A DNA stretch of 64,000 nt from Lutibacter citreus (GTDB lineage Bacteria; Bacteroidota; Bacteroidia; Flavobacteriales; Flavobacteriaceae). A program made the position numbers and the translations under genes. Every line of letters starts with the position of its first letter. Position 1 is the first letter of the stretch. Location of the stretch: NCBI RefSeq assembly GCF_003260195.1, contig NZ_QEIH01000005.1, forward strand, positions 62,001-126,000, in the 5' to 3' direction. The notes under the pieces were generated by a model. That model saw nothing but the letters and a program-made list of their open reading frames with translations. It ran no database searches and was not told where the DNA came from. This document shows positions 1-64,000 of this stretch, piece after piece.

Positions 1-48
1 TGTAAACTAGTGAATTCCTTATGTTGTTATTTATAAAATATTAGAGAC

Positions 49-780
49 ATGAAAATTATAGCAATGATTCCTGCTCGTTATGAAGCAAGTCGTTTTCCAG
101 GGAAGCTAATGAAAGATTTAGCAGGTAAATCAGTAATATTAAGAACATATGAAGCTACAAAACAATCAAATTTATTTGATGAAGTTTATGTGGTTACAGA
201 TAGCGATATTATTTATAAAGAAATTGTTTCTAATGGAGGAAAAGCAATAAAAAGTATTGAAGAACATGAATCTGGAAGTGATAGAATTGCTGAAGCGGTT
301 AAAGATCTTGATATTGATATTATTGTGAATGTGCAAGGAGATGAACCATTTACAAAAAAAACACCTCTTAAAAATTTACTAGATGTTTTTAAAAACGACT
401 TAGAAAAAGATGTTGATATAGCATCCTTAAAAATAAAAATGGATGATTTAGAAGAAATAAACAATCCAAACAATGTAAAAGTGGTTACAGATGAACATAA
501 TTTTGCAATGTATTTTTCACGATCACCAATCCCTTATCCAAGAGATGAAAAATATGCTGAATACTTTAAACATATAGGTATTTATGCTTTTAGGAAAGAA
601 GCGTTATTAAAATTCACTAAATTACCAATGACTAAATTAGAAGCTGCTGAAAAATTAGAGAATTTACGTTTTTTGGCACACGGTTTGAAAGTTAAAATGG
701 TAGAAACAAAAGAGATAGCAATTGGTATTGATACACCAGAAGATTTAGAAAAAGCCAATGCTGTTTTTAAAATAAAATAA
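49..780 (+). CDS. kdsB: 3-deoxy-manno-octulosonate cytidylyltransferase
   Basis: Activates Kdo with CTP to give CMP-Kdo, the donor for the inner core of lipopolysaccharide; cytoplasmic. The 243 residues fit the family length. The nucleotide-binding stretch [14 protein letters not shown] is at residues 6-19, SGSDRIAEA at 75-83 and NVQGDEP at 94-100, all family hallmarks. A membrane protein gene follows after 2 bases on the same strand, so the two are probably cotranscribed. The Kdo-pathway isomerase is encoded separately at 29340-30305. Confidence 0.96.
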
Positions 781-782
781 AA

Positions 783-1361
783 ATGGATTTTTCACCAGAA
801 ACAATTTTTAGTGTAATTATAGGAATAGGACTAGCCGCATCAGTTGGTTTTAGAATTTTTGTGCCGTTATTTGCTCTCAGTTTGGCCTCTTATTTTGGAA
901 TTATTCCTTTAAATGAAAGTTGGGAATGGGTTGGAAGTTCAACAGCAATAATAATATTAGGAATTGCTACCATTGTTGAAATTCTGGCTTATTTTATACC
1001 TTGGTTAGATAATTTATTAGATACAATTGCGATTCCTCTTGCCGCAGTGGCAGGAACTGCTGTTATGGTTGCTACAGTATCTAATTTAGATCCTACAATT
1101 ACTTGGGCTCTTGCAATAATTGCTGGTGGTGGAACAGCAACAGCAATAAAAGGCTCAACAAGTACAACTAGATTAGCCTCAACTGCTTCAACTGCCGGAA
1201 TAGCAAATCCTATAATTTCTACGGTTGAAACAGGAACTTCTATTGTAATGTCTGTTTTGGCCATATTTATTCCAATTTTAGCAATTATTTTAGTAGTATT
1301 TATTTTTTGGATACTTATTAAAGTTTTTAAATTATTTAGAACATCAAAAAGTAAAAAATGA
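783..1361 (+). CDS. DUF4126 family membrane protein
   Basis: Small integral membrane protein of 192 residues with about four hydrophobic helices and a Gly/Ala/Thr-rich centre (GGGTATAIKGSTSTTR). This arrangement, with a short polar C-terminal tail FKLFRTSKSKK, fits the DUF4126 family, whose function is unknown to me. It starts 2 bases after kdsB and its TGA overlaps the ATG of the next gene by 4 bases, so kdsB, this gene and the next look like one transcript. The family assignment is from recognition of the pattern, not from a search. Confidence 0.75.
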   Translation: MDFSPETIFSVIIGIGLAASVGFRIFVPLFALSLASYFGIIPLNESWEWVGSSTAIIILGIATIVEILAYFIPWLDNLLDTIAIPLAAVAGTAVMVATVSNLDPTITWALAIIAGGGTATAIKGSTSTTRLASTASTAGIANPIISTVETGTSIVMSVLAIFIPILAIILVVFIFWILIKVFKLFRTSKSKK

Positions 1362-1834
1362 GTTACACAAATCAACAACCAAAAGACTTTATAAAATCAT
1401 TACAAATTATTCACGGAGCATTGTTAGCTGCTGTATTAGTATTTGGAGCATATGTTGCTTTTCAAGGAAAAGATATATTATTTTTTTCTTACGAAGATGA
1501 TAAACCCTTTTTGTTTTTAGCAATTATAATTGCTTTTGCAGGGAATTTGGCAAGTAAATATTTATATGCTAAATTATTAAAGCAAATTTCAGAAAAAGAA
1601 AATTTAAATCAGAAGGTTGTGAAATTTAGCACAGCACATATATTTAGAGTTGCGATGTTAGAATTTCCAGCGTTTATGTGTATTTTCTTCGCTATGCAAT
1701 CAAATAATAGCTTTTACTTTATATTAGTAGGAATCTTGGTTTTAATGATGTTAGCTATTATTCCAACAAAAAGTAAGTTTGAAAATGATGTTCCCTTAAC
1801 AAATAGCGAAAAATCAATTTTAGAAAAGCTTTAA
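1358..1834 (+). CDS. hypothetical membrane protein (four predicted helices)
   Basis: I do not recognise a named family. The 158-residue product has hydrophobic stretches near residues 13-31, 50-64, 92-110 and 118-137, separated by short Lys-rich loops, so it is probably a four-helix inner-membrane protein with a soluble tail. The ATG overlaps the stop of the DUF4126 gene (ATGA), indicating translational coupling. The pairing suggests the two membrane proteins work together, but nothing shows a substrate. Confidence 0.7.
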   Translation: MSYTNQQPKDFIKSLQIIHGALLAAVLVFGAYVAFQGKDILFFSYEDDKPFLFLAIIIAFAGNLASKYLYAKLLKQISEKENLNQKVVKFSTAHIFRVAMLEFPAFMCIFFAMQSNNSFYFILVGILVLMMLAIIPTKSKFENDVPLTNSEKSILEKL

Positions 1835-1877
1835 ATAGTATTATTAATTTCAGATATTTGCAAACTAATTTTTTAAA

Positions 1878-3248
1878 ATGGCACAAAAACCAAGCATACC
1901 AAAAGGTACTCGTGATTTTTCACCAACCGAAGTAGCTAAAAGAAACTATATTTTTTCAATTATAAAAGAAGTTTTTGAAGTGTACGGATTTCAACCAATT
2001 GAAACACCGTCATTTGAAAATTCTTCTACTTTAATGGGGAAATATGGAGAAGAAGGAGATAGATTGATTTTTAAAATATTGAATTCTGGAGATTATTTAA
2101 AAAAGGTTGATGATAGCCTACTTTCGTCAAAAGAAAGTTTAAAAGTAACTTCTAAGATTTCAGAAAAAGCATTACGTTACGACTTAACCGTTCCTTTTGC
2201 GCGTTATGTAGTACAACATCAAAATGAGATAGAATTTCCTTTTAAAAGATATCAAATGCAACCTGTTTGGCGTGCAGATAGACCACAAAAAGGGCGTTTT
2301 AGAGAATTTTACCAATGTGATGCCGATGTTGTTGGTAGCAAAGGATTATGGCAAGAGGTAGAATTTGTGCAACTTTATGATGCTGTTTTTAGTAAGTTAA
2401 AGTTGGTAGGAACGACTATAAAACTCAATAACAGAAAAATTCTTGCAGGTATTGCAGAAATAATAGGAGCAAAAGATAAATTGATTGATTTTACGGTTGC
2501 ACTTGATAAGTTAGATAAGATTGGTGCTGAAGGTGTTACTAATGAAATGATAAGTAAAGGAATTTCAGAAGAAGCTATAGAAAAAGTTCAGCCTTTATTT
2601 AATTTTAATGGAACAAATCAAGAGAAATTAACGCAATTACAAGAAATACTTGCAGATTCTGAAGAAGGATTAGAAGGCGTTAAAGATTTACGATTTATTG
2701 TAAATAACATTGAAACTTTAGGATTGGAATCTGCCAAATTAGAGTTAGATGTAACACTGGCAAGAGGTTTAAATTATTATACAGGAGCAATTTATGAAGT
2801 GTCTGCGCCAGAAGGTGTGAAGATGGGTTCTATTGGTGGTGGAGGAAGATACGATGATTTGACAGGTATTTTTGGGTTGAAAAATGTTAGTGGTGTAGGA
2901 ATATCTTTTGGTTTAGATAGAATCTATTTGGTTTTAGAAGAATTAAATTTATTTAATGAGGTTACATTACCAAAACCGAAGGTGTTATTCATTAACTTTG
3001 GAGAAAATGAGGCAGCATATTGTATGAAAGCTTTAATTGAATTCAGAAAAAAAGGAATTAAATCTGAATTGTATCCAGATAATGCAAAAATGAAAAAACA
3101 AATGAATTACGCCAATCGAAGAGAAATCCCGTTTGTTGTAATGGTAGGATCAACTGAAATAGAAAATCATAATTTTACGTTAAAAAATATGCAAAGTGGT
3201 GATCAGCAAGTGTGTAGTTTAAAAGAATTACTTACAATCACTGCATAA
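1878..3248 (+). CDS. hisS: histidyl-tRNA synthetase
   Basis: Class II aminoacyl-tRNA synthetase that charges tRNA-His. The 456-residue protein shows motif 2 around residues 129-150 ([19 protein letters not shown]), the histidine-binding segment [14 protein letters not shown] near residue 295, the motif 3 region [11 protein letters not shown], and a C-terminal anticodon-binding domain ([11 protein letters not shown] onward). It starts 43 bases after the preceding membrane gene; a promoter-like GATATTTG lies at 1853-1860 just upstream, so it probably has its own transcript. Confidence 0.97.
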
Positions 3249-3265
3249 GTTTAAAAACTAAGTTG

Positions 3266-3273
3266 TAAATTTG
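3266..3273 (+). promoter_or_regulatory. folE promoter -7 element (TAAATTTG)
   Basis: TAAATTTG matches the Bacteroidota -7 consensus TANNTTTG and lies 18 bases before the folE ATG, followed by GCAAGC as is common at such sites. I see no clear -33 TTTG at the expected distance, so this is a half-supported site. Confidence 0.5.
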
Positions 3274-3291
3274 CAAGCTAATTGATAGAAA

Positions 3292-3978
3292 ATGTTTGAA
3301 GGTAAAGACATAATGACAAATAAAATAGATGAATTAGGAGATGATCATATTGGGTCTACTGCTAAAACTCCTTTAAGAGATGACGCTTTTGTATTATCTG
3401 ATGAAGAAAAAAGAAACCGTATAGAAAAAAGTGTACGTGATATTTTGGATACATTAGGAATGGATTTAGAAGATGATAGTATAAAAGGTACTCCAAGAAG
3501 AGTTGCTAAAGCATATGTGAATGAGTTATTTGGAGGGTTAAACCCTGCAAATAAACCAAAATTATCAACATTTGACAATAACTATAAGTATGGTGAAATG
3601 TTAGTTGAAAAAAACATAGTAGTTTATTCTACGTGTGAACATCACTTACTGCCAATTATTGGTCGTGCACATGTTGCTTATATTTCAAACGGACAAGTTA
3701 TTGGTTTGTCTAAAATGAATAGAATTGTAGATTATTTTGCAAAAAGGCCGCAAGTACAAGAACGTTTAACAATGCAGGTTGTTCAGGCTTTGCAAAAAGC
3801 TATGGGAACTAAAGATGTTGCTTGTGTTATTGATGCAAAACATTTATGTGTAAATTCTAGAGGTGTTAAGGATATTGATAGTAGCACTGTTACTTCTGAA
3901 TTTGGAGGTAAATTTAAAGACAAAGAAGTTAGAAGAGAGTTTTTAGATTATATTAAAATGGATACTGTTTTTGATTAA
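3292..3978 (+). CDS. folE: GTP cyclohydrolase I
   Basis: Converts GTP to 7,8-dihydroneopterin triphosphate, the first step of tetrahydropterin/folate synthesis. The 228-residue product has the zinc-site motif STCEHHLLPIIG, the family segment FAKRPQVQERLT and the second zinc ligand segment LCVNSRGVKD. A second in-frame ATG at 3313 would remove seven residues (MFEGKDI) and is equally plausible as the start. A strong inverted repeat follows at 4001-4140 and may end the transcript. Confidence 0.96.
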   Translation: MFEGKDIMTNKIDELGDDHIGSTAKTPLRDDAFVLSDEEKRNRIEKSVRDILDTLGMDLEDDSIKGTPRRVAKAYVNELFGGLNPANKPKLSTFDNNYKYGEMLVEKNIVVYSTCEHHLLPIIGRAHVAYISNGQVIGLSKMNRIVDYFAKRPQVQERLTMQVVQALQKAMGTKDVACVIDAKHLCVNSRGVKDIDSSTVTSEFGGKFKDKEVRREFLDYIKMDTVFD

Positions 3979-4000
3979 ATTCTAATCAGTTTCTAATATT

Positions 4001-4140
4001 TAAAAAGGGTTGTTTAAAAAATTTTGAATGCCGTTATACTGAACTAGATTCAGTTTCTTATTATGCAAGTAATCAGCAATTAATAAGAGTCTTAAATAAA
4101 TTAAGAATAACAAATTCATTTTTTAAACAACCTTTTTTAT
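4001..4140. repeat. inverted-repeat element with REP-like core, probable folE terminator
   Basis: Two near-identical arms (AAAAAGGGTTGTTTAAAAAA at about 4002-4021, complement at about 4119-4138) face each other across roughly 95 bases. The loop holds a second small palindrome, ACTGAACTAGATTCAGT, at 4038-4054, resembling short repetitive elements scattered through flavobacterial genomes. The arms end in T- and A-runs, so together they could act as a bidirectional terminator between folE and the PAP2 gene. Confidence 0.6.
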
Positions 4141-4224
4141 TTCAGATCATTTTTCAAAATAATTTCCTAAAAAAAAATAGTTTAACTTCTTAATTTGGGA
4201 TACTTTTTAATAAATATTTTTTGT

Positions 4225-4232
4225 TAGTTTTG
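4225..4232 (+). promoter_or_regulatory. PAP2 gene promoter -7 element (TAGTTTTG)
   Basis: TAGTTTTG fits TANNTTTG and ends four bases before the ATG at 4237. If used, the mRNA would have almost no leader. No convincing -33 element was identified. Confidence 0.4.
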
Positions 4233-4236
4233 CCGA

Positions 4237-5085
4237 ATGAAATTGATAAGATTTATTGCTATAGGTTTTCTTTTTACTTTTTTAATAAGTAACAGCGCTT
4301 ACGCTCAAAAAAGTTTGGATACTGTTAAAAAAGAGACTACTTGGAGTATGCTAAAAACCGATACAAATTTAATTTGGGGAGGTGTTAAAAATGCATATAC
4401 AAGACCTTTACATTGGAAAAAAGATGATTGGTTAACTTTTGGTGGTATAGCTGCAGGAACTGCATTAATGTATTTAGCTGATGAGGAAACTAGTGAGTTT
4501 TTTATGAATCAGGAAGAAAATGCACCTCATTTACTTAAAGAAGTTGGTTGGTATTATGGGAGTCCTCAAAACTTTTTTATGATATCTACAGGTATTTATG
4601 GATATGGTTTATTTGCTAAAAATGAAAAATTTAGGCATACAGGTGTTCTTATTATTACATCTGCCGTAGCAACGGGTTTCATTCAAACAATTAGTAAAAA
4701 TGCATTTGGAAGAGCTAGACCAACGGAAAATGTTGGTAGTAGTGAGTTTAAATTTTTAAGTAAAGAACCAGGTTATCATTCTTTTCCTTCGGGGCATTCA
4801 ATTTTATCTTTTACAGCTTCACATGCAATAGCAAAACAATTTAAAAATATTTGGGTTAAAGGAGGTATTTATGCAGTTGGATTAATTGCACCAGTTTCTA
4901 GATTATGGGCAGGAGCGCATTGGTTAACTGATGTAACTTTGGGTATGGTAATAAGTGTTGTTATTGTTGATGGTGTAGATAAATTTCTTACAAAGAAAAA
5001 GAATGAAAACTTTCAGAAGAATAAAAAAATATCTTGGAAAGTGAAAGCAGGTGTAAAAACTATTGGACTTGTAGGAGTTTTTTAA
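4237..5085 (+). CDS. PAP2-family phosphatase, exported
   Basis: Membrane-associated or periplasmic acid phosphatase of the PAP2 superfamily. A signal peptide ending in AYAQ occupies about residues 1-24. The three catalytic motifs are present: KNAFGRARP, PSGHS and SRLWAGAHWLTD. The substrate cannot be read from sequence; undecaprenyl pyrophosphate or lipid A phosphates are typical for the family. It is 282 residues long and stands alone on the plus strand, tail to tail with the PrsW operon. Confidence 0.88.
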   Translation: MKLIRFIAIGFLFTFLISNSAYAQKSLDTVKKETTWSMLKTDTNLIWGGVKNAYTRPLHWKKDDWLTFGGIAAGTALMYLADEETSEFFMNQEENAPHLLKEVGWYYGSPQNFFMISTGIYGYGLFAKNEKFRHTGVLIITSAVATGFIQTISKNAFGRARPTENVGSSEFKFLSKEPGYHSFPSGHSILSFTASHAIAKQFKNIWVKGGIYAVGLIAPVSRLWAGAHWLTDVTLGMVISVVIVDGVDKFLTKKKNENFQKNKKISWKVKAGVKTIGLVGVF

Positions 5086-5086
5086 A

Positions 5087-5776
5087 TTAAGAACTAATTT
5101 TTTTGTTTTTGAAGAAAGAATTTTCTTGATGAATTTTAATGGCTTTTTTTGCTAAAATTAATCCAATTAATAAGGATATAATAGCACCAATTGCAACACC
5201 GGGAATAAAATTTATAAATATAAAAAAGTCATAGGACCCGTGAAAAAGTATAGCTCCTCCAAGACCTATTAAATTCCAATATGCTTTTCTATCTGAAAAT
5301 TTAGCTTTACCCATAAAATAACCCATAATTACGGCAAAAGTAGCATGTGCAGGAATAGCTGTAAATGCTCTTAAAAAAGCAATATATAAGCCACCTTCAA
5401 GAACATAAAAGATGTTTTCAACCGCAGCGAAACCCATAGAAATTATTACAGCATAAATAATTCCATCAAAAGGTTCGTTGAATGCGTTTTTAGGTTGTGT
5501 GTAATACCTAACAATAATATACTTACTAAATTCTTCAATTAAAGCCACTACAAAAAAGGCTTTAATAAACTGGTCAATTACACTTAATTCATCTGATTGC
5601 GGTAGGTAATTATTATATAAAGTGTATAAAACAAAACTTATTAAAACACTTACAACTGCACCTAATAAGAAATTTTTTAAAAGCGCAATTTTAGATTCTT
5701 TTTCAAATTTATCTTTCACGTAAATGTATACGATTACTATAAGAACAGGGGCTAGTGAAGATATTAATAAAGTCAT
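5087..5776 (-). CDS. PrsW-family intramembrane metalloprotease
   Basis: Polytopic protein of 229 residues with about seven helices. The conserved PrsW-type residues are visible: EEFSKY (EE at 81-82, K85), the EN pair in AAVENIFYV (120-121), H144 in PAHATF, and a late His in ILFHGSYDFF. Founding members cleave membrane anti-sigma factors, but the substrate here is unknown. It is the last gene of a minus-strand run of five closely spaced genes (7461 to 5087). Confidence 0.85.
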   Translation of the reverse strand: MTLLISSLAPVLIVIVYIYVKDKFEKESKIALLKNFLLGAVVSVLISFVLYTLYNNYLPQSDELSVIDQFIKAFFVVALIEEFSKYIIVRYYTQPKNAFNEPFDGIIYAVIISMGFAAVENIFYVLEGGLYIAFLRAFTAIPAHATFAVIMGYFMGKAKFSDRKAYWNLIGLGGAILFHGSYDFFIFINFIPGVAIGAIISLLIGLILAKKAIKIHQENSFFKNKKISS

Positions 5777-5786
5777 ATTTAGAAAG

Positions 5787-6182
5787 TTATTTTGGAGCTA
5801 ATATATTAAATGGGTGGATAGGAATATTTCTAAGTATCCAAAAAGTAATTATAATTATTAAAAACAAAAATAGAAATTTTGGGGAGTCTAAATAGCTTTT
5901 TAAGTTTTTGTTAAAAATTATATTTATCATTTTTATAATCAAATAATATAGTAAAATAAATAGTCCAACAATAAATAATAAATTTTGTTGTAACGCCTTC
6001 CAAATATTAAAATGTAATAATTCATGTGCGGCTCTTTGACTACCGCAGCCAGGGCAGTAAATCCCAGTTGATGTAAGTAAAAGACACTTTGGTAAAAAGT
6101 TTACTTCTCTTGGGTTTATATAAAAATAAAGGAATGCTAAACCAATTACGGCTAATAGCATTCCTAAATATTTTAATTTCAT
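5787..6182 (-). CDS. DUF2752 membrane protein
   Basis: A 131-residue membrane protein with three or four helices. It carries the DUF2752 signature YCPGCGSQRAAHELL around residues 43-57, where the Cys pair and the following Arg are the conserved part. The function of the family is not known. It lies between PrsW (10 bases downstream) and a CCC-motif protein (6 bases upstream), so it is part of the same transcript. Confidence 0.82.
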   Translation of the reverse strand: MKLKYLGMLLAVIGLAFLYFYINPREVNFLPKCLLLTSTGIYCPGCGSQRAAHELLHFNIWKALQQNLLFIVGLFILLYYLIIKMINIIFNKNLKSYLDSPKFLFLFLIIIITFWILRNIPIHPFNILAPK

Positions 6183-6188
6183 TTATTT

Positions 6189-6512
6189 TTAACTTGCTTG
6201 TTCAATCATTTCTTTATACATCTCAACCTGTTCTTCCCAACTTCCCGATACAATTGCATAAATTAATTGTAATACAGCAATAGCGCCAATAACAATTCCA
6301 ATGATAGATGTTATTTTACCGGTATTAGCATTTCCATCACCTGAATATATTGTAGGGTCTTCATTGTGAATTGCCATTGCTTTTTTTGAATTGCTTAACC
6401 CCATAAAACCAAATATTATACCAGGAACCCCAAAACAGCAACAAGCTGTAACAATTGATGTGATACCAAAAATAAGTGAACTTTGCGCATGTGGTAATTT
6501 TTGTTTTTCCAT
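6189..6512 (-). CDS. CCC-motif membrane protein
   Basis: A 107-residue protein with two hydrophobic helices. It has the cysteine triplet VTACCCFGVPGIIFG (Cys 24-26) typical of the flavobacterial CCC-motif/DUF4190-like proteins, then LSNSKKA and a second helix ITSIIGIVIGAIAVLQLIY. Function unknown. It sits between two DUF2752 genes with 6 and 10 base gaps, an association suggesting a shared membrane role. Confidence 0.8.
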   Translation of the reverse strand: MEKQKLPHAQSSLIFGITSIVTACCCFGVPGIIFGFMGLSNSKKAMAIHNEDPTIYSGDGNANTGKITSIIGIVIGAIAVLQLIYAIVSGSWEEQVEMYKEMIEQAS

Positions 6513-6522
6513 AGTGTATAAA

Positions 6523-6816
6523 TTAGAGTAGTTTAAGTATATAATTAGCTAATATAATTATAACATTAATTATAAATAAATATTTTAGTATTAAATGTCC
6601 TTTATTAAAGTTAAACTTTAAATGTAATCCCAAATAAATAAACATAATAATTAAAGTAAATAATGCTGGGTACATTTTAAAGGATTCAATAAATTCTCCT
6701 TTCAATAACAAAATTAAGGCTCGTTGCATACCACAACCCATACATTCTTGATTAAGGTATTTTTTCCAAGAGCAAGAAAGAAGGTTACTTTCTAAAAAAT
6801 CAATTATTTTATTCAA
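6523..6816 (-). CDS. second DUF2752 membrane protein, TTG start
   Basis: A 97-residue paralogue of the DUF2752 protein at 5787-6182, with ECMGCGMQRALILLLKGEF at about residues 24-42 and two or three helices. No in-frame ATG precedes the conserved motif. The reading frame opens after a stop and the only good initiator is TTG at 6816, giving MNKIIDFLESN. It is followed by the CCC-motif gene after 10 bases. Confidence 0.72.
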   Translation of the reverse strand: MNKIIDFLESNLLSCSWKKYLNQECMGCGMQRALILLLKGEFIESFKMYPALFTLIIMFIYLGLHLKFNFNKGHLILKYLFIINVIIILANYILKLL

Positions 6817-6846
6817 AAAAGATACTTTTCATAAAAATAAAAAAAA

Positions 6847-7461
6847 TTATACATTTTCTTTAACGATTTTAAATATAAAATGAATTTCACCTGCAATTTG
6901 TTTATTCAACTTAAAAAAAGTTTCAGGTTTATTATTGGGATCTTCATAAGGTAGATGAAATCCTTCAGCTTTTTCAGAGATATAAGAGCAGTTTTCTTTT
7001 GTTTTTTCGCAATGGGTAATTGTTATAAAAGGAGTTTTGTTGTGTTCATTGTCATAAATTTTTGAAAAACCAATTATTGGTTCAATATAGCCATTATAAG
7101 TTATAGAATAATGTGGGTTATGATGTGATAGCTTTAATATTTGAAAATTAAAACCTACTTTTTTTAATGTTTTAGCTGTGTTTCGGTTAAATGAGGTAGG
7201 GGTTGTGCCGCCTGAATAGTTTTTAAGGTTTTTTAACTGATAAAAATTGACAGCATATGTTGCCCAAACTTGTGAAAGCTGACTTCTACAATTGTTATTT
7301 GCACATAGAAAATTTAAATTTACGGGAGTATTGCTCTTTAATAACTTAACGATATAGTCAGCTATTTCATATAATAATTTAGATCTATTTTTATCAATAA
7401 TTAATTCATTTAACGAATTGTTGAAAAAAATTTCAGTAATTGTAGCAACAGTTTTAATCAT
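6847..7461 (-). CDS. low-molecular-weight phosphatase / arsenate reductase-like protein
   Basis: A cytoplasmic protein of 204 residues with the CX5R phosphatase loop FLCANNNCRSQLSQ (C53, R59, S60), as in LMW tyrosine phosphatases and thioredoxin-type ArsC. There is a late acidic segment LPYEDPNNKPE and a Cys pair in HCEKTKENC. About 45 residues precede the loop, longer than the classic LMW fold. No arsenic genes are adjacent, so the substrate is open. It heads the minus-strand membrane operon, 30 bases from the TTG of the DUF2752 gene. Confidence 0.7.
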   Translation of the reverse strand: MIKTVATITEIFFNNSLNELIIDKNRSKLLYEIADYIVKLLKSNTPVNLNFLCANNNCRSQLSQVWATYAVNFYQLKNLKNYSGGTTPTSFNRNTAKTLKKVGFNFQILKLSHHNPHYSITYNGYIEPIIGFSKIYDNEHNKTPFITITHCEKTKENCSYISEKAEGFHLPYEDPNNKPETFFKLNKQIAGEIHFIFKIVKENV

Positions 7462-7534
7462 AACCTATTTTTGTGCAAATATAAATGTGAAAATTAGAAT
7501 TAATATTTCTAAATAATTATTTAAAGGTTAAGTG

Positions 7535-8092
7535 ATGAGATTTAAAATAGGAGATAAAGTAGCCGTTTTAGATGATATAATTAAGGGGAAGGTTGTTGAA
7601 ATTAAATCCAATAATATTATTATTGAAACCTCAGATGGTTTTTCTTTTGGGTTTACACCAAGTGAACTTGTTGTAATTAAGGAAAGTCAGTTCGAGCTTT
7701 CTAAATATAGTGATATTTCAAATGAAGAAATGTTAGAAAAAGAGAGTGATTTACCAAAAAAGCGAAAACCTAAATTTAAATCAGATTCAAAAGAGGAAAA
7801 ACTACCACCAATGGAAGTTGATTTACATATAAATCAGTTAACCGTTTCTACAAGAGGAATGGACAATTATGATATGTTAAACTTGCAAATTGAAACTGCT
7901 AAACATAAAATTGAATTTGCTATAAAAAACAGAATTCCAAAAATAGTATTTATCCATGGTGTTGGCGCAGGAGTTTTAAAAAAGGAATTAGATTATTTAT
8001 TTAAGAATTATCATATAGAATCTTATGCGGCTTCGTTTAAAAAATATGGTTTAGGTGCAACTGAGGTTTACATTTTCCAAAACCAAAGATAA
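7535..8092 (+). CDS. DUF2027/Smr domain protein (MutS2-like)
   Basis: The C-terminal Smr domain shows FIHGVGAGVLKKEL, typical of nucleases or nucleic-acid-binding domains related to the MutS2 tail. The N-terminus (KIGDKVAVLDDIIKGKVVEI) is a small beta-rich DUF2027-like segment, joined by a Lys/Glu-rich linker at about residues 65-95. I chose the ATG at 7535; the GTG one codon earlier is less likely. Its exact role is unknown. It is divergent from the phosphatase-like gene, with 73 bases between for both promoters. Confidence 0.8.
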   Translation: MRFKIGDKVAVLDDIIKGKVVEIKSNNIIIETSDGFSFGFTPSELVVIKESQFELSKYSDISNEEMLEKESDLPKKRKPKFKSDSKEEKLPPMEVDLHINQLTVSTRGMDNYDMLNLQIETAKHKIEFAIKNRIPKIVFIHGVGAGVLKKELDYLFKNYHIESYAASFKKYGLGATEVYIFQNQR

Positions 8093-8095
8093 ATT

Positions 8096-8581
8096 TTATT
8101 TAGAATAATCTCCAAAAGTAAATGATTCAAAATAAATGCGCTCATTATCATCTAAAAATAATAAATCAGATATAGTAATTTCATAAGTATAGCCAGTTAT
8201 TTCACCATCATCATTTTTATCTTCAAGGGTATTTATAATTAAAGTACCTTCAATTGCTTCTAACTCTTTTAAAACAACCGGTGATGAAGGCGGTATTTCT
8301 TGACAAAAATAATTGCTACCATTTATAGCATCATCAAAAAGTCTATAAGTAATGTTGATTGGACTTGGGATAGAATAGGTTGCTTCTCCTGCCTCAGTTC
8401 CAAGTTGAGATTCTGTTAATGAAAGAATAATTGTTTCTGTTTTTTCTGAGTTTAAAGTGTAAAGAACATATTCTCCACAACTACTTACAGTATTTGTAAA
8501 TTCAAATGCAGGTACATCAAAATCACCATCATTACAAGAAAACAGTGTAAAGGCAATAAAAAGAGTAATTAATTTTTTCAT
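8096..8581 (-). CDS. hypothetical lipoprotein
   Basis: A 161-residue protein with a type II signal peptide and lipobox LFSCN (Cys 16), so it should be an exported lipoprotein. The mature part is acidic with two internal cysteines (SSCGEYV and YFCQEI) that could form a disulfide, and a calcium-loop-like stretch DKNDDGEITGY near residues 121-131. No named family recognised. It ends 3 bases from the end of the Smr gene, convergent, with no obvious terminator between. Confidence 0.75.
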   Translation of the reverse strand: MKKLITLFIAFTLFSCNDGDFDVPAFEFTNTVSSCGEYVLYTLNSEKTETIILSLTESQLGTEAGEATYSIPSPINITYRLFDDAINGSNYFCQEIPPSSPVVLKELEAIEGTLIINTLEDKNDDGEITGYTYEITISDLLFLDDNERIYFESFTFGDYSK

Positions 8582-8666
8582 TATATATTTTTAAGAAGAC
8601 AAAAATAATTGTTTTAAATAATCTAACGCTAAATGGTACCAACTATTTTAGTTAATTTTGCTTTTA

Positions 8667-9800
8667 ATGAAAAATATTTATTTAGATAACGCCGCAACCA
8701 CCCAAATTTTACCTGAAGTAATTACTGAAATTACGCAATCTATGGAAACTGTTTATGGGAATCCTTCTTCAACACATCAAGTTGGTAGAAAGGCAAAATC
8801 TTTGGTAGAAACGGCAAGAAAGAAGATTGCAAAGCATTTTAATGCAACATCTTCAGAGATTGTTTTTACTGCTGGGGGAAGTGAGGCTGATAATTTAATT
8901 TTAAGAAATGCGGTTGTTAATTTAAATATTGAAACAATTATTTCTTCTAGAATTGAGCATCACGCAGTTTTACATACTCTTGATAGTTTACAAAAGGAAT
9001 TTAATACTACTATTTTATGGGTAGATTTAGATGAAAATGGAGCGATTGATTATAGTCATTTAGAAAAATTACTTCAGAATAATAGTAAGGCTTTGGTAAG
9101 TTTAATGTACATAAATAATGAAATTGGCACTATTTTAAATGTAAAAAAAGTATCAGATTTATGTATTGAAAATGGTGCTTTATTTCATTCAGATGCAGTA
9201 CAAGCTGTTGGACATTATAATTTGAATGTAGCTGAAGTTCCAATAGATTTTTTTGCAGCTAGTGCACATAAATTTCACGGGCCGAAGGGTGTTGGTTTTG
9301 CATATATTAAAAAAGGATTTGGAATAGTACCAATTTTACACGGTGGAGAACAGGAGAGAGGAGCAAGGGCTGGGACCGAAAATGTACATAGTATTTTAGG
9401 AATGGAAAAGGCTTTAGAGATAGCCCATTCAAGCCTTATTGAAGATGCGAATTATATTAAAGATTTGAAAAAATATTTTATTTTATCATTAAGAAAGAAT
9501 TTTAAAAATATTGTTTTTAATGGAGATTCAGATAAAGAGTTAGTTAGTAGTTATATTATCTTAAATGTTCGTTTTCCAAAAGAATATTCAATGTTACTTT
9601 TTAGTTTAGATTTAAAAGGAATTGCTGTTTCAGGCGGAAGTGCTTGTCAAAGTGGTAGTAATAAAGGTTCTCATGTGTTAAATGCAATATTAAATGAAGA
9701 AGAAGCTAAAAAAACATCTGTTCGTTTTTCTTTTTCTAAATTAAATATAAAAGAGGATATTGATGAGGTTATTTTAGTTTTAAAAGGATTGATTGTTTAA
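8667..9800 (+). CDS. cysteine desulfurase
   Basis: PLP enzyme that takes sulfur from cysteine for Fe-S clusters or thio-modified tRNA (NifS/IscS-type class V aminotransferase). It starts MKNIYLDNAATT; the ATG at 8667 is preferred over a TTG three codons upstream. The PLP lysine is K202 in SAHKFHGPKG, and the catalytic Cys is C327 in the loop GGSACQSGSNKG. The 377 residues are normal length. No scaffold or Fe-S genes are adjacent, so iscS, sufS and mnm roles cannot be distinguished here. Confidence 0.92.
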   Translation: MKNIYLDNAATTQILPEVITEITQSMETVYGNPSSTHQVGRKAKSLVETARKKIAKHFNATSSEIVFTAGGSEADNLILRNAVVNLNIETIISSRIEHHAVLHTLDSLQKEFNTTILWVDLDENGAIDYSHLEKLLQNNSKALVSLMYINNEIGTILNVKKVSDLCIENGALFHSDAVQAVGHYNLNVAEVPIDFFAASAHKFHGPKGVGFAYIKKGFGIVPILHGGEQERGARAGTENVHSILGMEKALEIAHSSLIEDANYIKDLKKYFILSLRKNFKNIVFNGDSDKELVSSYIILNVRFPKEYSMLLFSLDLKGIAVSGGSACQSGSNKGSHVLNAILNEEEAKKTSVRFSFSKLNIKEDIDEVILVLKGLIV

Positions 9801-9822
9801 TTAAGGCCTAAGTCATTTAAAA

Positions 9823-10824
9823 TTAAATCACATTCACTTCAATTTCTAAATCAATATTAAAATTAGTTTTAATTGTTTTTTTTATGTTTTGAGCTAGTTC
9901 AAATACTTCTAACCCAGTTGCATTTCCATAATTTACAAGAACTAGTGCTTGTTTTTCATGAACCCCAGTTTCACCAAAGCGTTTACCTTTAAATCCGCTT
10001 TGTTCAATAAGCCAGCCGGCAGGAATTTTAATTTCATTTTCTGAAACTATATAATTTGGAACATTTGGATACTTTTTTTGTAATTTTTCAAATTCAGATT
10101 TTGAAATTACAGGGTTTTTAAAAAAACTTCCGCTATTACCTATCTTAGCCGGATCTGGAAGTTTACTTTCTCGAATTGCAATTACAGCTTCTGAGATGTT
10201 TTTTAAAGAAGGAGTTTTAAAATCTTTTAAAACATCCTTTATAGCACCGTAGGAAATATTGAAGTTGTGATTGGTTTTGGTCAATTTAAAAGTAACATTT
10301 ATAATAATGTATTTACCTTTTAATTCATTTTTAAAAACTGAATTTCTATATCCAAAATTACATTCAGCATTGGTGAAAGTTTTAATATTTCCGGTTTCAA
10401 TCTCTAATGCTTCAAGTTGATGAAATGTGTCTTTTATTTCAACACCGTATGCTCCAATATTTTGAATGGGAGATGTGCCAACATTTCCAGGAATTAGAGA
10501 TAAATTTTCTAGCCCACCATAATTTTGGTCTACACACCAAGTTACAAAGTCGTGCCAATTTTCACCAGCCTCAGCAGTTACAAAAACTTCATTTGTATTA
10601 TGGTCGTTAATAATAATTCCGTTTAAGTTAAGGTGAACAACGAGTTTTTTTATGTTAGAAGTAAGTAACATATTACTACCCCCACTTAGTAAAAAAATGT
10701 TTTTTTCTTGCTTGATAAGAATTCTTAATTCCTCAAGAGATCTAACAGAAATAAATTGTTTTGCAGTAACATCAATACCAAAAGTATTGTATTTCTTTAA
10801 AGATATATTATCTAAAATTGTCAA
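9823..10824 (-). CDS. murB: UDP-N-acetylmuramate dehydrogenase, TTG start
   Basis: Reduces UDP-GlcNAc-enolpyruvate to UDP-MurNAc in peptidoglycan synthesis (FAD, NADPH). Motifs seen: NTFGID near the N-terminus, FAD-site LLSGGSNML, NVGTSPIQNIGAYGVE, YRNSVFK, and the catalytic-serine segment GNSGSFFKNP followed by PAGWLIEQ. At 333 residues it is a type I-like MurB. The frame opens with TTG at 10824, directly after the TAA of the upstream aminotransferase. The next Met is about 50 residues in, so TTG is very likely the true start and the two genes are coupled. Confidence 0.95.
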   Translation of the reverse strand: MTILDNISLKKYNTFGIDVTAKQFISVRSLEELRILIKQEKNIFLLSGGSNMLLTSNIKKLVVHLNLNGIIINDHNTNEVFVTAEAGENWHDFVTWCVDQNYGGLENLSLIPGNVGTSPIQNIGAYGVEIKDTFHQLEALEIETGNIKTFTNAECNFGYRNSVFKNELKGKYIIINVTFKLTKTNHNFNISYGAIKDVLKDFKTPSLKNISEAVIAIRESKLPDPAKIGNSGSFFKNPVISKSEFEKLQKKYPNVPNYIVSENEIKIPAGWLIEQSGFKGKRFGETGVHEKQALVLVNYGNATGLEVFELAQNIKKTIKTNFNIDLEIEVNVI

Positions 10825-12021
10825 TTATAAAGAGTTATATTTATCTAATCCTGCTTTTAAAATTGCCACAGCTTTAATAATGCTTTCTTTCTTTAAAACA
10901 TAAGCAATACGTATTTGATTTGTTCCATGACCTTCAGTTGAATAAAAACCAGCACCAGGAGCAACCATAACAGTTTCATTATTAAGACTAAAATCTTCTA
11001 ATAACCATTGCGCAAATTTATCGGTATCATCTACAGGTAATTCTACAAAGCAATAAAATGCTCCTTTTGGTTTAGAAACTTTTATACCATCAATTTTATT
11101 TAATTCTTCAATTAATGTATTTCTTCGTTCTTTATATTCAACAATAACCTCATCAAAGTAAGATTGTGGAGTTTCCATTGCTGCTTCACTAGCAATGTGC
11201 GCAAAAGTTGGCGGACTTAATCTAGCTTGCGCAAATTTTAAAGCAGTTAAAATTACTTCTTTATTTTTTGAAACTAAGCATCCAATACGTGCGCCACACA
11301 TACTATATCTTTTTGAAACAGAGTCAATTATAATAGCATGGTTGTCAAGTCCAAAATCGTGTAAAACAGATTGGTGAGGTTCTTCACTGTCATAAATAAA
11401 CTCTCTGTAAACTTCATCGGCAATTAAAAAGATATCGTGTTTAATTACAATTTCAGCTAGTTTTTCCATTTCAGCTTTTGAATAAGAATAACCAGTTGGA
11501 TTTCCAGGATTACAAATTAAAATAGCTCTTGTTTTAGGTGTAATTAATTTTTCAAAATCAGAAATTGAAGGTAATGCAAAATTATCTTCAATTGAAGATA
11601 CAATAGGTACTATTTTTATATTAGCAGAGGTAGAAAAAGCAATGTAATTAGCATAAAACGGTTCTGAAATAATAATTTCATCTCCAGGATCGGTAATACT
11701 ACCTAAAGCAAAAAGTAGCGCTTCAGATCCTCCAGTTGTTACTATAATATCTTTTGACGTAATTTTTATATCATTTCTATTGTAATAAGAAGCTATTTTA
11801 GATCTATAAGATTCAGAACCTTCAGATCTTCCATATTCTAAAATAGAAATGTTATTATCTTTAACAGCTTTTAGCGCAATTTCAGGAGTTTTAATGTCTG
11901 GTTGGCCAATATTTAAGTGAATAACATTAATGCCTTTACTCTCTGCTATTTCGGCATAAGGCACTAATTTTCTAATTGGCGAATTCGGCATTTTTCTTCC
12001 TTTCTCTGAAACTGTAGGCAT
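10825..12021 (-). CDS. class I/II pyridoxal-phosphate aminotransferase (aspartate aminotransferase-like)
   Basis: A 398-residue cytoplasmic aminotransferase. The motifs are GQPDIKTPE near the N-terminus, NPGNPTGYSYSKAEM, ADEVYREFIYD, and the PLP-lysine segment SVSKRYSMCGARIG. This is the subgroup usually annotated as AspC-like, though the amino acid used is not certain. It is followed immediately by murB with no gap, so the two are cotranscribed. A 154-base gap separates it from the divergent aspartyl protease gene. Confidence 0.9.
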   Translation of the reverse strand: MPTVSEKGRKMPNSPIRKLVPYAEIAESKGINVIHLNIGQPDIKTPEIALKAVKDNNISILEYGRSEGSESYRSKIASYYNRNDIKITSKDIIVTTGGSEALLFALGSITDPGDEIIISEPFYANYIAFSTSANIKIVPIVSSIEDNFALPSISDFEKLITPKTRAILICNPGNPTGYSYSKAEMEKLAEIVIKHDIFLIADEVYREFIYDSEEPHQSVLHDFGLDNHAIIIDSVSKRYSMCGARIGCLVSKNKEVILTALKFAQARLSPPTFAHIASEAAMETPQSYFDEVIVEYKERRNTLIEELNKIDGIKVSKPKGAFYCFVELPVDDTDKFAQWLLEDFSLNNETVMVAPGAGFYSTEGHGTNQIRIAYVLKKESIIKAVAILKAGLDKYNSL

Positions 12022-12175
12022 ATAAAACTAAAAATTTATGGATTAATTACAAAATTGCAAAATTAATATTTAAATAAGCTTTTTTTTGAGGAAAATATTA
12101 AAGGTTAAAATTTTGCCAAAAATTATGTGTATTTAGATGCTTTTTGTAACTTATTCTAACATAAAATGAAGGCTC

Positions 12176-13528
12176 TTGAAAGTAAAATGTAAATATTTAT
12201 TAATTTCTGCAATATTCATTTTATATGCATCTTCATCTATTGGACAAAGAAATTTTCAATTTACAGATAACCTTACAAAACAATCTATTTCATTTAAGCT
12301 ATTGAGTAATTTAATTGTATTTCCTATAGAAGTTAATGGGAAAAAATTAAACTTTATTTTGGATTCTGGAGTCGGAAAAACAATAATATTTAATTTAAAA
12401 CCTAAAGATTCAATTCGTTTAAAAGATGTAAAAAAAATTAAATTACATGGTTTGGGGAGTGAAGAACCAGTAGACGCGTCAATTTCAAGAGGAAATACTT
12501 TTAAAATTAAATCTATTTTTAGTAATTACGAACAAATGTATGTTATTGATAATGATAGTTTTGACCTTTCCTCAAAATTAGGACTAACGGTTAATGGTAT
12601 AATAGGATATTCTTTATTAAAAGATTTAGAGGTGAAAATAAACTATTCATCAAAAAAAATTACTTTTTATAAGAAAGGAACCTTTAATTATGATAAATGT
12701 AGAAAATGTGAAAGTCTTTTTCTTCAATTTCATAAATTAAAACCATACATAAATATTGGCGTTAAATTAACTGATTCGTTGGAAAAAATAACACCAGTTA
12801 AGCTGCTAATAGATTCAGGAGGAAGTGATGCCATGTGGTTGTTTGAAAATAGTAGCCCAGGAATAAAGCCTCCAACAAATTATTTTAATGATTTTTTAGG
12901 AGAGGGCTTAAGCGGACCTATTTATGGGAAAAAATCAAGAATAAAGGCTTTGGTAATTGGAAAATTTGAAATAAAAAAACCAAATGTATCTTATCCAGAT
13001 TCTTTATCAGTTGCACACGCATTAAAATTTATTGGAAGAAATGGAAGTTTAGGAGGAACAATACTAAAAAGGTTTACTGTAATTTTTGACTACAACAGTT
13101 CAAAAGTTACTTTAAAAAAAGGGCGTAATTTTAAAGAACCATTTAAATATAATATGAGTGGAATTGAATTGGTGCACAATGGGAAAAGATTAGTTAAAGA
13201 AAAAGATAATAATACATCATCATTTTCATTAATAAATAAAGCTCAATCTTCTCAAGAAAGTATAGTTATTCTTGATTATTCCTATAAATATGCCTTCAAA
13301 CCTTCTTATCGAATATTTAAAGTACGTAAAGGATCTCCTGCTGATGTTGCTGGGTTGGTAGAGGGAGACGTTGTAATTAAAATAAATGGGAAATATACTT
13401 TTAATATGAGCTTACATGAAATCACTGGATATTTTTTTCAAAAGGAGAATAAAAAAATAAGTATGGTAATAGAAAGAAATGGTCAAGATTTTGAGTATAA
13501 TTTTTATTTAAAAGATATATTAAAATAA
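12176..13528 (+). CDS. retropepsin-like aspartyl protease with C-terminal PDZ domain
   Basis: Exported protein of 450 residues with a signal peptide (LISAIFILYASSSIGQ). Two DSG catalytic-type motifs, FILDSGVGKT near residue 62 and LLIDSGGSDAMW near residue 212, define a bilobed aspartic-protease-like fold. A KCRKCES cysteine pair lies between them. The C-terminal 70 residues form a PDZ domain (VRKGSPADVAGLVEGD). The start is TTG at 12176: the ATG at 12166 is out of frame, and an in-frame stop (TGA at 12167) lies upstream. Substrates are unknown. Confidence 0.85.
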   Translation: MKVKCKYLLISAIFILYASSSIGQRNFQFTDNLTKQSISFKLLSNLIVFPIEVNGKKLNFILDSGVGKTIIFNLKPKDSIRLKDVKKIKLHGLGSEEPVDASISRGNTFKIKSIFSNYEQMYVIDNDSFDLSSKLGLTVNGIIGYSLLKDLEVKINYSSKKITFYKKGTFNYDKCRKCESLFLQFHKLKPYINIGVKLTDSLEKITPVKLLIDSGGSDAMWLFENSSPGIKPPTNYFNDFLGEGLSGPIYGKKSRIKALVIGKFEIKKPNVSYPDSLSVAHALKFIGRNGSLGGTILKRFTVIFDYNSSKVTLKKGRNFKEPFKYNMSGIELVHNGKRLVKEKDNNTSSFSLINKAQSSQESIVILDYSYKYAFKPSYRIFKVRKGSPADVAGLVEGDVVIKINGKYTFNMSLHEITGYFFQKENKKISMVIERNGQDFEYNFYLKDILK

Positions 13529-13562
13529 AAAAAGGGATTTCGTTAACGAAATCCCTTTTTTT
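13528..13562. terminator. bidirectional rho-independent terminator
   Basis: A perfect palindrome, GGGATTTCGTTAACGAAATCCC, is flanked by A- and T-runs. It lies between two convergent genes (aspartyl protease and DUF1573 protein) and can serve both. Confidence 0.92.
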
Positions 13563-13582
13563 ATTTGTGGTTCTTTATATAT

Positions 13583-14032
13583 TTATTTTGAAGAAACTGT
13601 AGATTTTTGTTTTGCTACAGCAGATTCAGGTTTTAAAACAATACCTTTAATTCTAATTCTTTTTATAGGCTCAGTAGCATTAGAAGTAATTGTAAGTGTT
13701 TTATTAAAACCACCAATTCTATTTGTAGCATATTTCACTTCAATTTCACCAGTTTTACCAGGTAAAATAGGTTCTGTTGGTTTTTTTGGAACCGTACACC
13801 CACAACTAGATTGTATTTTAGTTATATTTAAAGGAGATTTACCAATATTCTTAAATTTAAATACTCTAACTCCGTTTGCATTTTGTTCAATCTTACCATA
13901 ATCAATAACTTCAGATGTAAATTCAAATGCAGGAGCATTAGGGTCAACTGGTTTAGCTGGTTCCTTAGTTTGTTGAGCATTCATTGAGATTGTCATTAAT
14001 CCAATAAATAAAAGTGTCATTATTTTTTTCAT
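13583..14032 (-). CDS. DUF1573 domain protein, exported
   Basis: A 149-residue secreted protein with a signal peptide ending in MNAQ. The mature part is an Ig-like DUF1573 domain (FEFTSEVIDYGKI, then FKFKNIGKSPLNITKI, SSCGCTVP, and ITSNATEPIKRIRIKG). The SCGCT cysteine pair is characteristic of this Bacteroidota family. The role is unknown. It is divergent from valS with 112 bases between. Confidence 0.88.
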   Translation of the reverse strand: MKKIMTLLFIGLMTISMNAQQTKEPAKPVDPNAPAFEFTSEVIDYGKIEQNANGVRVFKFKNIGKSPLNITKIQSSCGCTVPKKPTEPILPGKTGEIEVKYATNRIGGFNKTLTITSNATEPIKRIRIKGIVLKPESAVAKQKSTVSSK

Positions 14033-14085
14033 GTTTTTTAATTTTAAAATGTAAAGTTAGTTATTTTTTTATGCTTTCAAAATAT

Positions 14086-14115
14086 TTTGTGTTAATGCTT
14101 ATAATTGTACATTTG
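14086..14115 (+). promoter_or_regulatory. valS promoter (TTTG-N18-TACATTTG)
   Basis: TTTG at 14086-14089 and TACATTTG at 14108-14115, 18 bases apart, match both halves of the Bacteroidota housekeeping promoter. The ATG follows 29 bases after the -7 element. Confidence 0.75.
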
Positions 14116-14144
14116 CAAACTATATTACAAATATTAGACCAAAA

Positions 14145-16772
14145 ATGAGTTTAGCTACAAAATACTCACCTCAAGAGGTAGAAAATAAATGGTATGATTA
14201 CTGGATGAAAAATGATTATTTTCATTCTACGCCAAATGAAAAAGAGCCATATACAATTGTAATTCCACCGCCAAATGTTACAGGTGTTTTACATATGGGA
14301 CATATGCTAAATAATACAATTCAAGATGTATTAATTAGACGAGCAAGATTAAAAGGAAAGAATGCTTGTTGGGTTCCAGGAACCGATCACGCTTCAATTG
14401 CTACTGAGGCAAAAGTTGTTGCTAAATTAAAAGAAGAAGGAATTAGTAAGGCAGATTTAACTCGAGATGAGTTTTTAAAACATGCTTGGGATTGGACAGA
14501 TGAACATGGAGGAATAATTTTAGAGCAACTTAAAAAACTTGGAGCTTCTTGCGATTGGGAACGTACAAAATTCACAATGGATGAGGATTTAAGTGAAGCT
14601 GTTTCAAAAGTATTTATAGACCTATATAATAAAGGTCTAATTTACCGTGGTTATAGAATGGTGAATTGGGATCCTGAGGCAAAAACAACTTTGTCTGATG
14701 AAGAGGTTATATATGAAGAAAAACCAGGGAACCTATACTATGTAAATTATAAAATTGAAGGAAGTGATGATGTGCTAACTATTGCAACAACAAGACCTGA
14801 AACTATTTTAGGAGATACAGCAATATGTATTAACCCAACTGATAAACGTTTTACGCATTTAAAAGGTAAAAAAGCAATTGTACCTATTGTAAATAGGGTT
14901 ATTCCTATTATTGAAGATGAATATGTAGACTTAGAATTTGGTACAGGATGTTTAAAAGTTACACCAGCACACGATCCAAACGATAAAGTTTTAGGTGAAA
15001 AACATAATTTAGAAGTAATTGATATTTTTAATGATGATGCTTCGTTAAATTCTTTCGGTTTACATTACGAAGGAAAAGACAGATTTGTTGTTCAAAAAGA
15101 AATTACACAAGAATTAAAAGAGTTAGGTTGTTTAGTGAAAGTTGAACAACATATGCATAAAGTTGGGACTTCAGAAAGAACAAAAGCGGTTATTGAACCA
15201 AAAATATCAGCACAATGGTTCTTAAAAATGGAAACTATTGTTGAACCAGCTTTAAAAGCTGTATTGGAAGATGAAGAAATAAAATTCTTTCCAAAACATT
15301 ATAACAGCACTTATAAGCACTGGTTAACAAATATTAGAGATTGGAATATTTCTCGTCAGTTATGGTGGGGACACCGTATTCCTGCATTTTTCTATGGAGA
15401 TGGTGTTAACGATTTTGTTATTGCTGAAACTATAGAGGAAGCTGCTAAAAAAGCTTCAGAAAAAGTAGGGAAAGAGTTTAAAGTTGAAGATCTAACTCAA
15501 GATCCAGATGCTTTAGATACTTGGTTTTCATCTTGGTTATGGCCAATTTCAGTTTTTGATGGAATTAGAAAACCTAATAATGAAGAAATAGAATATTATT
15601 ATCCTACAAACGATTTAGTTACAGGACCAGATATTATTTTTTTCTGGGTTGCTCGTATGATTTTTGCTGGATATGAATTTAGAAACGAAAAACCATTTAG
15701 CAATGTTTATTTCACTGGAATTGTGCGTGATGGACAACGCAGAAAAATGTCTAAATCTCTAGGTAATTCGCCAGATCCAATTGAATTAATGGAGAAATAT
15801 GGAGCAGATGGAGTACGTGTTGGTATGTTATTATGTTCTGCAGCAGGAAACGATTTATTGTTTGATGAAGAGTTATGCGCACAAGGACGTAATTTTTCTA
15901 ACAAAATTTGGAACTCTTTCCGTTTAATTAAAGGATGGGAAGTTTCAGAAGAAATTGAGCAACCAGAATCATCTAAAATAGCAATTGATTGGTACCAAGC
16001 TAAATTTCAGCAAGTATTATTAGATTTAGAAAAATCATTCGACCAATATAGAATTAGTGAAGCTTTAATGAGTATTTACAAATTAGTTTGGGACGATTTT
16101 TCTTCTTGGTTCTTAGAGATGGTTAAGCCTGGTTATCAACAACCAATAGATGCTAAAACTTACAAAGCAGTTATTTCATTTTTAGAAGATAATTTAAAAG
16201 TATTACATCCGTTTATGCCTTTCTTATCTGAAGAAATTTGGCAAACAATTACAGAAAGATCTTCAGAAGAAGCTTTAATTATTGCTGAATATCCTAAAGC
16301 TATTGACGTAAACGAAAATTTAATTGATGGATTTAAAGTGGCTTCAGAAGTAATTTCAGGAATTAGAACTATTAGAAAAGAAAAAAATATTTCGTTTAAA
16401 GACCAGATTGAATTCTCTGTTTTAAATAACGATAAGGTTTCTGATAACTTTGATGCGGTAATTAAAAAATTAGGTAACTTATCTACACTTAATTATGTAT
16501 CTGAAAAGGTAGATGGCGCTTTAAGTTTTAGAGTGAAATCTAACGAGTATTTTATTCCAATGGTTGGAGCTATTGATGTTGAAGCTGAAAAAGCAAAATT
16601 AGAAGAAGAATTAAAATACAACGAAGGTTTCTTAAAGTCAGTTCAAAAGAAATTAAGTAATGAGCGTTTTGTGAATAATGCTCCAGAACAAGTAATTAAA
16701 ATGGAGCGTCAAAAAGAAGCAGATGCTTTAGCAAAAATTGAAACTATAAAAGCTAGTTTAAATAGCTTGTAA
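14145..16772 (+). CDS. valS: valyl-tRNA synthetase
   Basis: Class Ia synthetase of 875 residues. The HIGH motif is HMGH at residues 50-53, KMSKS is at 534-538, and the editing (CP1) domain contains [15 protein letters not shown]. The C-terminal arm is the usual ValS coiled coil ([18 protein letters not shown] onward). The last 14 codons and the terminator downstream are duplicated 1560 bases further on, at 18291-18415, with a dehydrogenase-like gene in between. The coding sequence itself looks intact. Confidence 0.97.
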
Positions 16773-16855
16773 AAAACGGTATACTAGCTATGGCTGGCAA
16801 ATATACTTTAGAAACGGGATACTCATTTATGGGTGTCCTGTTTTGTTTTTGTAAT
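16731..16855 (+). repeat. direct repeat copy 1: valS 3' end plus terminator
   Basis: This segment covers the end of valS (16731-16772), a spacer containing AGCTATGGCTGGCAAA, and a hairpin at about 16816-16842 (GGGATACTCAT / ATGGGTGTCC) followed by a T-rich run, a likely rho-independent terminator. It aligns without gaps to 18291-18415 at an exact offset of 1560 for at least the first 70 bases, 57 of which are identical by hand count. The hairpin stems differ, with compensating changes. Confidence 0.9.
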
Positions 16856-17163
16856 CATTCTTTGGTTTGGTAATACATCTTTATTTTGCATGGTTTAATA
16901 TTAGATTATTACTTTAATATTTTCTCTTAATTGGGCTTTAATAAAGTATCTTTGAAGAAGTATTATTGATCTGTTGATAAATTACCCTTTCGCAACACTT
17001 CCGCGAATAGCTGAGGTTTTCTATATAAACCTTTATTTTGATTAATGAAACCCTAGTGGTTAACTTAATGCCTGATTGCTAGAAAATAACTATTTAATAG
17101 TAATTTTAATCTTACGATTTGCTCATTTCATTACTCTGCAATTCGTTTCAATTCAAAAAACAT
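16856..17163 (+). other. long leader/intergenic stretch before the dehydrogenase-like gene
   Basis: About 300 bases without a gene. It holds a possible promoter (TATCTTTG, about 16950-16957), a small hairpin TTCGC...GCGAA around 16989-17006 and another AGGTTT...AAACCT at 17014-17032 followed by T-rich sequence. No coding potential was evident. If transcription starts near 16965, the mRNA would have a structured leader of roughly 200 bases. Confidence 0.35.
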
Positions 17164-18309
17164 ATGGCTTTATTAAGAATGGGAGTTATTGGAACTTCAA
17201 AAAAAGACGACGAAAGACGAGTACCTATCCATCCAGAACATTTAAATAGGTTACCCGAGGATATTCGTAGGCAACTTATTTTTGAGAAAGGTTATGGCGC
17301 TCCTTTTAATATTGAAGACCAGGAAATTAGTGACTTAACTGGCGGTATAGCAACACGAAGTGAATTATTATCTGATTTAGGTGATGTAATTATTGCAAAG
17401 CCTATTTTATCTGATTTAGAAGATCTTAAAAATGGAGGGACTATATGGGGGTATCCGCATTGTGCGCAACAAATGCAAATTACACAAACTGCTATTGATA
17501 AAAAATTAACCTTGATTGCTTTTGAAGATATGTATGTATGGAATCCCAATGGACAAATGGGGAGGCATACTTTTTATAAAAATAATGAAATGGCTGGATA
17601 TTGTGCAGTAATTCATGCACTTCAATTAAAGGGAATTGATGGCCATTATGGAAATCAAAGAAAAGTAATTATCTTTAGTTTTGGCGCAGTTAGTAGAGGT
17701 GCTATTTATGCGCTAAAAGCACATGGTTTTAGAGATATAACTATTTGTATTCAAAGACCAGACCATGAGGTTAGAGAAGAAGTATTGGATGTGCATTATA
17801 CTAGGCTTAGAAAAGGAAATGCAAATGAAGCGAGATTAATTGTAGTTGAGCATGATCGTTCAGAACGACCATTGCTGGATGTAATACATGAGTCTGAAAT
17901 AATTATTAATGGAACTTACCAAGATACTGATGATCCAATTGACTATGTGATTGAAGAAGAAAAAAAAATATTAAAACCAGGAACACTTATTATAGATGTG
18001 AGTTGTGATGAAGGTATGGGGTTTTATTTTGCAAAACCTACAACTTTTAAAAATCCACTTATAGCAATAGATAATATTGATTACTATGCAGTAGATCATA
18101 CTCCAAGTTATTTTTGGGAAAGTGCTTCTAGATCCATTTCAGCTGCATTAATTACTCATCTGCCATCTGTAATAGCTGGTCGTGAAAGTTGGAATGATAA
18201 TGTAACTATTAAAAATGCGATTAATATTGATAAAGGAGTTATTGTAAAAGATAATATTCTTAGTTTTCAGAATCGTAACAGAGAATATCCGCATAAATTG
18301 AAACAATAA
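17164..18309 (+). CDS. alanine dehydrogenase / N5-(carboxyethyl)ornithine synthase-like NAD(P) enzyme
   Basis: A 381-residue protein of the alanine dehydrogenase/PNT superfamily. The N-terminus has MGVIGTSKKDDERRVPIHPE, the substrate-site pattern of the family (ERRVPIHP), and the NAD domain includes IIFSFGAVSRGAIYALKAHGF and TLIIDVSCDEGMGF. It is clearly distinct from the true alanine dehydrogenase at 44941-46143 and resembles proteins annotated as CEO synthase; the real substrate is unknown. The ATG at 17164 is preferred over a TTG at 17119. Its last codons and stop lie inside an out-of-frame copy of the valS tail, which points to insertion here. Confidence 0.7.
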   Translation: MALLRMGVIGTSKKDDERRVPIHPEHLNRLPEDIRRQLIFEKGYGAPFNIEDQEISDLTGGIATRSELLSDLGDVIIAKPILSDLEDLKNGGTIWGYPHCAQQMQITQTAIDKKLTLIAFEDMYVWNPNGQMGRHTFYKNNEMAGYCAVIHALQLKGIDGHYGNQRKVIIFSFGAVSRGAIYALKAHGFRDITICIQRPDHEVREEVLDVHYTRLRKGNANEARLIVVEHDRSERPLLDVIHESEIIINGTYQDTDDPIDYVIEEEKKILKPGTLIIDVSCDEGMGFYFAKPTTFKNPLIAIDNIDYYAVDHTPSYFWESASRSISAALITHLPSVIAGRESWNDNVTIKNAINIDKGVIVKDNILSFQNRNREYPHKLKQ

Positions 18310-18332
18310 AAACTAGTTTAAGGAGCTTATAA
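18291..18332 (+). pseudogene. fossil valS C-terminus (last ~14 codons)
   Basis: Read in the valS frame, this stretch gives A-stop-IETIKTSLRSL-stop, against [17 protein letters not shown] at the end of real valS (16731-16772). Several differences are silent (TTG/TTA), as expected of a once-coding copy. The dehydrogenase gene ends within it in another frame. It is too short to be functional. Confidence 0.88.
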
Positions 18333-18415
18333 AAAACAATGAACAAGCTATGGTTGGTAAATGCATAATAGAAAAGGGGGCACTCATTTTTGAGCGCCTC
18401 TTTTCGCTTTTTATA
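18291..18415 (+). repeat. direct repeat copy 2: valS tail fossil plus terminator
   Basis: This is the second copy of the segment at 16731-16855, including AGCTATGGTTGGTAAA and a GC-richer hairpin at about 18376-18401 (GGGGGCACTCA / TGAGCGCCTC) followed by TTTTCGCTTTTT. It very probably terminates the dehydrogenase transcript. Confidence 0.9.
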
Positions 18416-18442
18416 ATTAAAAATTTAGGTTTTTTGGAGGAA

Positions 18443-20131
18443 TTACATTTTACTATCTATTAAGTGAATAACTTCTTTTTCTATTGTTAAAGTGTTTTCA
18501 TAAATAACCTTTGATTTACTTAAAATGTCATTGGCAAAAACACGATCTTTAATATCTTTAGCATTGACACGAACATTAAAATAAGCTCCAACAACAGCAG
18601 TTCTAGCACATAAAACTCCAACAGCAGCATCAGATAAAGAACTTTGTAAACCTTCTTTAAGCATTGCTTGCATTACTTCCATAGAGTTATATGCAGTCTC
18701 CATTACTTGAAATGGAATTTCAGTAGCATACTTTGTAGCATCTTCAATGGCTTGTTTTCTAATTTCAATTTCTTCAGTATTGCTTTTTGGCATTCTAAAT
18801 CCGTCTATAATTTTATTGAAAGCATTTGTATCTTCATCAACCAAGAATAATAATTTATTCTTATAAGTTTGTCCTTTTACAGCCCATTCAGAATAGAATT
18901 CCCACTTATTATCCCAACCAGCTTTGTGAGCAGAAAGGTTAGCTACCATTGTACCAAGTGAAACACCTAAAGTACCTACATATGCTGAAATTGATCCACC
19001 ACCAGGTGCAATAGATTCTCCTGCAGTTTCTTCAGCAAATTCAGAAACGGATAAGTCTATTAATTTTTTTGAATCATTTTCTAATAAATATTCAATTATT
19101 TTTTCTTTTGGATTGAATGGCTTTAAATCATCTAAACCTAAAGATTTTATCGCAATTTTAATTTTTTCAGAGTCAGAAATCCCTAAAGAACGTTGTTGTT
19201 TTTTTAAGAAATAGTCTCCCGCATCTAACATAGCTTTTAACGGAATAAGTCCAATTAATTCTGAGCCTGTTACTCTCAATCCCCTTTCTGTTGCCGCTTT
19301 TACAGTTTCATCAAAAGCAACGTGCATAGAAGTTATACTTATGTTTGTTAAATTGTAAGAAATTTGAGCAATTCCATATTCTTCAATATACCAGCCAATT
19401 CCTTTAACAGCTTTTAATTTTCCGGGGATACGAACAGGATCTCCATTTTTATCTAAGACTTTTTTCCCAGAAACACCATTTTCATATTTAACTCTACCAG
19501 CTTCACGAATGTCAAATGCAATTGCATTGGCTCTTCTTGTTGAAGTGGTATTTAGATTTACATTATAGGCAATTAAAAAATCACGAGCAGAAATAGCAAT
19601 TGCACCACTTTTTTTAACGGATAAATTAAATTCAACAGGACCAAAATCTGGTTTCCAAGCTGGTTTTTTAAACTTTTCTTTTAAGCCTTCATATTCACCA
19701 GAACGGCAATTTGCTAAATTCTTTCTTATTTCTTCTTTGGCTGCTTTTTCATAAAAATAACCAGGGATTCCTAGTTCTTTACCAACACGATTACCTAATT
19801 TATGAGCGTAAACAGCAGTTTCTTCCAAAGTAATTCCAGAAATAGGTACTAAGGGACAAACATCAGTAGCTCCAAATCTTGGGTGTTCGCCAGTATGTTT
19901 ACTCATATCAATTAATTCAGCAGCTTTTTTAATCAGTTTAAAAGCTGCTTCAATTACATTTTCTGGTTCTCCTACAAAAGTAATTACAGTTCTATTGGTT
20001 GCCTTTCCAGGATCTATGTCAAGTAGTTTTACTCCTTCAACAGTTTCAACAACAGCAGCAATTGCATTAATTTTTGCAGCATCTCGCCCTTCACTTATGT
20101 TTGGAACGCATTCAATTAATTGATGATTCAT
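18443..20131 (-). CDS. ftcD: bifunctional glutamate formimidoyltransferase / formimidoyl-THF cyclodeaminase
   Basis: Histidine-degradation enzyme that transfers the formimino group from formiminoglutamate to tetrahydrofolate and then deaminates it. The N-terminal formiminotransferase domain begins LIECVPNISEGRD and has HTGEHPRFGATDVCPLVP. The C-terminal cyclodeaminase domain begins near residue 370 (SVSEFAEETAGESIAPGGG). The 562-residue fusion is full length. The ATG at 20131 is chosen over a TTG at 20155, and TAAATTTG (complement of 20153-20160) is a fair -7 element. No other hut genes are nearby. Confidence 0.93.
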   Translation of the reverse strand: MNHQLIECVPNISEGRDAAKINAIAAVVETVEGVKLLDIDPGKATNRTVITFVGEPENVIEAAFKLIKKAAELIDMSKHTGEHPRFGATDVCPLVPISGITLEETAVYAHKLGNRVGKELGIPGYFYEKAAKEEIRKNLANCRSGEYEGLKEKFKKPAWKPDFGPVEFNLSVKKSGAIAISARDFLIAYNVNLNTTSTRRANAIAFDIREAGRVKYENGVSGKKVLDKNGDPVRIPGKLKAVKGIGWYIEEYGIAQISYNLTNISITSMHVAFDETVKAATERGLRVTGSELIGLIPLKAMLDAGDYFLKKQQRSLGISDSEKIKIAIKSLGLDDLKPFNPKEKIIEYLLENDSKKLIDLSVSEFAEETAGESIAPGGGSISAYVGTLGVSLGTMVANLSAHKAGWDNKWEFYSEWAVKGQTYKNKLLFLVDEDTNAFNKIIDGFRMPKSNTEEIEIRKQAIEDATKYATEIPFQVMETAYNSMEVMQAMLKEGLQSSLSDAAVGVLCARTAVVGAYFNVRVNAKDIKDRVFANDILSKSKVIYENTLTIEKEVIHLIDSKM

Positions 20132-20230
20132 TTTAATATGGTTTAGATTTATCAAATTTAATAAGATATTTTTTTAGTTACTGGTACTATCTTAAAATAA
20201 TTGAATGATATATTAGCTGAAAGGTTTTTA

Positions 20231-20258
20231 ATGTTATTCTGAGCTTGTTGAAGGTTTT
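20231..20258. repeat. REP-like dispersed element
   Basis: ATTCTGAGCTTGTTGAAGG is an imperfect palindrome of the type (TTCTGAGCTTGTCGAAG) often seen between genes in flavobacterial genomes. Here it lies between the divergent ftcD and epimerase genes. Assignment is from memory of the pattern. Confidence 0.5.
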
Positions 20259-20323
20259 ATTATAAAAATATGCATTTCTGTTAATTATTAAATCAGAATC
20301 TAACTTTTTCGAGCAATTAATTC

Positions 20324-20331
20324 TATTTTTG
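20324..20331 (+). promoter_or_regulatory. epimerase promoter -7 element (TATTTTTG)
   Basis: TATTTTTG matches TANNTTTG and lies 33 bases before the TTG start of the epimerase. No convincing -33 element. Confidence 0.4.
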
Positions 20332-20364
20332 TAGAAATAGTGGTTTAATTAAAAAACTAATAAA

Positions 20365-21417
20365 TTGAAAAAAGTACTAATTACTGGAATGGCTGGATTT
20401 ATTGGTCATCATTTAGCCAAGCTTCTTATAAAAGAAGGGTATAAGATTGTAGGTTTGGATAATATAAATGACTATTACAACCCCAATTTAAAACTTGCTC
20501 GTTTAATTGATTTAGGCTTTAACCCTGAAGAAATTGAATATAATAAATTGTTGAAAAATGAGTCAGTTTCTTTTATAAAAATAGATTTAACAGATTTAGT
20601 AAACATAAAACAATTGTTTAAAGAGCAACAGTTTAATTTTGTGGTAAATTTAGCAGCACAAGCAGGTGTTAGGTATTCTTTAATTAACCCACACTCTTAT
20701 GTAGATAGTAATATTACAGGTTTTTTAAATATTTTAGAAAGTTGTAGAGCGTATCCTGTTGAGCATTTAATTTTTGCTTCATCTAGTTCTGTTTATGGAT
20801 TAAGTGAAGAAATTCCATTTCAAGAAGATAATTGCACAGATCATCCATTAGCAATGTATGCGGCAAGTAAAAAAGCTAATGAAATGATGGCACATTCTTA
20901 TGCTAATTTATATAATATTCCTTGTACAGGTTTACGATTTTTTACGGTTTATGGACCTTGGGGAAGACCAGATATGGCATTGCATATTTTTACAAAAGCA
21001 ATGGTTGAAGATACAGAATTTGAAGTTTTTAATAATGGAAATATGAGTAGAGATTTTACTTATGTAGGTGATATTGTTGAAAGCGTAAAAAGGTTACTTC
21101 CATTAGCTCCTAAAGAGAATAACCCGGAGTTTGACCCTAAAAAACCAACGGCTTCAAAAAGTTCAAAACCATATCAGATATTTAATATTGGAAATAATAG
21201 TCCGGTACCATTAATGGATTATATAAAAGCTTTGGAAAAAGTTTTAGGTAAAAAAGGAAAAATAGTTTTTAAACCAATGCAACCAGGAGATGTAAAATCT
21301 ACTTATGCCAATGTTGAAAGTTTGTTTAAGTATATTAATTTTAAGCCTCAAACTAAATTGGAAGATGGTGTAAAAGCATTTGTTGATAAATATTTGGAGT
21401 TAGAAAAAACAATTTAA
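20365..21417 (+). CDS. NAD-dependent epimerase, UDP-glucuronate 4-epimerase type, TTG start
   Basis: Extended short-chain dehydrogenase fold of 350 residues. The Rossmann motif GMAGFIGHHLA is at residues 8-18, the active site is SSSSVYG plus YAASKKANEM (YxxxK), and LRFFTVYGPWGRPDMA is a late nucleotide-sugar motif. The length and the NDYYNPNLKLARL segment fit UDP-glucuronate 4-epimerases that feed capsule or exopolysaccharide. An in-frame stop at 20350 and no ATG leave TTG at 20365 as start. A sugar transferase follows after about 120 bases, suggesting a common polysaccharide role. Confidence 0.88.
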   Translation: MKKVLITGMAGFIGHHLAKLLIKEGYKIVGLDNINDYYNPNLKLARLIDLGFNPEEIEYNKLLKNESVSFIKIDLTDLVNIKQLFKEQQFNFVVNLAAQAGVRYSLINPHSYVDSNITGFLNILESCRAYPVEHLIFASSSSVYGLSEEIPFQEDNCTDHPLAMYAASKKANEMMAHSYANLYNIPCTGLRFFTVYGPWGRPDMALHIFTKAMVEDTEFEVFNNGNMSRDFTYVGDIVESVKRLLPLAPKENNPEFDPKKPTASKSSKPYQIFNIGNNSPVPLMDYIKALEKVLGKKGKIVFKPMQPGDVKSTYANVESLFKYINFKPQTKLEDGVKAFVDKYLELEKTI

Positions 21418-21535
21418 TATTATAATATTAAGCTTTATTTTTTTATTTACTCAATTTTCATGGAGTTTATAAGTATTATTTTTACAATTAAAAAAGTGGA
21501 TATTATGTATTTTATCAACACAAATTGAACTTTTA

Positions 21536-22924
21536 ATGACTTATAAAAACAATCATTTTTCAATTTCTGAGCGTAAATTTGTATTGCGTTTTTTTGATGT
21601 TTTTTTTGCGATTTTAGGTGTTGTATTACTTTCTGTTTTTTTAAATTTTGAATATTTTAATTTTGAATCTCGTAGTTCTATTAAGTATTTAGTAGTGCTT
21701 TCTTTTTATGTATTATTGTTTGGTCAGATTTTTGAAATGTATAATTTAAAAGTTGCCAATGATCATTATTTAGTATTAAGGAGTACAATTTTAACAGGAT
21801 TAATTACAACATTGTTTTATGTTTTTACTCCAATATTAACTCCATTATTACCTGAGAATAAAATTCAAATATTGTATTTCTGTTTAGCAATAACAGTACC
21901 TATTTATTTATGGCGTACATTATATATTCAATTTGTTTTTTTACCACTATTTTTTAGTAGAATATTAATTGTGGGTTCTAATAAACAAGATGTTGAAAAT
22001 TTAATAAAATTGATACAGATAAAAGCATCAGATAATTTAATTGTTGGTTATTTTTGTCCTAATAAAATTGAAAACTTAGCTGTTAAATATTTTTCTTCAG
22101 AAGAATTAATTTCTGAAAAAATGATTTTAAAACACCAAATTAAAGAAATAGTTATAGACAGTTATAGCTCTTCTGAATTTATAGCTTCCCTTACGCCTCA
22201 ATTAATTACTTTATTTAAAAAAGGGTATAAAATCACTAATTCGAATAAACTAATATCTGATATTACTGAGAAAATTCCTAAAACTCATTTAGATGAAAAT
22301 TTTTATAATCATATTAATTTGAGTAATGGTCAAAAAAACAGAGCTTATCTATTTTTCCATAAAGTATTTGATATTATTGGAGCAATAATTGGTATTACTT
22401 TTTTGTTATGTTTTACTCCATTTGTTTTTGTTGGAAATTTATTTTTGAATAAAGGTAAATTGTTTTATTTTCAAGATCGTGTAGGAGTAGGAGGAGATAT
22501 TTTTAAGATAATTAAGTTTAGAACAATGATTTCTGAAGCGGAGAATGAAGGTGCCGTTTGGACTGTTAAAAATGATTCAAGAATTACAAAGTTTGGTAAA
22601 TTTTTAAGAAGAACACGAATAGATGAAATTCCTCAATTTATAAATATTTTAAAAGGTGAAATGAGTATTATTGGTCCACGTCCTGAGAGACCTGAATTTG
22701 TAGACGAACTTAGTGTTAATTACCCTTTCTATACTATTAGAAATGTAGTTAAACCAGGGTTAACTGGTTGGGCGCAAGTTAAGTATCCTTATGCCAGCAC
22801 TAAAGATGAGCAATATATAAAACTGCGTTACGATTTATATTATATTAAAGAAAGAAACTTATTGCTAGATTTTAAAATTATAATTAAAACAATAAGTACT
22901 GTTTTATTTTTAAGAGGTACTTAA
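21536..22924 (+). CDS. exopolysaccharide polyprenyl-phosphate sugar transferase
   Basis: Transfers a sugar-1-phosphate to undecaprenyl phosphate to start a surface polysaccharide repeat. The 462-residue protein has four N-terminal helices, a CoA-binding-like domain (ILIVGSNKQDVENLI), one more helix and the catalytic bacterial sugar transferase domain (DRVGVGGDIFKIIKFRTM, RRTRIDEIPQFINILKGEMS, GPRPERPEF, PGLTGWAQV). This is the usual WcaJ/undecaprenyl-phosphate glucosephosphotransferase layout. The sugar is not predictable. Confidence 0.93.
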   Translation: MTYKNNHFSISERKFVLRFFDVFFAILGVVLLSVFLNFEYFNFESRSSIKYLVVLSFYVLLFGQIFEMYNLKVANDHYLVLRSTILTGLITTLFYVFTPILTPLLPENKIQILYFCLAITVPIYLWRTLYIQFVFLPLFFSRILIVGSNKQDVENLIKLIQIKASDNLIVGYFCPNKIENLAVKYFSSEELISEKMILKHQIKEIVIDSYSSSEFIASLTPQLITLFKKGYKITNSNKLISDITEKIPKTHLDENFYNHINLSNGQKNRAYLFFHKVFDIIGAIIGITFLLCFTPFVFVGNLFLNKGKLFYFQDRVGVGGDIFKIIKFRTMISEAENEGAVWTVKNDSRITKFGKFLRRTRIDEIPQFINILKGEMSIIGPRPERPEFVDELSVNYPFYTIRNVVKPGLTGWAQVKYPYASTKDEQYIKLRYDLYYIKERNLLLDFKIIIKTISTVLFLRGT

Positions 22925-22930
22925 TTGATT

Positions 22931-22965
22931 TAAAATTAGTAATTTATGTAAATTACTAATAGTTT
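22931..22965. terminator. bidirectional terminator hairpin
   Basis: A perfect 12-base stem, ATTAGTAATTTA, with its complement after a two-base centre sits between two convergent genes and is followed by T/A-rich sequence. The stem is AT-only, so it may be weak. Confidence 0.6.
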
Positions 22966-22976
22966 AAAAACATGGC

Positions 22977-24164
22977 CTATTTTATTATATTTTTCGAGAA
23001 ATTTATAAGAAATAGGTAGCGTAAAATTAGAACTACAAATAAGGGTATTAAAGCATAATTGAACACTTGAATTTTAATAAGCCAAATTATGAAAGTAATA
23101 GCAATTAAAATTATTAAGATGATGTTATAGGTAATTATCCATTTTGGTAATTTTAATTTTAAAAGATAAAAAGCTACAATAATATTAGGAGCAAAAGCCC
23201 ATAAGAAATTTAGATTTTTATATGTTGCTGTATGATCAGTAGCAAACCAAAGTAATAATACAACTACCCCAACAAGACCCGTTATAAAGTACAAGAAAAA
23301 ATCTAGCCATTTTGTTCTTTTATAAGATTTAAAGTTACGATATGTTAAAAATAGAATAACTAAACTTAATAAAAGAATTATAGAAAACGGAGAAGTTACT
23401 TTTTGAAGAAACGAAGCTGAATAAATATTATTTGAAGTTAATATTGTTTTTGTGTTTTTTACTAATGGTTTTTCAGAGTTATTAAGGTCTAAAACAGCAT
23501 TTTCAACAGCTAAATAAATATAATCAGGTAAAAATTTATATTCATCTTTAGTTGCAATATCATCAATAACAGAACCTAAAGCTAAGTCAATTCCAAATTT
23601 ACCCCATTTTTGGTTTTTTGTATAGTCCTCAATTAAATCTCTATGTGATTTTTCAGTAACTATATGGTTGTTATTAAAATGAACTTTATCATGTAAAATT
23701 GTTTTAATGATAACTTCAATTTTGGTTGAACAATTATCATAAAAGAAATCGTATTGATAATCTCTATTTTCAGGTTTTGCATTATTTTCTAAAAAATTAT
23801 AAAATGATTGAACTTCATTTGAACTTAAATTTAATTCTTGAGTTTTTACCCATCTGTTTTCATACTTGTAAACTCTTAAAAAATAACTAAATGGAGATGT
23901 AGAAAGTTGGTAGGTTAATTTTCCTTTAGCAAAATTTAAATAGAAGTTAGGAGCATTAAAGTTGAACGTACCATAATTATATATTTTATCTAATTTTTGC
24001 AATGGGTCATTTACTCTAAAAGCACTATGACCAAATGTAGTATATAATTCATTTCCAGGACCGCAAGTAACTACACTAACTGTAGCTTTTTCCGAAAGTT
24101 TTTGTGCAGAAACAGAAAAAGTTAAAAGAAAGATTAAAGTAATAAGTAAATATTTTAATTTCAT
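22977..24164 (-). CDS. Lnb/DUF4105-type membrane protein (possible lipoprotein N-acyltransferase)
   Basis: A 395-residue protein with a signal peptide, a periplasmic domain of roughly 230 residues and five C-terminal helices. The periplasmic domain shows the DUF4105 pattern: TFGHSAFRVND, YNYGTFNF and FFYDNCSTKIEVII. I recall this domain being assigned to Lnb, the enzyme that N-acylates lipoproteins in Bacteroides, which lacks Lnt. The Cys and His in these motifs would be the catalytic candidates. The abundance of lipoprotein genes in this window is consistent with that role. Confidence 0.7.
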   Translation of the reverse strand: MKLKYLLITLIFLLTFSVSAQKLSEKATVSVVTCGPGNELYTTFGHSAFRVNDPLQKLDKIYNYGTFNFNAPNFYLNFAKGKLTYQLSTSPFSYFLRVYKYENRWVKTQELNLSSNEVQSFYNFLENNAKPENRDYQYDFFYDNCSTKIEVIIKTILHDKVHFNNNHIVTEKSHRDLIEDYTKNQKWGKFGIDLALGSVIDDIATKDEYKFLPDYIYLAVENAVLDLNNSEKPLVKNTKTILTSNNIYSASFLQKVTSPFSIILLLSLVILFLTYRNFKSYKRTKWLDFFLYFITGLVGVVVLLLWFATDHTATYKNLNFLWAFAPNIIVAFYLLKLKLPKWIITYNIILIILIAITFIIWLIKIQVFNYALIPLFVVLILRYLFLINFSKNIIK

Positions 24165-24275
24165 GTGTCTACATTTTTATTTTAGTAGGTAATTATACTT
24201 TGATTTTGTTTAGTAGATGTATAGAATTCTCTATTATTTTTTTATATGTCAAATTTGTAAATGCTCATTTCATAA

Positions 24276-25340
24276 TTATTTAAAGTTTTTAAAATTTACT
24301 TTAATAGAAAATATGTTAGAGTATAGAGCATTTCCAACACTTCCAATGTTGGTTAAAGCATAATCTATTTGAATACCTTTATAATTAAATCCAATTCCAA
24401 AATTAGGTTGAAATGAAGTTTCTTCAGTTAAATCAAATTGCATTTCTTTTTGAAAATTTCCAAAACCAGCTCTTAAAAAAACAATATTTGTATAATCTAA
24501 TTGAAAACCAATTGCAGGATCTATACTTACCAATTCAGTGGAAATAATATCATTAGTTTCAGTAAACCTTAAATTTAAATCCAATTCAGATAAAAGGTTA
24601 AAATCTTTAGAAACCTTAAATTTTCTAGCAATTCCCAACTGAGCTTTTGGCAATGTAATTTCAGTTGTTTCAGGTAATTCTTGATTTTGGTCAGGTATTG
24701 CATTTTGAATTTTTTCAAATTCTTTTTTATCTATACTCCAAGTGTTATAGGTAGTAGTAATATCCCTAAGCATTAATCCATATTTCCAATTTTCTCTTTC
24801 ATATTGAAAACCGGCATCTAAACCAAATCCCCAAGAAGTTGCAAAATCGCCAATAATTCTTCTAACAATTTTAGTGTTTAACCCTATAGATAAACCTTCA
24901 ATATTTAAATTTCTTGCATAGGATAAGTTTAAAGCGTAATCTGCCGCAGAAAATAAACTAATTCTGTTGTAGTCAATATTTCCTTCGCTGTCAATTAGTT
25001 CGGTAGTATTTAAGATGTCATCAACACCAAATCTCATAATTGCAATTCCAACAGCACTGTTTTCGTCAACGGGCATTGCAAAACCCGCATAATCATATTG
25101 GGCAATTCCTTCAAAATAATTGGCATGCATAATTGCACCTTCATAGTCTTTTATTTTTGTTAAGCCGGCTGGATTCCAGTATGTTGAGTTAACATCATTA
25201 CTAGTAGCAACTACAGCTTTACTCATACCAAAGGCAGCGGCATCAACACCAATATTCAAAAATTCATTTGAATATTTCCTAACAGTTTGGCTTGTAAGTA
25301 ATTGAGTTGTAAATAATAAAAAAATAAAATAGTTTTTCAA
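24276..25340 (-). CDS. PorV/PorQ-family outer-membrane barrel protein, TTG start
   Basis: A 354-residue protein with an N-terminal signal peptide and a predicted FadL-like beta barrel. The N-terminal part EFLNIGVDAAAFGMSKA and STYWNPAGLTKI are typical of PorV/PorQ proteins linked to type IX secretion. Flavobacteria often carry this as a PorV paralogue, so I do not call it porV itself. The frame has no ATG near the signal peptide, and TTG at 25340 gives MKNYFIFLLFTTQ. The regulator PorX is in the same window at 46611-48161. Confidence 0.78.
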   Translation of the reverse strand: MKNYFIFLLFTTQLLTSQTVRKYSNEFLNIGVDAAAFGMSKAVVATSNDVNSTYWNPAGLTKIKDYEGAIMHANYFEGIAQYDYAGFAMPVDENSAVGIAIMRFGVDDILNTTELIDSEGNIDYNRISLFSAADYALNLSYARNLNIEGLSIGLNTKIVRRIIGDFATSWGFGLDAGFQYERENWKYGLMLRDITTTYNTWSIDKKEFEKIQNAIPDQNQELPETTEITLPKAQLGIARKFKVSKDFNLLSELDLNLRFTETNDIISTELVSIDPAIGFQLDYTNIVFLRAGFGNFQKEMQFDLTEETSFQPNFGIGFNYKGIQIDYALTNIGSVGNALYSNIFSIKVNFKNFK

Positions 25341-25393
25341 GATTGTTAATTTTAGACGAAAGTAAAAAAACTTTATAAGTTTAACGTGAATAT

Positions 25394-26362
25394 TTATGAA
25401 TTAATATGATTGATAAATTCTAGAATTCTGTTTTCACTCCAAAATAAATCTTTTCCAAATATAGATGTATTAAAACCAACATGACCACCATATTTTGAAA
25501 CTTCAAAGTTTAAATTATTATTGTTTTTTGCTTCTTCAAAAGGAAAACAACTTTCGGAAAGAAAAGAATCATCTAAAGCGTTTAAAAGGAGAGTTGGCTT
25601 ACTAATTGAATTCAAAAATTGTTTAGAACTGCATTGAGTCCAATAATCTTTTGCATTTTTATATCCAAATAAGGGAGCGGTAACAACATTGTCAAAATCA
25701 TTAAAATTTTCAGAATTTAATATTGCGTCTCTATTTAAACCGCTTTCAGGGAATTTGTTTAATTTTAAAAGAGCATTTTCCTTAAGGGTCCTCATAAACC
25801 TTTTTAAGTAAATTTTATTATTCCATTTAGACAAACTATTAGAAGAACCTTCTAAATCACAAGGTGTTGAGATGGCAATTGCCGTTTTAATCTCTTTTGG
25901 AATTGACGCTGTTTCCCCCATATATTTAAGAGTTATATTTCCCCCCATACTATATCCTAAAAGTACAATATTAGTATAATTGAAATTTTCTAGAATATAA
26001 TTTATAATATGATTAACATCGTCTGTTTTTCCACTATTATAAGAATAAGCATTGTTATTAGCTTCACCGCTACAGCCTCTTAAATTAACAGCAACGCAAT
26101 CAATATTTTTAGAATTTAAAAAATTTACAACAGAAATAATATACTTAGATTTTGAACTTCCTTCCAATCCATGCATTGCTACAACAAGGGTGTTAGAATT
26201 ATTTATTGAAAAATCTAAGTCTAGAAAATCATTATCATTAGTAAAAATTCTTTTTCTATTGTAAGAGATTGTTTGGTTATTAAAAAGAGTTTTATGTATT
26301 GTATTTAAATGGGAATTCCTGAAATATAGAGGAGGATTGTAGTTAGAATTTATAAGCGGCAT
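25394..26362 (-). CDS. YheT-family alpha/beta hydrolase
   Basis: A 322-residue cytoplasmic alpha/beta hydrolase. The nucleophile elbow is LGYSMGGNITLKY, the oxyanion region VAMHGLEGSSKSKY, and the catalytic His probably lies in KYGGHVGFN near the end. The pattern NPPLYFRNSHLNTI at the N-terminus is characteristic of the YheT-like group. Substrate unknown. It is divergent from pssA with 77 bases between. Confidence 0.88.
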   Translation of the reverse strand: MPLINSNYNPPLYFRNSHLNTIHKTLFNNQTISYNRKRIFTNDNDFLDLDFSINNSNTLVVAMHGLEGSSKSKYIISVVNFLNSKNIDCVAVNLRGCSGEANNNAYSYNSGKTDDVNHIINYILENFNYTNIVLLGYSMGGNITLKYMGETASIPKEIKTAIAISTPCDLEGSSNSLSKWNNKIYLKRFMRTLKENALLKLNKFPESGLNRDAILNSENFNDFDNVVTAPLFGYKNAKDYWTQCSSKQFLNSISKPTLLLNALDDSFLSESCFPFEEAKNNNNLNFEVSKYGGHVGFNTSIFGKDLFWSENRILEFINHINS

Positions 26363-26439
26363 TTAGGAAACAGTTTAAAAAATAAATTTAAATTAACTTA
26401 CTGAAAACATTTTGTTAAATTTACTAAAATTTTAATAGT

Positions 26440-27177
26440 ATGTTGAAAAAACAGATTCCAAATATTCTTACTTTATTAAACTTATTATCAGGTACTATAG
26501 CAGTTATTTTTGCTGTAAATAATGATTTAGTGACGGCAGCCTACTTTGTGTTTTTAGGTATATTTTTCGATTTTTTTGATGGTTTTGCCGCAAGATTGTT
26601 AAATGTGCAGGGAGAATTAGGAAAACAATTAGATTCTTTAGCAGATGTTGTAACAAGTGGAGTAGTGCCGGGAATTGTTATGTATAAACTATTACAGACA
26701 GAAAAATCATTGACAGTTTTTAATACAGAATTTCATTCCTGGAAAACGGAAGAACTTGACATTTTACCATTTTTAGGTTTATTAATAACATTAGCAGCGG
26801 CATACAGATTAGCTAAATTTAATATTGATGAGCGTCAATCAAGTTCTTTTATTGGATTACCAACACCGGCTGCAGCTTTGGTAGTGTTATCTTTACCATT
26901 AATAACCGCTTTTGGTTCTTATGATTTTGTGATTTCGTTAATAGAAAATAAAATATTTTTAATAGTTATTACAATTATTTTAGCAATTATAATGAATGCT
27001 GAAATACCATTATTTTCTTTGAAATTTAAAAATTTCTCATTTAAAAATAATAAGATTCAAATTGCTTTTCTTGCAATTACTTTATTGCTGTGTATATTAT
27101 TAAAATTTGCAGCAATACCAGTTGTAATAATTGTTTATGTATTATTTTCTTTAATTGAAAATAAATTGGTTAAATAA
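26440..27177 (+). CDS. pssA: CDP-diacylglycerol-serine O-phosphatidyltransferase
   Basis: Makes phosphatidylserine from CDP-diacylglycerol and serine, the route to phosphatidylethanolamine, in the inner membrane. The CDP-alcohol phosphotransferase motif DG-x2-AR-x8-G-x3-D-x3-D is complete, spanning DGFAAR to LDSLAD at about residues 46-72. The 245 residues hold about six or seven helices. The neighbours do not belong to the pathway. Confidence 0.9.
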   Translation: MLKKQIPNILTLLNLLSGTIAVIFAVNNDLVTAAYFVFLGIFFDFFDGFAARLLNVQGELGKQLDSLADVVTSGVVPGIVMYKLLQTEKSLTVFNTEFHSWKTEELDILPFLGLLITLAAAYRLAKFNIDERQSSSFIGLPTPAAALVVLSLPLITAFGSYDFVISLIENKIFLIVITIILAIIMNAEIPLFSLKFKNFSFKNNKIQIAFLAITLLLCILLKFAAIPVVIIVYVLFSLIENKLVK

Positions 27178-27266
27178 TATGCAGATCGTTTAATTGTATT
27201 TAAATAAAAACTTGTAATTTTTAATAACAAAATTCTATATTAAATACTGCATAACGAAAAATAGAT

Positions 27267-28001
27267 TTAGAATTTTTTCTTTTTAAGCTCAAAATCTTTA
27301 CCTAAATAAACACGTCTAACTGTTTCATCAGCTGCAAGTTCTTCTGGAGTTCCTTCTTTTAAAATTCCCCCTTCAAACATTAAATATGTTTTATCTGTAA
27401 TGGCTAAAGTTTCCTGAACATTATGATCGGTTATAAGAATACCAATATTTCTATCTTTTAAATGCGCAACAATGCTCTGAATATCTTCAACAGCAATAGG
27501 ATCTACGCCTGCAAAAGGTTCATCTAATAAAATAAATTTAGGATCTGAAGCTAGTGCACGTGCTATTTCAGTTCTTCTTCGTTCTCCACCAGATAATAAA
27601 TCTCCACGGTTGGTTCTTACGTGACCTAAACTAAATTCATCAATTAAAGATTCTAACTTTTCTTTTTGTTCTTTTTTTGAAAGACCAGTAAATTGAAGTA
27701 CTGACATAATATTATCTTCAACAGATAATTTTCTAAATACCGATGCTTCTTGTGCTAAATAACCAACACCTTCTTGGGCTCTTTTGTACATAGGGTAATC
27801 AGTAATTGAATGATCATCTAGGTAAATATTACCTTCGTTAGGTTTTATCATACCAACAATCATATAAAATGAAGTAGTTTTCCCTGCTCCATTAGGTCCT
27901 AAAAGACCAACAATTTGACCTTGTTCAACTTCTAAAGAGATACCATTTACAACATATCTACTTCCGTATTTTTTCTTTATATTTTCTGCTCTTAATTTCA
28001 T
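27267..28001 (-). CDS. lptB: LPS export ABC transporter ATP-binding protein
   Basis: ATPase of the LptBFG complex that pulls lipopolysaccharide out of the inner membrane. The 244 residues contain Walker [10 protein letters not shown], the signature LSGGERRR, Walker [14 protein letters not shown] and the switch His in [10 protein letters not shown], with the DEPFAGVDP form typical of LptB. A short hairpin lies just upstream of its start (28017-28033). It follows the decarboxylase-like gene on the minus strand after 175 bases. Confidence 0.94.
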
Positions 28002-28016
28002 TTTTTGCAGTCTTTA

Positions 28017-28033
28017 TCCTTCTTAAAGAAGGA
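28017..28033 (-). promoter_or_regulatory. small palindrome in the lptB leader
   Basis: TCCTTCTTTAAGAAGGA is an inverted repeat about 16 bases upstream of the lptB ATG. There is no T-run after it, so it is not an obvious terminator; it could be a leader hairpin or protein site. Function unproven. Confidence 0.35.
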
Positions 28034-28176
28034 ATTTAATTTTTTTAATTAGTATGGTTCGTCTGTCTGCTCTAATCTAAGACTTTTTAAGTGCCTAAAA
28101 CTCTTATACAGACTTAGTGTGATATTATAAAACATAAAACAGATTCTCTGAAAAATAGAGAAAAATGTTCATTGTA

Positions 28177-28527
28177 TTACTTTTTTGCTATTTCTAACTC
28201 TTCCCAAAATTCATAGGCTCTTCTTAAATGCGGTACCACAATTGTGCCTCCAACCAATGTTGCAATTGATAAGGTTTCCATTACTTCTTCTTTTGTAACG
28301 CCTTCTTTAAAAGCAGTTTCTAAATGGTACTTAATACAATCATCACATCTTAAAACTGCAGACGCTACTAAGCCTAATAATTCTTTAGTTTTAACGTCTA
28401 AATGTCCTTTTTTGTATGCGTTTGTATCAAGATTAAATATTCGCTTAATAACTTTATTGTCATTTGCCAATATTTTGTCGTTCATTTTTAAACGATACTC
28501 ATTAAATTCTTCAACTTGATTAGGCAT
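28177..28527 (-). CDS. carboxymuconolactone decarboxylase family protein (AhpD-like)
   Basis: A 116-residue all-helical protein with the CMD/AhpD redox motif CDDCIKYHLETAF (CxxC followed by His). Such proteins are small peroxidase-like or decarboxylase-like enzymes; the actual substrate is not predictable. The ATG at 28527 (MPNQVEEFNEY) is preferred over a TTG at 28563. It overlaps the end of tatC by 8 bases, so kdsD, tatC and this gene form one transcript. Confidence 0.87.
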   Translation of the reverse strand: MPNQVEEFNEYRLKMNDKILANDNKVIKRIFNLDTNAYKKGHLDVKTKELLGLVASAVLRCDDCIKYHLETAFKEGVTKEEVMETLSIATLVGGTIVVPHLRRAYEFWEELEIAKK

Positions 28528-29338
28528 TTTCTTTACTTTTTTTAAGTTCGCGTTTAATAACAATTTTAGATATATATATACTTACTTCATACAATAGTAA
28601 AATAGGAATAGCGACAATAACTTGACTAATAATATCAGGCGGTGTAATAACAGCTGCTAAAACAAGTACAATTACCAATGCATGTTTTCTGTATTTTTTT
28701 AGAAAATCTGGTGTTACCAATCCCATTTTTGTTAAAAAGAACATAATAATTGGTAATTCAAAAATTAAACCAGAAGCAAGAAGTGATGAACGAACTAAGC
28801 TTATATATGAACCAATTTTAATATTTCTTTCAACCGCATCACTTATTGAATAATTTCCTAAAAAATTAACAGATAGCGGTGTAACAATATAATACCCAAA
28901 TAAAACTCCAATAAAAAATAAAAATGAAGAAATAATAATAAAAGCTTTAGCTCCTCTACGTTCTTTTTCATACAGACCAGGACTTATAAATTTCCATACT
29001 TCCCATATTATAAAAGGAAAACCAATTATAAATCCAACCGTTATAGATGTCCATATATGTACACTAAACTGTTCGGCCATTGCTAAACTCTGAAATTTAA
29101 AAGGAATATCATCAATACAAAGTCCGTCGGTTCCAAAAAATTGAGAAACCATACAGAAAACTCTATATGTTATGAAATTTGGATCTTTAGGTGCAAATAA
29201 GATTTTGTTAAAAATCAAATCTTTCATTAAAAATGCAATTATTCCGAAAAAAAATATTACTGCTGTTGATCTTATAAGATGCCATCTTAGTTCCTCTACA
29301 TGGTCTAAAAACGACATTTCTTTTTCTACTTTGGCCAT
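28520..29338 (-). CDS. tatC: twin-arginine translocase subunit TatC
   Basis: Six-helix receptor of the Tat pathway that exports folded proteins. The N-terminus MSFLDHVEELRWHLIRS and the helix-loop segments FPFIIWEVWKFISPGLYEKE and ELPIIMFFLTKMG are diagnostic. The 272 residues are normal. No tatA/tatB lies adjacent, as is usual in flavobacteria. It lies 1 base from kdsD and overlaps the decarboxylase-like gene. Confidence 0.95.
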   Translation of the reverse strand: MAKVEKEMSFLDHVEELRWHLIRSTAVIFFFGIIAFLMKDLIFNKILFAPKDPNFITYRVFCMVSQFFGTDGLCIDDIPFKFQSLAMAEQFSVHIWTSITVGFIIGFPFIIWEVWKFISPGLYEKERRGAKAFIIISSFLFFIGVLFGYYIVTPLSVNFLGNYSISDAVERNIKIGSYISLVRSSLLASGLIFELPIIMFFLTKMGLVTPDFLKKYRKHALVIVLVLAAVITPPDIISQVIVAIPILLLYEVSIYISKIVIKRELKKSKENA

Positions 29339-29339
29339 T

Positions 29340-30305
29340 TTAAATTATTCCTTCTTTTAATAAATCATGCAAATGTACAACTCCTACATATTTTAAGTTG
29401 TCTTCAACCAAAATTTGAGTAATATTATTATTTTCCATTGCTTCTAAAGCTTGAATTGCCATTGCTTCAACAGAGATAGTTTTTGGATTTGCACCCATAA
29501 TATCTTTGGCAACTAGTTTACTAATATCAAGATTATCTTTTAACATTCTTCTTAAATCACCATCTGTAATTATTCCTACTATTTTATCATTGTTTAGCAC
29601 TGCGGTAGTTCCTAAACGTTTTTTAGAAATTTCAATAATTACATCTTTAATAGGTGTATTTAACTCTACAGAAGGTAAATTTTCATTTGAAATTAAATCT
29701 CGAACTCTTAAATATAATTTTTTACCAAGTGCTCCTCCTGGATGATATTTTGCAAAATCTTTACTAGAAAAATTATTTAGTTCTAATAAACAAACAGCCA
29801 GGGCATCTCCAATTACTAATTGTGCAGTTGTACTTGATGTTGGAGCTAAATTATTTGGACAAGCTTCTTTTTCAACATGAGAACTAAGTACAAAATCACA
29901 ATTTGTTCCTAAAAAAGAAGATGTATTTCCTGTAATAGCAACAATTTTATTCCCATAATTTTTAATTAGAGGAACTAAAACTTTTATTTCTGGTGTATTT
30001 CCGCTGTTTGAAATACAAATTACCACGTCGTTTTTTTGAATATTTCCTAAATCACCATGAATGGCATCCGCGGCATGCATAAAAATAGCAGGAGTTCCAG
30101 TTGAATTAAAAGTTGCTACAATTTTTGTAGCAATATTGGCGCTTTTACCAATGCCAGTAACAATTACCCTACCTTTTGATGATAGAATATAGTTTACTGT
30201 TTTTGTGAAATCTTCATTCACAAAATTTATTAAATTCGCAATTGCTTTGCTTTCTTCAATAATTGTTAGCTTAGCAATATCAATAATTGTATTTTTATTT
30301 TTCAA
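29340..30305 (-). CDS. kdsD: arabinose-5-phosphate isomerase (KpsF/GutQ family), TTG start
   Basis: Converts ribulose 5-phosphate to arabinose 5-phosphate, the first step to Kdo. An N-terminal SIS domain (GIGKSANIATKIVATFNSTG, then SNSGNTPEI) is followed by two CBS domains (from about residue 200), the standard layout. The TTG at 30305 gives MKNKNTIIDIAK and 321 residues, matching the family; a TTG 15 codons upstream (30350) would add an unconserved tail. It stands just upstream of tatC and is divergent from recQ. Confidence 0.92.
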   Translation of the reverse strand: MKNKNTIIDIAKLTIIEESKAIANLINFVNEDFTKTVNYILSSKGRVIVTGIGKSANIATKIVATFNSTGTPAIFMHAADAIHGDLGNIQKNDVVICISNSGNTPEIKVLVPLIKNYGNKIVAITGNTSSFLGTNCDFVLSSHVEKEACPNNLAPTSSTTAQLVIGDALAVCLLELNNFSSKDFAKYHPGGALGKKLYLRVRDLISNENLPSVELNTPIKDVIIEISKKRLGTTAVLNNDKIVGIITDGDLRRMLKDNLDISKLVAKDIMGANPKTISVEAMAIQALEAMENNNITQILVEDNLKYVGVVHLHDLLKEGII

Positions 30306-30468
30306 AAGATTAAGTTTTACTATTAAAAAAAGTTTTATCTTTAGTATCAAACAAAAATATATTATTTAATTAGAAATTGAATAAGTATTGAGAAAATAAA
30401 ATTTTTGATTGTTTAATTCGTTTAAAAATCAAGTAAGATTTTTTTGTAGTGATAATTTAATATAAATA

Positions 30469-32667
30469 ATGGAGAGTAAAAGTGTTGATTTACACAAAGA
30501 GTTAAAAACTTATTTTGGTTTTAGTAAGTTTAAAGGTTTACAAGAAGTAGTTATAAAAAGTATTATTGCGGGTAATGATACCTTTGTAATAATGCCAACG
30601 GGAGGAGGTAAATCATTATGTTATCAGTTACCAGCATTAATAAATGAAGGTACTGCAATTGTGGTTTCACCATTAATTGCTTTAATGAAGAATCAAGTTG
30701 ATGCTATAAGAGGTATTTCAGCCCAGAGAGGTATTGCCCATGTGTTAAATTCTTCTTTAAATAAATCTGAAGTAGCTGAAGTTAAGAGCGATATAGAAAA
30801 AGGAATTACAAAATTACTATATGTAGCACCAGAGTCTTTAATAAAAGAAGAGTACGTAGAGTTTTTAAAGTCTCAGAAAATTTCTTTTGTAGCAATTGAT
30901 GAAGCGCATTGTATTTCTGAATGGGGTCATGATTTTAGACCAGAGTATAGAAACTTAAGAAATATAATAGGTAAGATTGATGATGTTCCTATTATTGGTT
31001 TAACAGCAACAGCCACAGAAAAAGTACAAGAAGATATTCTGAAGACATTAGGAATGACTAATGCAAATACATTTAAAGCATCTTTTAATAGACCTAATTT
31101 ATTTTATGATGTTAGGCCAAAAACTAAAGATGTTAACTCGGATATTATTCGGTTTATAAGATTGCATTTAAACAAATCTGGAATAATTTATTGTTTAAGT
31201 CGTAAAAAAGTTGAAGAAGTAGCACAGGTTTTACAAGTAAATGGAATTAAAGCTGTGCCATATCACGCAGGATTGGATGCTAAGACAAGAGCAAAACATC
31301 AAGATAATTTTTTGATGGAAGATGTTGACGTGGTAGTTGCTACAATTGCTTTTGGAATGGGAATCGACAAACCAGATGTTCGTTTTGTTATTCATCATGA
31401 TATTCCTAAAAGTTTAGAAAGTTATTATCAAGAAACTGGTAGAGCTGGTAGAGATGGTGGTGAAGGTTATTGTTTGGCGTACTATGCTTATAAAGATATT
31501 GAAAAATTAGAGAAATTTTTATCAGGAAAACCAATTGCAGAACAAGAAATTGGAAATGCTTTATTGCAAGAAGTTGTTGGTTATGCAGAAACCTCTATGT
31601 CTAGAAGAAAATATTTGTTGCACTATTTTGGTGAAGATTTTGATGAAGTGAATGGTTTAGGTGCCAATATGGATGATAATGTTGTAAACCCAAAGAAAAA
31701 ACATGAAGCAAAGGGTGATTTAAAAATGTTATTAGAAATAGTAGTTGCAACCAACGAAAAATACAAGTCTAAAGAAGTTGTAAATACTTTAGTTGGAAAC
31801 GTAAATGCACTTTTAAAATCTCATAAAACAGATGGGCAACCATTTTTTGGAAAGGGAAAAGAACACACAGATAAATATTGGATGGCGCTTATAAGACAAG
31901 CTTTGGTTGCTGGTTTTATTAGAAAAGAAATTGAACAGTATGGGGTAGTGAAGATTACTAAAAATGGTCTTGATTATATATCAAATCCAACTTCATTTAT
32001 GATGACTGAAGACCATGCTTATGAAGATGGAGATAACTCACCGGTAGTTTCAAATGCTAAAAGTAATAGTGCTGCTGCTGATGCAGTTTTAGTGAAATTA
32101 TTAAAAGAATTACAAAAATCTGTTGCTAAAAAAAATGGAGTTCCTCCATATGCTGTTTTTCAAGAAACGTCATTAGATGATATGGCTTTAAAATATCCAA
32201 TTTCTATTGATGAGTTGAAAAATATTTATGGAGTAGGAGAAGGAAAGGCTAGAAAGTTTGGAAAACCATTTGTAGATTTAATTTCAAAATATGTTGATGA
32301 AAATGATATTGAAAGACCTGATGATTTTATTGTTAAAAGTACAGGTGTTAATTCTGGACTAAAACTTTTTATAATTCAAAATACAGATAGAAAACTACCG
32401 CTTGAAGATATTGCAAAATCTAAAGGACTGGAATTTAACGAGTTAATTGAGGAGATGCAACGAATTGTATATAGTGGTACAAGAATAAATATAGATTATT
32501 GTCTTGAAGAATTACTAGATGAAGATCAGCAAGATGAAATATTTGAATATTTTATGGAAGCTGAAAATGACAGTATACAAAATGCTTTAGATGAATTTGA
32601 TGGCGATTATGATGATGAAGAATTACGTTTAATGCGTATTAAGTTTATTAGTCAGGTAGCAAATTAA
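30469..32667 (+). CDS. recQ: ATP-dependent DNA helicase RecQ
   Basis: 3'-5' DNA helicase for recombination and repair. The 732-residue protein has Walker A MPTGGGKSLCYQLPA, the DEAH box DEAHCISEWGHDFRPEY at 144-160, helicase motif VI QETGRAGRDG, an RQC region and a C-terminal HRDC domain (NGVPPYAVFQETSLDDMA), followed by an acidic tail. The RQC zinc cysteines are not visible in the expected spacing (SMSRRKYLLHYFGE has none), a feature worth noting. Confidence 0.95.
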   Translation: MESKSVDLHKELKTYFGFSKFKGLQEVVIKSIIAGNDTFVIMPTGGGKSLCYQLPALINEGTAIVVSPLIALMKNQVDAIRGISAQRGIAHVLNSSLNKSEVAEVKSDIEKGITKLLYVAPESLIKEEYVEFLKSQKISFVAIDEAHCISEWGHDFRPEYRNLRNIIGKIDDVPIIGLTATATEKVQEDILKTLGMTNANTFKASFNRPNLFYDVRPKTKDVNSDIIRFIRLHLNKSGIIYCLSRKKVEEVAQVLQVNGIKAVPYHAGLDAKTRAKHQDNFLMEDVDVVVATIAFGMGIDKPDVRFVIHHDIPKSLESYYQETGRAGRDGGEGYCLAYYAYKDIEKLEKFLSGKPIAEQEIGNALLQEVVGYAETSMSRRKYLLHYFGEDFDEVNGLGANMDDNVVNPKKKHEAKGDLKMLLEIVVATNEKYKSKEVVNTLVGNVNALLKSHKTDGQPFFGKGKEHTDKYWMALIRQALVAGFIRKEIEQYGVVKITKNGLDYISNPTSFMMTEDHAYEDGDNSPVVSNAKSNSAAADAVLVKLLKELQKSVAKKNGVPPYAVFQETSLDDMALKYPISIDELKNIYGVGEGKARKFGKPFVDLISKYVDENDIERPDDFIVKSTGVNSGLKLFIIQNTDRKLPLEDIAKSKGLEFNELIEEMQRIVYSGTRINIDYCLEELLDEDQQDEIFEYFMEAENDSIQNALDEFDGDYDDEELRLMRIKFISQVAN

Positions 32668-32682
32668 ATTAATATTAAACAT

Positions 32683-32724
32683 AAAAAAAGGAGAAATGTA
32701 TTAAAATACATTTCTCCTTTTTTT
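32683..32724. terminator. bidirectional rho-independent terminator
   Basis: AAAGGAGAAATGTATT and its complement form a long stem bordered by A- and T-runs, between convergent recQ and the ZIP transporter gene. Confidence 0.93.
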
Positions 32725-32736
32725 ATGAAATTTTGT

Positions 32737-33408
32737 TTAGGCTAAATAAGCAACTACCATTCCAACTAAAATTGCTATAAATTTTAATAAATTAAATTTA
32801 TGATCTTTAGATGTTTCAAACAATATTATTGTTGAAATATGTAAAAATATTCCAATAATAATAGCTGTTATTTCTTTTTTGTAAGTTGTTAAAATAGGTA
32901 TGTTTTCTCCAGCTAAACTTCCTAATGGAGACATTAAAGAGAAAATAACTAAAAATAGTACAGCATACTTTCTTGAAATATTAGATTTTACAAAAAGCGT
33001 TGCAAGTATTATTGATATTGGTATTTTATGAACTACAATGGCCCAAAGTAAATGATCATGATGGTGGTTATGAGCTAATGGAATCCCCTCCATAAAGGCA
33101 TGTATTCCTAAACTTAAAAATAAAGCCCAAGGAAATGTCATGTTCTCTTCAATATGCATATGCCCATGTTCGGCTCCTTTTGAGAAAAAATCTAGGATTA
33201 ATTGTAATAATAACCCAAGGATTATGAACAATCCTATATTGGATTTACCATCAATATATACCTCTGGTAAAAGGTGTAAAATTGTAATTGATAATAAATA
33301 CGCACCACTAAAAGCTAATAATAGTTGAACGGATTTGTTACTTGGTTTAAATCCATAAACTATTACTACCCCTACTAATACAGAAATAATTAAAGCTAAA
33401 TATGTCAT
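32737..33408 (-). CDS. ZIP-family metal transporter
   Basis: A 223-residue polytopic inner-membrane protein with about eight helices. The ZIP metal-binding helices are recognisable: HAFMEGIPLAHNHHH and VVHKIPISIILATL, with an extra His-rich loop EHGHMHIE. Zinc or another divalent cation is the likely cargo, imported or exported. Its ATG overlaps the TGA of the upstream methyltransferase (ATGA), so the two are translationally coupled. Confidence 0.87.
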   Translation of the reverse strand: MTYLALIISVLVGVVIVYGFKPSNKSVQLLLAFSGAYLLSITILHLLPEVYIDGKSNIGLFIILGLLLQLILDFFSKGAEHGHMHIEENMTFPWALFLSLGIHAFMEGIPLAHNHHHDHLLWAIVVHKIPISIILATLFVKSNISRKYAVLFLVIFSLMSPLGSLAGENIPILTTYKKEITAIIIGIFLHISTIILFETSKDHKFNLLKFIAILVGMVVAYLA

Positions 33409-34133
33409 TCTAAAACTAAAATTAAACGGTCTGAAGATTCTTCATTAAATTTCTCAAGATTGTAATTTCCAAATGTATGTTTTATTTTAAAACCAACGGA
33501 ATTTAAATATGAATTAATTTTAGCTAAGTTCAGAATTTTTACTTTTTCAAAGTAAGTGTGTAATTGATCATCTGCTTCAAAATTAATTTCTTTTACAATA
33601 AATCCATTTTTTACATATCTGGATATTTTAAAATTAATTCCATCTATTATTTGGGTTTCTTCATGAACAAGATTTGAAATTACTTTTTTAGCATTCATAA
33701 AGTCTATAACAGCAGTTCCGTAAGGGTTTAAACCTTTTTTTATGTTTTTTAACACCTTTATATCTTCATTATCATCTTCAAAAAAACCAAAACTTGTAAA
33801 TAAATTTAAAATAATATCATATTTTAATTTTAGTTTATCTCTCATGTCATGTTCAACAAACTTCAAGGAGTTATTTTCAAATTGTTTAGCGAAATCTATA
33901 CTGTTTTTTGATAAATCTGCACCTACAACATTAAACCCTAATTTATTTAAATAAATTGAATGTCGGCCTTTCCCACAGGCTAAATCTAATAACTTATCAT
34001 CTTTTTTAATATTTAAAAATGAAACTAAATTCTGGATAAATTCTTGCGCTTCTGTATCATTTCTATGTTTATATAAAATATGATAATAACTGGTGTCAAA
34101 CCAGGAAGCAAACCATTCTTTTTTTGTAGTCAT
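33405..34133 (-). CDS. class I SAM-dependent methyltransferase
   Basis: A 242-residue cytoplasmic methyltransferase with motif I LLDLACGKGRHSIYL, the post-I acidic turn FNVVGADLS and motif II-like YDIILNLFTSFGFF. Small-molecule methyltransferases of this type have unpredictable substrates. The gene overlaps the ZIP transporter gene by 4 bases and is divergent from the THUMP methyltransferase. Confidence 0.85.
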   Translation of the reverse strand: MTTKKEWFASWFDTSYYHILYKHRNDTEAQEFIQNLVSFLNIKKDDKLLDLACGKGRHSIYLNKLGFNVVGADLSKNSIDFAKQFENNSLKFVEHDMRDKLKLKYDIILNLFTSFGFFEDDNEDIKVLKNIKKGLNPYGTAVIDFMNAKKVISNLVHEETQIIDGINFKISRYVKNGFIVKEINFEADDQLHTYFEKVKILNLAKINSYLNSVGFKIKHTFGNYNLEKFNEESSDRLILVLE

Positions 34134-34234
34134 AATTGTAAAATAGCTACAAAAATAAGGAATTGTTTAATGGATTATTTCAATATTCTAATTTTTTTGA
34201 AAATTTTAAGTAAGTAGAAGGTATTTATTTAAGT

Positions 34235-34242
34235 ACTTTTGC
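34235..34242 (+). promoter_or_regulatory. THUMP methyltransferase promoter -7 element (TACTTTTG)
   Basis: TACTTTTG, followed by CAGAAA, fits TANNTTTG 15 bases before the ATG at 34258. Confidence 0.5.
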
Positions 34243-34257
34243 AGAAATTAAAAGATT

Positions 34258-35454
34258 ATGAGTCATAATTTTAAAATGGTTGCTACCACTATGTTTGGTC
34301 TAGAGGAAGTATTAGCAACTGAATTAAAAAATTTAGGAGCGCAAGACGTAGAGGTTGGAGTAAGAAATGTTTCATTTGTTGGTGATAAAGGGTTTATGTA
34401 TAAAGCTAATATTGCTTTACGAACTGCTATTAGAATTTTAAAACCAATAAAAAGGTTCAAGGTTTTTGATGAGGATGATTTGTACAAAAAAATTCAACAA
34501 ATAGAATGGGAACGGTTTATGACTGTTGAAAGTACTTTTGCTATTGGAGCTGTTGTAAATTCTAAAAACTTTACAACTAACTCACATTATATTTCTTTAA
34601 AATCAAAAGATGCAATTGCAGATTATTTTAGACATAAATATCATAAAAGACCAGATGTTGATGTAAAGCATCCAGATTTAAAAATACATGTTCATATTCA
34701 AAAGGATATGTGTTCAATTTCTTTAGATAGTTCTGGCGACTCTTTGCATAAAAGAGGGTATAGAAACCTAACAAATATTGCTCCTATAAATGAAGTTTTA
34801 GCTGCTGGTATGGTATTATTATCAGGTTATACTGGCGATTGTAATTTTATAGATCCTATGTGTGGATCTGGAACAATTTTAATTGAGGCAGCAATGATTG
34901 CAAATAATATTCCTGCTAATATTAATAGAAAAGAGTTTGGTTTTGAAAACTGGGAAGATTATGATGAAGATTTGTATTTTAAAATTCAGGATTCTTTATT
35001 AAAAAAGATTAGAAGTTCTCATTTTAAAATAATGGGATTTGATAAAGCTCCTTCAGCAGTTAAAAAGGCGAAGGAAAATGTAGAGAATGCAAATTTAGGC
35101 GATTTTGTAGGAATACACCATGTAAATTTCTTTAACTCAGTTAAGGAAGTATTTGGAAAAACAACTATTTTATTTAATCCACCATATGGGGAGCGTTTAA
35201 ATATTGATATAGATGAATTTTACAAAAAAATTGGAGACACCTTAAAACATGGGTATCCAGATTCTACGGTGTGGTTTATTACATCAAATAAAGAAGCTAT
35301 TAAAAATGTAGGGTTAAGAACTTCAAGAAGAATTGCTCTAAAAAATGGAGATTTAGATTGTATTTATGTGAGATATGATATTTATGAAGGAAGTAAAAAG
35401 GCTAAGAAGCTTTTAAGAAATGAAGAAGAAAATTTAGAAGAAACAGATGACTAA
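34258..35454 (+). CDS. THUMP-domain RNA methyltransferase (RlmL/Trm14 type)
   Basis: A 398-residue protein with an N-terminal ferredoxin-like/THUMP region (FKMVATTMFGLEEVLATEL) and a C-terminal N2-guanine methyltransferase domain. SAM motif I is FIDPMCGSGTILIEAAM, and the catalytic NPPYGERL is present. It corresponds to the first half of RlmKL and likely modifies 23S rRNA. The last 15 residues are very acidic (RNEEENLEETDD). Confidence 0.9.
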   Translation: MSHNFKMVATTMFGLEEVLATELKNLGAQDVEVGVRNVSFVGDKGFMYKANIALRTAIRILKPIKRFKVFDEDDLYKKIQQIEWERFMTVESTFAIGAVVNSKNFTTNSHYISLKSKDAIADYFRHKYHKRPDVDVKHPDLKIHVHIQKDMCSISLDSSGDSLHKRGYRNLTNIAPINEVLAAGMVLLSGYTGDCNFIDPMCGSGTILIEAAMIANNIPANINRKEFGFENWEDYDEDLYFKIQDSLLKKIRSSHFKIMGFDKAPSAVKKAKENVENANLGDFVGIHHVNFFNSVKEVFGKTTILFNPPYGERLNIDIDEFYKKIGDTLKHGYPDSTVWFITSNKEAIKNVGLRTSRRIALKNGDLDCIYVRYDIYEGSKKAKKLLRNEEENLEETDD

Positions 35455-35475
35455 AAAAATTTAGTTCAAATAAAC

Positions 35476-35510
35476 AAAAAAAGCTTTACATTTCTGTAAA
35501 GCTTTTTTTT
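35476..35510. terminator. bidirectional rho-independent terminator
   Basis: AAAGCTTTACA / TGTAAAGCTTT with an A-run before and a T-run after separates the convergent THUMP methyltransferase and repeat-protein genes. Confidence 0.93.
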
Positions 35511-35522
35511 ATCTAATAAAAA

Positions 35523-36794
35523 TTAGACTCCTCTTCTTTTTCTTGTACTGTTACTTGTGCTAGAACTTTGTCTTGTTGAAGGCTTTCTACTTATTGTTGT
35601 TTTTGAACTTGAACTACTTCTTTGTTGAACTCTAGCAGGAGTTCTTGATGATGATGACTTTGAACTTCTTTGAGCAATTGAAGGTGTTCTAGAAGTTGAA
35701 CTTTTAACACTTCTTTGCTTTATACTACTCGGTTTATTAATAGAAGTACTTGAGCTACTTCTTTGTTGCGTGCTACTTGGTCTTCTTGTAGCTGTACTTG
35801 AGCTACTTCGCTGTTGTGTGCTGCTTGGTCTTCTTGTAGCTGTACTTGAGCTACTTCGCTGTTGTGTACTACTTGGTCTATTGATAGTAGTACTTGAGCT
35901 ACTTCTTTGTTGCGTGCTACTTGGTCTTCTTGTAGATGTGCTTGAACTACTTCTTTGTTGTATAGAACTTGATCTTCTTTGTTGTGTACTACTTAAACCT
36001 CTATTTGATGAACTTCTATTAGAGTTAGATCTAAAGTCACTATATTTACGAGAACTTGAATTTCCTCTATTTATAATATTACTACTTTTTCGTTTAGGAA
36101 CATTGTTTGTAGCGTAACGATTCTTAGAACTATGTGTACTGTGTTTGCTATGTCTGCTATAATATTTGTTGTTATTATAATATTTATTTCTTGAATGATC
36201 TCTATGGTAGGTATATCTATGTGCATTATAATGACTTCTATAAGGGTTGTAACTTACAATTCTAAAGTCAAATAAAGGTCTACTAAAATAATTATGGTAA
36301 GGATGATACACATAATTTCTATTTTGAATGTTTATATATCCTGAAAAATGTGAATATGAACCATATCTGTTATAATAAACTTGCAAACCACCTAATCTTG
36401 CCAAACGCCCATCAAAGTAATCAATGTTAATATTACCAACTCTTTCAACACGGCCATAATAGTCGTAATAAATTGCAATATCTTCAATTTGAATAATAGC
36501 TCCATAATCGTCATATTGTACATATGCATCATAGTTGTAGCCAGAATTATAACTTATATTTAATCCATTTCCGTTATAACTAGCATTTACGCCACTACGA
36601 GGATTTATATAGAAATCAAATTCTCCATTTTGAAAAACAGAAAATGTTACGCCTCTCTCAACAAATGTGAAAGTTTTACCATTATCGTTATAATAATTTA
36701 GGTAATCTGTTGTATTTGAGTTGTTAGTGCTAGAAGCCATAGCTCCTAAGCTAACTAACAAAAATGTTGCGAATAAGAATAATTTGTTTTTCAT
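35523..36794 (-). CDS. exported Tyr-rich protein with polycationic Ser/Arg/Gln repeat tail
   Basis: A 423-residue protein, family not recognised. The signal peptide ends about SLGAMA. Residues 30-180 are Tyr/Asn-rich with pattern repeats (YYGRVERVGNINIDYFDGRL), typical of secreted flavobacterial proteins. A His/Asn/Tyr/Arg-rich linker follows, then a tail from about residue 240 of Ser with Arg, Thr, Gln and Pro. The tail includes tandem 16-residue units (TQQRSSSSTATRRPSS) encoded by near-identical 48-base repeats, and it ends TRKRRGV. The tail is strongly basic. The ATG at 36794 is chosen over a TTG at 36821. Confidence 0.8.
   Translation of the reverse strand: MKNKLFLFATFLLVSLGAMASSTNNSNTTDYLNYYNDNGKTFTFVERGVTFSVFQNGEFDFYINPRSGVNASYNGNGLNISYNSGYNYDAYVQYDDYGAIIQIEDIAIYYDYYGRVERVGNINIDYFDGRLARLGGLQVYYNRYGSYSHFSGYINIQNRNYVYHPYHNYFSRPLFDFRIVSYNPYRSHYNAHRYTYHRDHSRNKYYNNNKYYSRHSKHSTHSSKNRYATNNVPKRKSSNIINRGNSSSRKYSDFRSNSNRSSSNRGLSSTQQRRSSSIQQRSSSSTSTRRPSSTQQRSSSSTTINRPSSTQQRSSSSTATRRPSSTQQRSSSSTATRRPSSTQQRSSSSTSINKPSSIKQRSVKSSTSRTPSIAQRSSKSSSSRTPARVQQRSSSSSKTTISRKPSTRQSSSTSNSTRKRRGV
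35750..35995 (-). repeat. 48-base in-frame tandem repeats
   Basis: About five near-identical 48-base units, the central ones differing by only a few bases, encode the 16-residue RSSSSTxTRRPSSTQQ repeat of the exported protein. Copy number is likely to vary between strains by slippage. The unit length is a multiple of three, so frame is kept. Confidence 0.85.
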
Positions 36795-36869
36795 AATAGT
36801 GGGTTTTAATGTTAATACCAATAATGTTGGTTAGCATTATACACTTTTACAATTACAAACAGCGTGCCA

Positions 36870-36904
36870 AAAAAACATGTCCAATGTGGTTGAACATGTT
36901 TTAA
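36870..36904 (-). terminator. terminator of the dihaem peroxidase gene
   Basis: AAAACATGT and ACATGTTTT flank a 13-base loop, followed on the minus strand by a run of T. It lies just after the peroxidase gene in its reading direction and before the repeat protein. Confidence 0.75.
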
Positions 36905-36926
36905 TAGTATAGAATTTATAAAATTA

Positions 36927-37943
36927 TTAAATATTTTTTGGAAGTTCTCCAGTAAGTGAATTTAAAAAAGCAACTAAAGCATTTAAATCTTTTTCGGCCA
37001 AATCTTTATTTAACTGAACCTTTGCCATAATAGTAACAGCTTCCTTTAAATCGGTTACACTGCCATCATGAAAGTATGGGTATGTTTTTTCAATATTTCT
37101 TAATGAAGGTGATTTAAATACATATTTATCACTTTCCTTTTTTGTTACTTCAAATTTACCTTCATCAATCTTTTTACTTTTTGTATGTTTCCAATAATCA
37201 TCATATAATCCAAATTTCTGATAGATGTTACCTCCTAAAACATTACTAGAGTGGCAGGCTACACAACCTGTACTTATAAATAACTGTAAACCTTCTTTTT
37301 CTTCAGTAGTAAGCGCATTCATATCTCCTTCTAAAAACTCATCAAATCTTGAAGGTGTAATTAATGTGCGCTCAAAAGCTCCAATTGCATTCTGAATATT
37401 TTTATAATTAATAGGGTTTTTATCTTTAGGAAATACATTGGTAAATAACGTATTGTATTCTTTAATTTTAGACAATCTTTCAACAACAATCTTTTCATTA
37501 GGCATTGCCATTTCAACGGGATTTAAAATAGGGCCACCAGCTTGTGCTTCAACATCGGGTTCTCTACCATCCCAAAATTGAGACATATGTAATGCAGCAT
37601 TAAAAACAGTAGGCGAATTTCTTGTTCCTAAACCACCATCATTTCCTGGAGAAGTACTTAAATTATCAACTCCATAGTTTTTTAAATCGTGGCATGTATT
37701 ACAACTTTGCGTATTATCTTTAGATAGTCTATTGTCTAAATACAATTTCTTCCCTAATTCTACTTTTTCTTTTGTAATAGGATTTTCGGGATTTTCAGCA
37801 ACTTCAGGAAGTTTTCCAAACATAGTTGAAGCTGTTTTTTGTAAAGCAGTATAATCTTCTTTTTTTATTTGTTCTTTATTTTTTTTATCAGAACAACTAA
37901 CAAAAAAAATAAGAAAAATACTTGCCAATAATAAATTTTTCAT
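36927..37943 (-). CDS. dihaem cytochrome c peroxidase (CcpA/MauG family) lipoprotein
   Basis: Periplasmic or membrane-anchored dihaem peroxidase of 338 residues that would reduce hydrogen peroxide with electrons from a cytochrome. Two haem c sites are present: CNTCH at 81-85 and CVACH at 227-231. The lipobox FVSCS places a lipidated Cys at residue 17. Conserved surroundings include GTRNSPTVFNAA, FWDGRE and TYPYFHDGS. It stands alone; its own terminator is at 36870-36904. Confidence 0.92.
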   Translation of the reverse strand: MKNLLLASIFLIFFVSCSDKKNKEQIKKEDYTALQKTASTMFGKLPEVAENPENPITKEKVELGKKLYLDNRLSKDNTQSCNTCHDLKNYGVDNLSTSPGNDGGLGTRNSPTVFNAALHMSQFWDGREPDVEAQAGGPILNPVEMAMPNEKIVVERLSKIKEYNTLFTNVFPKDKNPINYKNIQNAIGAFERTLITPSRFDEFLEGDMNALTTEEKEGLQLFISTGCVACHSSNVLGGNIYQKFGLYDDYWKHTKSKKIDEGKFEVTKKESDKYVFKSPSLRNIEKTYPYFHDGSVTDLKEAVTIMAKVQLNKDLAEKDLNALVAFLNSLTGELPKNI

Positions 37944-38072
37944 AATTATTTAAATTAAAGATATTGAGTAAAAGTAAAGATAATGTATAAGTTGAAGCGT
38001 AACTTAAATTACAGATTTGTTATTTTTTTAAATTGATTTGAATACTTTTACTTTTTTAAAATTTCAACTATT

Positions 38073-40517
38073 TTGAATTATTATACTAACGTAATATTAC
38101 CTATACCGCTTCAAAAGTTATTTACATATAAAATAACCGAAGCAGAATCTAGCTTTTTAAAGCCAGGAATGAGAGTTGCGGTAGAATTTGGTAAATCAAA
38201 AGTTTATACAGCGCTGGTTTTTAATGTACATCAAACAGCGCCAGAAGGTTATGAGGCTAAAGAAATTTATCAAATTTTAGATGATATTCCTATAGTTAAT
38301 GAGCTTCAATTAAAACATTGGGAGTGGATTTCTAACTATTATATGTGCTCACTGGGAGAGGTTTTTAGAGCTGCTTTGCCTTCTGCATTTTTATTGGAAA
38401 GTGAAACAGAAATTAAATTAAATACCGAATTTTCTAATGATCAAGAACTTTCTGATGATGAATTTCTAATTTTTGAAGCATTACAACACCAAACTCAATT
38501 ATCTATATTTAATATAATTGAGATATTGGGGAAGAAAACTGTATTTCCTGTTATTAAAGATTTAATTGAAAAAAATGTAATTGTTGTAAAAGAACAAATA
38601 TATGAACAATATAAACCTAAACTTATAAAGTATATAAGATTAACGGAAGTATGGAGTTCAAATGAAAAACTTTCTGAGTTAATTGATTCTCTTGGGCGAG
38701 CAAAAAAACAACGAGAACTTATATTAACGTATTTTCAATTAAAAAGCTTAAAAAAGCCTATAAAAGTAAGTGATTTACAAGAAAAAGCAAATTGTTCAGC
38801 TCCTGTTATTAAATCTTTGGTTGATAAAGAAATATTAGAATTTTATTTTATCCAAAAAGATAGAATAAATTTTGAAGGAAAAACATCAGAAATAAAACAA
38901 CTAACTACTTTTCAGGAAGCTGCTTTTAAAAGTATTAAAGAAAATTTTGAGCAAAAACAAGTTACCCTTTTAAAAGGGATTACAAGTAGTGGTAAAACTG
39001 AAATTTATGCTAAATTAATTAAGGAAAAACTAGAAAAAGGAGAGCAGGTTTTGTATTTACTTCCAGAAATTGCATTAACTACACAACTAATAGATAGGTT
39101 GCAATTATATTTTGGGGAATACTTATCTGTATTTCACTCTAAATATTCAATGAATGAAAGAGTTGAAGTATGGAATAATATATGTGAAAACAAGAAAAAA
39201 GCTAGATTGGTTTTAGGTGCAAGATCTTCGCTATTTTTACCATATTCAAATATAGGGTTGATAATTGTTGATGAGGAGCATGAATCTTCATTTAAACAAT
39301 ACGATCCGGCACCAAGGTATCATGCCAGAGACGCTGCCGTTGTTTTAGCCAATATACATAAATCAAAAGTTTTGTTGGGTTCTGCAACTCCAGCGGTAGA
39401 AACATATTATAATGCAAAACAGGGAAAATATGGACTGGTTGAACTAAATAGAAGGTTTGGAGATGTGCTTCTTCCTGAAATTGAATTGGTTGATATTAAG
39501 GAAAAGCATCGTAAAAAAAGAATGACCGGTCACTTTTCAGATCGTCTAATTAAAATGATAAAAGATGCGTTGGACGAAAAGGAGCAAGTTATTTTATTTC
39601 AAAATAGAAGAGGTTTTGCACCAGTTGTAGAATGTGAAACTTGTGGTGTAAGTCCACAATGTCCGCAATGTGATGTTAGTTTAACATTTCATAGTTATAG
39701 AAAAGAGTTGAGGTGTCATTATTGTGGTTATAGACAAGCAATGCCGTATAATTGTGTTGCTTGTGGAAGTGAAAAGTTAAGCACTAAAGGTTTTGGGACA
39801 GAACAAATTGAATTAGAATTGCATCAATTATTTCCAGAAGCCAATGTAGGTAGGATGGATTTAGATACTACAAGAGGAAAATACGGTTATCAAAAAATAA
39901 TAGGTCAGTTTGAAGCTCAGGAAATAGATATTTTAGTTGGGACACAAATGCTTTCAAAAGGGTTAGACTTTGGAAATGTTTCATTAGTTGGTGTTATGAA
40001 TGCCGATAATATGTTGAATTTCCCAGATTTTAGAGCTCATGAGCGTAGCTATCAATTAATGGTTCAAGTTTCAGGAAGGGCCGGGAGAAATAAAAAAAGA
40101 GGAAAAGTAGCTATACAAACATTTAATCCATTTCATCAAATTTTACAGCAAGTTTCAACAAATTCATATGAAGAAATGTTTAAAGAACAACTTGATGAAC
40201 GTTGGCAATATCATTATCCTCCTTTTTACCGAATAATTAAGATAACATTACGTCATAAAGATTTTAATAGAGTAGAGCAAGGCGCAAATTGGTTAGGGAA
40301 ATCACTCTCATCAGTTTTTCATGAAGATTTATTAGGGCCTACAACTCCTGCTATTTCAAAAATTAGAAATTATTATATACGTCATTTAGTTATAAAGATT
40401 TCAAAAAAACAAAATTTAACTTCAACTAAGAATAATATAATTAAAATTAAAAATTCTTTTCAGGCTATAAAAGAATTTAGACCTATTAAATTTAATATAG
40501 ATGTTGATAATTATTAA
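38073..40517 (+). CDS. priA: primosomal protein N' (replication restart helicase), TTG start
   Basis: Replication-restart helicase of 814 residues. Walker A is GITSSGKTEIY and the helicase box IIVDEEHESSFKQYDP. The zinc-binding insert has four CxxC pairs (CETCGVSPQCPQC, CHYC, CVACG). The GSATPAVETYYNA and GRAGRNKKRGKV motifs complete the helicase core. The family N-terminus (NVILPIPLQKLFTY) begins right after TTG at 38073, and no ATG precedes it in frame. It is divergent from the peroxidase. Confidence 0.95.
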   Translation: MNYYTNVILPIPLQKLFTYKITEAESSFLKPGMRVAVEFGKSKVYTALVFNVHQTAPEGYEAKEIYQILDDIPIVNELQLKHWEWISNYYMCSLGEVFRAALPSAFLLESETEIKLNTEFSNDQELSDDEFLIFEALQHQTQLSIFNIIEILGKKTVFPVIKDLIEKNVIVVKEQIYEQYKPKLIKYIRLTEVWSSNEKLSELIDSLGRAKKQRELILTYFQLKSLKKPIKVSDLQEKANCSAPVIKSLVDKEILEFYFIQKDRINFEGKTSEIKQLTTFQEAAFKSIKENFEQKQVTLLKGITSSGKTEIYAKLIKEKLEKGEQVLYLLPEIALTTQLIDRLQLYFGEYLSVFHSKYSMNERVEVWNNICENKKKARLVLGARSSLFLPYSNIGLIIVDEEHESSFKQYDPAPRYHARDAAVVLANIHKSKVLLGSATPAVETYYNAKQGKYGLVELNRRFGDVLLPEIELVDIKEKHRKKRMTGHFSDRLIKMIKDALDEKEQVILFQNRRGFAPVVECETCGVSPQCPQCDVSLTFHSYRKELRCHYCGYRQAMPYNCVACGSEKLSTKGFGTEQIELELHQLFPEANVGRMDLDTTRGKYGYQKIIGQFEAQEIDILVGTQMLSKGLDFGNVSLVGVMNADNMLNFPDFRAHERSYQLMVQVSGRAGRNKKRGKVAIQTFNPFHQILQQVSTNSYEEMFKEQLDERWQYHYPPFYRIIKITLRHKDFNRVEQGANWLGKSLSSVFHEDLLGPTTPAISKIRNYYIRHLVIKISKKQNLTSTKNNIIKIKNSFQAIKEFRPIKFNIDVDNY

Positions 40518-40631
40518 ATAAAATTTTAATAATTAAAACTATATATAAAGTTGATTAAGAATGTTTTAGCAAAATTATTTAATTTTTTTGAAGAAAAAAC
40601 AGAGTTATGTAATTAAAAAGAGGTGAAGCAC

Positions 40632-40661
40632 TTGTCAATTAAGTAAATAACTGTATATTTG
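40632..40661 (+). promoter_or_regulatory. rpsF-rpsR-rplI promoter (TTG-N19-TATATTTG)
   Basis: TTG at 40632-40634 and TATATTTG at 40654-40661, spaced by 19 bases, match the Bacteroidota consensus almost perfectly. The rpsF ATG lies 33 bases downstream. It is the best-formed promoter in the window, as expected for a ribosomal protein operon. Confidence 0.85.
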
Positions 40662-40694
40662 CACCCTTTAAAAGTAAAACTTAAAATATTTATT

Positions 40695-41039
40695 ATGAAT
40701 CATTACGAAACTGTTTTCATTTTGAATCCCGTTTTATCTGATACTCAGATAAAGGAAACAGTAAAGAAGTTTGAAGACTATCTTGTTTCTAAAGGTGCCG
40801 AAATGATTTCAAAAGAAAATTGGGGGCTAAAGAAGTTAGCTTACGCAATTCAAAACAAAAAAAGTGGATTTTACCACTTATTTGAGTACAAAATAGATGG
40901 ACAAGAAGTTACTCCATTCGAATTGGAATTTAGACGAGATGATAGCATCATGCGTTATTTAACTGTAAGGTTAGATAAACACGCTGCAGCTTGGGCTGAA
41001 AAAAGAAGAGAAAGAGTTAAATCTACATCTAAAAAATAA
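40695..41039 (+). CDS. rpsF: 30S ribosomal protein S6
   Basis: The 114-residue S6 protein has the family start [20 protein letters not shown] and the RNA-binding face [21 protein letters not shown], with a basic tail [12 protein letters not shown]. The ATG at 40695 is preferred; a TTG 12 codons upstream (40659) overlaps the promoter. It heads the three-gene operon with S18 and L9. Confidence 0.97.
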
Positions 41040-41044
41040 GAGCT

Positions 41045-41338
41045 ATGTCTATAGAACAACAAGCAAAAGGAGGAAAACAAGGTGATGTTCGTTACCTAAC
41101 TCCATTAGATATTGACACTAAACAGGTAAAAAAATACTGTCGTTTTAAAAAGAACGGTATCAAATATATTGATTATAAAGATGCTGATTTCTTATTATAC
41201 TTAGTAAACGAACAAGGTAAAATTTTACCTCGTCGTTTAACAGGAACTTCATTAAAATATCAACGTAAAGTTTCTGTTGCTATTAAAAGAGCACGTCACT
41301 TAGCTTTAATGCCTTATGTTGGCGATATGTTAAAATAA
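41045..41338 (+). CDS. rpsR: 30S ribosomal protein S18
   Basis: The 97-residue S18 protein has [19 protein letters not shown] and the RNA-binding helix [19 protein letters not shown]. The usual zinc cysteines are reduced to one, as common for S18 in this phylum. It follows rpsF after 5 bases. Confidence 0.97.
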
Positions 41339-41352
41339 AACTGAAAGGAATC

Positions 41353-41802
41353 ATGGAAATTATATTAAAACAAGACGTTGAAAACTTAGGTTTTATTGAT
41401 GATGTTGTAGCTGTAAAGAATGGTTACGGACGTAATTATTTAATTCCTCACGGATTTGCAATTTTAGCTACTACTTCAGCTAAAAAAGTATTAGCTGAAA
41501 CTTTAAAGCAACGTGCTTTTAAAGAAGAGAAATTAGTAAAAGATGCTACTAAAATTGCTGATGCAATTAAAGAATTAGAAATTAAAATCACAGCTAAAAC
41601 TGGAGATGGTTCTAAATTATTTGGTTCAGTAAATAATAGTAACGTTGCTGAAGCTTTTGCTGCTGCAGGTCATGTAATTGAGAAAAAATTCATTAAAGTT
41701 GAAGGTGGAAACATTAAGAGACTTGGAAAATACACTACAACTGTAAGATTACACAGAGCAGTAGTTGTTGAATTACCAATTGAAATTATAGCTGAAGCAT
41801 AA
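41353..41802 (+). CDS. rplI: 50S ribosomal protein L9
   Basis: The 149-residue L9 protein has the N-terminal domain MEIILKQDVENLG, the signature GYGRNYLIPHGFA and the C-terminal domain KTGDGSKLFGSV. The long linking helix (residues 43-75) is rich in Lys, Glu and Ala. It ends the ribosomal operon. Confidence 0.97.
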   Translation: MEIILKQDVENLGFIDDVVAVKNGYGRNYLIPHGFAILATTSAKKVLAETLKQRAFKEEKLVKDATKIADAIKELEIKITAKTGDGSKLFGSVNNSNVAEAFAAAGHVIEKKFIKVEGGNIKRLGKYTTTVRLHRAVVVELPIEIIAEA

Positions 41803-41835
41803 TAATTGCAATATTTAGCAAAAAATAATATATTT

Positions 41836-41862
41836 AAACCGCCTTTTTTAGGCGGTTTTTTT
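41836..41862 (+). terminator. rplI rho-independent terminator
   Basis: AAACCGCC, a six-base loop and GGCGGTTT are followed by T residues, 34 bases after rplI. Confidence 0.93.
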
Positions 41863-41873
41863 TGGTTTACATT

Positions 41874-42344
41874 ATGAAGTATAGACAATTAACAAAAGAA
41901 CAGTTTTCTGAATTACATAAAGAATTTGCAGAGTTTTTAGCAACACAGCAAATAGATGTAAAAGAATGGGAAGAGATAAAAGCTGAAAAGCCATCAATGG
42001 CTGAAGAAGAATTAAATATATTTAGTGATTTAGTTTGGGAAGATGTTTTAACTAAAACTGAATATTTAGAGCATATCTCGGAGAGAGATATAAATTTATT
42101 TAAATGTACTTCTAAAGAAATTCTTAGAATTTACGTGAAGTTAAATAATAGTTCAAAGAATTTTTTAAATGAAGTAGATTTTAATTGGTTTTTACAGAAC
42201 CCTACAGATGATAGCTTGGATTATTTTAAGGCTTCAAAAAAGTATTCAAAAGATAGAAATGAAGAAATTTTTAAGTTAATTGAAATGGGAAGTGTAATTT
42301 CTAAAGGAGAATTATTTACTGCTACAAGTCAATTAATTCGTTAA
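41874..42344 (+). CDS. DUF6495 family protein
   Basis: Small acidic cytoplasmic protein of 156 residues, starting MKYRQLTKEQFSELHKEFAE, with several Trp (EWEEIKAEKP, DLVWEDVL). I recognise it as the flavobacterial DUF6495 family that sits after the ribosomal operon; function unknown. The ATG at 41874 is preferred over an in-frame TTG at 41862, inside the terminator tail. Its last 23 bases overlap the convergent sirtuin gene. Confidence 0.8.
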   Translation: MKYRQLTKEQFSELHKEFAEFLATQQIDVKEWEEIKAEKPSMAEEELNIFSDLVWEDVLTKTEYLEHISERDINLFKCTSKEILRIYVKLNNSSKNFLNEVDFNWFLQNPTDDSLDYFKASKKYSKDRNEEIFKLIEMGSVISKGELFTATSQLIR

Positions 42345-43008
42345 CAACCTTTACAACTCCTGTGGTTGCTGGCTCACCTAATATTTTTAAATTAGGGAAA
42401 TAATTTTTTTGAATACTAGGTTTTGGATCAATAAAATATATTGGAATATCTGATTTTACATAATTTATTAGGTTTGCAGCAGGATATACTTGCATTGATG
42501 TACCAATAATTATTAATATATCTGCTTTTGAAGTTACTTCAACCGCCTTATCCAGTAATGGAACTTCTTCACCAAACCAAACTATATGAGGACGTAATTG
42601 TGAATATTTTTCACATATATCTCCAATGTTTAAATCTTTTTTCCAATCATATATTAAACTAGAATCTTTTGTACTTCGCACTTTTAAAAGTTCACCATGT
42701 AGATGAATTATATGTGAGCTTTTTGCTCTTTCATGTAAATTATCAACGTTTTGGGTAATAATATTTACATTATAAAATTTTTCAAGTTTAGCTAAAGCTA
42801 AATGAGCATTGTTTGGCTCTACGTTTAATAGCTCGGCTCTTCTTTTATTGTAAAAATCAAGTACTAATTCTTTGTTTTTATTCCAACCAATTGGTGAAGC
42901 AACTTCCATAACATCGTGTCCTTCCCATAAACCATCTGCATCTCTAAATGTTTTAATTCCGCTTTCTGCGCTAATACCTGCACCTGTAAGAATAACTATA
43001 TTTTTCAT
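42322..43008 (-). CDS. Sir2-family NAD-dependent protein deacylase, zinc cysteines missing
   Basis: A 228-residue sirtuin of the CobB/SIRT5 group. The NAD motifs are GAGISAESGI, TQNVDNLHERA with catalytic His in HLHGELLKV, and IIGTSMQVYPAA. The segment after HLHGELLKV (VRSTKDSSLIYDW) has Ser in place of the first zinc Cys, and only one Cys (DICEKY) appears before PHIVWFGE. The standard four-Cys zinc finger is therefore absent. It ends tail to tail inside the DUF6495 gene, an overlap of 23 bases. Confidence 0.9.
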   Translation of the reverse strand: MKNIVILTGAGISAESGIKTFRDADGLWEGHDVMEVASPIGWNKNKELVLDFYNKRRAELLNVEPNNAHLALAKLEKFYNVNIITQNVDNLHERAKSSHIIHLHGELLKVRSTKDSSLIYDWKKDLNIGDICEKYSQLRPHIVWFGEEVPLLDKAVEVTSKADILIIIGTSMQVYPAANLINYVKSDIPIYFIDPKPSIQKNYFPNLKILGEPATTGVVKVVNELIDL

Positions 43009-43141
43009 GTTGGTTAGTTCAATTTTTTTAACGATTAAAATTACCGTATAACTATTATTAAACCAATTAAAATAGAATATATTTTATTCATTTACAACTT
43101 CAATTTAAAACCATAATTTTGTATGTAAAAGTTTCACATTT

Positions 43142-43744
43142 TTGTATTGCTTTCAGTTTTATAATGAATGTAATGCCCAAACAAAACTTCCCCTTAAATT
43201 TGAAGTAGAACAAGTATTAACGTTTACTGGAGCTCAATATTCAAAAGACAATTTAATTATTAAATATTGAAGATGAAATACCTGATATTAGAAATACCAT
43301 TGAAACTTGAAAATAAAAACCGATAAAAGATTGGAATAATGGTCATTTTCTGTAAACATTGTGGTTTTTGATAACACTACAACCAATATACAATGGGCAA
43401 AACCTTTACATCTGTTCAATATTTTGATAAACATATTAGTGTTGGGTTTATAGTTTATTGTAGTTGTGGAATTGGATTTTTGTTATTTAAAAATATGAGT
43501 TATAAAAAGTAATTCTAGAAACTTCAAAAAAAATTTGGCAACATGATATGAACCAGCGGTAAAATTAATTTTATCTTGGGGAGAAAATTACTTGAAGTAC
43601 CAAAAAACTCATAAAGTTATTATTGATTATATGATGAACGGAGAAGGGGGTAACAAAAAATATTTAAAATTTTCTAAAAATCTTGCATCTATTTATTTCA
43701 ATATGAGATTTAGAATTTTAACTAAATTAAATTTTAAAGAATAA
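43142..43744 (+). pseudogene. remnants of one or more degraded genes
   Basis: Fragments found by hand translation: 43142-43267 (NAQTKLPLKFEVEQVL, then stop), continuing one frame over from 43266 (IEDEIPDIRNTIET). A 39-codon ORF at 43393-43512 (MGKTFTSVQYFD, with a hydrophobic stretch) follows. A 65-codon stretch lacking an ATG start is at 43547-43744 (LILSWGENYLKYQKTHK). The first has a secreted-protein look (NAQ after a hydrophobic run). The original functions are unknown, and they may come from two unrelated genes. Confidence 0.45.
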
Positions 43745-43775
43745 TTTCATTCTTTTTTATTCAGTAGTAAAATTT

Positions 43776-43783
43776 TATATTTG
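43776..43783 (+). promoter_or_regulatory. trmH-like gene promoter -7 element (TATATTTG)
   Basis: TATATTTG fits the -7 consensus exactly, 17 bases before the ATG at 43801. No clear -33 match. Confidence 0.55.
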
Positions 43784-43800
43784 ATGATTAATAAAATTAT

Positions 43801-44484
43801 ATGGTAGATAGCGATTATTCAAATTATTTAGAGCAGTTTGTTACTGAAAAAAGAAGAAATCTTTTTAGAGAGGTTTTAAGTAAAAGAACAAATCATTTTA
43901 CAGTTGCTATTGAAGATCTTTTTCAGCCTCATAATGCAAGTGCTGTAGTTAGAACTTGTGATATTTTTGGTATTCAAGAAATAAGTGTAATTGAAAACAA
44001 ATATAAGTTTTATGCATCTAGACATGTAGCGAAAGGAGCACAAAAATGGATAGATTTTAATTATTACAGAGAAAAAGATACAAATAACACTAAGGTTTGT
44101 ATTGACGCATTAAGAGAAAAGGGTTACCAAATAATTGCAACCACACCGCACAATGAATCTTGTCACTTAGAAGAGTTTGATGTAACAAAAAAATCTGCTT
44201 TCTTTTTTGGTGTTGAAAAAGCTGGACTTTCAAAAGAGGTAATGGATAATGCAGATGGATATTTAAAAATACCGATGGTTGGTTTTACTGAAAGTTTAAA
44301 TATTTCTGTTGCTGCTGCCATAATTTTGCAACGTTTTACCGAAAAACTAAAAGCTACAGATGTGTATTGGCAACTTTCTGATTTAGAGAAAGATGCAAAG
44401 TATGTTGAATGGATGGAAAAGACTATAAAAAGTATTAAAAAAATTAAGGAACGATATGAATTAGAATCAACAAGTAAATCTTAA
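43801..44484 (+). CDS. TrmH-family tRNA/rRNA 2'-O-methyltransferase
   Basis: SPOUT-fold RNA ribose methyltransferase of 227 residues. The family motifs are HNASAVVRTCDIFGIQEI (motif 1), FFFGVEKAGLSKEV (motif 2) and IPMVGFTESLNISVAAAI (motif 3 knot). It resembles tRNA guanosine-18 methyltransferases, but the target base is inferred only. Confidence 0.9.
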   Translation: MVDSDYSNYLEQFVTEKRRNLFREVLSKRTNHFTVAIEDLFQPHNASAVVRTCDIFGIQEISVIENKYKFYASRHVAKGAQKWIDFNYYREKDTNNTKVCIDALREKGYQIIATTPHNESCHLEEFDVTKKSAFFFGVEKAGLSKEVMDNADGYLKIPMVGFTESLNISVAAAIILQRFTEKLKATDVYWQLSDLEKDAKYVEWMEKTIKSIKKIKERYELESTSKS

Positions 44485-44567
44485 TAGTTAGTCATTGTTA
44501 GTTCTTTTTTCAAACAGTTCCGTATTTATAAAATACAAAGTGATAAAATTAAAAGCTATCGTAAAAA

Positions 44568-44939
44568 TTATTCAATCTTAATATTTTGAATATAAGCGAT
44601 AGAATCACAGTTTATAACAGTTAAAGTTATATTTTTTAATTCTTTTTTCCCTTTTATGTTATATTGATATTGACAGCTATCTGTTTTAATTTTGTTACCT
44701 AAATCAACATTTCCATTTTTTAGTATTTTAGAAATATTAGAGGTGTCAATTTTTTTAGTATTTAAAATATTTAGAGCATCATTGGAATAAACACGGTCTT
44801 TTATTCTAATATTTTTTAAAACTCTAGAATTTGGGCCATAATTAAATTCTGTACCTTTTTTGTTCCAAATAAAAACTACTATAATAATTCCTACGGTTAA
44901 TCCGCCTAAATAATAAGGCAAGCGTTGTATAAATGTCAT
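44568..44939 (-). CDS. DUF4258-type small anchored protein
   Basis: A 123-residue protein with one N-terminal transmembrane helix (YLGGLTVGIIIVVFIW) and a soluble domain outside the membrane (RVLKNIRIKDRVYSNDAL, then LTVINCDS). I recall such proteins as DUF4258-domain proteins in flavobacteria, beside alanine dehydrogenase; function unknown. It follows the alanine dehydrogenase by 1 base on the minus strand. Confidence 0.6.
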   Translation of the reverse strand: MTFIQRLPYYLGGLTVGIIIVVFIWNKKGTEFNYGPNSRVLKNIRIKDRVYSNDALNILNTKKIDTSNISKILKNGNVDLGNKIKTDSCQYQYNIKGKKELKNITLTVINCDSIAYIQNIKIE

Positions 44940-44940
44940 G

Positions 44941-46143
44941 CTACAAAAATAACAAATTTATATCTCTATATGGTAAATTAAACCAATCAGCTACTGTTTT
45001 ATTTGTTAAAATACCATGATAAAAATACATTCCTTGTTGTAGGCTCTTATCATATCTTACAGCATTTTGAAATCCTCCTTCTTCTGCAATATTAACAAGG
45101 TATGGTGTAAAGATGTTACTTATTGATACTGTGGCAGTTCTAGAATATCTTGAGGGTATGTTAGGCACACAATAGTGAATTATACCAAATTTTTCTATAG
45201 TTGGGTTTTTATGAGTTGTTACTTCCGAAGTTTCAAAACAACCACCTCTGTCTATACTTACATCAACAATTACAGATCCAGTTTTCATTTGTTGTACCAT
45301 TGCTTCTGTTACTAAAACAGGAGATCTTGAGATTCCTCTAGCAGCACCAATTGCAATATCGCATCTCATTAATGCCTTTTGTAATGTTTTTGGTTGTATG
45401 GTTGAAGTGTAAACAGGTCTTCCTAATCTGTGTTGAATACTTCTTAATTTAGTTAAGGAGTTATCAAATATTTTAACATTAGCACCTAATCCAATTGCAG
45501 ATCTAGCAGCAAATTCTGCAACAGTACCTGCTCCTAAAATTACAACTTCGGTAGGAGGAACACCACAAATATTTCCTAAAAGTAATCCGTTTCCATTATT
45601 ATCTCCACTCATCATTTCCGCTGCAATAAGTATAGAAGCTGTTCCGGCAATCTCACTTAAAGATTTTACTACGGAATATACTCCTTGTTCATCTCTTATA
45701 TAATCAAAAGCAACGGCAGTAATTCTTTTACTGGCTAAAGCTTCAAAGTATTTTTTTGATTGTGTTTTTAGTTGTAATGCCGAAAAAAGAATGCTTTGAG
45801 GATTCATTAATTCAATTTCATCAAAAGAAGGTGGTTCAACTTTTAATACAATATGGCAACCAAAAGCTTCTTTTACATCATATGATATTTTTGCTCCAGC
45901 TTCAGAGTATTCTTTATCAGTAAAATTAGCACCATCGCCAGCTCCAGTTTCAATAATAAACTTATGACCTTGACTTGTAAGTGCACCAACAGCATCAGGA
46001 GTTAGGCATACCCGTTTTTCTTGGTAATGCGTTTCCTTTGGAATTCCAATAACTAATTCACCTTTTTGCTTGGTTATTTCCAAGGTTTCTTCTAAAGGAA
46101 TTAATTCATGTTTGCTAAATGGTGACGAAAGTTGTTTACCCAT
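44941..46143 (-). CDS. ald: alanine dehydrogenase
   Basis: Oxidises alanine to pyruvate and ammonia with NAD. The 400-residue protein begins with a 30-residue extension before IGIPKETHYQEKRVCLTP, the substrate-site motif. The NAD-binding fold is VVILGAGTVAEFAARSAIG. SVIVDVSIDRGGCFETS and HYCVPNIPSRYSRTAT are also typical. It overlaps tsaE by 8 bases and precedes the DUF4258-type gene by 1 base, making a three-gene operon. Confidence 0.92.
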   Translation of the reverse strand: MGKQLSSPFSKHELIPLEETLEITKQKGELVIGIPKETHYQEKRVCLTPDAVGALTSQGHKFIIETGAGDGANFTDKEYSEAGAKISYDVKEAFGCHIVLKVEPPSFDEIELMNPQSILFSALQLKTQSKKYFEALASKRITAVAFDYIRDEQGVYSVVKSLSEIAGTASILIAAEMMSGDNNGNGLLLGNICGVPPTEVVILGAGTVAEFAARSAIGLGANVKIFDNSLTKLRSIQHRLGRPVYTSTIQPKTLQKALMRCDIAIGAARGISRSPVLVTEAMVQQMKTGSVIVDVSIDRGGCFETSEVTTHKNPTIEKFGIIHYCVPNIPSRYSRTATVSISNIFTPYLVNIAEEGGFQNAVRYDKSLQQGMYFYHGILTNKTVADWFNLPYRDINLLFL

Positions 46144-46552
46144 TATTTATAACCTTTATAGTTCGTTGTTGGTTACTATCTATAGTAATTGTAATTGTAA
46201 CTGCGTTTAAAGGTAGTAAATTTTCTACTTTATTTGGCCATTCAATTAAACACCAGCTATTGCTATAAAAATATTCTTCAATTCCCATATCAAGTGCTTC
46301 TTCCTCATTATCAATTCTGTAGAAATCAAAATGATAAACTTTTTCGTTATTATGGGTATGATATTCATTAACTAATGAAAAAGTAGGGGAGCTTACATTA
46401 TCTGAAACGCCTAGTTTTTTAACAATTTCTTTTATTAAAGTAGTTTTACCAACTCCCATTTCACCATAAAATAATAATATTTTATGTTTTGAAAAATCAA
46501 TCAACTCCTCTGCAATATGAGGTAATTGATCTAATGTGTAATTTTTTTCCAT
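46136..46552 (-). CDS. tsaE: tRNA threonylcarbamoyladenosine biosynthesis ATPase TsaE
   Basis: ATPase needed for the t6A modification of tRNA (YjeE family). Walker A is GEMGVGKTTLIKE near residue 30; FSLVNEYH and HFDFYRI are typical, with W in LIEWPNKVE. The 138 residues are normal length. It overlaps the ald gene downstream and lies 58 bases after porX in the same direction. Confidence 0.93.
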   Translation of the reverse strand: MEKNYTLDQLPHIAEELIDFSKHKILLFYGEMGVGKTTLIKEIVKKLGVSDNVSSPTFSLVNEYHTHNNEKVYHFDFYRIDNEEEALDMGIEEYFYSNSWCLIEWPNKVENLLPLNAVTITITIDSNQQRTIKVINNG

Positions 46553-46610
46553 TCACTAAAAAATTTAATATAGGCTGGTTTATATTTTTAAATATACCTG
46601 GCAATTAAAA

Positions 46611-48161
46611 TTATTTAGGTGCAAATATAGCACAAGGAATTATCATTTCCTCTAAAGAAATTCCTCCATGTTGGTAAGTATTTCTATAATACTTTACAAA
46701 ATGGTTGTAATTGTTTGGGTATGCGAAAAAATAATCTTCTTTGGTGAAAATAAAAGAACTGTTCATATGAAGTGAAGGTAGCATAATATCTTTAGGGTTT
46801 TTTACAGCAAAAACTTCCTTTTCTTCGTATGTTAAACTTTTACCAGTTTTGTATCTTAAATTTGAACTGATATTTTTATCTCCAATAACTTTAGTTGGAA
46901 CTTTAGAATTTATTGTTCCGTGGTCTGTAGTTAAAATTAGTTTTAAACCAAGAGATTGTGCTTTTTGAATCATTTCAAATAAAGGAGAGTTAATAAACCA
47001 GCTATTTGTTAAAGACCTGTAAGCTTTATCATCACTAGCTAATTCTTTAATAACTTCCATTTCAGTTTTAGCGTGAGAAAGCATATCAACAAAATTATAT
47101 ACTATTACTGTTAAGTCATTTTGTTTTATAGAATTGAAGTTGTCAGATAATTGTTTACCAGCTTTTAAATTGGTGATTTTTATATATTCAGTTTTAAGAT
47201 TTTCTCCTAAACGAGATAATTGAGCTTGTAAAAATTCTTCTTCAAACAGATTTTTACCACCTTCATCTGGATCATTTCGCCATAGTTTAGGGTGTTTTTG
47301 TTCCATTTCAAGAGGCATTAAGCCTGAAAATATAGAATTTCTGGCATATTGAGTTGCCGTTGGTAAAATACTGAAATATGAAATTTCTTCTTGTTTTTTG
47401 TAAAATTTATTAATGCTTTTTTCAAAAATATTAAACTGATCATATCTTAAGTTATCAATAATCACTACAAGAGTTCCTTTAGATTTTTTTACTTCAGGTA
47501 AAATTACTTTTTTGAATAAGCTATTGGATAGAATAGGAGCATTTTCTGGGTTCTGAATCCAATCTTGATAATTTTTTTTGATGAATTTGAAAAATAATGA
47601 ATTGGCTTCTTGTTTTTGACTTTCAAGAATTTCAACCATACCAGAATCGCTAATGTCTTCTAGTTCTAATTCCCAATAAACTAGTTTTTTATATACATCC
47701 ACCCATTCTTCAAATGAATTAACCATAGCTAAATCCATTGAGATTTTTCTAAACTCTTGTTGATAATTAGAAGTGGTTTTTTCAGAAATTAAGCGAGAAT
47801 GATCTAAATTCTTTTTTAAGCTTAAAAGAATTTGATTTGGGTTTACGGGTTTTATTAAATAATCTGCAATTTTATTTCCAATGGCATCTTCCATTATATA
47901 TTCTTCCTCACTTTTAGTAATCATAACAATAGGAAGATTGCCTTTTTTACTTTTAATTTCGGTTAATGTTTGCAAGCCACTTAAACCAGGCATATTTTCA
48001 TCTAAAAAAACAATATCATAATTGTTTTCTTCACATAAATCTATAGCGTCAGCACCATTATTACATTTAGTAACAGAATATCCTTTTTTTTCTAGAAATA
48101 GAATATGTGGTTTTAATAAATCTATTTCATCATCAACCCATAAAATGCTTATTCCACCCAT
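46611..48161 (-). CDS. porX: PorX-type response regulator with PglZ domain
   Basis: Response regulator for type IX secretion in Bacteroidota, 516 residues. The receiver domain (1-125) has DD at 10-11, the phosphoacceptor D54 in VFLDENMPG, and ADYLIKPVNP. The C-terminal part is a PglZ/alkaline-phosphatase-like domain with LVVIIDNLRYDQF and LILTTDHGTINS as metal-site segments. No sensor kinase (PorY) or porKLMN genes occur in the window. The promoter region is shared with the divergent HD gene. Confidence 0.93.
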   Translation of the reverse strand: MGGISILWVDDEIDLLKPHILFLEKKGYSVTKCNNGADAIDLCEENNYDIVFLDENMPGLSGLQTLTEIKSKKGNLPIVMITKSEEEYIMEDAIGNKIADYLIKPVNPNQILLSLKKNLDHSRLISEKTTSNYQQEFRKISMDLAMVNSFEEWVDVYKKLVYWELELEDISDSGMVEILESQKQEANSLFFKFIKKNYQDWIQNPENAPILSNSLFKKVILPEVKKSKGTLVVIIDNLRYDQFNIFEKSINKFYKKQEEISYFSILPTATQYARNSIFSGLMPLEMEQKHPKLWRNDPDEGGKNLFEEEFLQAQLSRLGENLKTEYIKITNLKAGKQLSDNFNSIKQNDLTVIVYNFVDMLSHAKTEMEVIKELASDDKAYRSLTNSWFINSPLFEMIQKAQSLGLKLILTTDHGTINSKVPTKVIGDKNISSNLRYKTGKSLTYEEKEVFAVKNPKDIMLPSLHMNSSFIFTKEDYFFAYPNNYNHFVKYYRNTYQHGGISLEEMIIPCAIFAPK

Positions 48162-48174
48162 ATTGTTATCTTTG
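48144..48174 (+). promoter_or_regulatory. HD hydrolase gene promoter inside porX 5' end
   Basis: TATCTTTG at 48167-48174 matches TANNTTTG. A weak -33 element (AATG) at 48144-48147 falls within the first codons of porX, which runs the other way, so control of the two genes may be linked. Confidence 0.5.
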
Positions 48175-48199
48175 CAGTTATATTAATAAAGAATTTATT

Positions 48200-49426
48200 T
48201 TGAACGATAAAAAAACGAACAAACTTAAAATATTTAACGATCCAATATACGGCTTTATTGTTGTCCCAAACGCTTTAATTTATGATTTGGTTGAACATCC
48301 TTATTTTCAGAGATTAAGAAGAATTTCACAAATGGGATTGTCGCATTTAGTATACCCAGGAGCACATCATACTAGATTTCATCATGCTTTAGGTAGTATG
48401 CATTTAATGCAAAAAGCAGTACATATTTTAAAATTTAAGGGCGTTGAAATTTCAGATGAAGAGGCTAATGCACTTTATATTGCAATATTACTGCATGATA
48501 TAGGTCACGGTCCTTTTTCTCACGCATTAGAAAAAAGTATTGCTACGGGGATTAATCATGAGGCAATTTCATTAAAAATAATGGAAGCTTTAAACGTTGA
48601 GTTTAAGGGGCAATTATCGTTAGCTATAACTATTTTTAAAGGGGAATATCATAGAAAGTTTTTATATCAATTAATAGCCAGTCAATTAGATGTGGATAGG
48701 TTAGACTATTTAAAAAGAGATAGTTTTTATACAGGTGTATCTGAAGGAAATATAAATTCAGAGCGAATGATAACCATGTTAAATGTTAAAGAAGATTATT
48801 TAGTTATTGAAGAAAAAGGAATTTATTCAGTTGAAAAATTTATTGTAGCAAGAAGATTAATGTATTGGCAAGTTTATCTTCATAAAACTGGTTTAGGAGC
48901 TGAAAAATTATTAGAAAAAATATTAAAACGCGCCAAAGAATTGGTAATGAAAGGGAAAGAAATTCATGCGAGTAAAGCTTTTGGTTATTTTTTAGAAAAC
49001 CATATTAATGAAGAAAACTTTACATTAAAAACATTAAAAACTTTTGCAAGGTTAGATGATTACGATGTTTTAGGCTCAATAAAAGAATGGATATCAAATG
49101 ATGATGTAATTCTATCTAAATTATCTGAGAGTCTTATAAATAGAAGGTTACCAAAAGTTGTGTTAAGGAATGAACCATTTTCAGATGCAGAATTACAGGT
49201 TGTAAAAAATAATGTAAAAGATACTTTTGGGTTTAATAATAAGGAAGTTGAATATTTTGTTTACAATGGTGAAATTTGTAATCAAGCTTATGATTCTAAA
49301 AAAAACACGATAAAATTATTATTTAAAAATGGTGAAATTAAAGATGTAATTGAAGCTTCAGACCATTTTAATATTCAAGCTTTATCAAAGCCTGTTTATA
49401 AGTATTACATGTGTTACCCAAAGTAA
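48200..49426 (+). CDS. HD-domain phosphohydrolase (dGTPase-like), TTG start
   Basis: A 408-residue protein of the HD superfamily. HTRFHHALGSMHLM and the HD motif ILLHDIGHGPFSHALE carry the metal-binding residues; ASQLDVDRLDYLKRDSFYTG continues the conserved core. Substrates could be dNTPs or cyclic nucleotides. Upstream in-frame sequence to 48107 lies antisense to porX and is not conserved-looking, so TTG at 48200 (MNDKKTNKLKIFNDP) is preferred. The genes for lipid A synthesis follow, with a promoter between. Confidence 0.87.
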   Translation: MNDKKTNKLKIFNDPIYGFIVVPNALIYDLVEHPYFQRLRRISQMGLSHLVYPGAHHTRFHHALGSMHLMQKAVHILKFKGVEISDEEANALYIAILLHDIGHGPFSHALEKSIATGINHEAISLKIMEALNVEFKGQLSLAITIFKGEYHRKFLYQLIASQLDVDRLDYLKRDSFYTGVSEGNINSERMITMLNVKEDYLVIEEKGIYSVEKFIVARRLMYWQVYLHKTGLGAEKLLEKILKRAKELVMKGKEIHASKAFGYFLENHINEENFTLKTLKTFARLDDYDVLGSIKEWISNDDVILSKLSESLINRRLPKVVLRNEPFSDAELQVVKNNVKDTFGFNNKEVEYFVYNGEICNQAYDSKKNTIKLLFKNGEIKDVIEASDHFNIQALSKPVYKYYMCYPK

Positions 49427-49449
49427 TAGGTATAGTTATTCTTTTTTTT

Positions 49450-49457
49450 TACTTTTG
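49450..49457 (+). promoter_or_regulatory. lpxD promoter -7 element (TACTTTTG)
   Basis: TACTTTTG, followed by TCG, lies 7 bases before the lpxD ATG at 49465 and would give an almost leaderless mRNA for the lipid A cluster. Confidence 0.5.
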
Positions 49458-49464
49458 TCGTTAA

Positions 49465-50508
49465 ATGAAATTCAAAGCAAATCAAATAGCAGAGATATTA
49501 GAAGGAGATATTATTGGAGACGAAAATGTTGAAGTTTTCAAGCTTTCTAAGATAGAAGAGGGGACAGAAGGTTCTCTTACATTCTTATCAAACCCAAAAT
49601 ATGAACATCACATCTATTCTACAAAAGCTTCTGTAGCTATTGTAGGTAAAGACTTTGTGCCAAAGGAGGGGATTGAAATGACCTTAATTTTAGTGGAGGA
49701 TGCTCGATTGAGTTTTTCTAAATTACTTGAATATTATAGCCAAGTTAAATTAAATAAATTAGGAATAGAATCACCTAGTCATATAAGTGATTCTGCAACT
49801 TTAGGACCAGATATTTATTTAGGGGCATTTTCATATATAGGGAATGATGCCAAAATAGGATCAAATGTTAAAATTTACCCTAATGTATATTTAGGTGATA
49901 ACGTTGTAATAGGAGACAATTCAACATTGTTTTCAGGTGTAAAGATTTATTCAGAAACCAATATTGGTGATAATTGTGTAATACACTCAAATTGTGTAAT
50001 TGGGTCAGACGGGTTTGGTTTTGCTCCAAGTGAAGATGGTAATTATAATAAAATTCCTCATATTGGAAATGTTATAATTGAGGATAATGTAGAAATAGGA
50101 GCTTCAACTACAATAGATAGAGCAACTCTAGGTTCAACAATTATAAAAAAAGGAGTAAAATTAGACAATCAAATTCAAATTGCACATAACGTGGAAATTG
50201 GAAAGAATACGGTTATTGCAGCTCAAACTGGTATAGCTGGTTCGACCAAAATAGGTGAAAACGGAATGATTGGAGGGCAAGTTGGAATTATTGGTCATAT
50301 GGTTATAGGAGACAATGTTAGAATTCAGGCGCAGGCAGGAATTGCTAAAAGTTTAAAAAATAACGAAGTAGTGCAAGGTACACCAGCCTTTGGATATTCT
50401 GATTTTAGTAAATCATATGTTTATTTTAAAAAACTACCAGAATTGGTTTCAACTATAAATACATTAGAGAAAGAAATTAAAGCTTTAAAGGAGAAATATG
50501 AGTATTAA
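49465..50508 (+). CDS. lpxD: UDP-3-O-(3-hydroxyacyl)glucosamine N-acyltransferase
   Basis: Third step of lipid A synthesis. The 347-residue protein has a N-terminal UDP-binding domain and a left-handed beta-helix with many hexapeptide repeats ([14 protein letters not shown]). [20 protein letters not shown] and [15 protein letters not shown] with the catalytic His fit LpxD. Its last 11 bases overlap the start of lpxC-fabZ. Confidence 0.95.
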
Positions 50509-51895
50509 ACAAAAAACAATAAAAAAAGAAGTAACTCTTTCTGGTGTAGGACTGCATACGGGGAATAAAGTTACTATGACTTTTAAACCTGCACCAATTA
50601 ATAACGGGTATGCTTTTGTTAGAATCGATTTAGAAGGTGAACCTATAATTGAAGCAAGTGCAGAGTATGTGATAAATACACAAAGAGGAACAAATTTAGA
50701 AAAAAGAGGAGTTACTGTTAATACATCAGAACATGTATTAGCTGCAGTAGTTGCTCTTGGAATAGATAATATAATAATTGAGATAAATGCACCTGAACCT
50801 CCAATTATGGATGGTTCTTCAAAACATTTTGTTGAAGCATTAGAAGAAGCCGGGATATTGGAGCAAGATGCTGAAATAGAAGAGTATATAGTTAAAGAGG
50901 TAATTTCATATAAAGATGAAGAAACAGGAAGTGAAATTATTTTAATGCCTTCAGATAAGTATCAAATTACAGCCATGGTTGATTTTGGTACTAAAGTTTT
51001 AGGTACACAAAATGCTACATTAAATTCATTATCTGATTTTAAAGCTGAAATATCGGATGCACGTACTTTTAGCTTTTTACATGAGTTAGAGATGCTTTTA
51101 GATAATAATTTAATTAAAGGAGGCGATTTAAATAACGCCATAGTTTATGTTGATAAGGAGATTTCTGAAGCAACAATGAATAAACTAAAACATGCCTTTA
51201 ATAAAGAAACTTTAGCCGTTAAACCAAATGGGATTTTAGATAATTTAACCCTGCGTTGGGCAAATGAAGCTGCACGCCATAAATTACTTGATGTAATAGG
51301 TGATTTAGCATTGGTTGGAACTAGAATTAGAGGTAAAGTTATAGCAAATAAACCTGGTCATATGGTGAATACGGGGTTTGCAAAAAAATTACAGAAAAAA
51401 ATTAAACAAGAAAAAAGAAATAATGTTCCTACTTATGATTTAAATCAACCACCGTTGATGGATATTTATAAAATTATGGAAATATTACCTCACAGACCTC
51501 CATTTTTGTTAATCGATAGAATTATTGAACTATCTGACAAACATGTAGTAGGGATGAAAAATGTTACAATGAATGAAAACTTTTTTGTTGGGCATTTTCC
51601 TGGGGCACCTGTAATGCCAGGAGTTTTGCAAGTTGAAGCAATGGCACAATGTGGAGGAGTTTTAGTTTTAAGTACTGTTCCTGATCCAGAAAATTATTTA
51701 ACTTATTTTATGAAAATGGATAATGTTAAATTTAAACAAAAAGTATTACCTGGAGATACACTAATTTTTAAAGCTGAGTTAATAACTCCAATACGTAGAG
51801 GAATTTGTCATATGCAATCTTATGGTTATGCTAATGGAAGATTAGTAGTTGAGGCAGAATTAATGGCGCAAATTGCAAAAAAACCAAAAGAATAA
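50498..51895 (+). CDS. fused LpxC deacetylase and FabZ dehydratase
   Basis: Bifunctional protein of 465 residues. Residues about 1-305 form LpxC, the zinc deacetylase committing lipid A synthesis, with the ligands in [14 protein letters not shown] and [12 protein letters not shown]. Residues about 315-465 are FabZ ([31 protein letters not shown]), which makes the acyl chains. The fusion is the standard Bacteroidota form. It overlaps lpxD by 11 bases and the lpxA start by one (TAATG). Confidence 0.96.
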
Positions 51896-52677
51896 TGAAT
51901 CAACCTTTAGCATATATACATCCAGGAGCAAAAATAGCTACTAATGCAGTAGTAGAACCTTTTACAACAATTCATAATAATGTAGAAATAGGTTCTGGAA
52001 CTTGGATAGGGTCTAATGTTACAATTATGGAAGGGGCTAGAATTGGAAAAAATTGTAGAATTTTTCCTGGAGCCGTAATTTCTGCAATTCCACAAGATTT
52101 AAAATTTGACGGAGAAGATTCATTAGCAATAATAGGAGATAACACAACAATAAGAGAGTGTTGTACTGTTAATAGAGGAACAAAAGCTCTTGGAAAAACA
52201 CAAATTGGAGAAAATTGCCTTATAATGGCAACTTCACATATTGCACATGACTGTGTAATTGGTAATAATTGTATTTTAGCAAATGGGTCCGTAATAGCAG
52301 GCCATGTAACAGTTGGTGATTTTGCAATATTAAGTGGCTTAGTAGCCGTTCACCAATTTATTCATATTGGGGAGCATGCAATGGTATCTGGAGGTTCTTT
52401 GGTTAGAAAAGATGTTCCGCCATTTGCAAAAGCAGGAAAAGAACCATTATCTTATATTGGTATTAACTCTATAGGACTTAGAAGAAGAGGTTTTGAGACT
52501 GAAAAAATTAGAGAAATTCAAAATATTTATAGACTTCTATATCAAAAAAATTATAACAATACTCAGGCATTAGAAATGATTGAGGCGGAAATGGAAGCAA
52601 CGAAAGAAAGAGATCAAATAATACTTTTCATAAAAAATTCTCAAAGAGGAATTATGAAAGGATATACAGGAAGTTAA
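51895..52677 (+). CDS. lpxA: acyl-ACP-UDP-N-acetylglucosamine O-acyltransferase
   Basis: First acylation of lipid A. The 260-residue protein begins LAYIHPGAKIATNAVVEPF, with hexapeptide repeats, ATSHIAHDCVIGNN (catalytic His region) and the C-terminal helical part after RRRGFETEKIREI. It starts within the stop of lpxC-fabZ (TAATG), so expression of the lipid A enzymes is coupled. Confidence 0.96.
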   Translation: MNQPLAYIHPGAKIATNAVVEPFTTIHNNVEIGSGTWIGSNVTIMEGARIGKNCRIFPGAVISAIPQDLKFDGEDSLAIIGDNTTIRECCTVNRGTKALGKTQIGENCLIMATSHIAHDCVIGNNCILANGSVIAGHVTVGDFAILSGLVAVHQFIHIGEHAMVSGGSLVRKDVPPFAKAGKEPLSYIGINSIGLRRRGFETEKIREIQNIYRLLYQKNYNNTQALEMIEAEMEATKERDQIILFIKNSQRGIMKGYTGS

Positions 52678-52692
52678 CAAATATAAAATATA

Positions 52693-53259
52693 ATGGCAAC
52701 AACATCAGATATTAGAAACGGTTTATGTATTAAACATAATAACGATATTTTTAAAGTAGTAGAGTTTTTACACGTAAAACCAGGAAAAGGACCTGCGTTT
52801 GTAAGAACAAAATTAAAAAGTTTATCCTCAGGAAAAGTGTTAGATAATACATTTCCAGCAGGTAGAAAAATTGAAGACATTAGAGTTGAAACTAGAAAAT
52901 ATCAATTTTTGTATCCAGAAGGTAATACGTTTCACTTTATGAATACAGATGATTACAATCAAATAACACTAGAAAAGGAAACTTTAGATAGTCCAGATTT
53001 ATTAAAAGAAGGAGAAATTGTAACTGTAATATTTAATACAGAAGATGATATGCCTTTATCTGTTGATATGCCAGCAAGTGTTATTTTAGAAATTTCCCAT
53101 ACAGAACCAGGTGTAAAAGGAAACACAGCAACAAATGCTACAAAACCAGCTACTGTTGAAACTGGAGCTGAAGTTAATGTGCCTTTATTTATTAATGAAG
53201 GTGATAAAATTAAAATTGATACAGCTAAAGGAGCTTATCTAGAACGAGTTAAAGAATAA
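52693..53259 (+). CDS. efp: translation elongation factor P
   Basis: Relieves ribosome stalling at polyproline. The 188 residues have the KOW-like N-terminal domain, with the tip loop VKPGKGPAFVRTK, where the Lys of PGKG is the usual modified residue, and the OB domains typical of EF-P (FMNTDDYNQITL). It lies between lpxA (15 bases) and a second acyltransferase gene (10 bases) in the same transcript. Confidence 0.95.
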   Translation: MATTSDIRNGLCIKHNNDIFKVVEFLHVKPGKGPAFVRTKLKSLSSGKVLDNTFPAGRKIEDIRVETRKYQFLYPEGNTFHFMNTDDYNQITLEKETLDSPDLLKEGEIVTVIFNTEDDMPLSVDMPASVILEISHTEPGVKGNTATNATKPATVETGAEVNVPLFINEGDKIKIDTAKGAYLERVKE

Positions 53260-53269
53260 ATTAGAAACT

Positions 53270-54193
53270 ATGAAATTTCCCCGTAAGCATAGTTTAGAAG
53301 AGATTTCTAAACTATTAAATTTGAAATTTATTGGGTCAAAGGATTTTCCAATATTTGGTATTAATGAAATCCATGTGGTTGAAGAAGGGGATATTGTTTT
53401 TGTAGATCACCCAAAGTATTATGATAAAGCATTGAATTCTAATGCTACTGTAATATTGATTAATAAAAAAGTAGAATGCCCAAAAGGGAAAGCGCTTTTA
53501 ATTTCAAAAGATCCTTTTTCGGATTTTAATAAATTAACGTTACATTTTAATTCATTTAAACCTTCAAATTTACCTATTGCTGAATCTGCAATAATAGGAA
53601 CTGATACCATAATACAACCAAATGTATTTATTGGTAATAATGTAAAAATTGGAAACAACTGTCTTATTCACCCAAATGTTACAATATATGATAATTGTAT
53701 TATAGGTAATAATGTAACTATTCATTCTGGAAGTATTTTAGGGGCTGATGCTTTTTATTATAAGAAAAGAGAAACAGGCTATGATAAGTTAATTTCTGGT
53801 GGAACTGTTGAAATTAAGGATAATGTTGATATTGGAGCTCTTTGTACAATTGATAGAGGTGTTTCTGGAATTACAACTATACATAAAGGAACAAAGTTAG
53901 ACAATCAAGTTCAGGTAGGTCACGATACAATAATTGGTGAGAATTGCCTAATTGCATCTCAATCTGGAATTGCAGGTTGTGTAATTATTGAAGATGAAGT
54001 TACAATTTGGGGACAGGTAGGAACTAATAGTGGAATTACAATAGGAAAAGGAGCTGTTATTTTAGGGCAAACAGGAGTTACTAAATCTGTTAAAGGAGGA
54101 AAAACTTATTTTGGGACTCCAGTAGAAGAATCTAGAAAAAAATTGAAGGAAATGGCAGAGATTAGACAAATAATTAAAATGCAAAAAAATTAA
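53270..54193 (+). CDS. second LpxD-like hexapeptide acyltransferase
   Basis: A 307-residue left-handed beta-helix protein similar in layout to lpxD, with EISKLLNLKFIG at the N-terminal domain, NVFIGNNVKIGNNCLIHPN repeats and DNQVQVGHDTIIGEN carrying the His. It is about 40 residues shorter than the lpxD at 49465. It may transfer a different acyl group or act on another sugar nucleotide; the paralogue seems conserved in flavobacteria beside efp and sucD. Confidence 0.87.
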   Translation: MKFPRKHSLEEISKLLNLKFIGSKDFPIFGINEIHVVEEGDIVFVDHPKYYDKALNSNATVILINKKVECPKGKALLISKDPFSDFNKLTLHFNSFKPSNLPIAESAIIGTDTIIQPNVFIGNNVKIGNNCLIHPNVTIYDNCIIGNNVTIHSGSILGADAFYYKKRETGYDKLISGGTVEIKDNVDIGALCTIDRGVSGITTIHKGTKLDNQVQVGHDTIIGENCLIASQSGIAGCVIIEDEVTIWGQVGTNSGITIGKGAVILGQTGVTKSVKGGKTYFGTPVEESRKKLKEMAEIRQIIKMQKN

Positions 54194-54268
54194 TGATTCT
54201 TCTGTTTTAATGGAATAAAAAATTAAATTTGTTATAAAAATACAGTTACACTTAAATATTACAATCAA

Positions 54269-55141
54269 ATGAGCGTTTTAGTTAATAAAAATTCAAAAAT
54301 AATAGTTCAAGGTTTTACTGGTAGTGAAGGTACTTTTCACGCCACACAAATGATTGATTATGGTACAAATGTAGTAGGTGGAGTAACTCCTGGTAAAGGA
54401 GGTCAATTACACCTAAATAAACCAGTATTTAATACTGTACAAGAAGCAGTTGATAAGGTAGCGGCAGACACATCAATTATTTTTGTTCCGCCAGCTTTTG
54501 CGGCTGATGCAATTATGGAATCAGCTTTAGCAGGAATTAAAGTAATTATTTGTATTACTGAAGGAATACCTGTTGCAGATATGGTTAAGGTAAAAGCTTA
54601 TATTGAAAATAAAGATTGTAGATTAGTTGGTCCTAATTGCCCAGGTGTAATTACTCCTGAAGAAGCTAAAGTTGGTATTATGCCAGGATTTATTTTCAGA
54701 AAAGGAAATGTAGGAATTGTTTCAAAATCAGGAACACTTACTTATGAAGCCGCTGATCAAGTTGTAAAAAAAGGATATGGAATTACTACAGCAATTGGTA
54801 TTGGAGGAGATCCTATAATTGGAACAACTACAAAAGATGCTGTAGAATTATTAATGAATGATCCAGAGACTGAATGTATTGTAATGATAGGTGAAATTGG
54901 AGGTCAATTAGAGGCAGAGGCAGCAAAATGGGTGAAAGAGACTGGAAATAAAAAACCGGTTGTAGGATTTATTGCTGGTCAAACGGCTCCAAAAGGTCGT
55001 ACTATGGGACATGCAGGGGCAATTGTTGGAGGTAAAGATGATACTGCTCAAGCAAAAATGAAAATTTTAAGAGAAAACGGTATTTATGTTGTAGATTCTC
55101 CTGCTAAAATTGGTGATAAAGTTGCTGAAATCTTAGGTTAA
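54269..55141 (+). CDS. sucD: succinate-CoA ligase alpha subunit
   Basis: TCA-cycle enzyme joining succinate and CoA with phosphorylation of a His. The 290 residues include the CoA-binding Rossmann start [55 protein letters not shown] and the phosphohistidine in GHAGAIVGG. The beta subunit gene is not in the window. A strong terminator follows. Confidence 0.96.
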
Positions 55142-55162
55142 GTAACAATTAAATAAAATTAT

Positions 55163-55195
55163 AAAAAAAAACCTTTGAATTTCAAAGGTTTTTTT
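55163..55195 (+). terminator. sucD rho-independent terminator
   Basis: AACCTTTGAA / TTCAAAGGTT is preceded by A and followed by seven T, 22 bases after the sucD stop. Confidence 0.93.
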
Positions 55196-55250
55196 AGTTA
55201 TAAAATGTAAGTAGATAATAGAATCTCCTACTAAAAGACGAAAAAATATA

Positions 55251-55805
55251 ATGAATTTTAAATTTAACAAAAAATCAATTTCAAATATTGTTTTCATTTT
55301 AGTGATTGCAACTTTACTTTATCCACCTTCAAAAGAGTGGGTTCTGCGTCAAATTGCATTTTCACCTTCCGTTAATGTTGAAAGTACAAACAATATAGGT
55401 GACTATAATTGGGAACTAAAAGGACTGAATACAAAAAGTTTAAACTTAAAAGATCTTGAAAACCGAGTTGTTTTTGTAAACTTTTGGGCTACTTGGTGTC
55501 CTCCTTGTAGAGCTGAAATGCCCATGATACAAGAATTATATAATGATTATAAGGATAAAATTGATTTTATTTTTGTGACAAATGAAAATTTGGAAACAGT
55601 AAATAAATTCTTTAAAAAGAATAATTACAACCTACCTGTTTTTAATTCTATAGGTTTACCTCCGAGTAAGTTAACTGAAACAAATAGTATTCCGGCCACT
55701 TATTTAATTGATAAAAAAGGTAATATTGTTATAAATGAAGTTGGCTCTGCAAATTGGAATAGTAAAAAAGTTCGAAAAATTATTGATGAATTATTAACAG
55801 AATAA
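55251..55805 (+). CDS. TlpA-like thioredoxin, membrane-anchored
   Basis: A 184-residue thiol-disulfide oxidoreductase with one N-terminal helix (NIVFILVIATLLYPP) and a thioredoxin-like domain outside the membrane. The active site is NFWATWCPPCRAEMPM at about residues 79-94, and the cis-Pro loop is TNSIPATYLID. It probably keeps exported cysteines reduced (cytochrome maturation or envelope proteins). Confidence 0.9.
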   Translation: MNFKFNKKSISNIVFILVIATLLYPPSKEWVLRQIAFSPSVNVESTNNIGDYNWELKGLNTKSLNLKDLENRVVFVNFWATWCPPCRAEMPMIQELYNDYKDKIDFIFVTNENLETVNKFFKKNNYNLPVFNSIGLPPSKLTETNSIPATYLIDKKGNIVINEVGSANWNSKKVRKIIDELLTE

Positions 55806-55815
55806 TTTACAATCT

Positions 55816-55845
55816 TTTGTAGCGTTTTTATAAGGTTCAACGTAT
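55816..55845 (+). promoter_or_regulatory. predicted ECF sigma promoter, copy A
   Basis: GTAGCGTTTT (55819-55828), 11 bases, then ACGTA (55840-55844), preceded by T-rich sequence. The same two blocks at the same distance occur upstream of the VWA lipoprotein gene (58860-58885). It sits 63 bases before the ATG of the first gene of the sigma-factor operon, so the sigma factor may activate its own operon. Confidence 0.6.
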
Positions 55846-55907
55846 TAGTTATAGGATGTAGATTTTAAAGCATTCTAATAGTTCTAATTCGATTTAAATT
55901 TTATAAA

Positions 55908-56348
55908 ATGAAGAACATTACCATAATAACCGTATTTTTATTAACCCTAGTGTCTTGTGATTTAAAAGATGATTGTGGAGCTTGTTTTACTCCTCCAAGA
56001 CAGTTTAATTTTGAATTTTCTGATAAAGATTCAGGAGAAGATTTATTTGATAATGGAACCTTTAACATTGATGATGTAAAAATTACAGATGAAGAGGATA
56101 AAAATGTTACGTTTGAGGTAGTTTTGTATAATGATAGTTTTATTGTTTCAATAAATTCAATAGGATGGGAGTTAGAGCCAAAAACATATACAATTCAATT
56201 AAATGATGATACTCCAATAGTTTTTGACTTAGATATGAACACTGCAAGTGATAATTGTTGTTCATATTTTGAAGTAGAAAATTTTGAACTCTATGATTAT
56301 GAATATTCAGAATCTAATACTACTGGTATTATTCAAGTAAAAATTTAA
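55908..56348 (+). CDS. lipoprotein, first gene of the ECF sigma operon
   Basis: A 146-residue lipoprotein (lipobox LVSCD, Cys 17). The mature N-terminus DCGACFTPPRQFNFEFSD and the later NCCSYFEVENF have a conserved-looking pattern of Cys pairs. I recognise the CGACFTPP-type start from other flavobacterial lipoproteins, without known function. It is followed after 3 bases by another lipoprotein and then the sigma factor. A predicted ECF promoter lies upstream. Confidence 0.75.
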   Translation: MKNITIITVFLLTLVSCDLKDDCGACFTPPRQFNFEFSDKDSGEDLFDNGTFNIDDVKITDEEDKNVTFEVVLYNDSFIVSINSIGWELEPKTYTIQLNDDTPIVFDLDMNTASDNCCSYFEVENFELYDYEYSESNTTGIIQVKI

Positions 56349-56351
56349 TAA

Positions 56352-56906
56352 ATGAAAATAAAATTATATATTCTATTTGTAAGTTGTTTTACAATGCTAT
56401 TCTCTATTTCTTGTAGCTCTGATGATGCTGGAGAGACAATGGATAGTGTTTATATGCCGTCAGACGTTAATAATTCTATAAGACAAGATGAAGATTTTTT
56501 AGAATTTGTGAGTGCTAAATTACGTATTAATGAAGAGGTTTTTAATTCACTGGAAAAAAACAGATTAAATGAATTAGTAAAAGGAGATGATTATAAAATT
56601 AACTTTGTAAAACGAGAAGGAGATTTTATTCAAATTAATTTGTCCTATAGTGGTGGTTGTCAAAATCATAGTTTTGAACTTATTTGGGATGGGAAAGTTT
56701 ATATAGATGATCCTTGTCATATGAATTTTATATTACTTCACGATGGTAATAATGATGATTGTGAAGCTTATATTACAGAGACAATAACAATAAATTTAGA
56801 TGCACTTGTAGGAAATGTTTCGTATAAAAATGATTGTTCGTATTATATATTTAGTACTTATAATTCCAATAAAAATGCAGATGCGATAGTAAGAGGGATG
56901 AATTAG
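56352..56906 (+). CDS. lipoprotein, second gene of the ECF sigma operon
   Basis: A 184-residue lipoprotein (SISCSSDD, lipidated Cys about 21) with an acidic, Asn-rich mature part. It has GGCQNHSFELIWDG and DPCHMNFILLHDGNNDDC, a paired-Cys pattern compatible with a secreted domain held by disulfides. Family not recognised. It lies 29 bases before the TTG start of the sigma gene and 3 bases after the first lipoprotein. Confidence 0.72.
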   Translation: MKIKLYILFVSCFTMLFSISCSSDDAGETMDSVYMPSDVNNSIRQDEDFLEFVSAKLRINEEVFNSLEKNRLNELVKGDDYKINFVKREGDFIQINLSYSGGCQNHSFELIWDGKVYIDDPCHMNFILLHDGNNDDCEAYITETITINLDALVGNVSYKNDCSYYIFSTYNSNKNADAIVRGMN

Positions 56907-56935
56907 TTTAAATTTAAGATTAGGTTGGTTCAATT

Positions 56936-57490
56936 TTGGAGCAAGAAAAAAGTAAAAATATATTTTTAGAAAATATCCTAAAAAAATGTAAAGACGGAAG
57001 TGTATTACATCAAGAGATGTTATACAAACATTTTTACGGGTATGCTTTAAGTATTTGTAGGCTTTATACTTATAATAATGATGATGCAATAACTATTTTA
57101 AATGATAGTTTTTTAAAAGTATTTTCAAGTATTGAAAAGAAAGGTTATAATGATTCTGTGCCATTTAAAAATTGGTTAAGAAGAATTTTAATAAATACTG
57201 CAATTGATAATTATAGAAAAAATTTGAAACATACAAATCATTCAGATATTGATGAGGTAATTACAGTTGAAGCAGATATTAATATTATTGAAGATTTAAC
57301 CGTTCAAGATATTTTAAAATTGTTAGATCAACTGCCAGAAATTCAAAGACTTGTTTTTAACATGTATGAAATTCAAGGGTTTAGTCATAAAGAAATTTCT
57401 GTAAAATTAGATATAGGTGAGAGCAGCTCAAGAGTGTTCTTAACCAGAGCAAAGAAAAAATTAAGGGTTTTAATAGGAAAAAACTTTTAA
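56936..57490 (+). CDS. ECF-type RNA polymerase sigma factor, TTG start
   Basis: A 184-residue sigma-70 family factor. Region 2 spans about residues 24-92 (LYKHFYGYALSICRLY to LRRILINTAIDNYRK), and region 4 about 120-175 (LLDQLPEIQRLVFNMYEIQG, HKEISVKLDIGESSSRVFL). It starts with TTG; the first in-frame ATG would remove much of region 2. The downstream gene begins 4 bases later and has features of its anti-sigma. The predicted target promoters are at 55816-55845 and 58857-58886. Confidence 0.88.
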   Translation: MEQEKSKNIFLENILKKCKDGSVLHQEMLYKHFYGYALSICRLYTYNNDDAITILNDSFLKVFSSIEKKGYNDSVPFKNWLRRILINTAIDNYRKNLKHTNHSDIDEVITVEADINIIEDLTVQDILKLLDQLPEIQRLVFNMYEIQGFSHKEISVKLDIGESSSRVFLTRAKKKLRVLIGKNF

Positions 57491-57494
57491 AACA

Positions 57495-58847
57495 ATGGAA
57501 GATAAATTCGATAAAATATTAAGTAATAAAATAAAGGATCTTGTAGAGAACAACGAGGTACCTTATAACCCAGAGCACTGGGACATGTTACTTGCTAAAA
57601 AAAATAAAAATAAAAAACGTGCTTTTTTATTTTGGAGATATGCAGCCATTGTTTTATTTGGTCTATTTGCTGGAGGATTGGGAAAATATTTATATGACAA
57701 TTTAGGAATAATAAAAAATGAAAACCAAGAAATTATTTTTGATACTAAAAATGATTCTTTAAGAATAGACTCTTTAAAAAATAATTTAAATATTAAAATT
57801 ACCTCAATTGGTAATGATAGCTTGGTAAATTTAAACACTACTATTGCCAAAACTGATAGTACATTAATTAATAGAGCAAAAAGAAAGAAATCAGAAAAAC
57901 AACCTTTTATTCTCGATAAAAGCTTAGAGAAAGTTGCTGAGAATACAGTTCAAAAAGAAAAAAAAATTATTCAAAATATTGAAAAAAAGGAACACGTTAT
58001 TAAGAGTAATGTTGCTTTTAAAAATGATTTAATTGTTAATAAAGATTTTAATAGCAGAAAAGATTCAATTAGTAATAAAGTTGAGTTAGCTGTAAATGAG
58101 TTAGAGAAAAAGAAAGATTCCTTAAATTTTAAAGAAGAATTGTTAGCTCAAGTAGAAGAGGAAATATTAGATGTAAAATCTAACCAGAAAAGAATAAAGT
58201 TAGGTATTGGTTTATCTCCTATTTTAGATTATTATCAAGAGAATGAAAGTTCTAACGTTGGGTTTTCCGGAGGTGTAATTGTTGAAATTCCTTTAACAAA
58301 AAGGTTTAATATTAATACAGGAGTATATTATGCAGATCAAAAGCTGGATTTAAATAATGCAACAAATTATTTAGCAGATGGGGTTAGCGCTAAAGAATCT
58401 AAGCAGGTTGTAAATAAAGAGGCAGTAATTAAAGGAGTGGAAATACCATTAAATATTAAATATAATTTTAATATAAACGATAGTCAAGTGTTTGTTTCGG
58501 CGGGAATTTTATCTACATCTTATATAAAAGAAAATATTGAATCTGAGTTTTTAGTTAATAGTAGAACAGAGGCTAAAATTAAAGATGCTTTTGGTAATAA
58601 TATAATTCAATATGGTTTGGTTCAATTATCTGAAAAATCTGTCATTGAAAATGATTCAAATGGATTTAATTTTGCGAATGCTTTAAATTTTTCAATTGGT
58701 ATAGAATTACCCATAAATGAGAAACGGCAATCAATAATTATTGAACCATACTTCAAATATTCCTTGCAAACGGTAACTCAACAAAAAATAGATTTAAACA
58801 GTGCAGGTGTGCATTTACGTTATAATTTTGGTTTTAAATTTAAATAA
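57495..58847 (+). CDS. dual-membrane-spanning anti-sigma-like protein
   Basis: A 450-residue protein in three parts. The cytoplasmic segment (1-42) has PYNPEHWDMLLAKK, a pattern of sigma-binding tails, and is followed by one inner-membrane helix (about 43-66). A charged, Lys/Asp/Asn-rich, coiled-coil-prone periplasmic stretch (70-230) comes next. The C-terminal 220 residues look like an outer-membrane barrel (GIGLSPILDYY, SGGVIVEIPLTKRFNINTG, GVHLRYNFGFKFK). I recall the same layout for dual membrane-spanning anti-sigma factors (Dma) of Bacteroides. It lies 4 bases after the sigma gene. Confidence 0.72.
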   Translation: MEDKFDKILSNKIKDLVENNEVPYNPEHWDMLLAKKNKNKKRAFLFWRYAAIVLFGLFAGGLGKYLYDNLGIIKNENQEIIFDTKNDSLRIDSLKNNLNIKITSIGNDSLVNLNTTIAKTDSTLINRAKRKKSEKQPFILDKSLEKVAENTVQKEKKIIQNIEKKEHVIKSNVAFKNDLIVNKDFNSRKDSISNKVELAVNELEKKKDSLNFKEELLAQVEEEILDVKSNQKRIKLGIGLSPILDYYQENESSNVGFSGGVIVEIPLTKRFNINTGVYYADQKLDLNNATNYLADGVSAKESKQVVNKEAVIKGVEIPLNIKYNFNINDSQVFVSAGILSTSYIKENIESEFLVNSRTEAKIKDAFGNNIIQYGLVQLSEKSVIENDSNGFNFANALNFSIGIELPINEKRQSIIIEPYFKYSLQTVTQQKIDLNSAGVHLRYNFGFKFK

Positions 58848-58856
58848 ATAATTTTT

Positions 58857-58886
58857 TTTGTAGCGTTTTGTATCTTTCATACGTAA
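58857..58886 (+). promoter_or_regulatory. predicted ECF sigma promoter, copy B
   Basis: GTAGCGTTTT (58860-58869), 11 bases, ACGTA (58881-58885), with the same spacing as copy A at 55816-55845. It precedes the VWA lipoprotein gene by about 113 bases. The flanking bases differ, so the match is not a simple duplication. Confidence 0.6.
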
Positions 58887-58946
58887 CGTATATAATAGGT
58901 TAATAATTTAAATTTTTACAATTAATTACAAAAATTATAGAATCTT

Positions 58947-58971
58947 ACTGCTTGCTTAAAACGCAAGCAGT
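58947..58971 (+). promoter_or_regulatory. leader hairpin of the VWA lipoprotein gene
   Basis: ACTGCTTGC and GCAAGCAGT form a nine-base stem with a seven-base loop in the leader between promoter copy B and the ATG at 58999. The T-run after it is weak, so it could stabilise the mRNA or attenuate rather than terminate. Confidence 0.5.
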
Positions 58972-58998
58972 GATTTTATAAAATTCAAAACAAACACT

Positions 58999-60234
58999 AT
59001 GAAAATTATAAATTTTAAGTTTTTAGGGAAAATTGCTTCTTTTTTAATGTTATTTCTTTTTTTAATAATTACTTCTTGTGACAATGATATTAATGATGTT
59101 GAATCAGATGTAATTAAAGACGGTGACGGTGAATTATATTCATCGGATAGTACTATAAAAGCTGGAGGAGGTTCAGGAACGGAAGGTCAAGGAAATGGTA
59201 ATAATTCTGGTTTGGTAACTGCAGGAGAATGGAACGATTTGAATAATTGGGATTTTTGGACTAATATTTTAAATGAAAACGATTATTTTAAACATGTAGA
59301 TTATTGGAGTTTTTATACAAAAAATAGAATTTCAGTCCTATTGAAAAATAATAACACTCCGGTTATTAATGCTGTTGTAGAGTTAAAGTTAAATAATGAG
59401 ATAGTTTGGAAAAGTATGACTGATAATTTGGGGAAAACAGAATTATTTATTGGATTATATAATAATGAAATAGTTTCAGATTTAAGTAATTACAAACTGT
59501 TTATAAATAATGTTGAAAAATCTACAACTTTAAAGTTTAAGAGTGATGGAGATGTTGAAATTGAGGTTGGTAATTCTCAAAACAATAGTTCTAATAAAGT
59601 AGAATTAGCATTTATTGTTGATGCTACAGGTTCTATGAGTGATGAATTAGAGTTTTTAAAAGACGATTTAAAAGATGTAATTGAGCGTGTTGAACAAAAC
59701 AATTCAACATTGGATGTTTTAACAGGAACAGTTTTTTATAGAGATATAGATGATGAGTATTTAGTGAAATCGTCTGGTTTTTCTGGAGATATTTCATATA
59801 CATTAAATTATATTAATGAACAATCGGCTAGTGGTGGAGGTGATTTTCCAGAAGCCGTTCACACAGCACTAAACGAAGCTATTAATGAATTACAATGGTC
59901 AACAAATTCTAAAACTAGAATTGCCTTTTTACTTTTAGATGCACCACCACATTATACGCCAGAAATAGTTGATAACTTGCACAATTTAATTTCAAAAAGT
60001 GCTGAAAAAGGGATTAAAATTATTCCAATTACAGCAAGCGGAATTAATAAAGAAACAGAATTTTTAATGCGTTTTTTCTCTGTAAGTACTAATGGAACTT
60101 ATGTTTTTATAACCAATGATAGCGGTATTGGGAATGAACATTTAGAAGCTAGTGTTGGAGAGTATGAAGTAGAAAATTTAAATGATTTATTGGTTAGATT
60201 AATTGATAAATATTCTAATTCTGCTAGTTTTTAA
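58999..60234 (+). CDS. VWA-domain lipoprotein
   Basis: A 411-residue surface lipoprotein (lipobox ITSCD, Cys 27). A Gly/Asn-rich linker is followed by a signature TAGEWNDLNNWDFW and a small beta domain (ISVLLKNNNTPVINAV). The VWA domain begins near residue 200, with a metal-site motif DATGSMS at 208-214 and SGGGDFPEAVH later. VWA domains bind proteins or metal; the ligand is unknown. It has predicted promoter copy B, so it is likely part of the sigma-factor regulon, and two lipoprotein genes follow. Confidence 0.85.
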   Translation: MKIINFKFLGKIASFLMLFLFLIITSCDNDINDVESDVIKDGDGELYSSDSTIKAGGGSGTEGQGNGNNSGLVTAGEWNDLNNWDFWTNILNENDYFKHVDYWSFYTKNRISVLLKNNNTPVINAVVELKLNNEIVWKSMTDNLGKTELFIGLYNNEIVSDLSNYKLFINNVEKSTTLKFKSDGDVEIEVGNSQNNSSNKVELAFIVDATGSMSDELEFLKDDLKDVIERVEQNNSTLDVLTGTVFYRDIDDEYLVKSSGFSGDISYTLNYINEQSASGGGDFPEAVHTALNEAINELQWSTNSKTRIAFLLLDAPPHYTPEIVDNLHNLISKSAEKGIKIIPITASGINKETEFLMRFFSVSTNGTYVFITNDSGIGNEHLEASVGEYEVENLNDLLVRLIDKYSNSASF

Positions 60235-60319
60235 GCTTTTCCTATTTTATTAATAAATCAATAGTTTCTAGTTAAACTAGTATAAGAGGCTTTTTAGTTA
60301 ATAGGGTTAACATATAAAT

Positions 60320-60709
60320 ATGAAAAATATAATATTAAGTATTTTAGTACTATCAGTTTTTTTTAGTTGTTCTAATGATGATGAAAGTTTAAATGATAAT
60401 TTAGTTGGAAATTGGAACTGGAAGAGTTCTTCGGGGGGAATTGCAGGTATTACAGAAACACCTGAAACTACAGGAAATACTATAAATCTTGAAATTACAA
60501 AAGATTCTATATTTAATTATTTGAATGGTACTTTGAGTGGTAAAACAGCATATACTATTGAAACAAAGGAGTCGCTTTTATTTAATGAAATGTCTGATAT
60601 GATAATTCGAGAGAATGGATTTAGACAAATTATTAATATTAGTAAAGATCAATTAATATTGGTTGGAGATTGTTATGATTGTTTTTCAAGTGAATATGTT
60701 AAAGAATAA
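60320..60709 (+). CDS. lipocalin-like lipoprotein
   Basis: A 129-residue lipoprotein (FFSCSNDD, Cys about 17). LVGNWNWKSSSGGI near residue 28 resembles the start of lipocalin-like domains that bind small hydrophobic molecules, and GDCYDCF near the end has a Cys pair. Function unknown. It lies 85 bases after the VWA gene, possibly on the same transcript. No ECF promoter was found in front. Confidence 0.68.
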   Translation: MKNIILSILVLSVFFSCSNDDESLNDNLVGNWNWKSSSGGIAGITETPETTGNTINLEITKDSIFNYLNGTLSGKTAYTIETKESLLFNEMSDMIIRENGFRQIINISKDQLILVGDCYDCFSSEYVKE

Positions 60710-60785
60710 AAATAGAATTAAATTTATAATAATTAAAGATATATAAGTGTATAAAAACAATAAATATTTTAAATAAAAGACATCA

Positions 60786-61223
60786 ATGAAAAATTACATT
60801 TGGATTGCATTAATTATTGGTTTATTTATTTCTTGTGATTCAAACGAAGAATTGGAAAATGATACTATTATTTATGGTTTAGTTAAAATGAGTGGTAGAA
60901 CTATTGATTCTGAAACTACTGGAGCTGAGATGGAATGGCAAGAAAATATTTGTTTTTATAGTGACGGAACATTTAAAAAATTACGTATTATTGATGATGA
61001 AATTATTGAGGCATCAGGAACGTATATCAATATAGTTATTGATAATGAAGAATTCTATGAACTCACATATAACTCTGATAATACTTTAATTGCTAGTTGT
61101 TTAGGAGGGTTGAAAGAACAACTTAAAGTTATAAATAGTTTTAGTTTAAAAGGAACCTGGAGTTATTGTGATGGGCCTAGTTTGGAATATAATCAAATGA
61201 TAACTTGCAGCACTCTAAACTAA
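60786..61223 (+). CDS. hypothetical lipoprotein
   Basis: A 145-residue lipoprotein (FISCDSNE, Cys about 17), acidic and beta-rich, with FYSDGTFKKLRIID and FSLKGTWSYCDG. The GTWSYCDG element is again lipocalin-like. Weak similarity in layout to the preceding gene suggests an old duplication. A terminator follows. Confidence 0.62.
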   Translation: MKNYIWIALIIGLFISCDSNEELENDTIIYGLVKMSGRTIDSETTGAEMEWQENICFYSDGTFKKLRIIDDEIIEASGTYINIVIDNEEFYELTYNSDNTLIASCLGGLKEQLKVINSFSLKGTWSYCDGPSLEYNQMITCSTLN

Positions 61224-61242
61224 ATATAATATGAGTTTATGA

Positions 61243-61275
61243 AAAAAACCTATAAAATTAATTTATAGGTTTTAG
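61243..61275. terminator. bidirectional terminator
   Basis: AAAACCTATAAA and its complement TTTATAGGTTTT (61245-61273) form a hairpin between the lipoprotein gene and the small minus-strand ORF. The surrounding A/T runs suit both strands. Confidence 0.8.
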
Positions 61276-61302
61276 TTAAATTTTCATAAGAATTATTTTT
61301 AA

Positions 61303-61437
61303 TTATGAAGTATATAAACTATATCTTCTGAATCTGTTCCATTGAATTCTTTTAGTTTTACTAAAGTTTACAATTAGTGCTTTTCGTTTTTTTACTTCTT
61401 TTTTTAATTGTTGTTTTGTTAAATTTAGAGCTTTCAT
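61303..61437 (-). CDS. possible small basic protein (44 residues)
   Basis: An ORF of 44 codons from ATG at 61437, MKALNLTKQQLKKEVKKR at the start and SLYTS at the end, with 14 Lys/Arg. It is preceded by a separate A/T-rich region and ends just before a terminator. No family recognised. The composition and separate placement are protein-like, but chance cannot be excluded at this length. Confidence 0.4.
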   Translation of the reverse strand: MKALNLTKQQLKKEVKKRKALIVNFSKTKRIQWNRFRRYSLYTS

Positions 61438-61591
61438 AATAATGGTTTTTAAACTGTTATTGTTACTTAAATGACGTACATAATTTAAGTTTGTTACTCT
61501 AATATGTATAGCATAGTACTATATTAACAATTATTTAACCTGAAACTAGTAAATTTTAGTGGTAATGTTAATGAAAAGTTAATAGCAAAGA

Positions 61592-62779
61592 TTAATAATC
61601 TACTAGAACCTCATTCATTGTCTCAATAATAATATTACACCCTTTATATATTTCATCATATGAAATTGTAAGTGGTGGAGTAATTCTAATAGCTTTACTT
61701 TCAAATAAAAGCCAGTAAAGAAGTAATCCTTTATCAATACATTTTAAGATTATTTTAGAAGCAATTTCAGGAGTTTCAACAATTGCAGCAAGCATTAATC
61801 CTTTACCTCTAATTTCTGAAATAAGAGGGTGAATTAATAATTTTTTAATAAGTTTTTCTTTTTCTAAAGATTGCTCCATTAAATTAGAATTTACCAATTC
61901 TGATAATGTAGCTTTTCCAGCAGCAGCAATTACTGGATGACCACCAAAGGTAGTTATATGGCCTAATTTAGGATTTTGTTGTATACAACTCATAATTTCT
62001 TTGGAAGTTATAAATGCTCCTATTGGCATTCCTCCTCCAAGTCCTTTTCCTGTAACAATTATGTCTGGAATAGCATTGTAATTTTCAAAACCAAAGAATT
62101 TTCCTGTTCTACCAATTCCAGATTGTATTTCATCTAAGATTAAAAGAGCTCCAACTTTATTACATTTTTCTTGAACCTTTTTTAAATATTCATTTTTTGG
62201 TTCAATAAATCCAGCACCTCCTTGTATTGTTTCTAATATTACACCTGCTGTATTGGTTGTAATTTTATCAATATCTACAACATTATTAAATTCAATAAAT
62301 CTAATTCCTGGTATTAAAGGTCTAAAAGCACTATTTTGTTCTTCAGCACCACAAACACTCATTGATCCTTGTGTATTACCGTGATACCCATTTTTAGCAG
62401 CTATAATTTCAGTTCTTCCTGTAAATCTTTTGGCTAGTTTTAAAGCACCTTCTGTTGCTTCTGTTCCTGAATTTGTTAAGTAAACAGATTCAAAATTATC
62501 AGGTGTGTTTTCAATAAGAATTTTACAAAGATCTACTTGTGGTTTTTGAATAAATTCGCCATAAACCATTACATGGGTATATTGATCTACTTGATCTTTT
62601 ATCGCTTTAGATATAATAGGATTACTATGACCTAGAGTATTAGCCGAAACTCCAGCAATAAAATCTAAATATTCTTTATTATTTGAATCGTAAACATAAG
62701 ATCCTTTAGCACTAGAAACCTCAATAGCTAATGGGTGAGGACTAGTTTGTGCTAGGTATTTTAAAAAGTCGTTTTTCAC
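61592..62779 (-). CDS. class III (acetylornithine/ornithine/GABA-type) aminotransferase, GTG start
   Basis: A 395-residue PLP enzyme of the aspartate aminotransferase family class III. The motifs are LILDEIQSGIGRTGKFFGF and the PLP-lysine segment IVTGKGLGGGMPIGAF; ETIQGGAGFIEP is also typical. The substrate is not decidable by eye. The start is GTG at 62779 (KNDFLKYLAQTSPHPL), 13 bases after the upstream OstA-like gene, so the two are cotranscribed. Confidence 0.85.
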   Translation of the reverse strand: MKNDFLKYLAQTSPHPLAIEVSSAKGSYVYDSNNKEYLDFIAGVSANTLGHSNPIISKAIKDQVDQYTHVMVYGEFIQKPQVDLCKILIENTPDNFESVYLTNSGTEATEGALKLAKRFTGRTEIIAAKNGYHGNTQGSMSVCGAEEQNSAFRPLIPGIRFIEFNNVVDIDKITTNTAGVILETIQGGAGFIEPKNEYLKKVQEKCNKVGALLILDEIQSGIGRTGKFFGFENYNAIPDIIVTGKGLGGGMPIGAFITSKEIMSCIQQNPKLGHITTFGGHPVIAAAGKATLSELVNSNLMEQSLEKEKLIKKLLIHPLISEIRGKGLMLAAIVETPEIASKIILKCIDKGLLLYWLLFESKAIRITPPLTISYDEIYKGCNIIIETMNEVLVDY

Positions 62780-62792
62780 TTTAATTACTGTA

Positions 62793-64000
62793 TTACTTTT
62801 TTAATGGAGGTTTTTTAGTAGGTCTTGAAGGTTTCTGCTTAGGTTTTGGATTACCTGTTTTTTTAACTTCTTTTTCCTTATTTTTAGGAGATTTCTCTTT
62901 GGTGTCTTCCAAAGGTTTGTCCTTAATAAAAATATCATCTTTAGTAAGTGGTCTTTCATTTTCTCTCCAAACAAAACCATTTAGGAGTTTTTGATCTTCA
63001 CTTAATTTTTCAAATTCTGAAGGAGGGTAAGTAGTCCCAGAAATCATTTGAAAATAATCTATACTTTTTAAATCGTTGTTTTCTAAAAGTATTAAAATAT
63101 TTTTACTGCACTGCTTTTTATCAATTCCAAATAACTCATCATCTTCACTTCTTAAAAAGAATAAAGTTTCACTATTTCCAACTGCATCAAGAGAAATTAG
63201 GCTGTTGTCTTTAAACTTTCCAAACATATTTTTCCCTTTAAGTTGGCTATAGCCAGCAGAATCTTTTTTTACCATAAATCCATTATTTCTAACATATAAT
63301 GAATCTAATTGCTCAGTTAATTTATTTGAAACAAATTGTATAGTATCTCCTGTAATTTGACTGCCTTCTGCCCATAATACTGGATTAATAAATAGTTTGG
63401 TGATTCCCGTTTTTTCTTCCGTAATTAATGAATCACATTTAGCCTGAATATTAGATTTAAATATTTTTACTCTTTTAAAAGCTTTAATTAATCTATCTTC
63501 AACTTTACCAGTAACCATTAGTTTGTCTCCATGAATGTAAATTGAATCATTTTCTAAAGCAGATATGGCAACAGCTCGGTCAGTTACATAAACAGAGTCT
63601 TTGTTTTTAAAATATTCAGCATATCCACCTCTAATAACAGAGTCATTAACGGTGTCTAATACTATAATGTTTCCAGTAGCTGAAGCATATTCAGTATTTC
63701 TATTGTAATATAAACTGTCTCCCGCTATGGTTCTATCACCATAAAATATTTTAGAATTATCTAAAAAATGAGAGATATTTGTTTTAGAATTATGATGCCC
63801 TTTTTCTGTATAAATAGAATTTTCAGCACTTGTAATAGTTGTAGGACCATAAACATCTGCAACACCAGTTTTAGTGAAATAATCTAGTCTTTCAGAAACT
63901 AATTTACTATCTCTGTTTGTTACATCAACATGATTAAAAGCTTGAAATTTATTGGTTCTTAAATAATAATTACCCAATTTACTTTTAAGAAGGTTTGTAG
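62793..64000 (-). CDS. OstA-like (LptA-type) protein, 5' end cut by window
   Basis: The frame is open to the window edge, so the N-terminus (and any signal peptide) lies beyond 64000. At least 402 codons are visible. Repeating beta-strand patterns (TNRDSKLVSERLDYFTKTG, IAGDSLYYNRNTEYASATGN) and the acid-rich middle fit OstA-like proteins of the LPS transport family in Bacteroidota. The C-terminal 60 residues are a Lys/Pro tail (KPKQKPSRPTKKPPLKK). It may partner LptB (27267-28001) in LPS export. Confidence 0.8.
   Translation of the reverse strand, partial: TNLLKSKLGNYYLRTNKFQAFNHVDVTNRDSKLVSERLDYFTKTGVADVYGPTTITSAENSIYTEKGHHNSKTNISHFLDNSKIFYGDRTIAGDSLYYNRNTEYASATGNIIVLDTVNDSVIRGGYAEYFKNKDSVYVTDRAVAISALENDSIYIHGDKLMVTGKVEDRLIKAFKRVKIFKSNIQAKCDSLITEEKTGITKLFINPVLWAEGSQITGDTIQFVSNKLTEQLDSLYVRNNGFMVKKDSAGYSQLKGKNMFGKFKDNSLISLDAVGNSETLFFLRSEDDELFGIDKKQCSKNILILLENNDLKSIDYFQMISGTTYPPSEFEKLSEDQKLLNGFVWRENERPLTKDDIFIKDKPLEDTKEKSPKNKEKEVKKTGNPKPKQKPSRPTKKPPLKK

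What the first reader, a model, noticed from the sequence alone, without database searches (positions are those of the whole stretch)
55908..58847. ECF sigma factor paired with a protein predicted to span both membranes
The gene after the sigma factor begins 4 bases later. It has a short cytoplasmic N-terminus, one transmembrane helix, a long charged periplasmic segment and a C-terminal outer-membrane barrel, all in 450 residues. A single polypeptide could then sense the outer membrane and hold the sigma factor in the cytoplasm. I recall this architecture for the dual membrane-spanning anti-sigma factors (Dma) reported in Bacteroides. A flavobacterial version with two lipoproteins in the same operon would extend it and hints that they may be ligands or partners.
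Basis: partly seen in the sequence, partly recalled or inferred. Interest (0 to 1): 0.72.

Follow-up and report, generated by a model that had tools for sequence, protein, structure and literature searches.

The report
Envelope-spanning switch controlling bacterial surface lipoproteins
A Lutibacter-like bacterium carries a gene switch of a kind known from gut bacteria, whose repressor is predicted to be one long protein reaching from inside the cell to its outer membrane, and genome comparison points to a small set of surface lipoproteins that the switch turns on.

Summary
Window 56936-57490 encodes an ECF sigma factor. Four bases later a 450-residue protein has a conserved N-terminus, one N-in helix, a variable linker and a C-terminal OMP_b-brl_2 barrel. 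It is a Dma/Reo-type anti-sigma factor by architecture and by profile homology to five proteins of unnamed, Bacteroides-type genomes. The architecture is common in Bacteroidota, so a Lutibacter member is expected. What this study adds is the output. The element TGTAGCGTT-N14-CGTA has 41 exact sites in 15 of 38 genomes of the genus: 15 of 16 with this Dma, 0 of 22 without. Of 39 distinct sites, 34 lie before lipoprotein genes; the window baseline is 2 of 56 genes. So the finding's two lipoproteins are best read as products of the switch. The second is weakly NigD-like and found in 14 of 38 genomes, all Dma-positive. The ligand idea is untested. Contact between sigma and anti-sigma was not shown (covariation inconclusive).

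The parts
55818..55844 (+). Predicted sigma-specific promoter of the operon, TGTAGC-N17-CGTA, 90 bases before the first lipoprotein gene
   Evidence: one of 4 exact sites in the genome
55908..56348 (+). Lipoprotein A (146 aa, lipobox ending VSC), no Pfam family; a relative is the first gene behind the element in 9 of 37 site loci, the window's own included
56352..56906 (+). Lipoprotein B (184 aa, lipobox ending ISC), weakly NigD_C-like, with GGCxxHxF invariant in 17 aligned relatives
   Evidence: NigD_C E=0.04, below cut-off, 3.7e-4 for an orthologue, below cut-off; NF051862 E=0.0011, below cut-off; A5 alignment; hhalign against NigD E=1e-5
56936..57490 (+). ECF sigma factor (184 aa, TTG start)
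57495..58847 (+). Dma-type anti-sigma factor (450 aa)
57495..57623 (+). Predicted cytoplasmic sigma-binding domain, residues 1-43, with YNPEHW
   Evidence: (W29 conserved in 90% or more of 54); binding itself not shown
57624..57689 (+). Single inner-membrane helix, residues about 44-65, N-terminus inside by charge
57690..58190 (+). Periplasmic linker, residues 66-232; sequence divergent, length 151-197 in the genus
58191..58844 (+). C-terminal outer-membrane barrel, residues 233-450
   Evidence: (OMP_b-brl_2 in 41 of 54 aligned members)
58859..58885 (+). Second predicted sigma-specific promoter, 140 bases before 58999
58999..60234 (+). Predicted regulon lipoprotein with a VWA domain (411 aa)
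60320..60709 (+). Small lipoprotein behind the VWA gene; no site of its own in the 300 bases upstream, membership inferred from position only
60786..61223 (+). Small lipoprotein; lipoproteins with a similar SETTG/MEWQE stretch lie behind dma in L032, L035, L036 and L037 (by eye); no site of its own in the 300 bases upstream

Best explanation
This is a Dma/Reo-type sigma switch of Lutibacter that controls a small set of lipoproteins. Inferred resting state: the first 43 residues of the anti-sigma factor hold the sigma factor at the inner face of the cytoplasmic membrane, while the same chain crosses the periplasm through a flexible linker and ends in an outer-membrane barrel. Inferred signal: disturbance or occupancy of the barrel at the outer membrane. 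Inferred output: the sigma factor is released, binds RNA polymerase and reads promoters of the form TGTAGCGTTTT-N12-CGTA. Supported by sequence comparison: such elements stand before the lipoprotein A - lipoprotein B - sigma - dma operon itself and before further lipoprotein genes (VWA, LVIVD-repeat, FKBP and others), so the switch should be autoregulated and its product a changed lipoprotein coat. How the signal crosses the linker (pulling, refolding or proteolysis) is unknown.
For: Architecture and topology. Homology to five Dma-type proteins of unnamed Bacteroides-type genomes: N-terminus and helix hhalign E=6e-8, barrel of the phylum profile E=2.7e-16. Of the 5 genomes with a NigD1/2-family gene, 3 have such a gene as divergent neighbour of a sigma gene of this family, a fourth has it just upstream on the same strand, and the fifth (G807) has none adjacent. 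Promoter: 41 exact sites in 15 of 38 genus genomes, 15 of 16 Dma-positive and 0 of 22 Dma-negative, 1 hit of the reversed control pattern; among the 29 genomes at least 90% complete and at most 5% contaminated, 13 have both and 16 neither. Targets: 33 of 37 distinct sites precede lipoprotein genes (32 by rule, 1 by eye), and so does 1 of the 2 remaining distinct sites; baseline 2 of 56 window genes. Same-gene test: the LVIVD lipoprotein gene has the element in 10 of 10 Dma-positive genomes examined, one with a mismatch, and in 0 of 2 Dma-negative ones. Lipoprotein B is in 14 of 38 genomes, all Dma-positive. Elsewhere in the phylum the element scores 13.5 or more before 15 of 62 sigma genes against 41 of 1240 control stretches from the same loci.
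Against: No structure model and no direct evidence of sigma binding: covariation with the N-terminal domain was no stronger than with the rest (18 of the top 100 pairs, 16% of columns). One search aligned only the N-terminus and helix of the window's own group; the barrel link needed the phylum profile. One Dma-positive genome (G016, 34% identity) has no exact site and nothing convincing before its sigma gene. 2 of 37 sites have no gene of 90 residues or more within 700 bases, one has a NusG-like gene 486 bases away and one a barrel protein. Most of the 62 phylum upstream stretches score below 13.5. The 6 of 12 NigD upstream stretches printed show no element. Genomes of one genus are related, so the Fisher values overstate independence. 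That the NigD-bearing genomes are Bacteroides relatives is inferred, since they are unnamed.
Confidence: 0.8

Rival explanations
1. One reading: the operon lipoproteins are ligands or partners of the barrel and take part in sensing.
For: Lipoprotein B is found only in Dma-positive genomes, one copy each, on the contig of dma and close to it, tighter than the LVIVD protein, which also occurs in 2 Dma-negative genomes. In loci L064-L127 that have a same-strand gene within 300 bases upstream of sigma, that gene is a lipoprotein in 19 of 36 cases against 30 of 246 control frames (close relatives among the loci, and control frames may include non-genes). Feedback by a product is common in envelope stress systems (recalled).
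Against: All four exact sites in the genome, including two far from the locus, precede lipoprotein genes, so being a product is enough to explain them. The upstream families differ between lineages (by eye), and G018 and G016 have dma without lipoprotein B. No contact evidence.
Confidence: 0.25
2. The 450-residue protein is an ordinary outer-membrane protein whose helix is a signal peptide; it is not an anti-sigma factor.
For: OMP_b-brl_2 domains are mostly found in ordinary outer-membrane proteins (established knowledge), and one site in the genus precedes such a protein (L143).
Against: The 43 residues before the helix are the best conserved part (0.59 identity), are shared with Dma-type proteins of Bacteroides-type genomes, and the gene follows the sigma gene in all 15 other genus orthologues. 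A natural sigma-helix-linker-barrel fusion exists (L219).
Confidence: 0.04
3. A FecI/FecR-type cell-surface signalling set, with the barrel only a receptor and a separate anti-sigma factor.
For: FecI-type sigma factors are common in Bacteroidota (established knowledge); TIGR02985 gives this sigma factor 69.4 bits, below its cut-off of 126.4.
Against: No FecR domain and no TonB-dependent receptor among the eight neighbouring proteins scanned. A FecR-like protein (by eye) lies beside another sigma gene of the genome (L010).
Confidence: 0.03
4. The promoter element belongs to a different sigma factor that happens to share the distribution.
For: The genome has 25 matches to sigma region 4, not all of them sigma factors.
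Against: The element is absent from all 22 Dma-negative genomes and has exact copies on both sides of the sigma-dma locus in 9 of the 15 genomes with sites (positions). Its CGT box resembles that reported for an ECF-type motif in Flavobacterium psychrophilum (PMC9723704, passages). Distribution of the other sigma factors of the genome was not tested.
Confidence: 0.08

Closest known systems
Das/Dma of Bacteroides thetaiotaomicron (PMC13088901: abstract, introduction, discussion, passages and part of the reference list seen; the PNAS 2024 paper is not held)
   Same: Sigma gene beside one chain with N-terminal domain, one helix, long disordered tether and C-terminal barrel; Dma1 and Das1 control nigD1
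   Different: Other class (Flavobacteriia); here lipoprotein genes lie upstream in the same operon; the known read-outs, vesicles and polysaccharide utilization loci, are not tested here
EcfO-Reo of Bacteroides/Phocaeicola (PMC13114119 and PMC9308784: passages seen; J Bacteriol 2013 paper not held)
   Same: Sigma factor with an anti-sigma factor ending in an outer-membrane barrel; its regulon includes three nigD surface lipoproteins; one nigD (03762) is numbered next to the sigma gene (03761)
   Different: The regulon there also raises an LPS glycan glycosyltransferase gene; induction by toxins is shown there and untested here; direct sequence comparison with Reo itself was not possible
ECF system proposed for motif SM6 in Flavobacterium psychrophilum (PMC9723704: passages seen)
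   Same: [quoted passage not shown] a sigma/anti-sigma pair among the genes behind the motif; envelope genes among the targets
   Different: Named SM6 genes include T9SS and band-7 genes; whether that anti-sigma factor is of Dma type was not checked

Membership tests
[quoted passage not shown]
   4-base gap; 15 of 15 other genus orthologues
[quoted passage not shown]
   Domain and helix present and homologous; binding not shown
[quoted passage not shown]
   151-197 residues, about 0.20 identity in its middle, 61-69% polar or charged residues; disorder itself was not computed
[quoted passage not shown]
   OMP_b-brl_2 over its cut-off; by profile only, no structure
[quoted passage not shown]
[quoted passage not shown]
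   needs a mutant
ECF21 sigma factors | Assignment by the ECF group profiles | not testable with these tools
   group profiles not held; the profile A6, which includes the window's sigma factor, finds the three sigma genes divergent from NigD at 8e-43 to 1.3e-39
NigD-like lipoproteins (for lipoprotein B) | NigD_C or NF051862 over the curated cut-off | tested here: not met
   14.4 against 22.6 bits and 18.8 against 60 bits; the one genus orthologue scanned reaches 21.0 against 22.6; so NigD-like at most
FecI/FecR cell-surface signalling | FecR domain in the anti-sigma factor | tested here: not met

The most novel reading that the evidence does not exclude
Across Bacteroidota, Dma switches are dedicated surface-lipoprotein controllers in which the lipoprotein encoded beside the sigma gene is both product and feedback ligand of the Dma barrel, so that the cell counts its own lipoprotein coat through one chain spanning the envelope.
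Probability: 0.15. Interest if true: 0.75.

Novelty: new member of a known kind. Interest (0 to 1): 0.5.

Why it matters
Dma/Reo systems are described in gut Bacteroidales, where their signals and the role of NigD lipoproteins are open questions (PMC13088901 discussion, PMC13114119 passages). This locus gives a counterpart in Lutibacter with a short predicted regulon, four exact sites in the genome, and a promoter that can be tested directly with a reporter. It suggests that control of surface lipoproteins, rather than one particular stress, may be the shared task of the family.

Tried and rejected

Covariation of sigma and anti-sigma by mean-field DCA on 137 pairs (effective number 130): inconclusive. 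A cluster of residues 9, 10 and 13 with sigma region 4 is suggestive only.

A search for repeated gapped words upstream of sigma genes outside the genus gave mostly AT-rich noise. The element was not seen before the 6 of 12 NigD genes whose upstream stretches were printed (the other 6 were passed over by a filter). PDB sequence searches: no hit for the whole anti-sigma profile, a chance-level hit for the barrel (E=0.65), and a weak hit of lipoprotein B to a NigD-like structure, 3qwn, E=0.49, below a ribosomal protein at E=0.14.

Two scripts gave incomplete first passes and were redone: (strand of some loci) (filter too strict, 21 pairs). In one search the script stopped at L324, so the second, more divergent LVIVD copies in G008 (L324) and G024 (L325), and the copy in G016 cut by a contig end (L323), were not examined.

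One search allowed one mismatch but listed only exact sites; I did not find out whether one-mismatch sites exist in the own genome. In G024 a one-mismatch site does exist (L318).

Considered and rejected: FecI/FecR signalling; helix as signal peptide. Lipoproteins as ligands is kept as a rival.
Full report
What is there. The window carries, on the plus strand, two lipoprotein genes (55908-56348, 56352-56906), an ECF sigma gene (56936-57490, TTG start) and, after 4 bases, a 450-residue gene (57495-58847). Sigma regions 2 and 4 and an OMP_b-brl_2 barrel are found by Pfam. The barrel protein has one hydrophobic helix from about residue 44. In 16 aligned members of the genus the residues before the helix carry a net charge of +1 to +8 and those after it -2 to +2, so the N-terminus should be inside. 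The N-terminal 43 residues are conserved (0.59 mean pairwise identity), the middle of the linker is not (0.20), the barrel is (0.55), and linker length is 151 to 197. An alternation scan suggests about eight strands from 234 to 450 (read by eye). No structure could be predicted.

Distribution. The genus is Lutibacter by the titles of the closest named loci. The anti-sigma factor is in 16 of 38 genomes of the genus, and all 15 others have the sigma gene directly upstream. Within the family, at E 1e-10 and with at most four candidates scored per genome, 6 of 397 genomes match, three of them of the genus. The wider sigma family is widespread: 297 of 395 sampled Bacteroidota genomes have a match at 1e-22. 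From the loci fetched, mostly best-scoring matches, 199 distinct pairs of sigma and downstream gene were collected, and 141 have a barrel by a profile built from 54 of these proteins. Of 105 complete long pairs outside that set, 80 have it. Of 162 complete long pairs, 155 have exactly one helix, and 134 of the 153 with a helix in the first 90 residues are N-in by charge. Two fetched relatives (L103, L126) are followed by shorter proteins without a barrel, L103 in a record titled Rickettsiales.

Relation to Dma/Reo. In the phylum sample NF051862 (NigD1/NigD2) passes its cut-off in 5 of 395 genomes, and among the 14 control genomes in Bacteroides ihuae only. In three of the five a NigD gene and a sigma gene of this family are divergent neighbours; in a fourth the NigD gene lies just upstream of such a sigma gene on the same strand, with a 182-residue downstream protein that has a helix but no barrel; in the fifth no NigD gene is adjacent. 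The downstream proteins of two of the divergent pairs have the helix and the barrel; in the third the downstream gene was not recovered, and only a frame cut by the locus end is listed (L179). Profile comparison of the window's group with five Dma-type proteins of these genomes, two of them beside NigD, aligns N-terminus and helix only (E 6e-8); the phylum profile aligns the barrel (E 2.7e-16). One of the genomes has a natural fusion of sigma, helix, linker and barrel (L219, 547 residues), the layout that the literature gives for Dma3 (PMC13088901, discussion).

The regulon. Reading the window showed the same element before 55908 and before 58999. A loose form of it gives 3 matches in the window with up to three mismatches, against 0.48 expected; the third, with three mismatches, lies elsewhere. 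The exact form TGTAGCGTT-N14-CGTA occurs four times in the own genome, each time shortly before a lipoprotein gene. In the genus there are 41 sites in 15 of 38 genomes: 15 of 16 with the anti-sigma factor, 0 of 22 without; the reversed pattern gives one hit. Nine of the 38 genomes are less than 90% complete or more than 5% contaminated; in the other 29, 13 have both and 16 have neither. The exception G016 has the most divergent copy (34% identity). Of the 39 distinct site sequences, 37 were examined: 32 precede a lipoprotein gene by rule and 1 more by eye (L150). One has an outer-membrane barrel gene (L143), one a NusG-like gene 486 bases away (L141), and two have no gene of 90 residues or more within 700 bases (L163, L164). 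Of the two distinct sites left, both seen, one precedes a lipoprotein (L054) and one lies 286 bases before the sigma gene (L052). So 34 of 39 precede lipoprotein genes. The baseline by the same rule is 2 of 56 window genes outside the locus, and 6 of 87 genes in the 25 region-4 loci of the own genome, the window's own locus included. Pfam names an LVIVD-repeat protein, FKBP isomerases and VWA proteins among the targets; of the small lipoproteins behind the sites that were scanned, none has a Pfam family over its cut-off.

Two further tests. The LVIVD lipoprotein gene is in 13 of 38 genomes, 11 of 16 Dma-positive and 2 of 22 Dma-negative. In the 10 Dma-positive genomes examined it has the element 75-120 bases upstream, one with a single mismatch, and in both Dma-negative genomes it has none. 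The eleventh positive copy (G016) is cut by a contig end, and second, divergent copies in G008 and G024 were not examined. Lipoprotein B is in 14 of 38 genomes, all Dma-positive, one copy each; G016 and G018 lack it. Elsewhere in the phylum, upstream stretches of sigma genes of this family score 13.5 or more for the element in 15 of 62 cases against 41 of 1240 control stretches drawn from the same loci; so most of them lack it. The genomes are related, so the Fisher values are indicative only.

Lipoproteins. Lipoprotein B is weakly NigD-like: NigD_C 14.4 bits against a cut-off of 22.6, 21.0 for an orthologue, hhalign against NigD E 1e-5, probability 82. In loci L064-L127 (which include the divergent Lutibacter L067) that have a same-strand gene within 300 bases upstream of sigma, that gene is a lipoprotein in 19 of 36 cases against 30 of 246 control frames; the families differ (by eye), several loci are close relatives, and control frames may include non-genes.

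Mechanism. Supported by sequence comparison: gene order, topology signals, homology, the promoter-like element, its co-occurrence with the switch and its targets. Inferred: recognition of the element by this sigma factor, sequestration of sigma by residues 1-43, sensing by the barrel, release of sigma, surface display of the lipoproteins. The covariation test for contact did not separate the N-terminal domain from the barrel.

Literature. Passages of PMC13114119 state that Reo spans the envelope, likely senses outer-membrane stress, and that three nigD genes need EcfO. Passages of PMC9308784 state that toxin exposure raises this sigma gene 33-fold and that genes for three NigD orthologues go up. 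Sections of PMC13088901 describe Dma2 and the family as found solely among Bacteroidota. Paper searches for the architecture, the names, the element or the genus (several lists were capped, and hits were mostly judged by title) showed nothing that describes this promoter or regulon in flavobacteria. The PNAS 2024 Dma1 paper and the J Bacteriol 2013 EcfO paper are not held, so mention there cannot be excluded.

Verdict. As an architecture it is an expected member of a known family. The added value is a crisp, testable promoter and lipoprotein regulon.

Noticed in passing
L004 (own genome C12:523458-526601): A second sigma plus single-helix, barrel-ended protein (405 aa, OMP_b-brl_2 5.3e-9) in the same genome; no exact copy of the element was listed on its contig, C12
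   Followed up: partly
L219 (G807:C1:502872-503405 and flanks): Natural fusion of sigma, one helix, linker and barrel in one 547-residue frame, without a separate N-terminal anti-sigma domain
   Followed up: partly
L141 (G025:C1:639739); same site sequence in G026:C1:200699: A copy of the element 486 bases before a NusG-like gene (UpxY-type is a recalled name) in G025; the G026 copy was not looked at. Perhaps a link to surface polysaccharide control
   Followed up: no
L163 and L164 (behind dma in G007 and G003): Copies of the element with no gene of 90 residues or more within 700 bases; perhaps a lost lipoprotein gene or a small RNA
   Followed up: no
window 55251-55805: Thioredoxin-family (Redoxin) gene just upstream of the operon, a similar one also in L034 by eye; possibly redox-related or mere synteny
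   Followed up: no
L103 and L126: Sigma relatives followed by 281-291 aa single-helix proteins without a barrel hit, ending in a stretch that recalls the secretin/TonB short N-terminal domain (recalled resemblance); L103 is titled Rickettsiales
   Followed up: no
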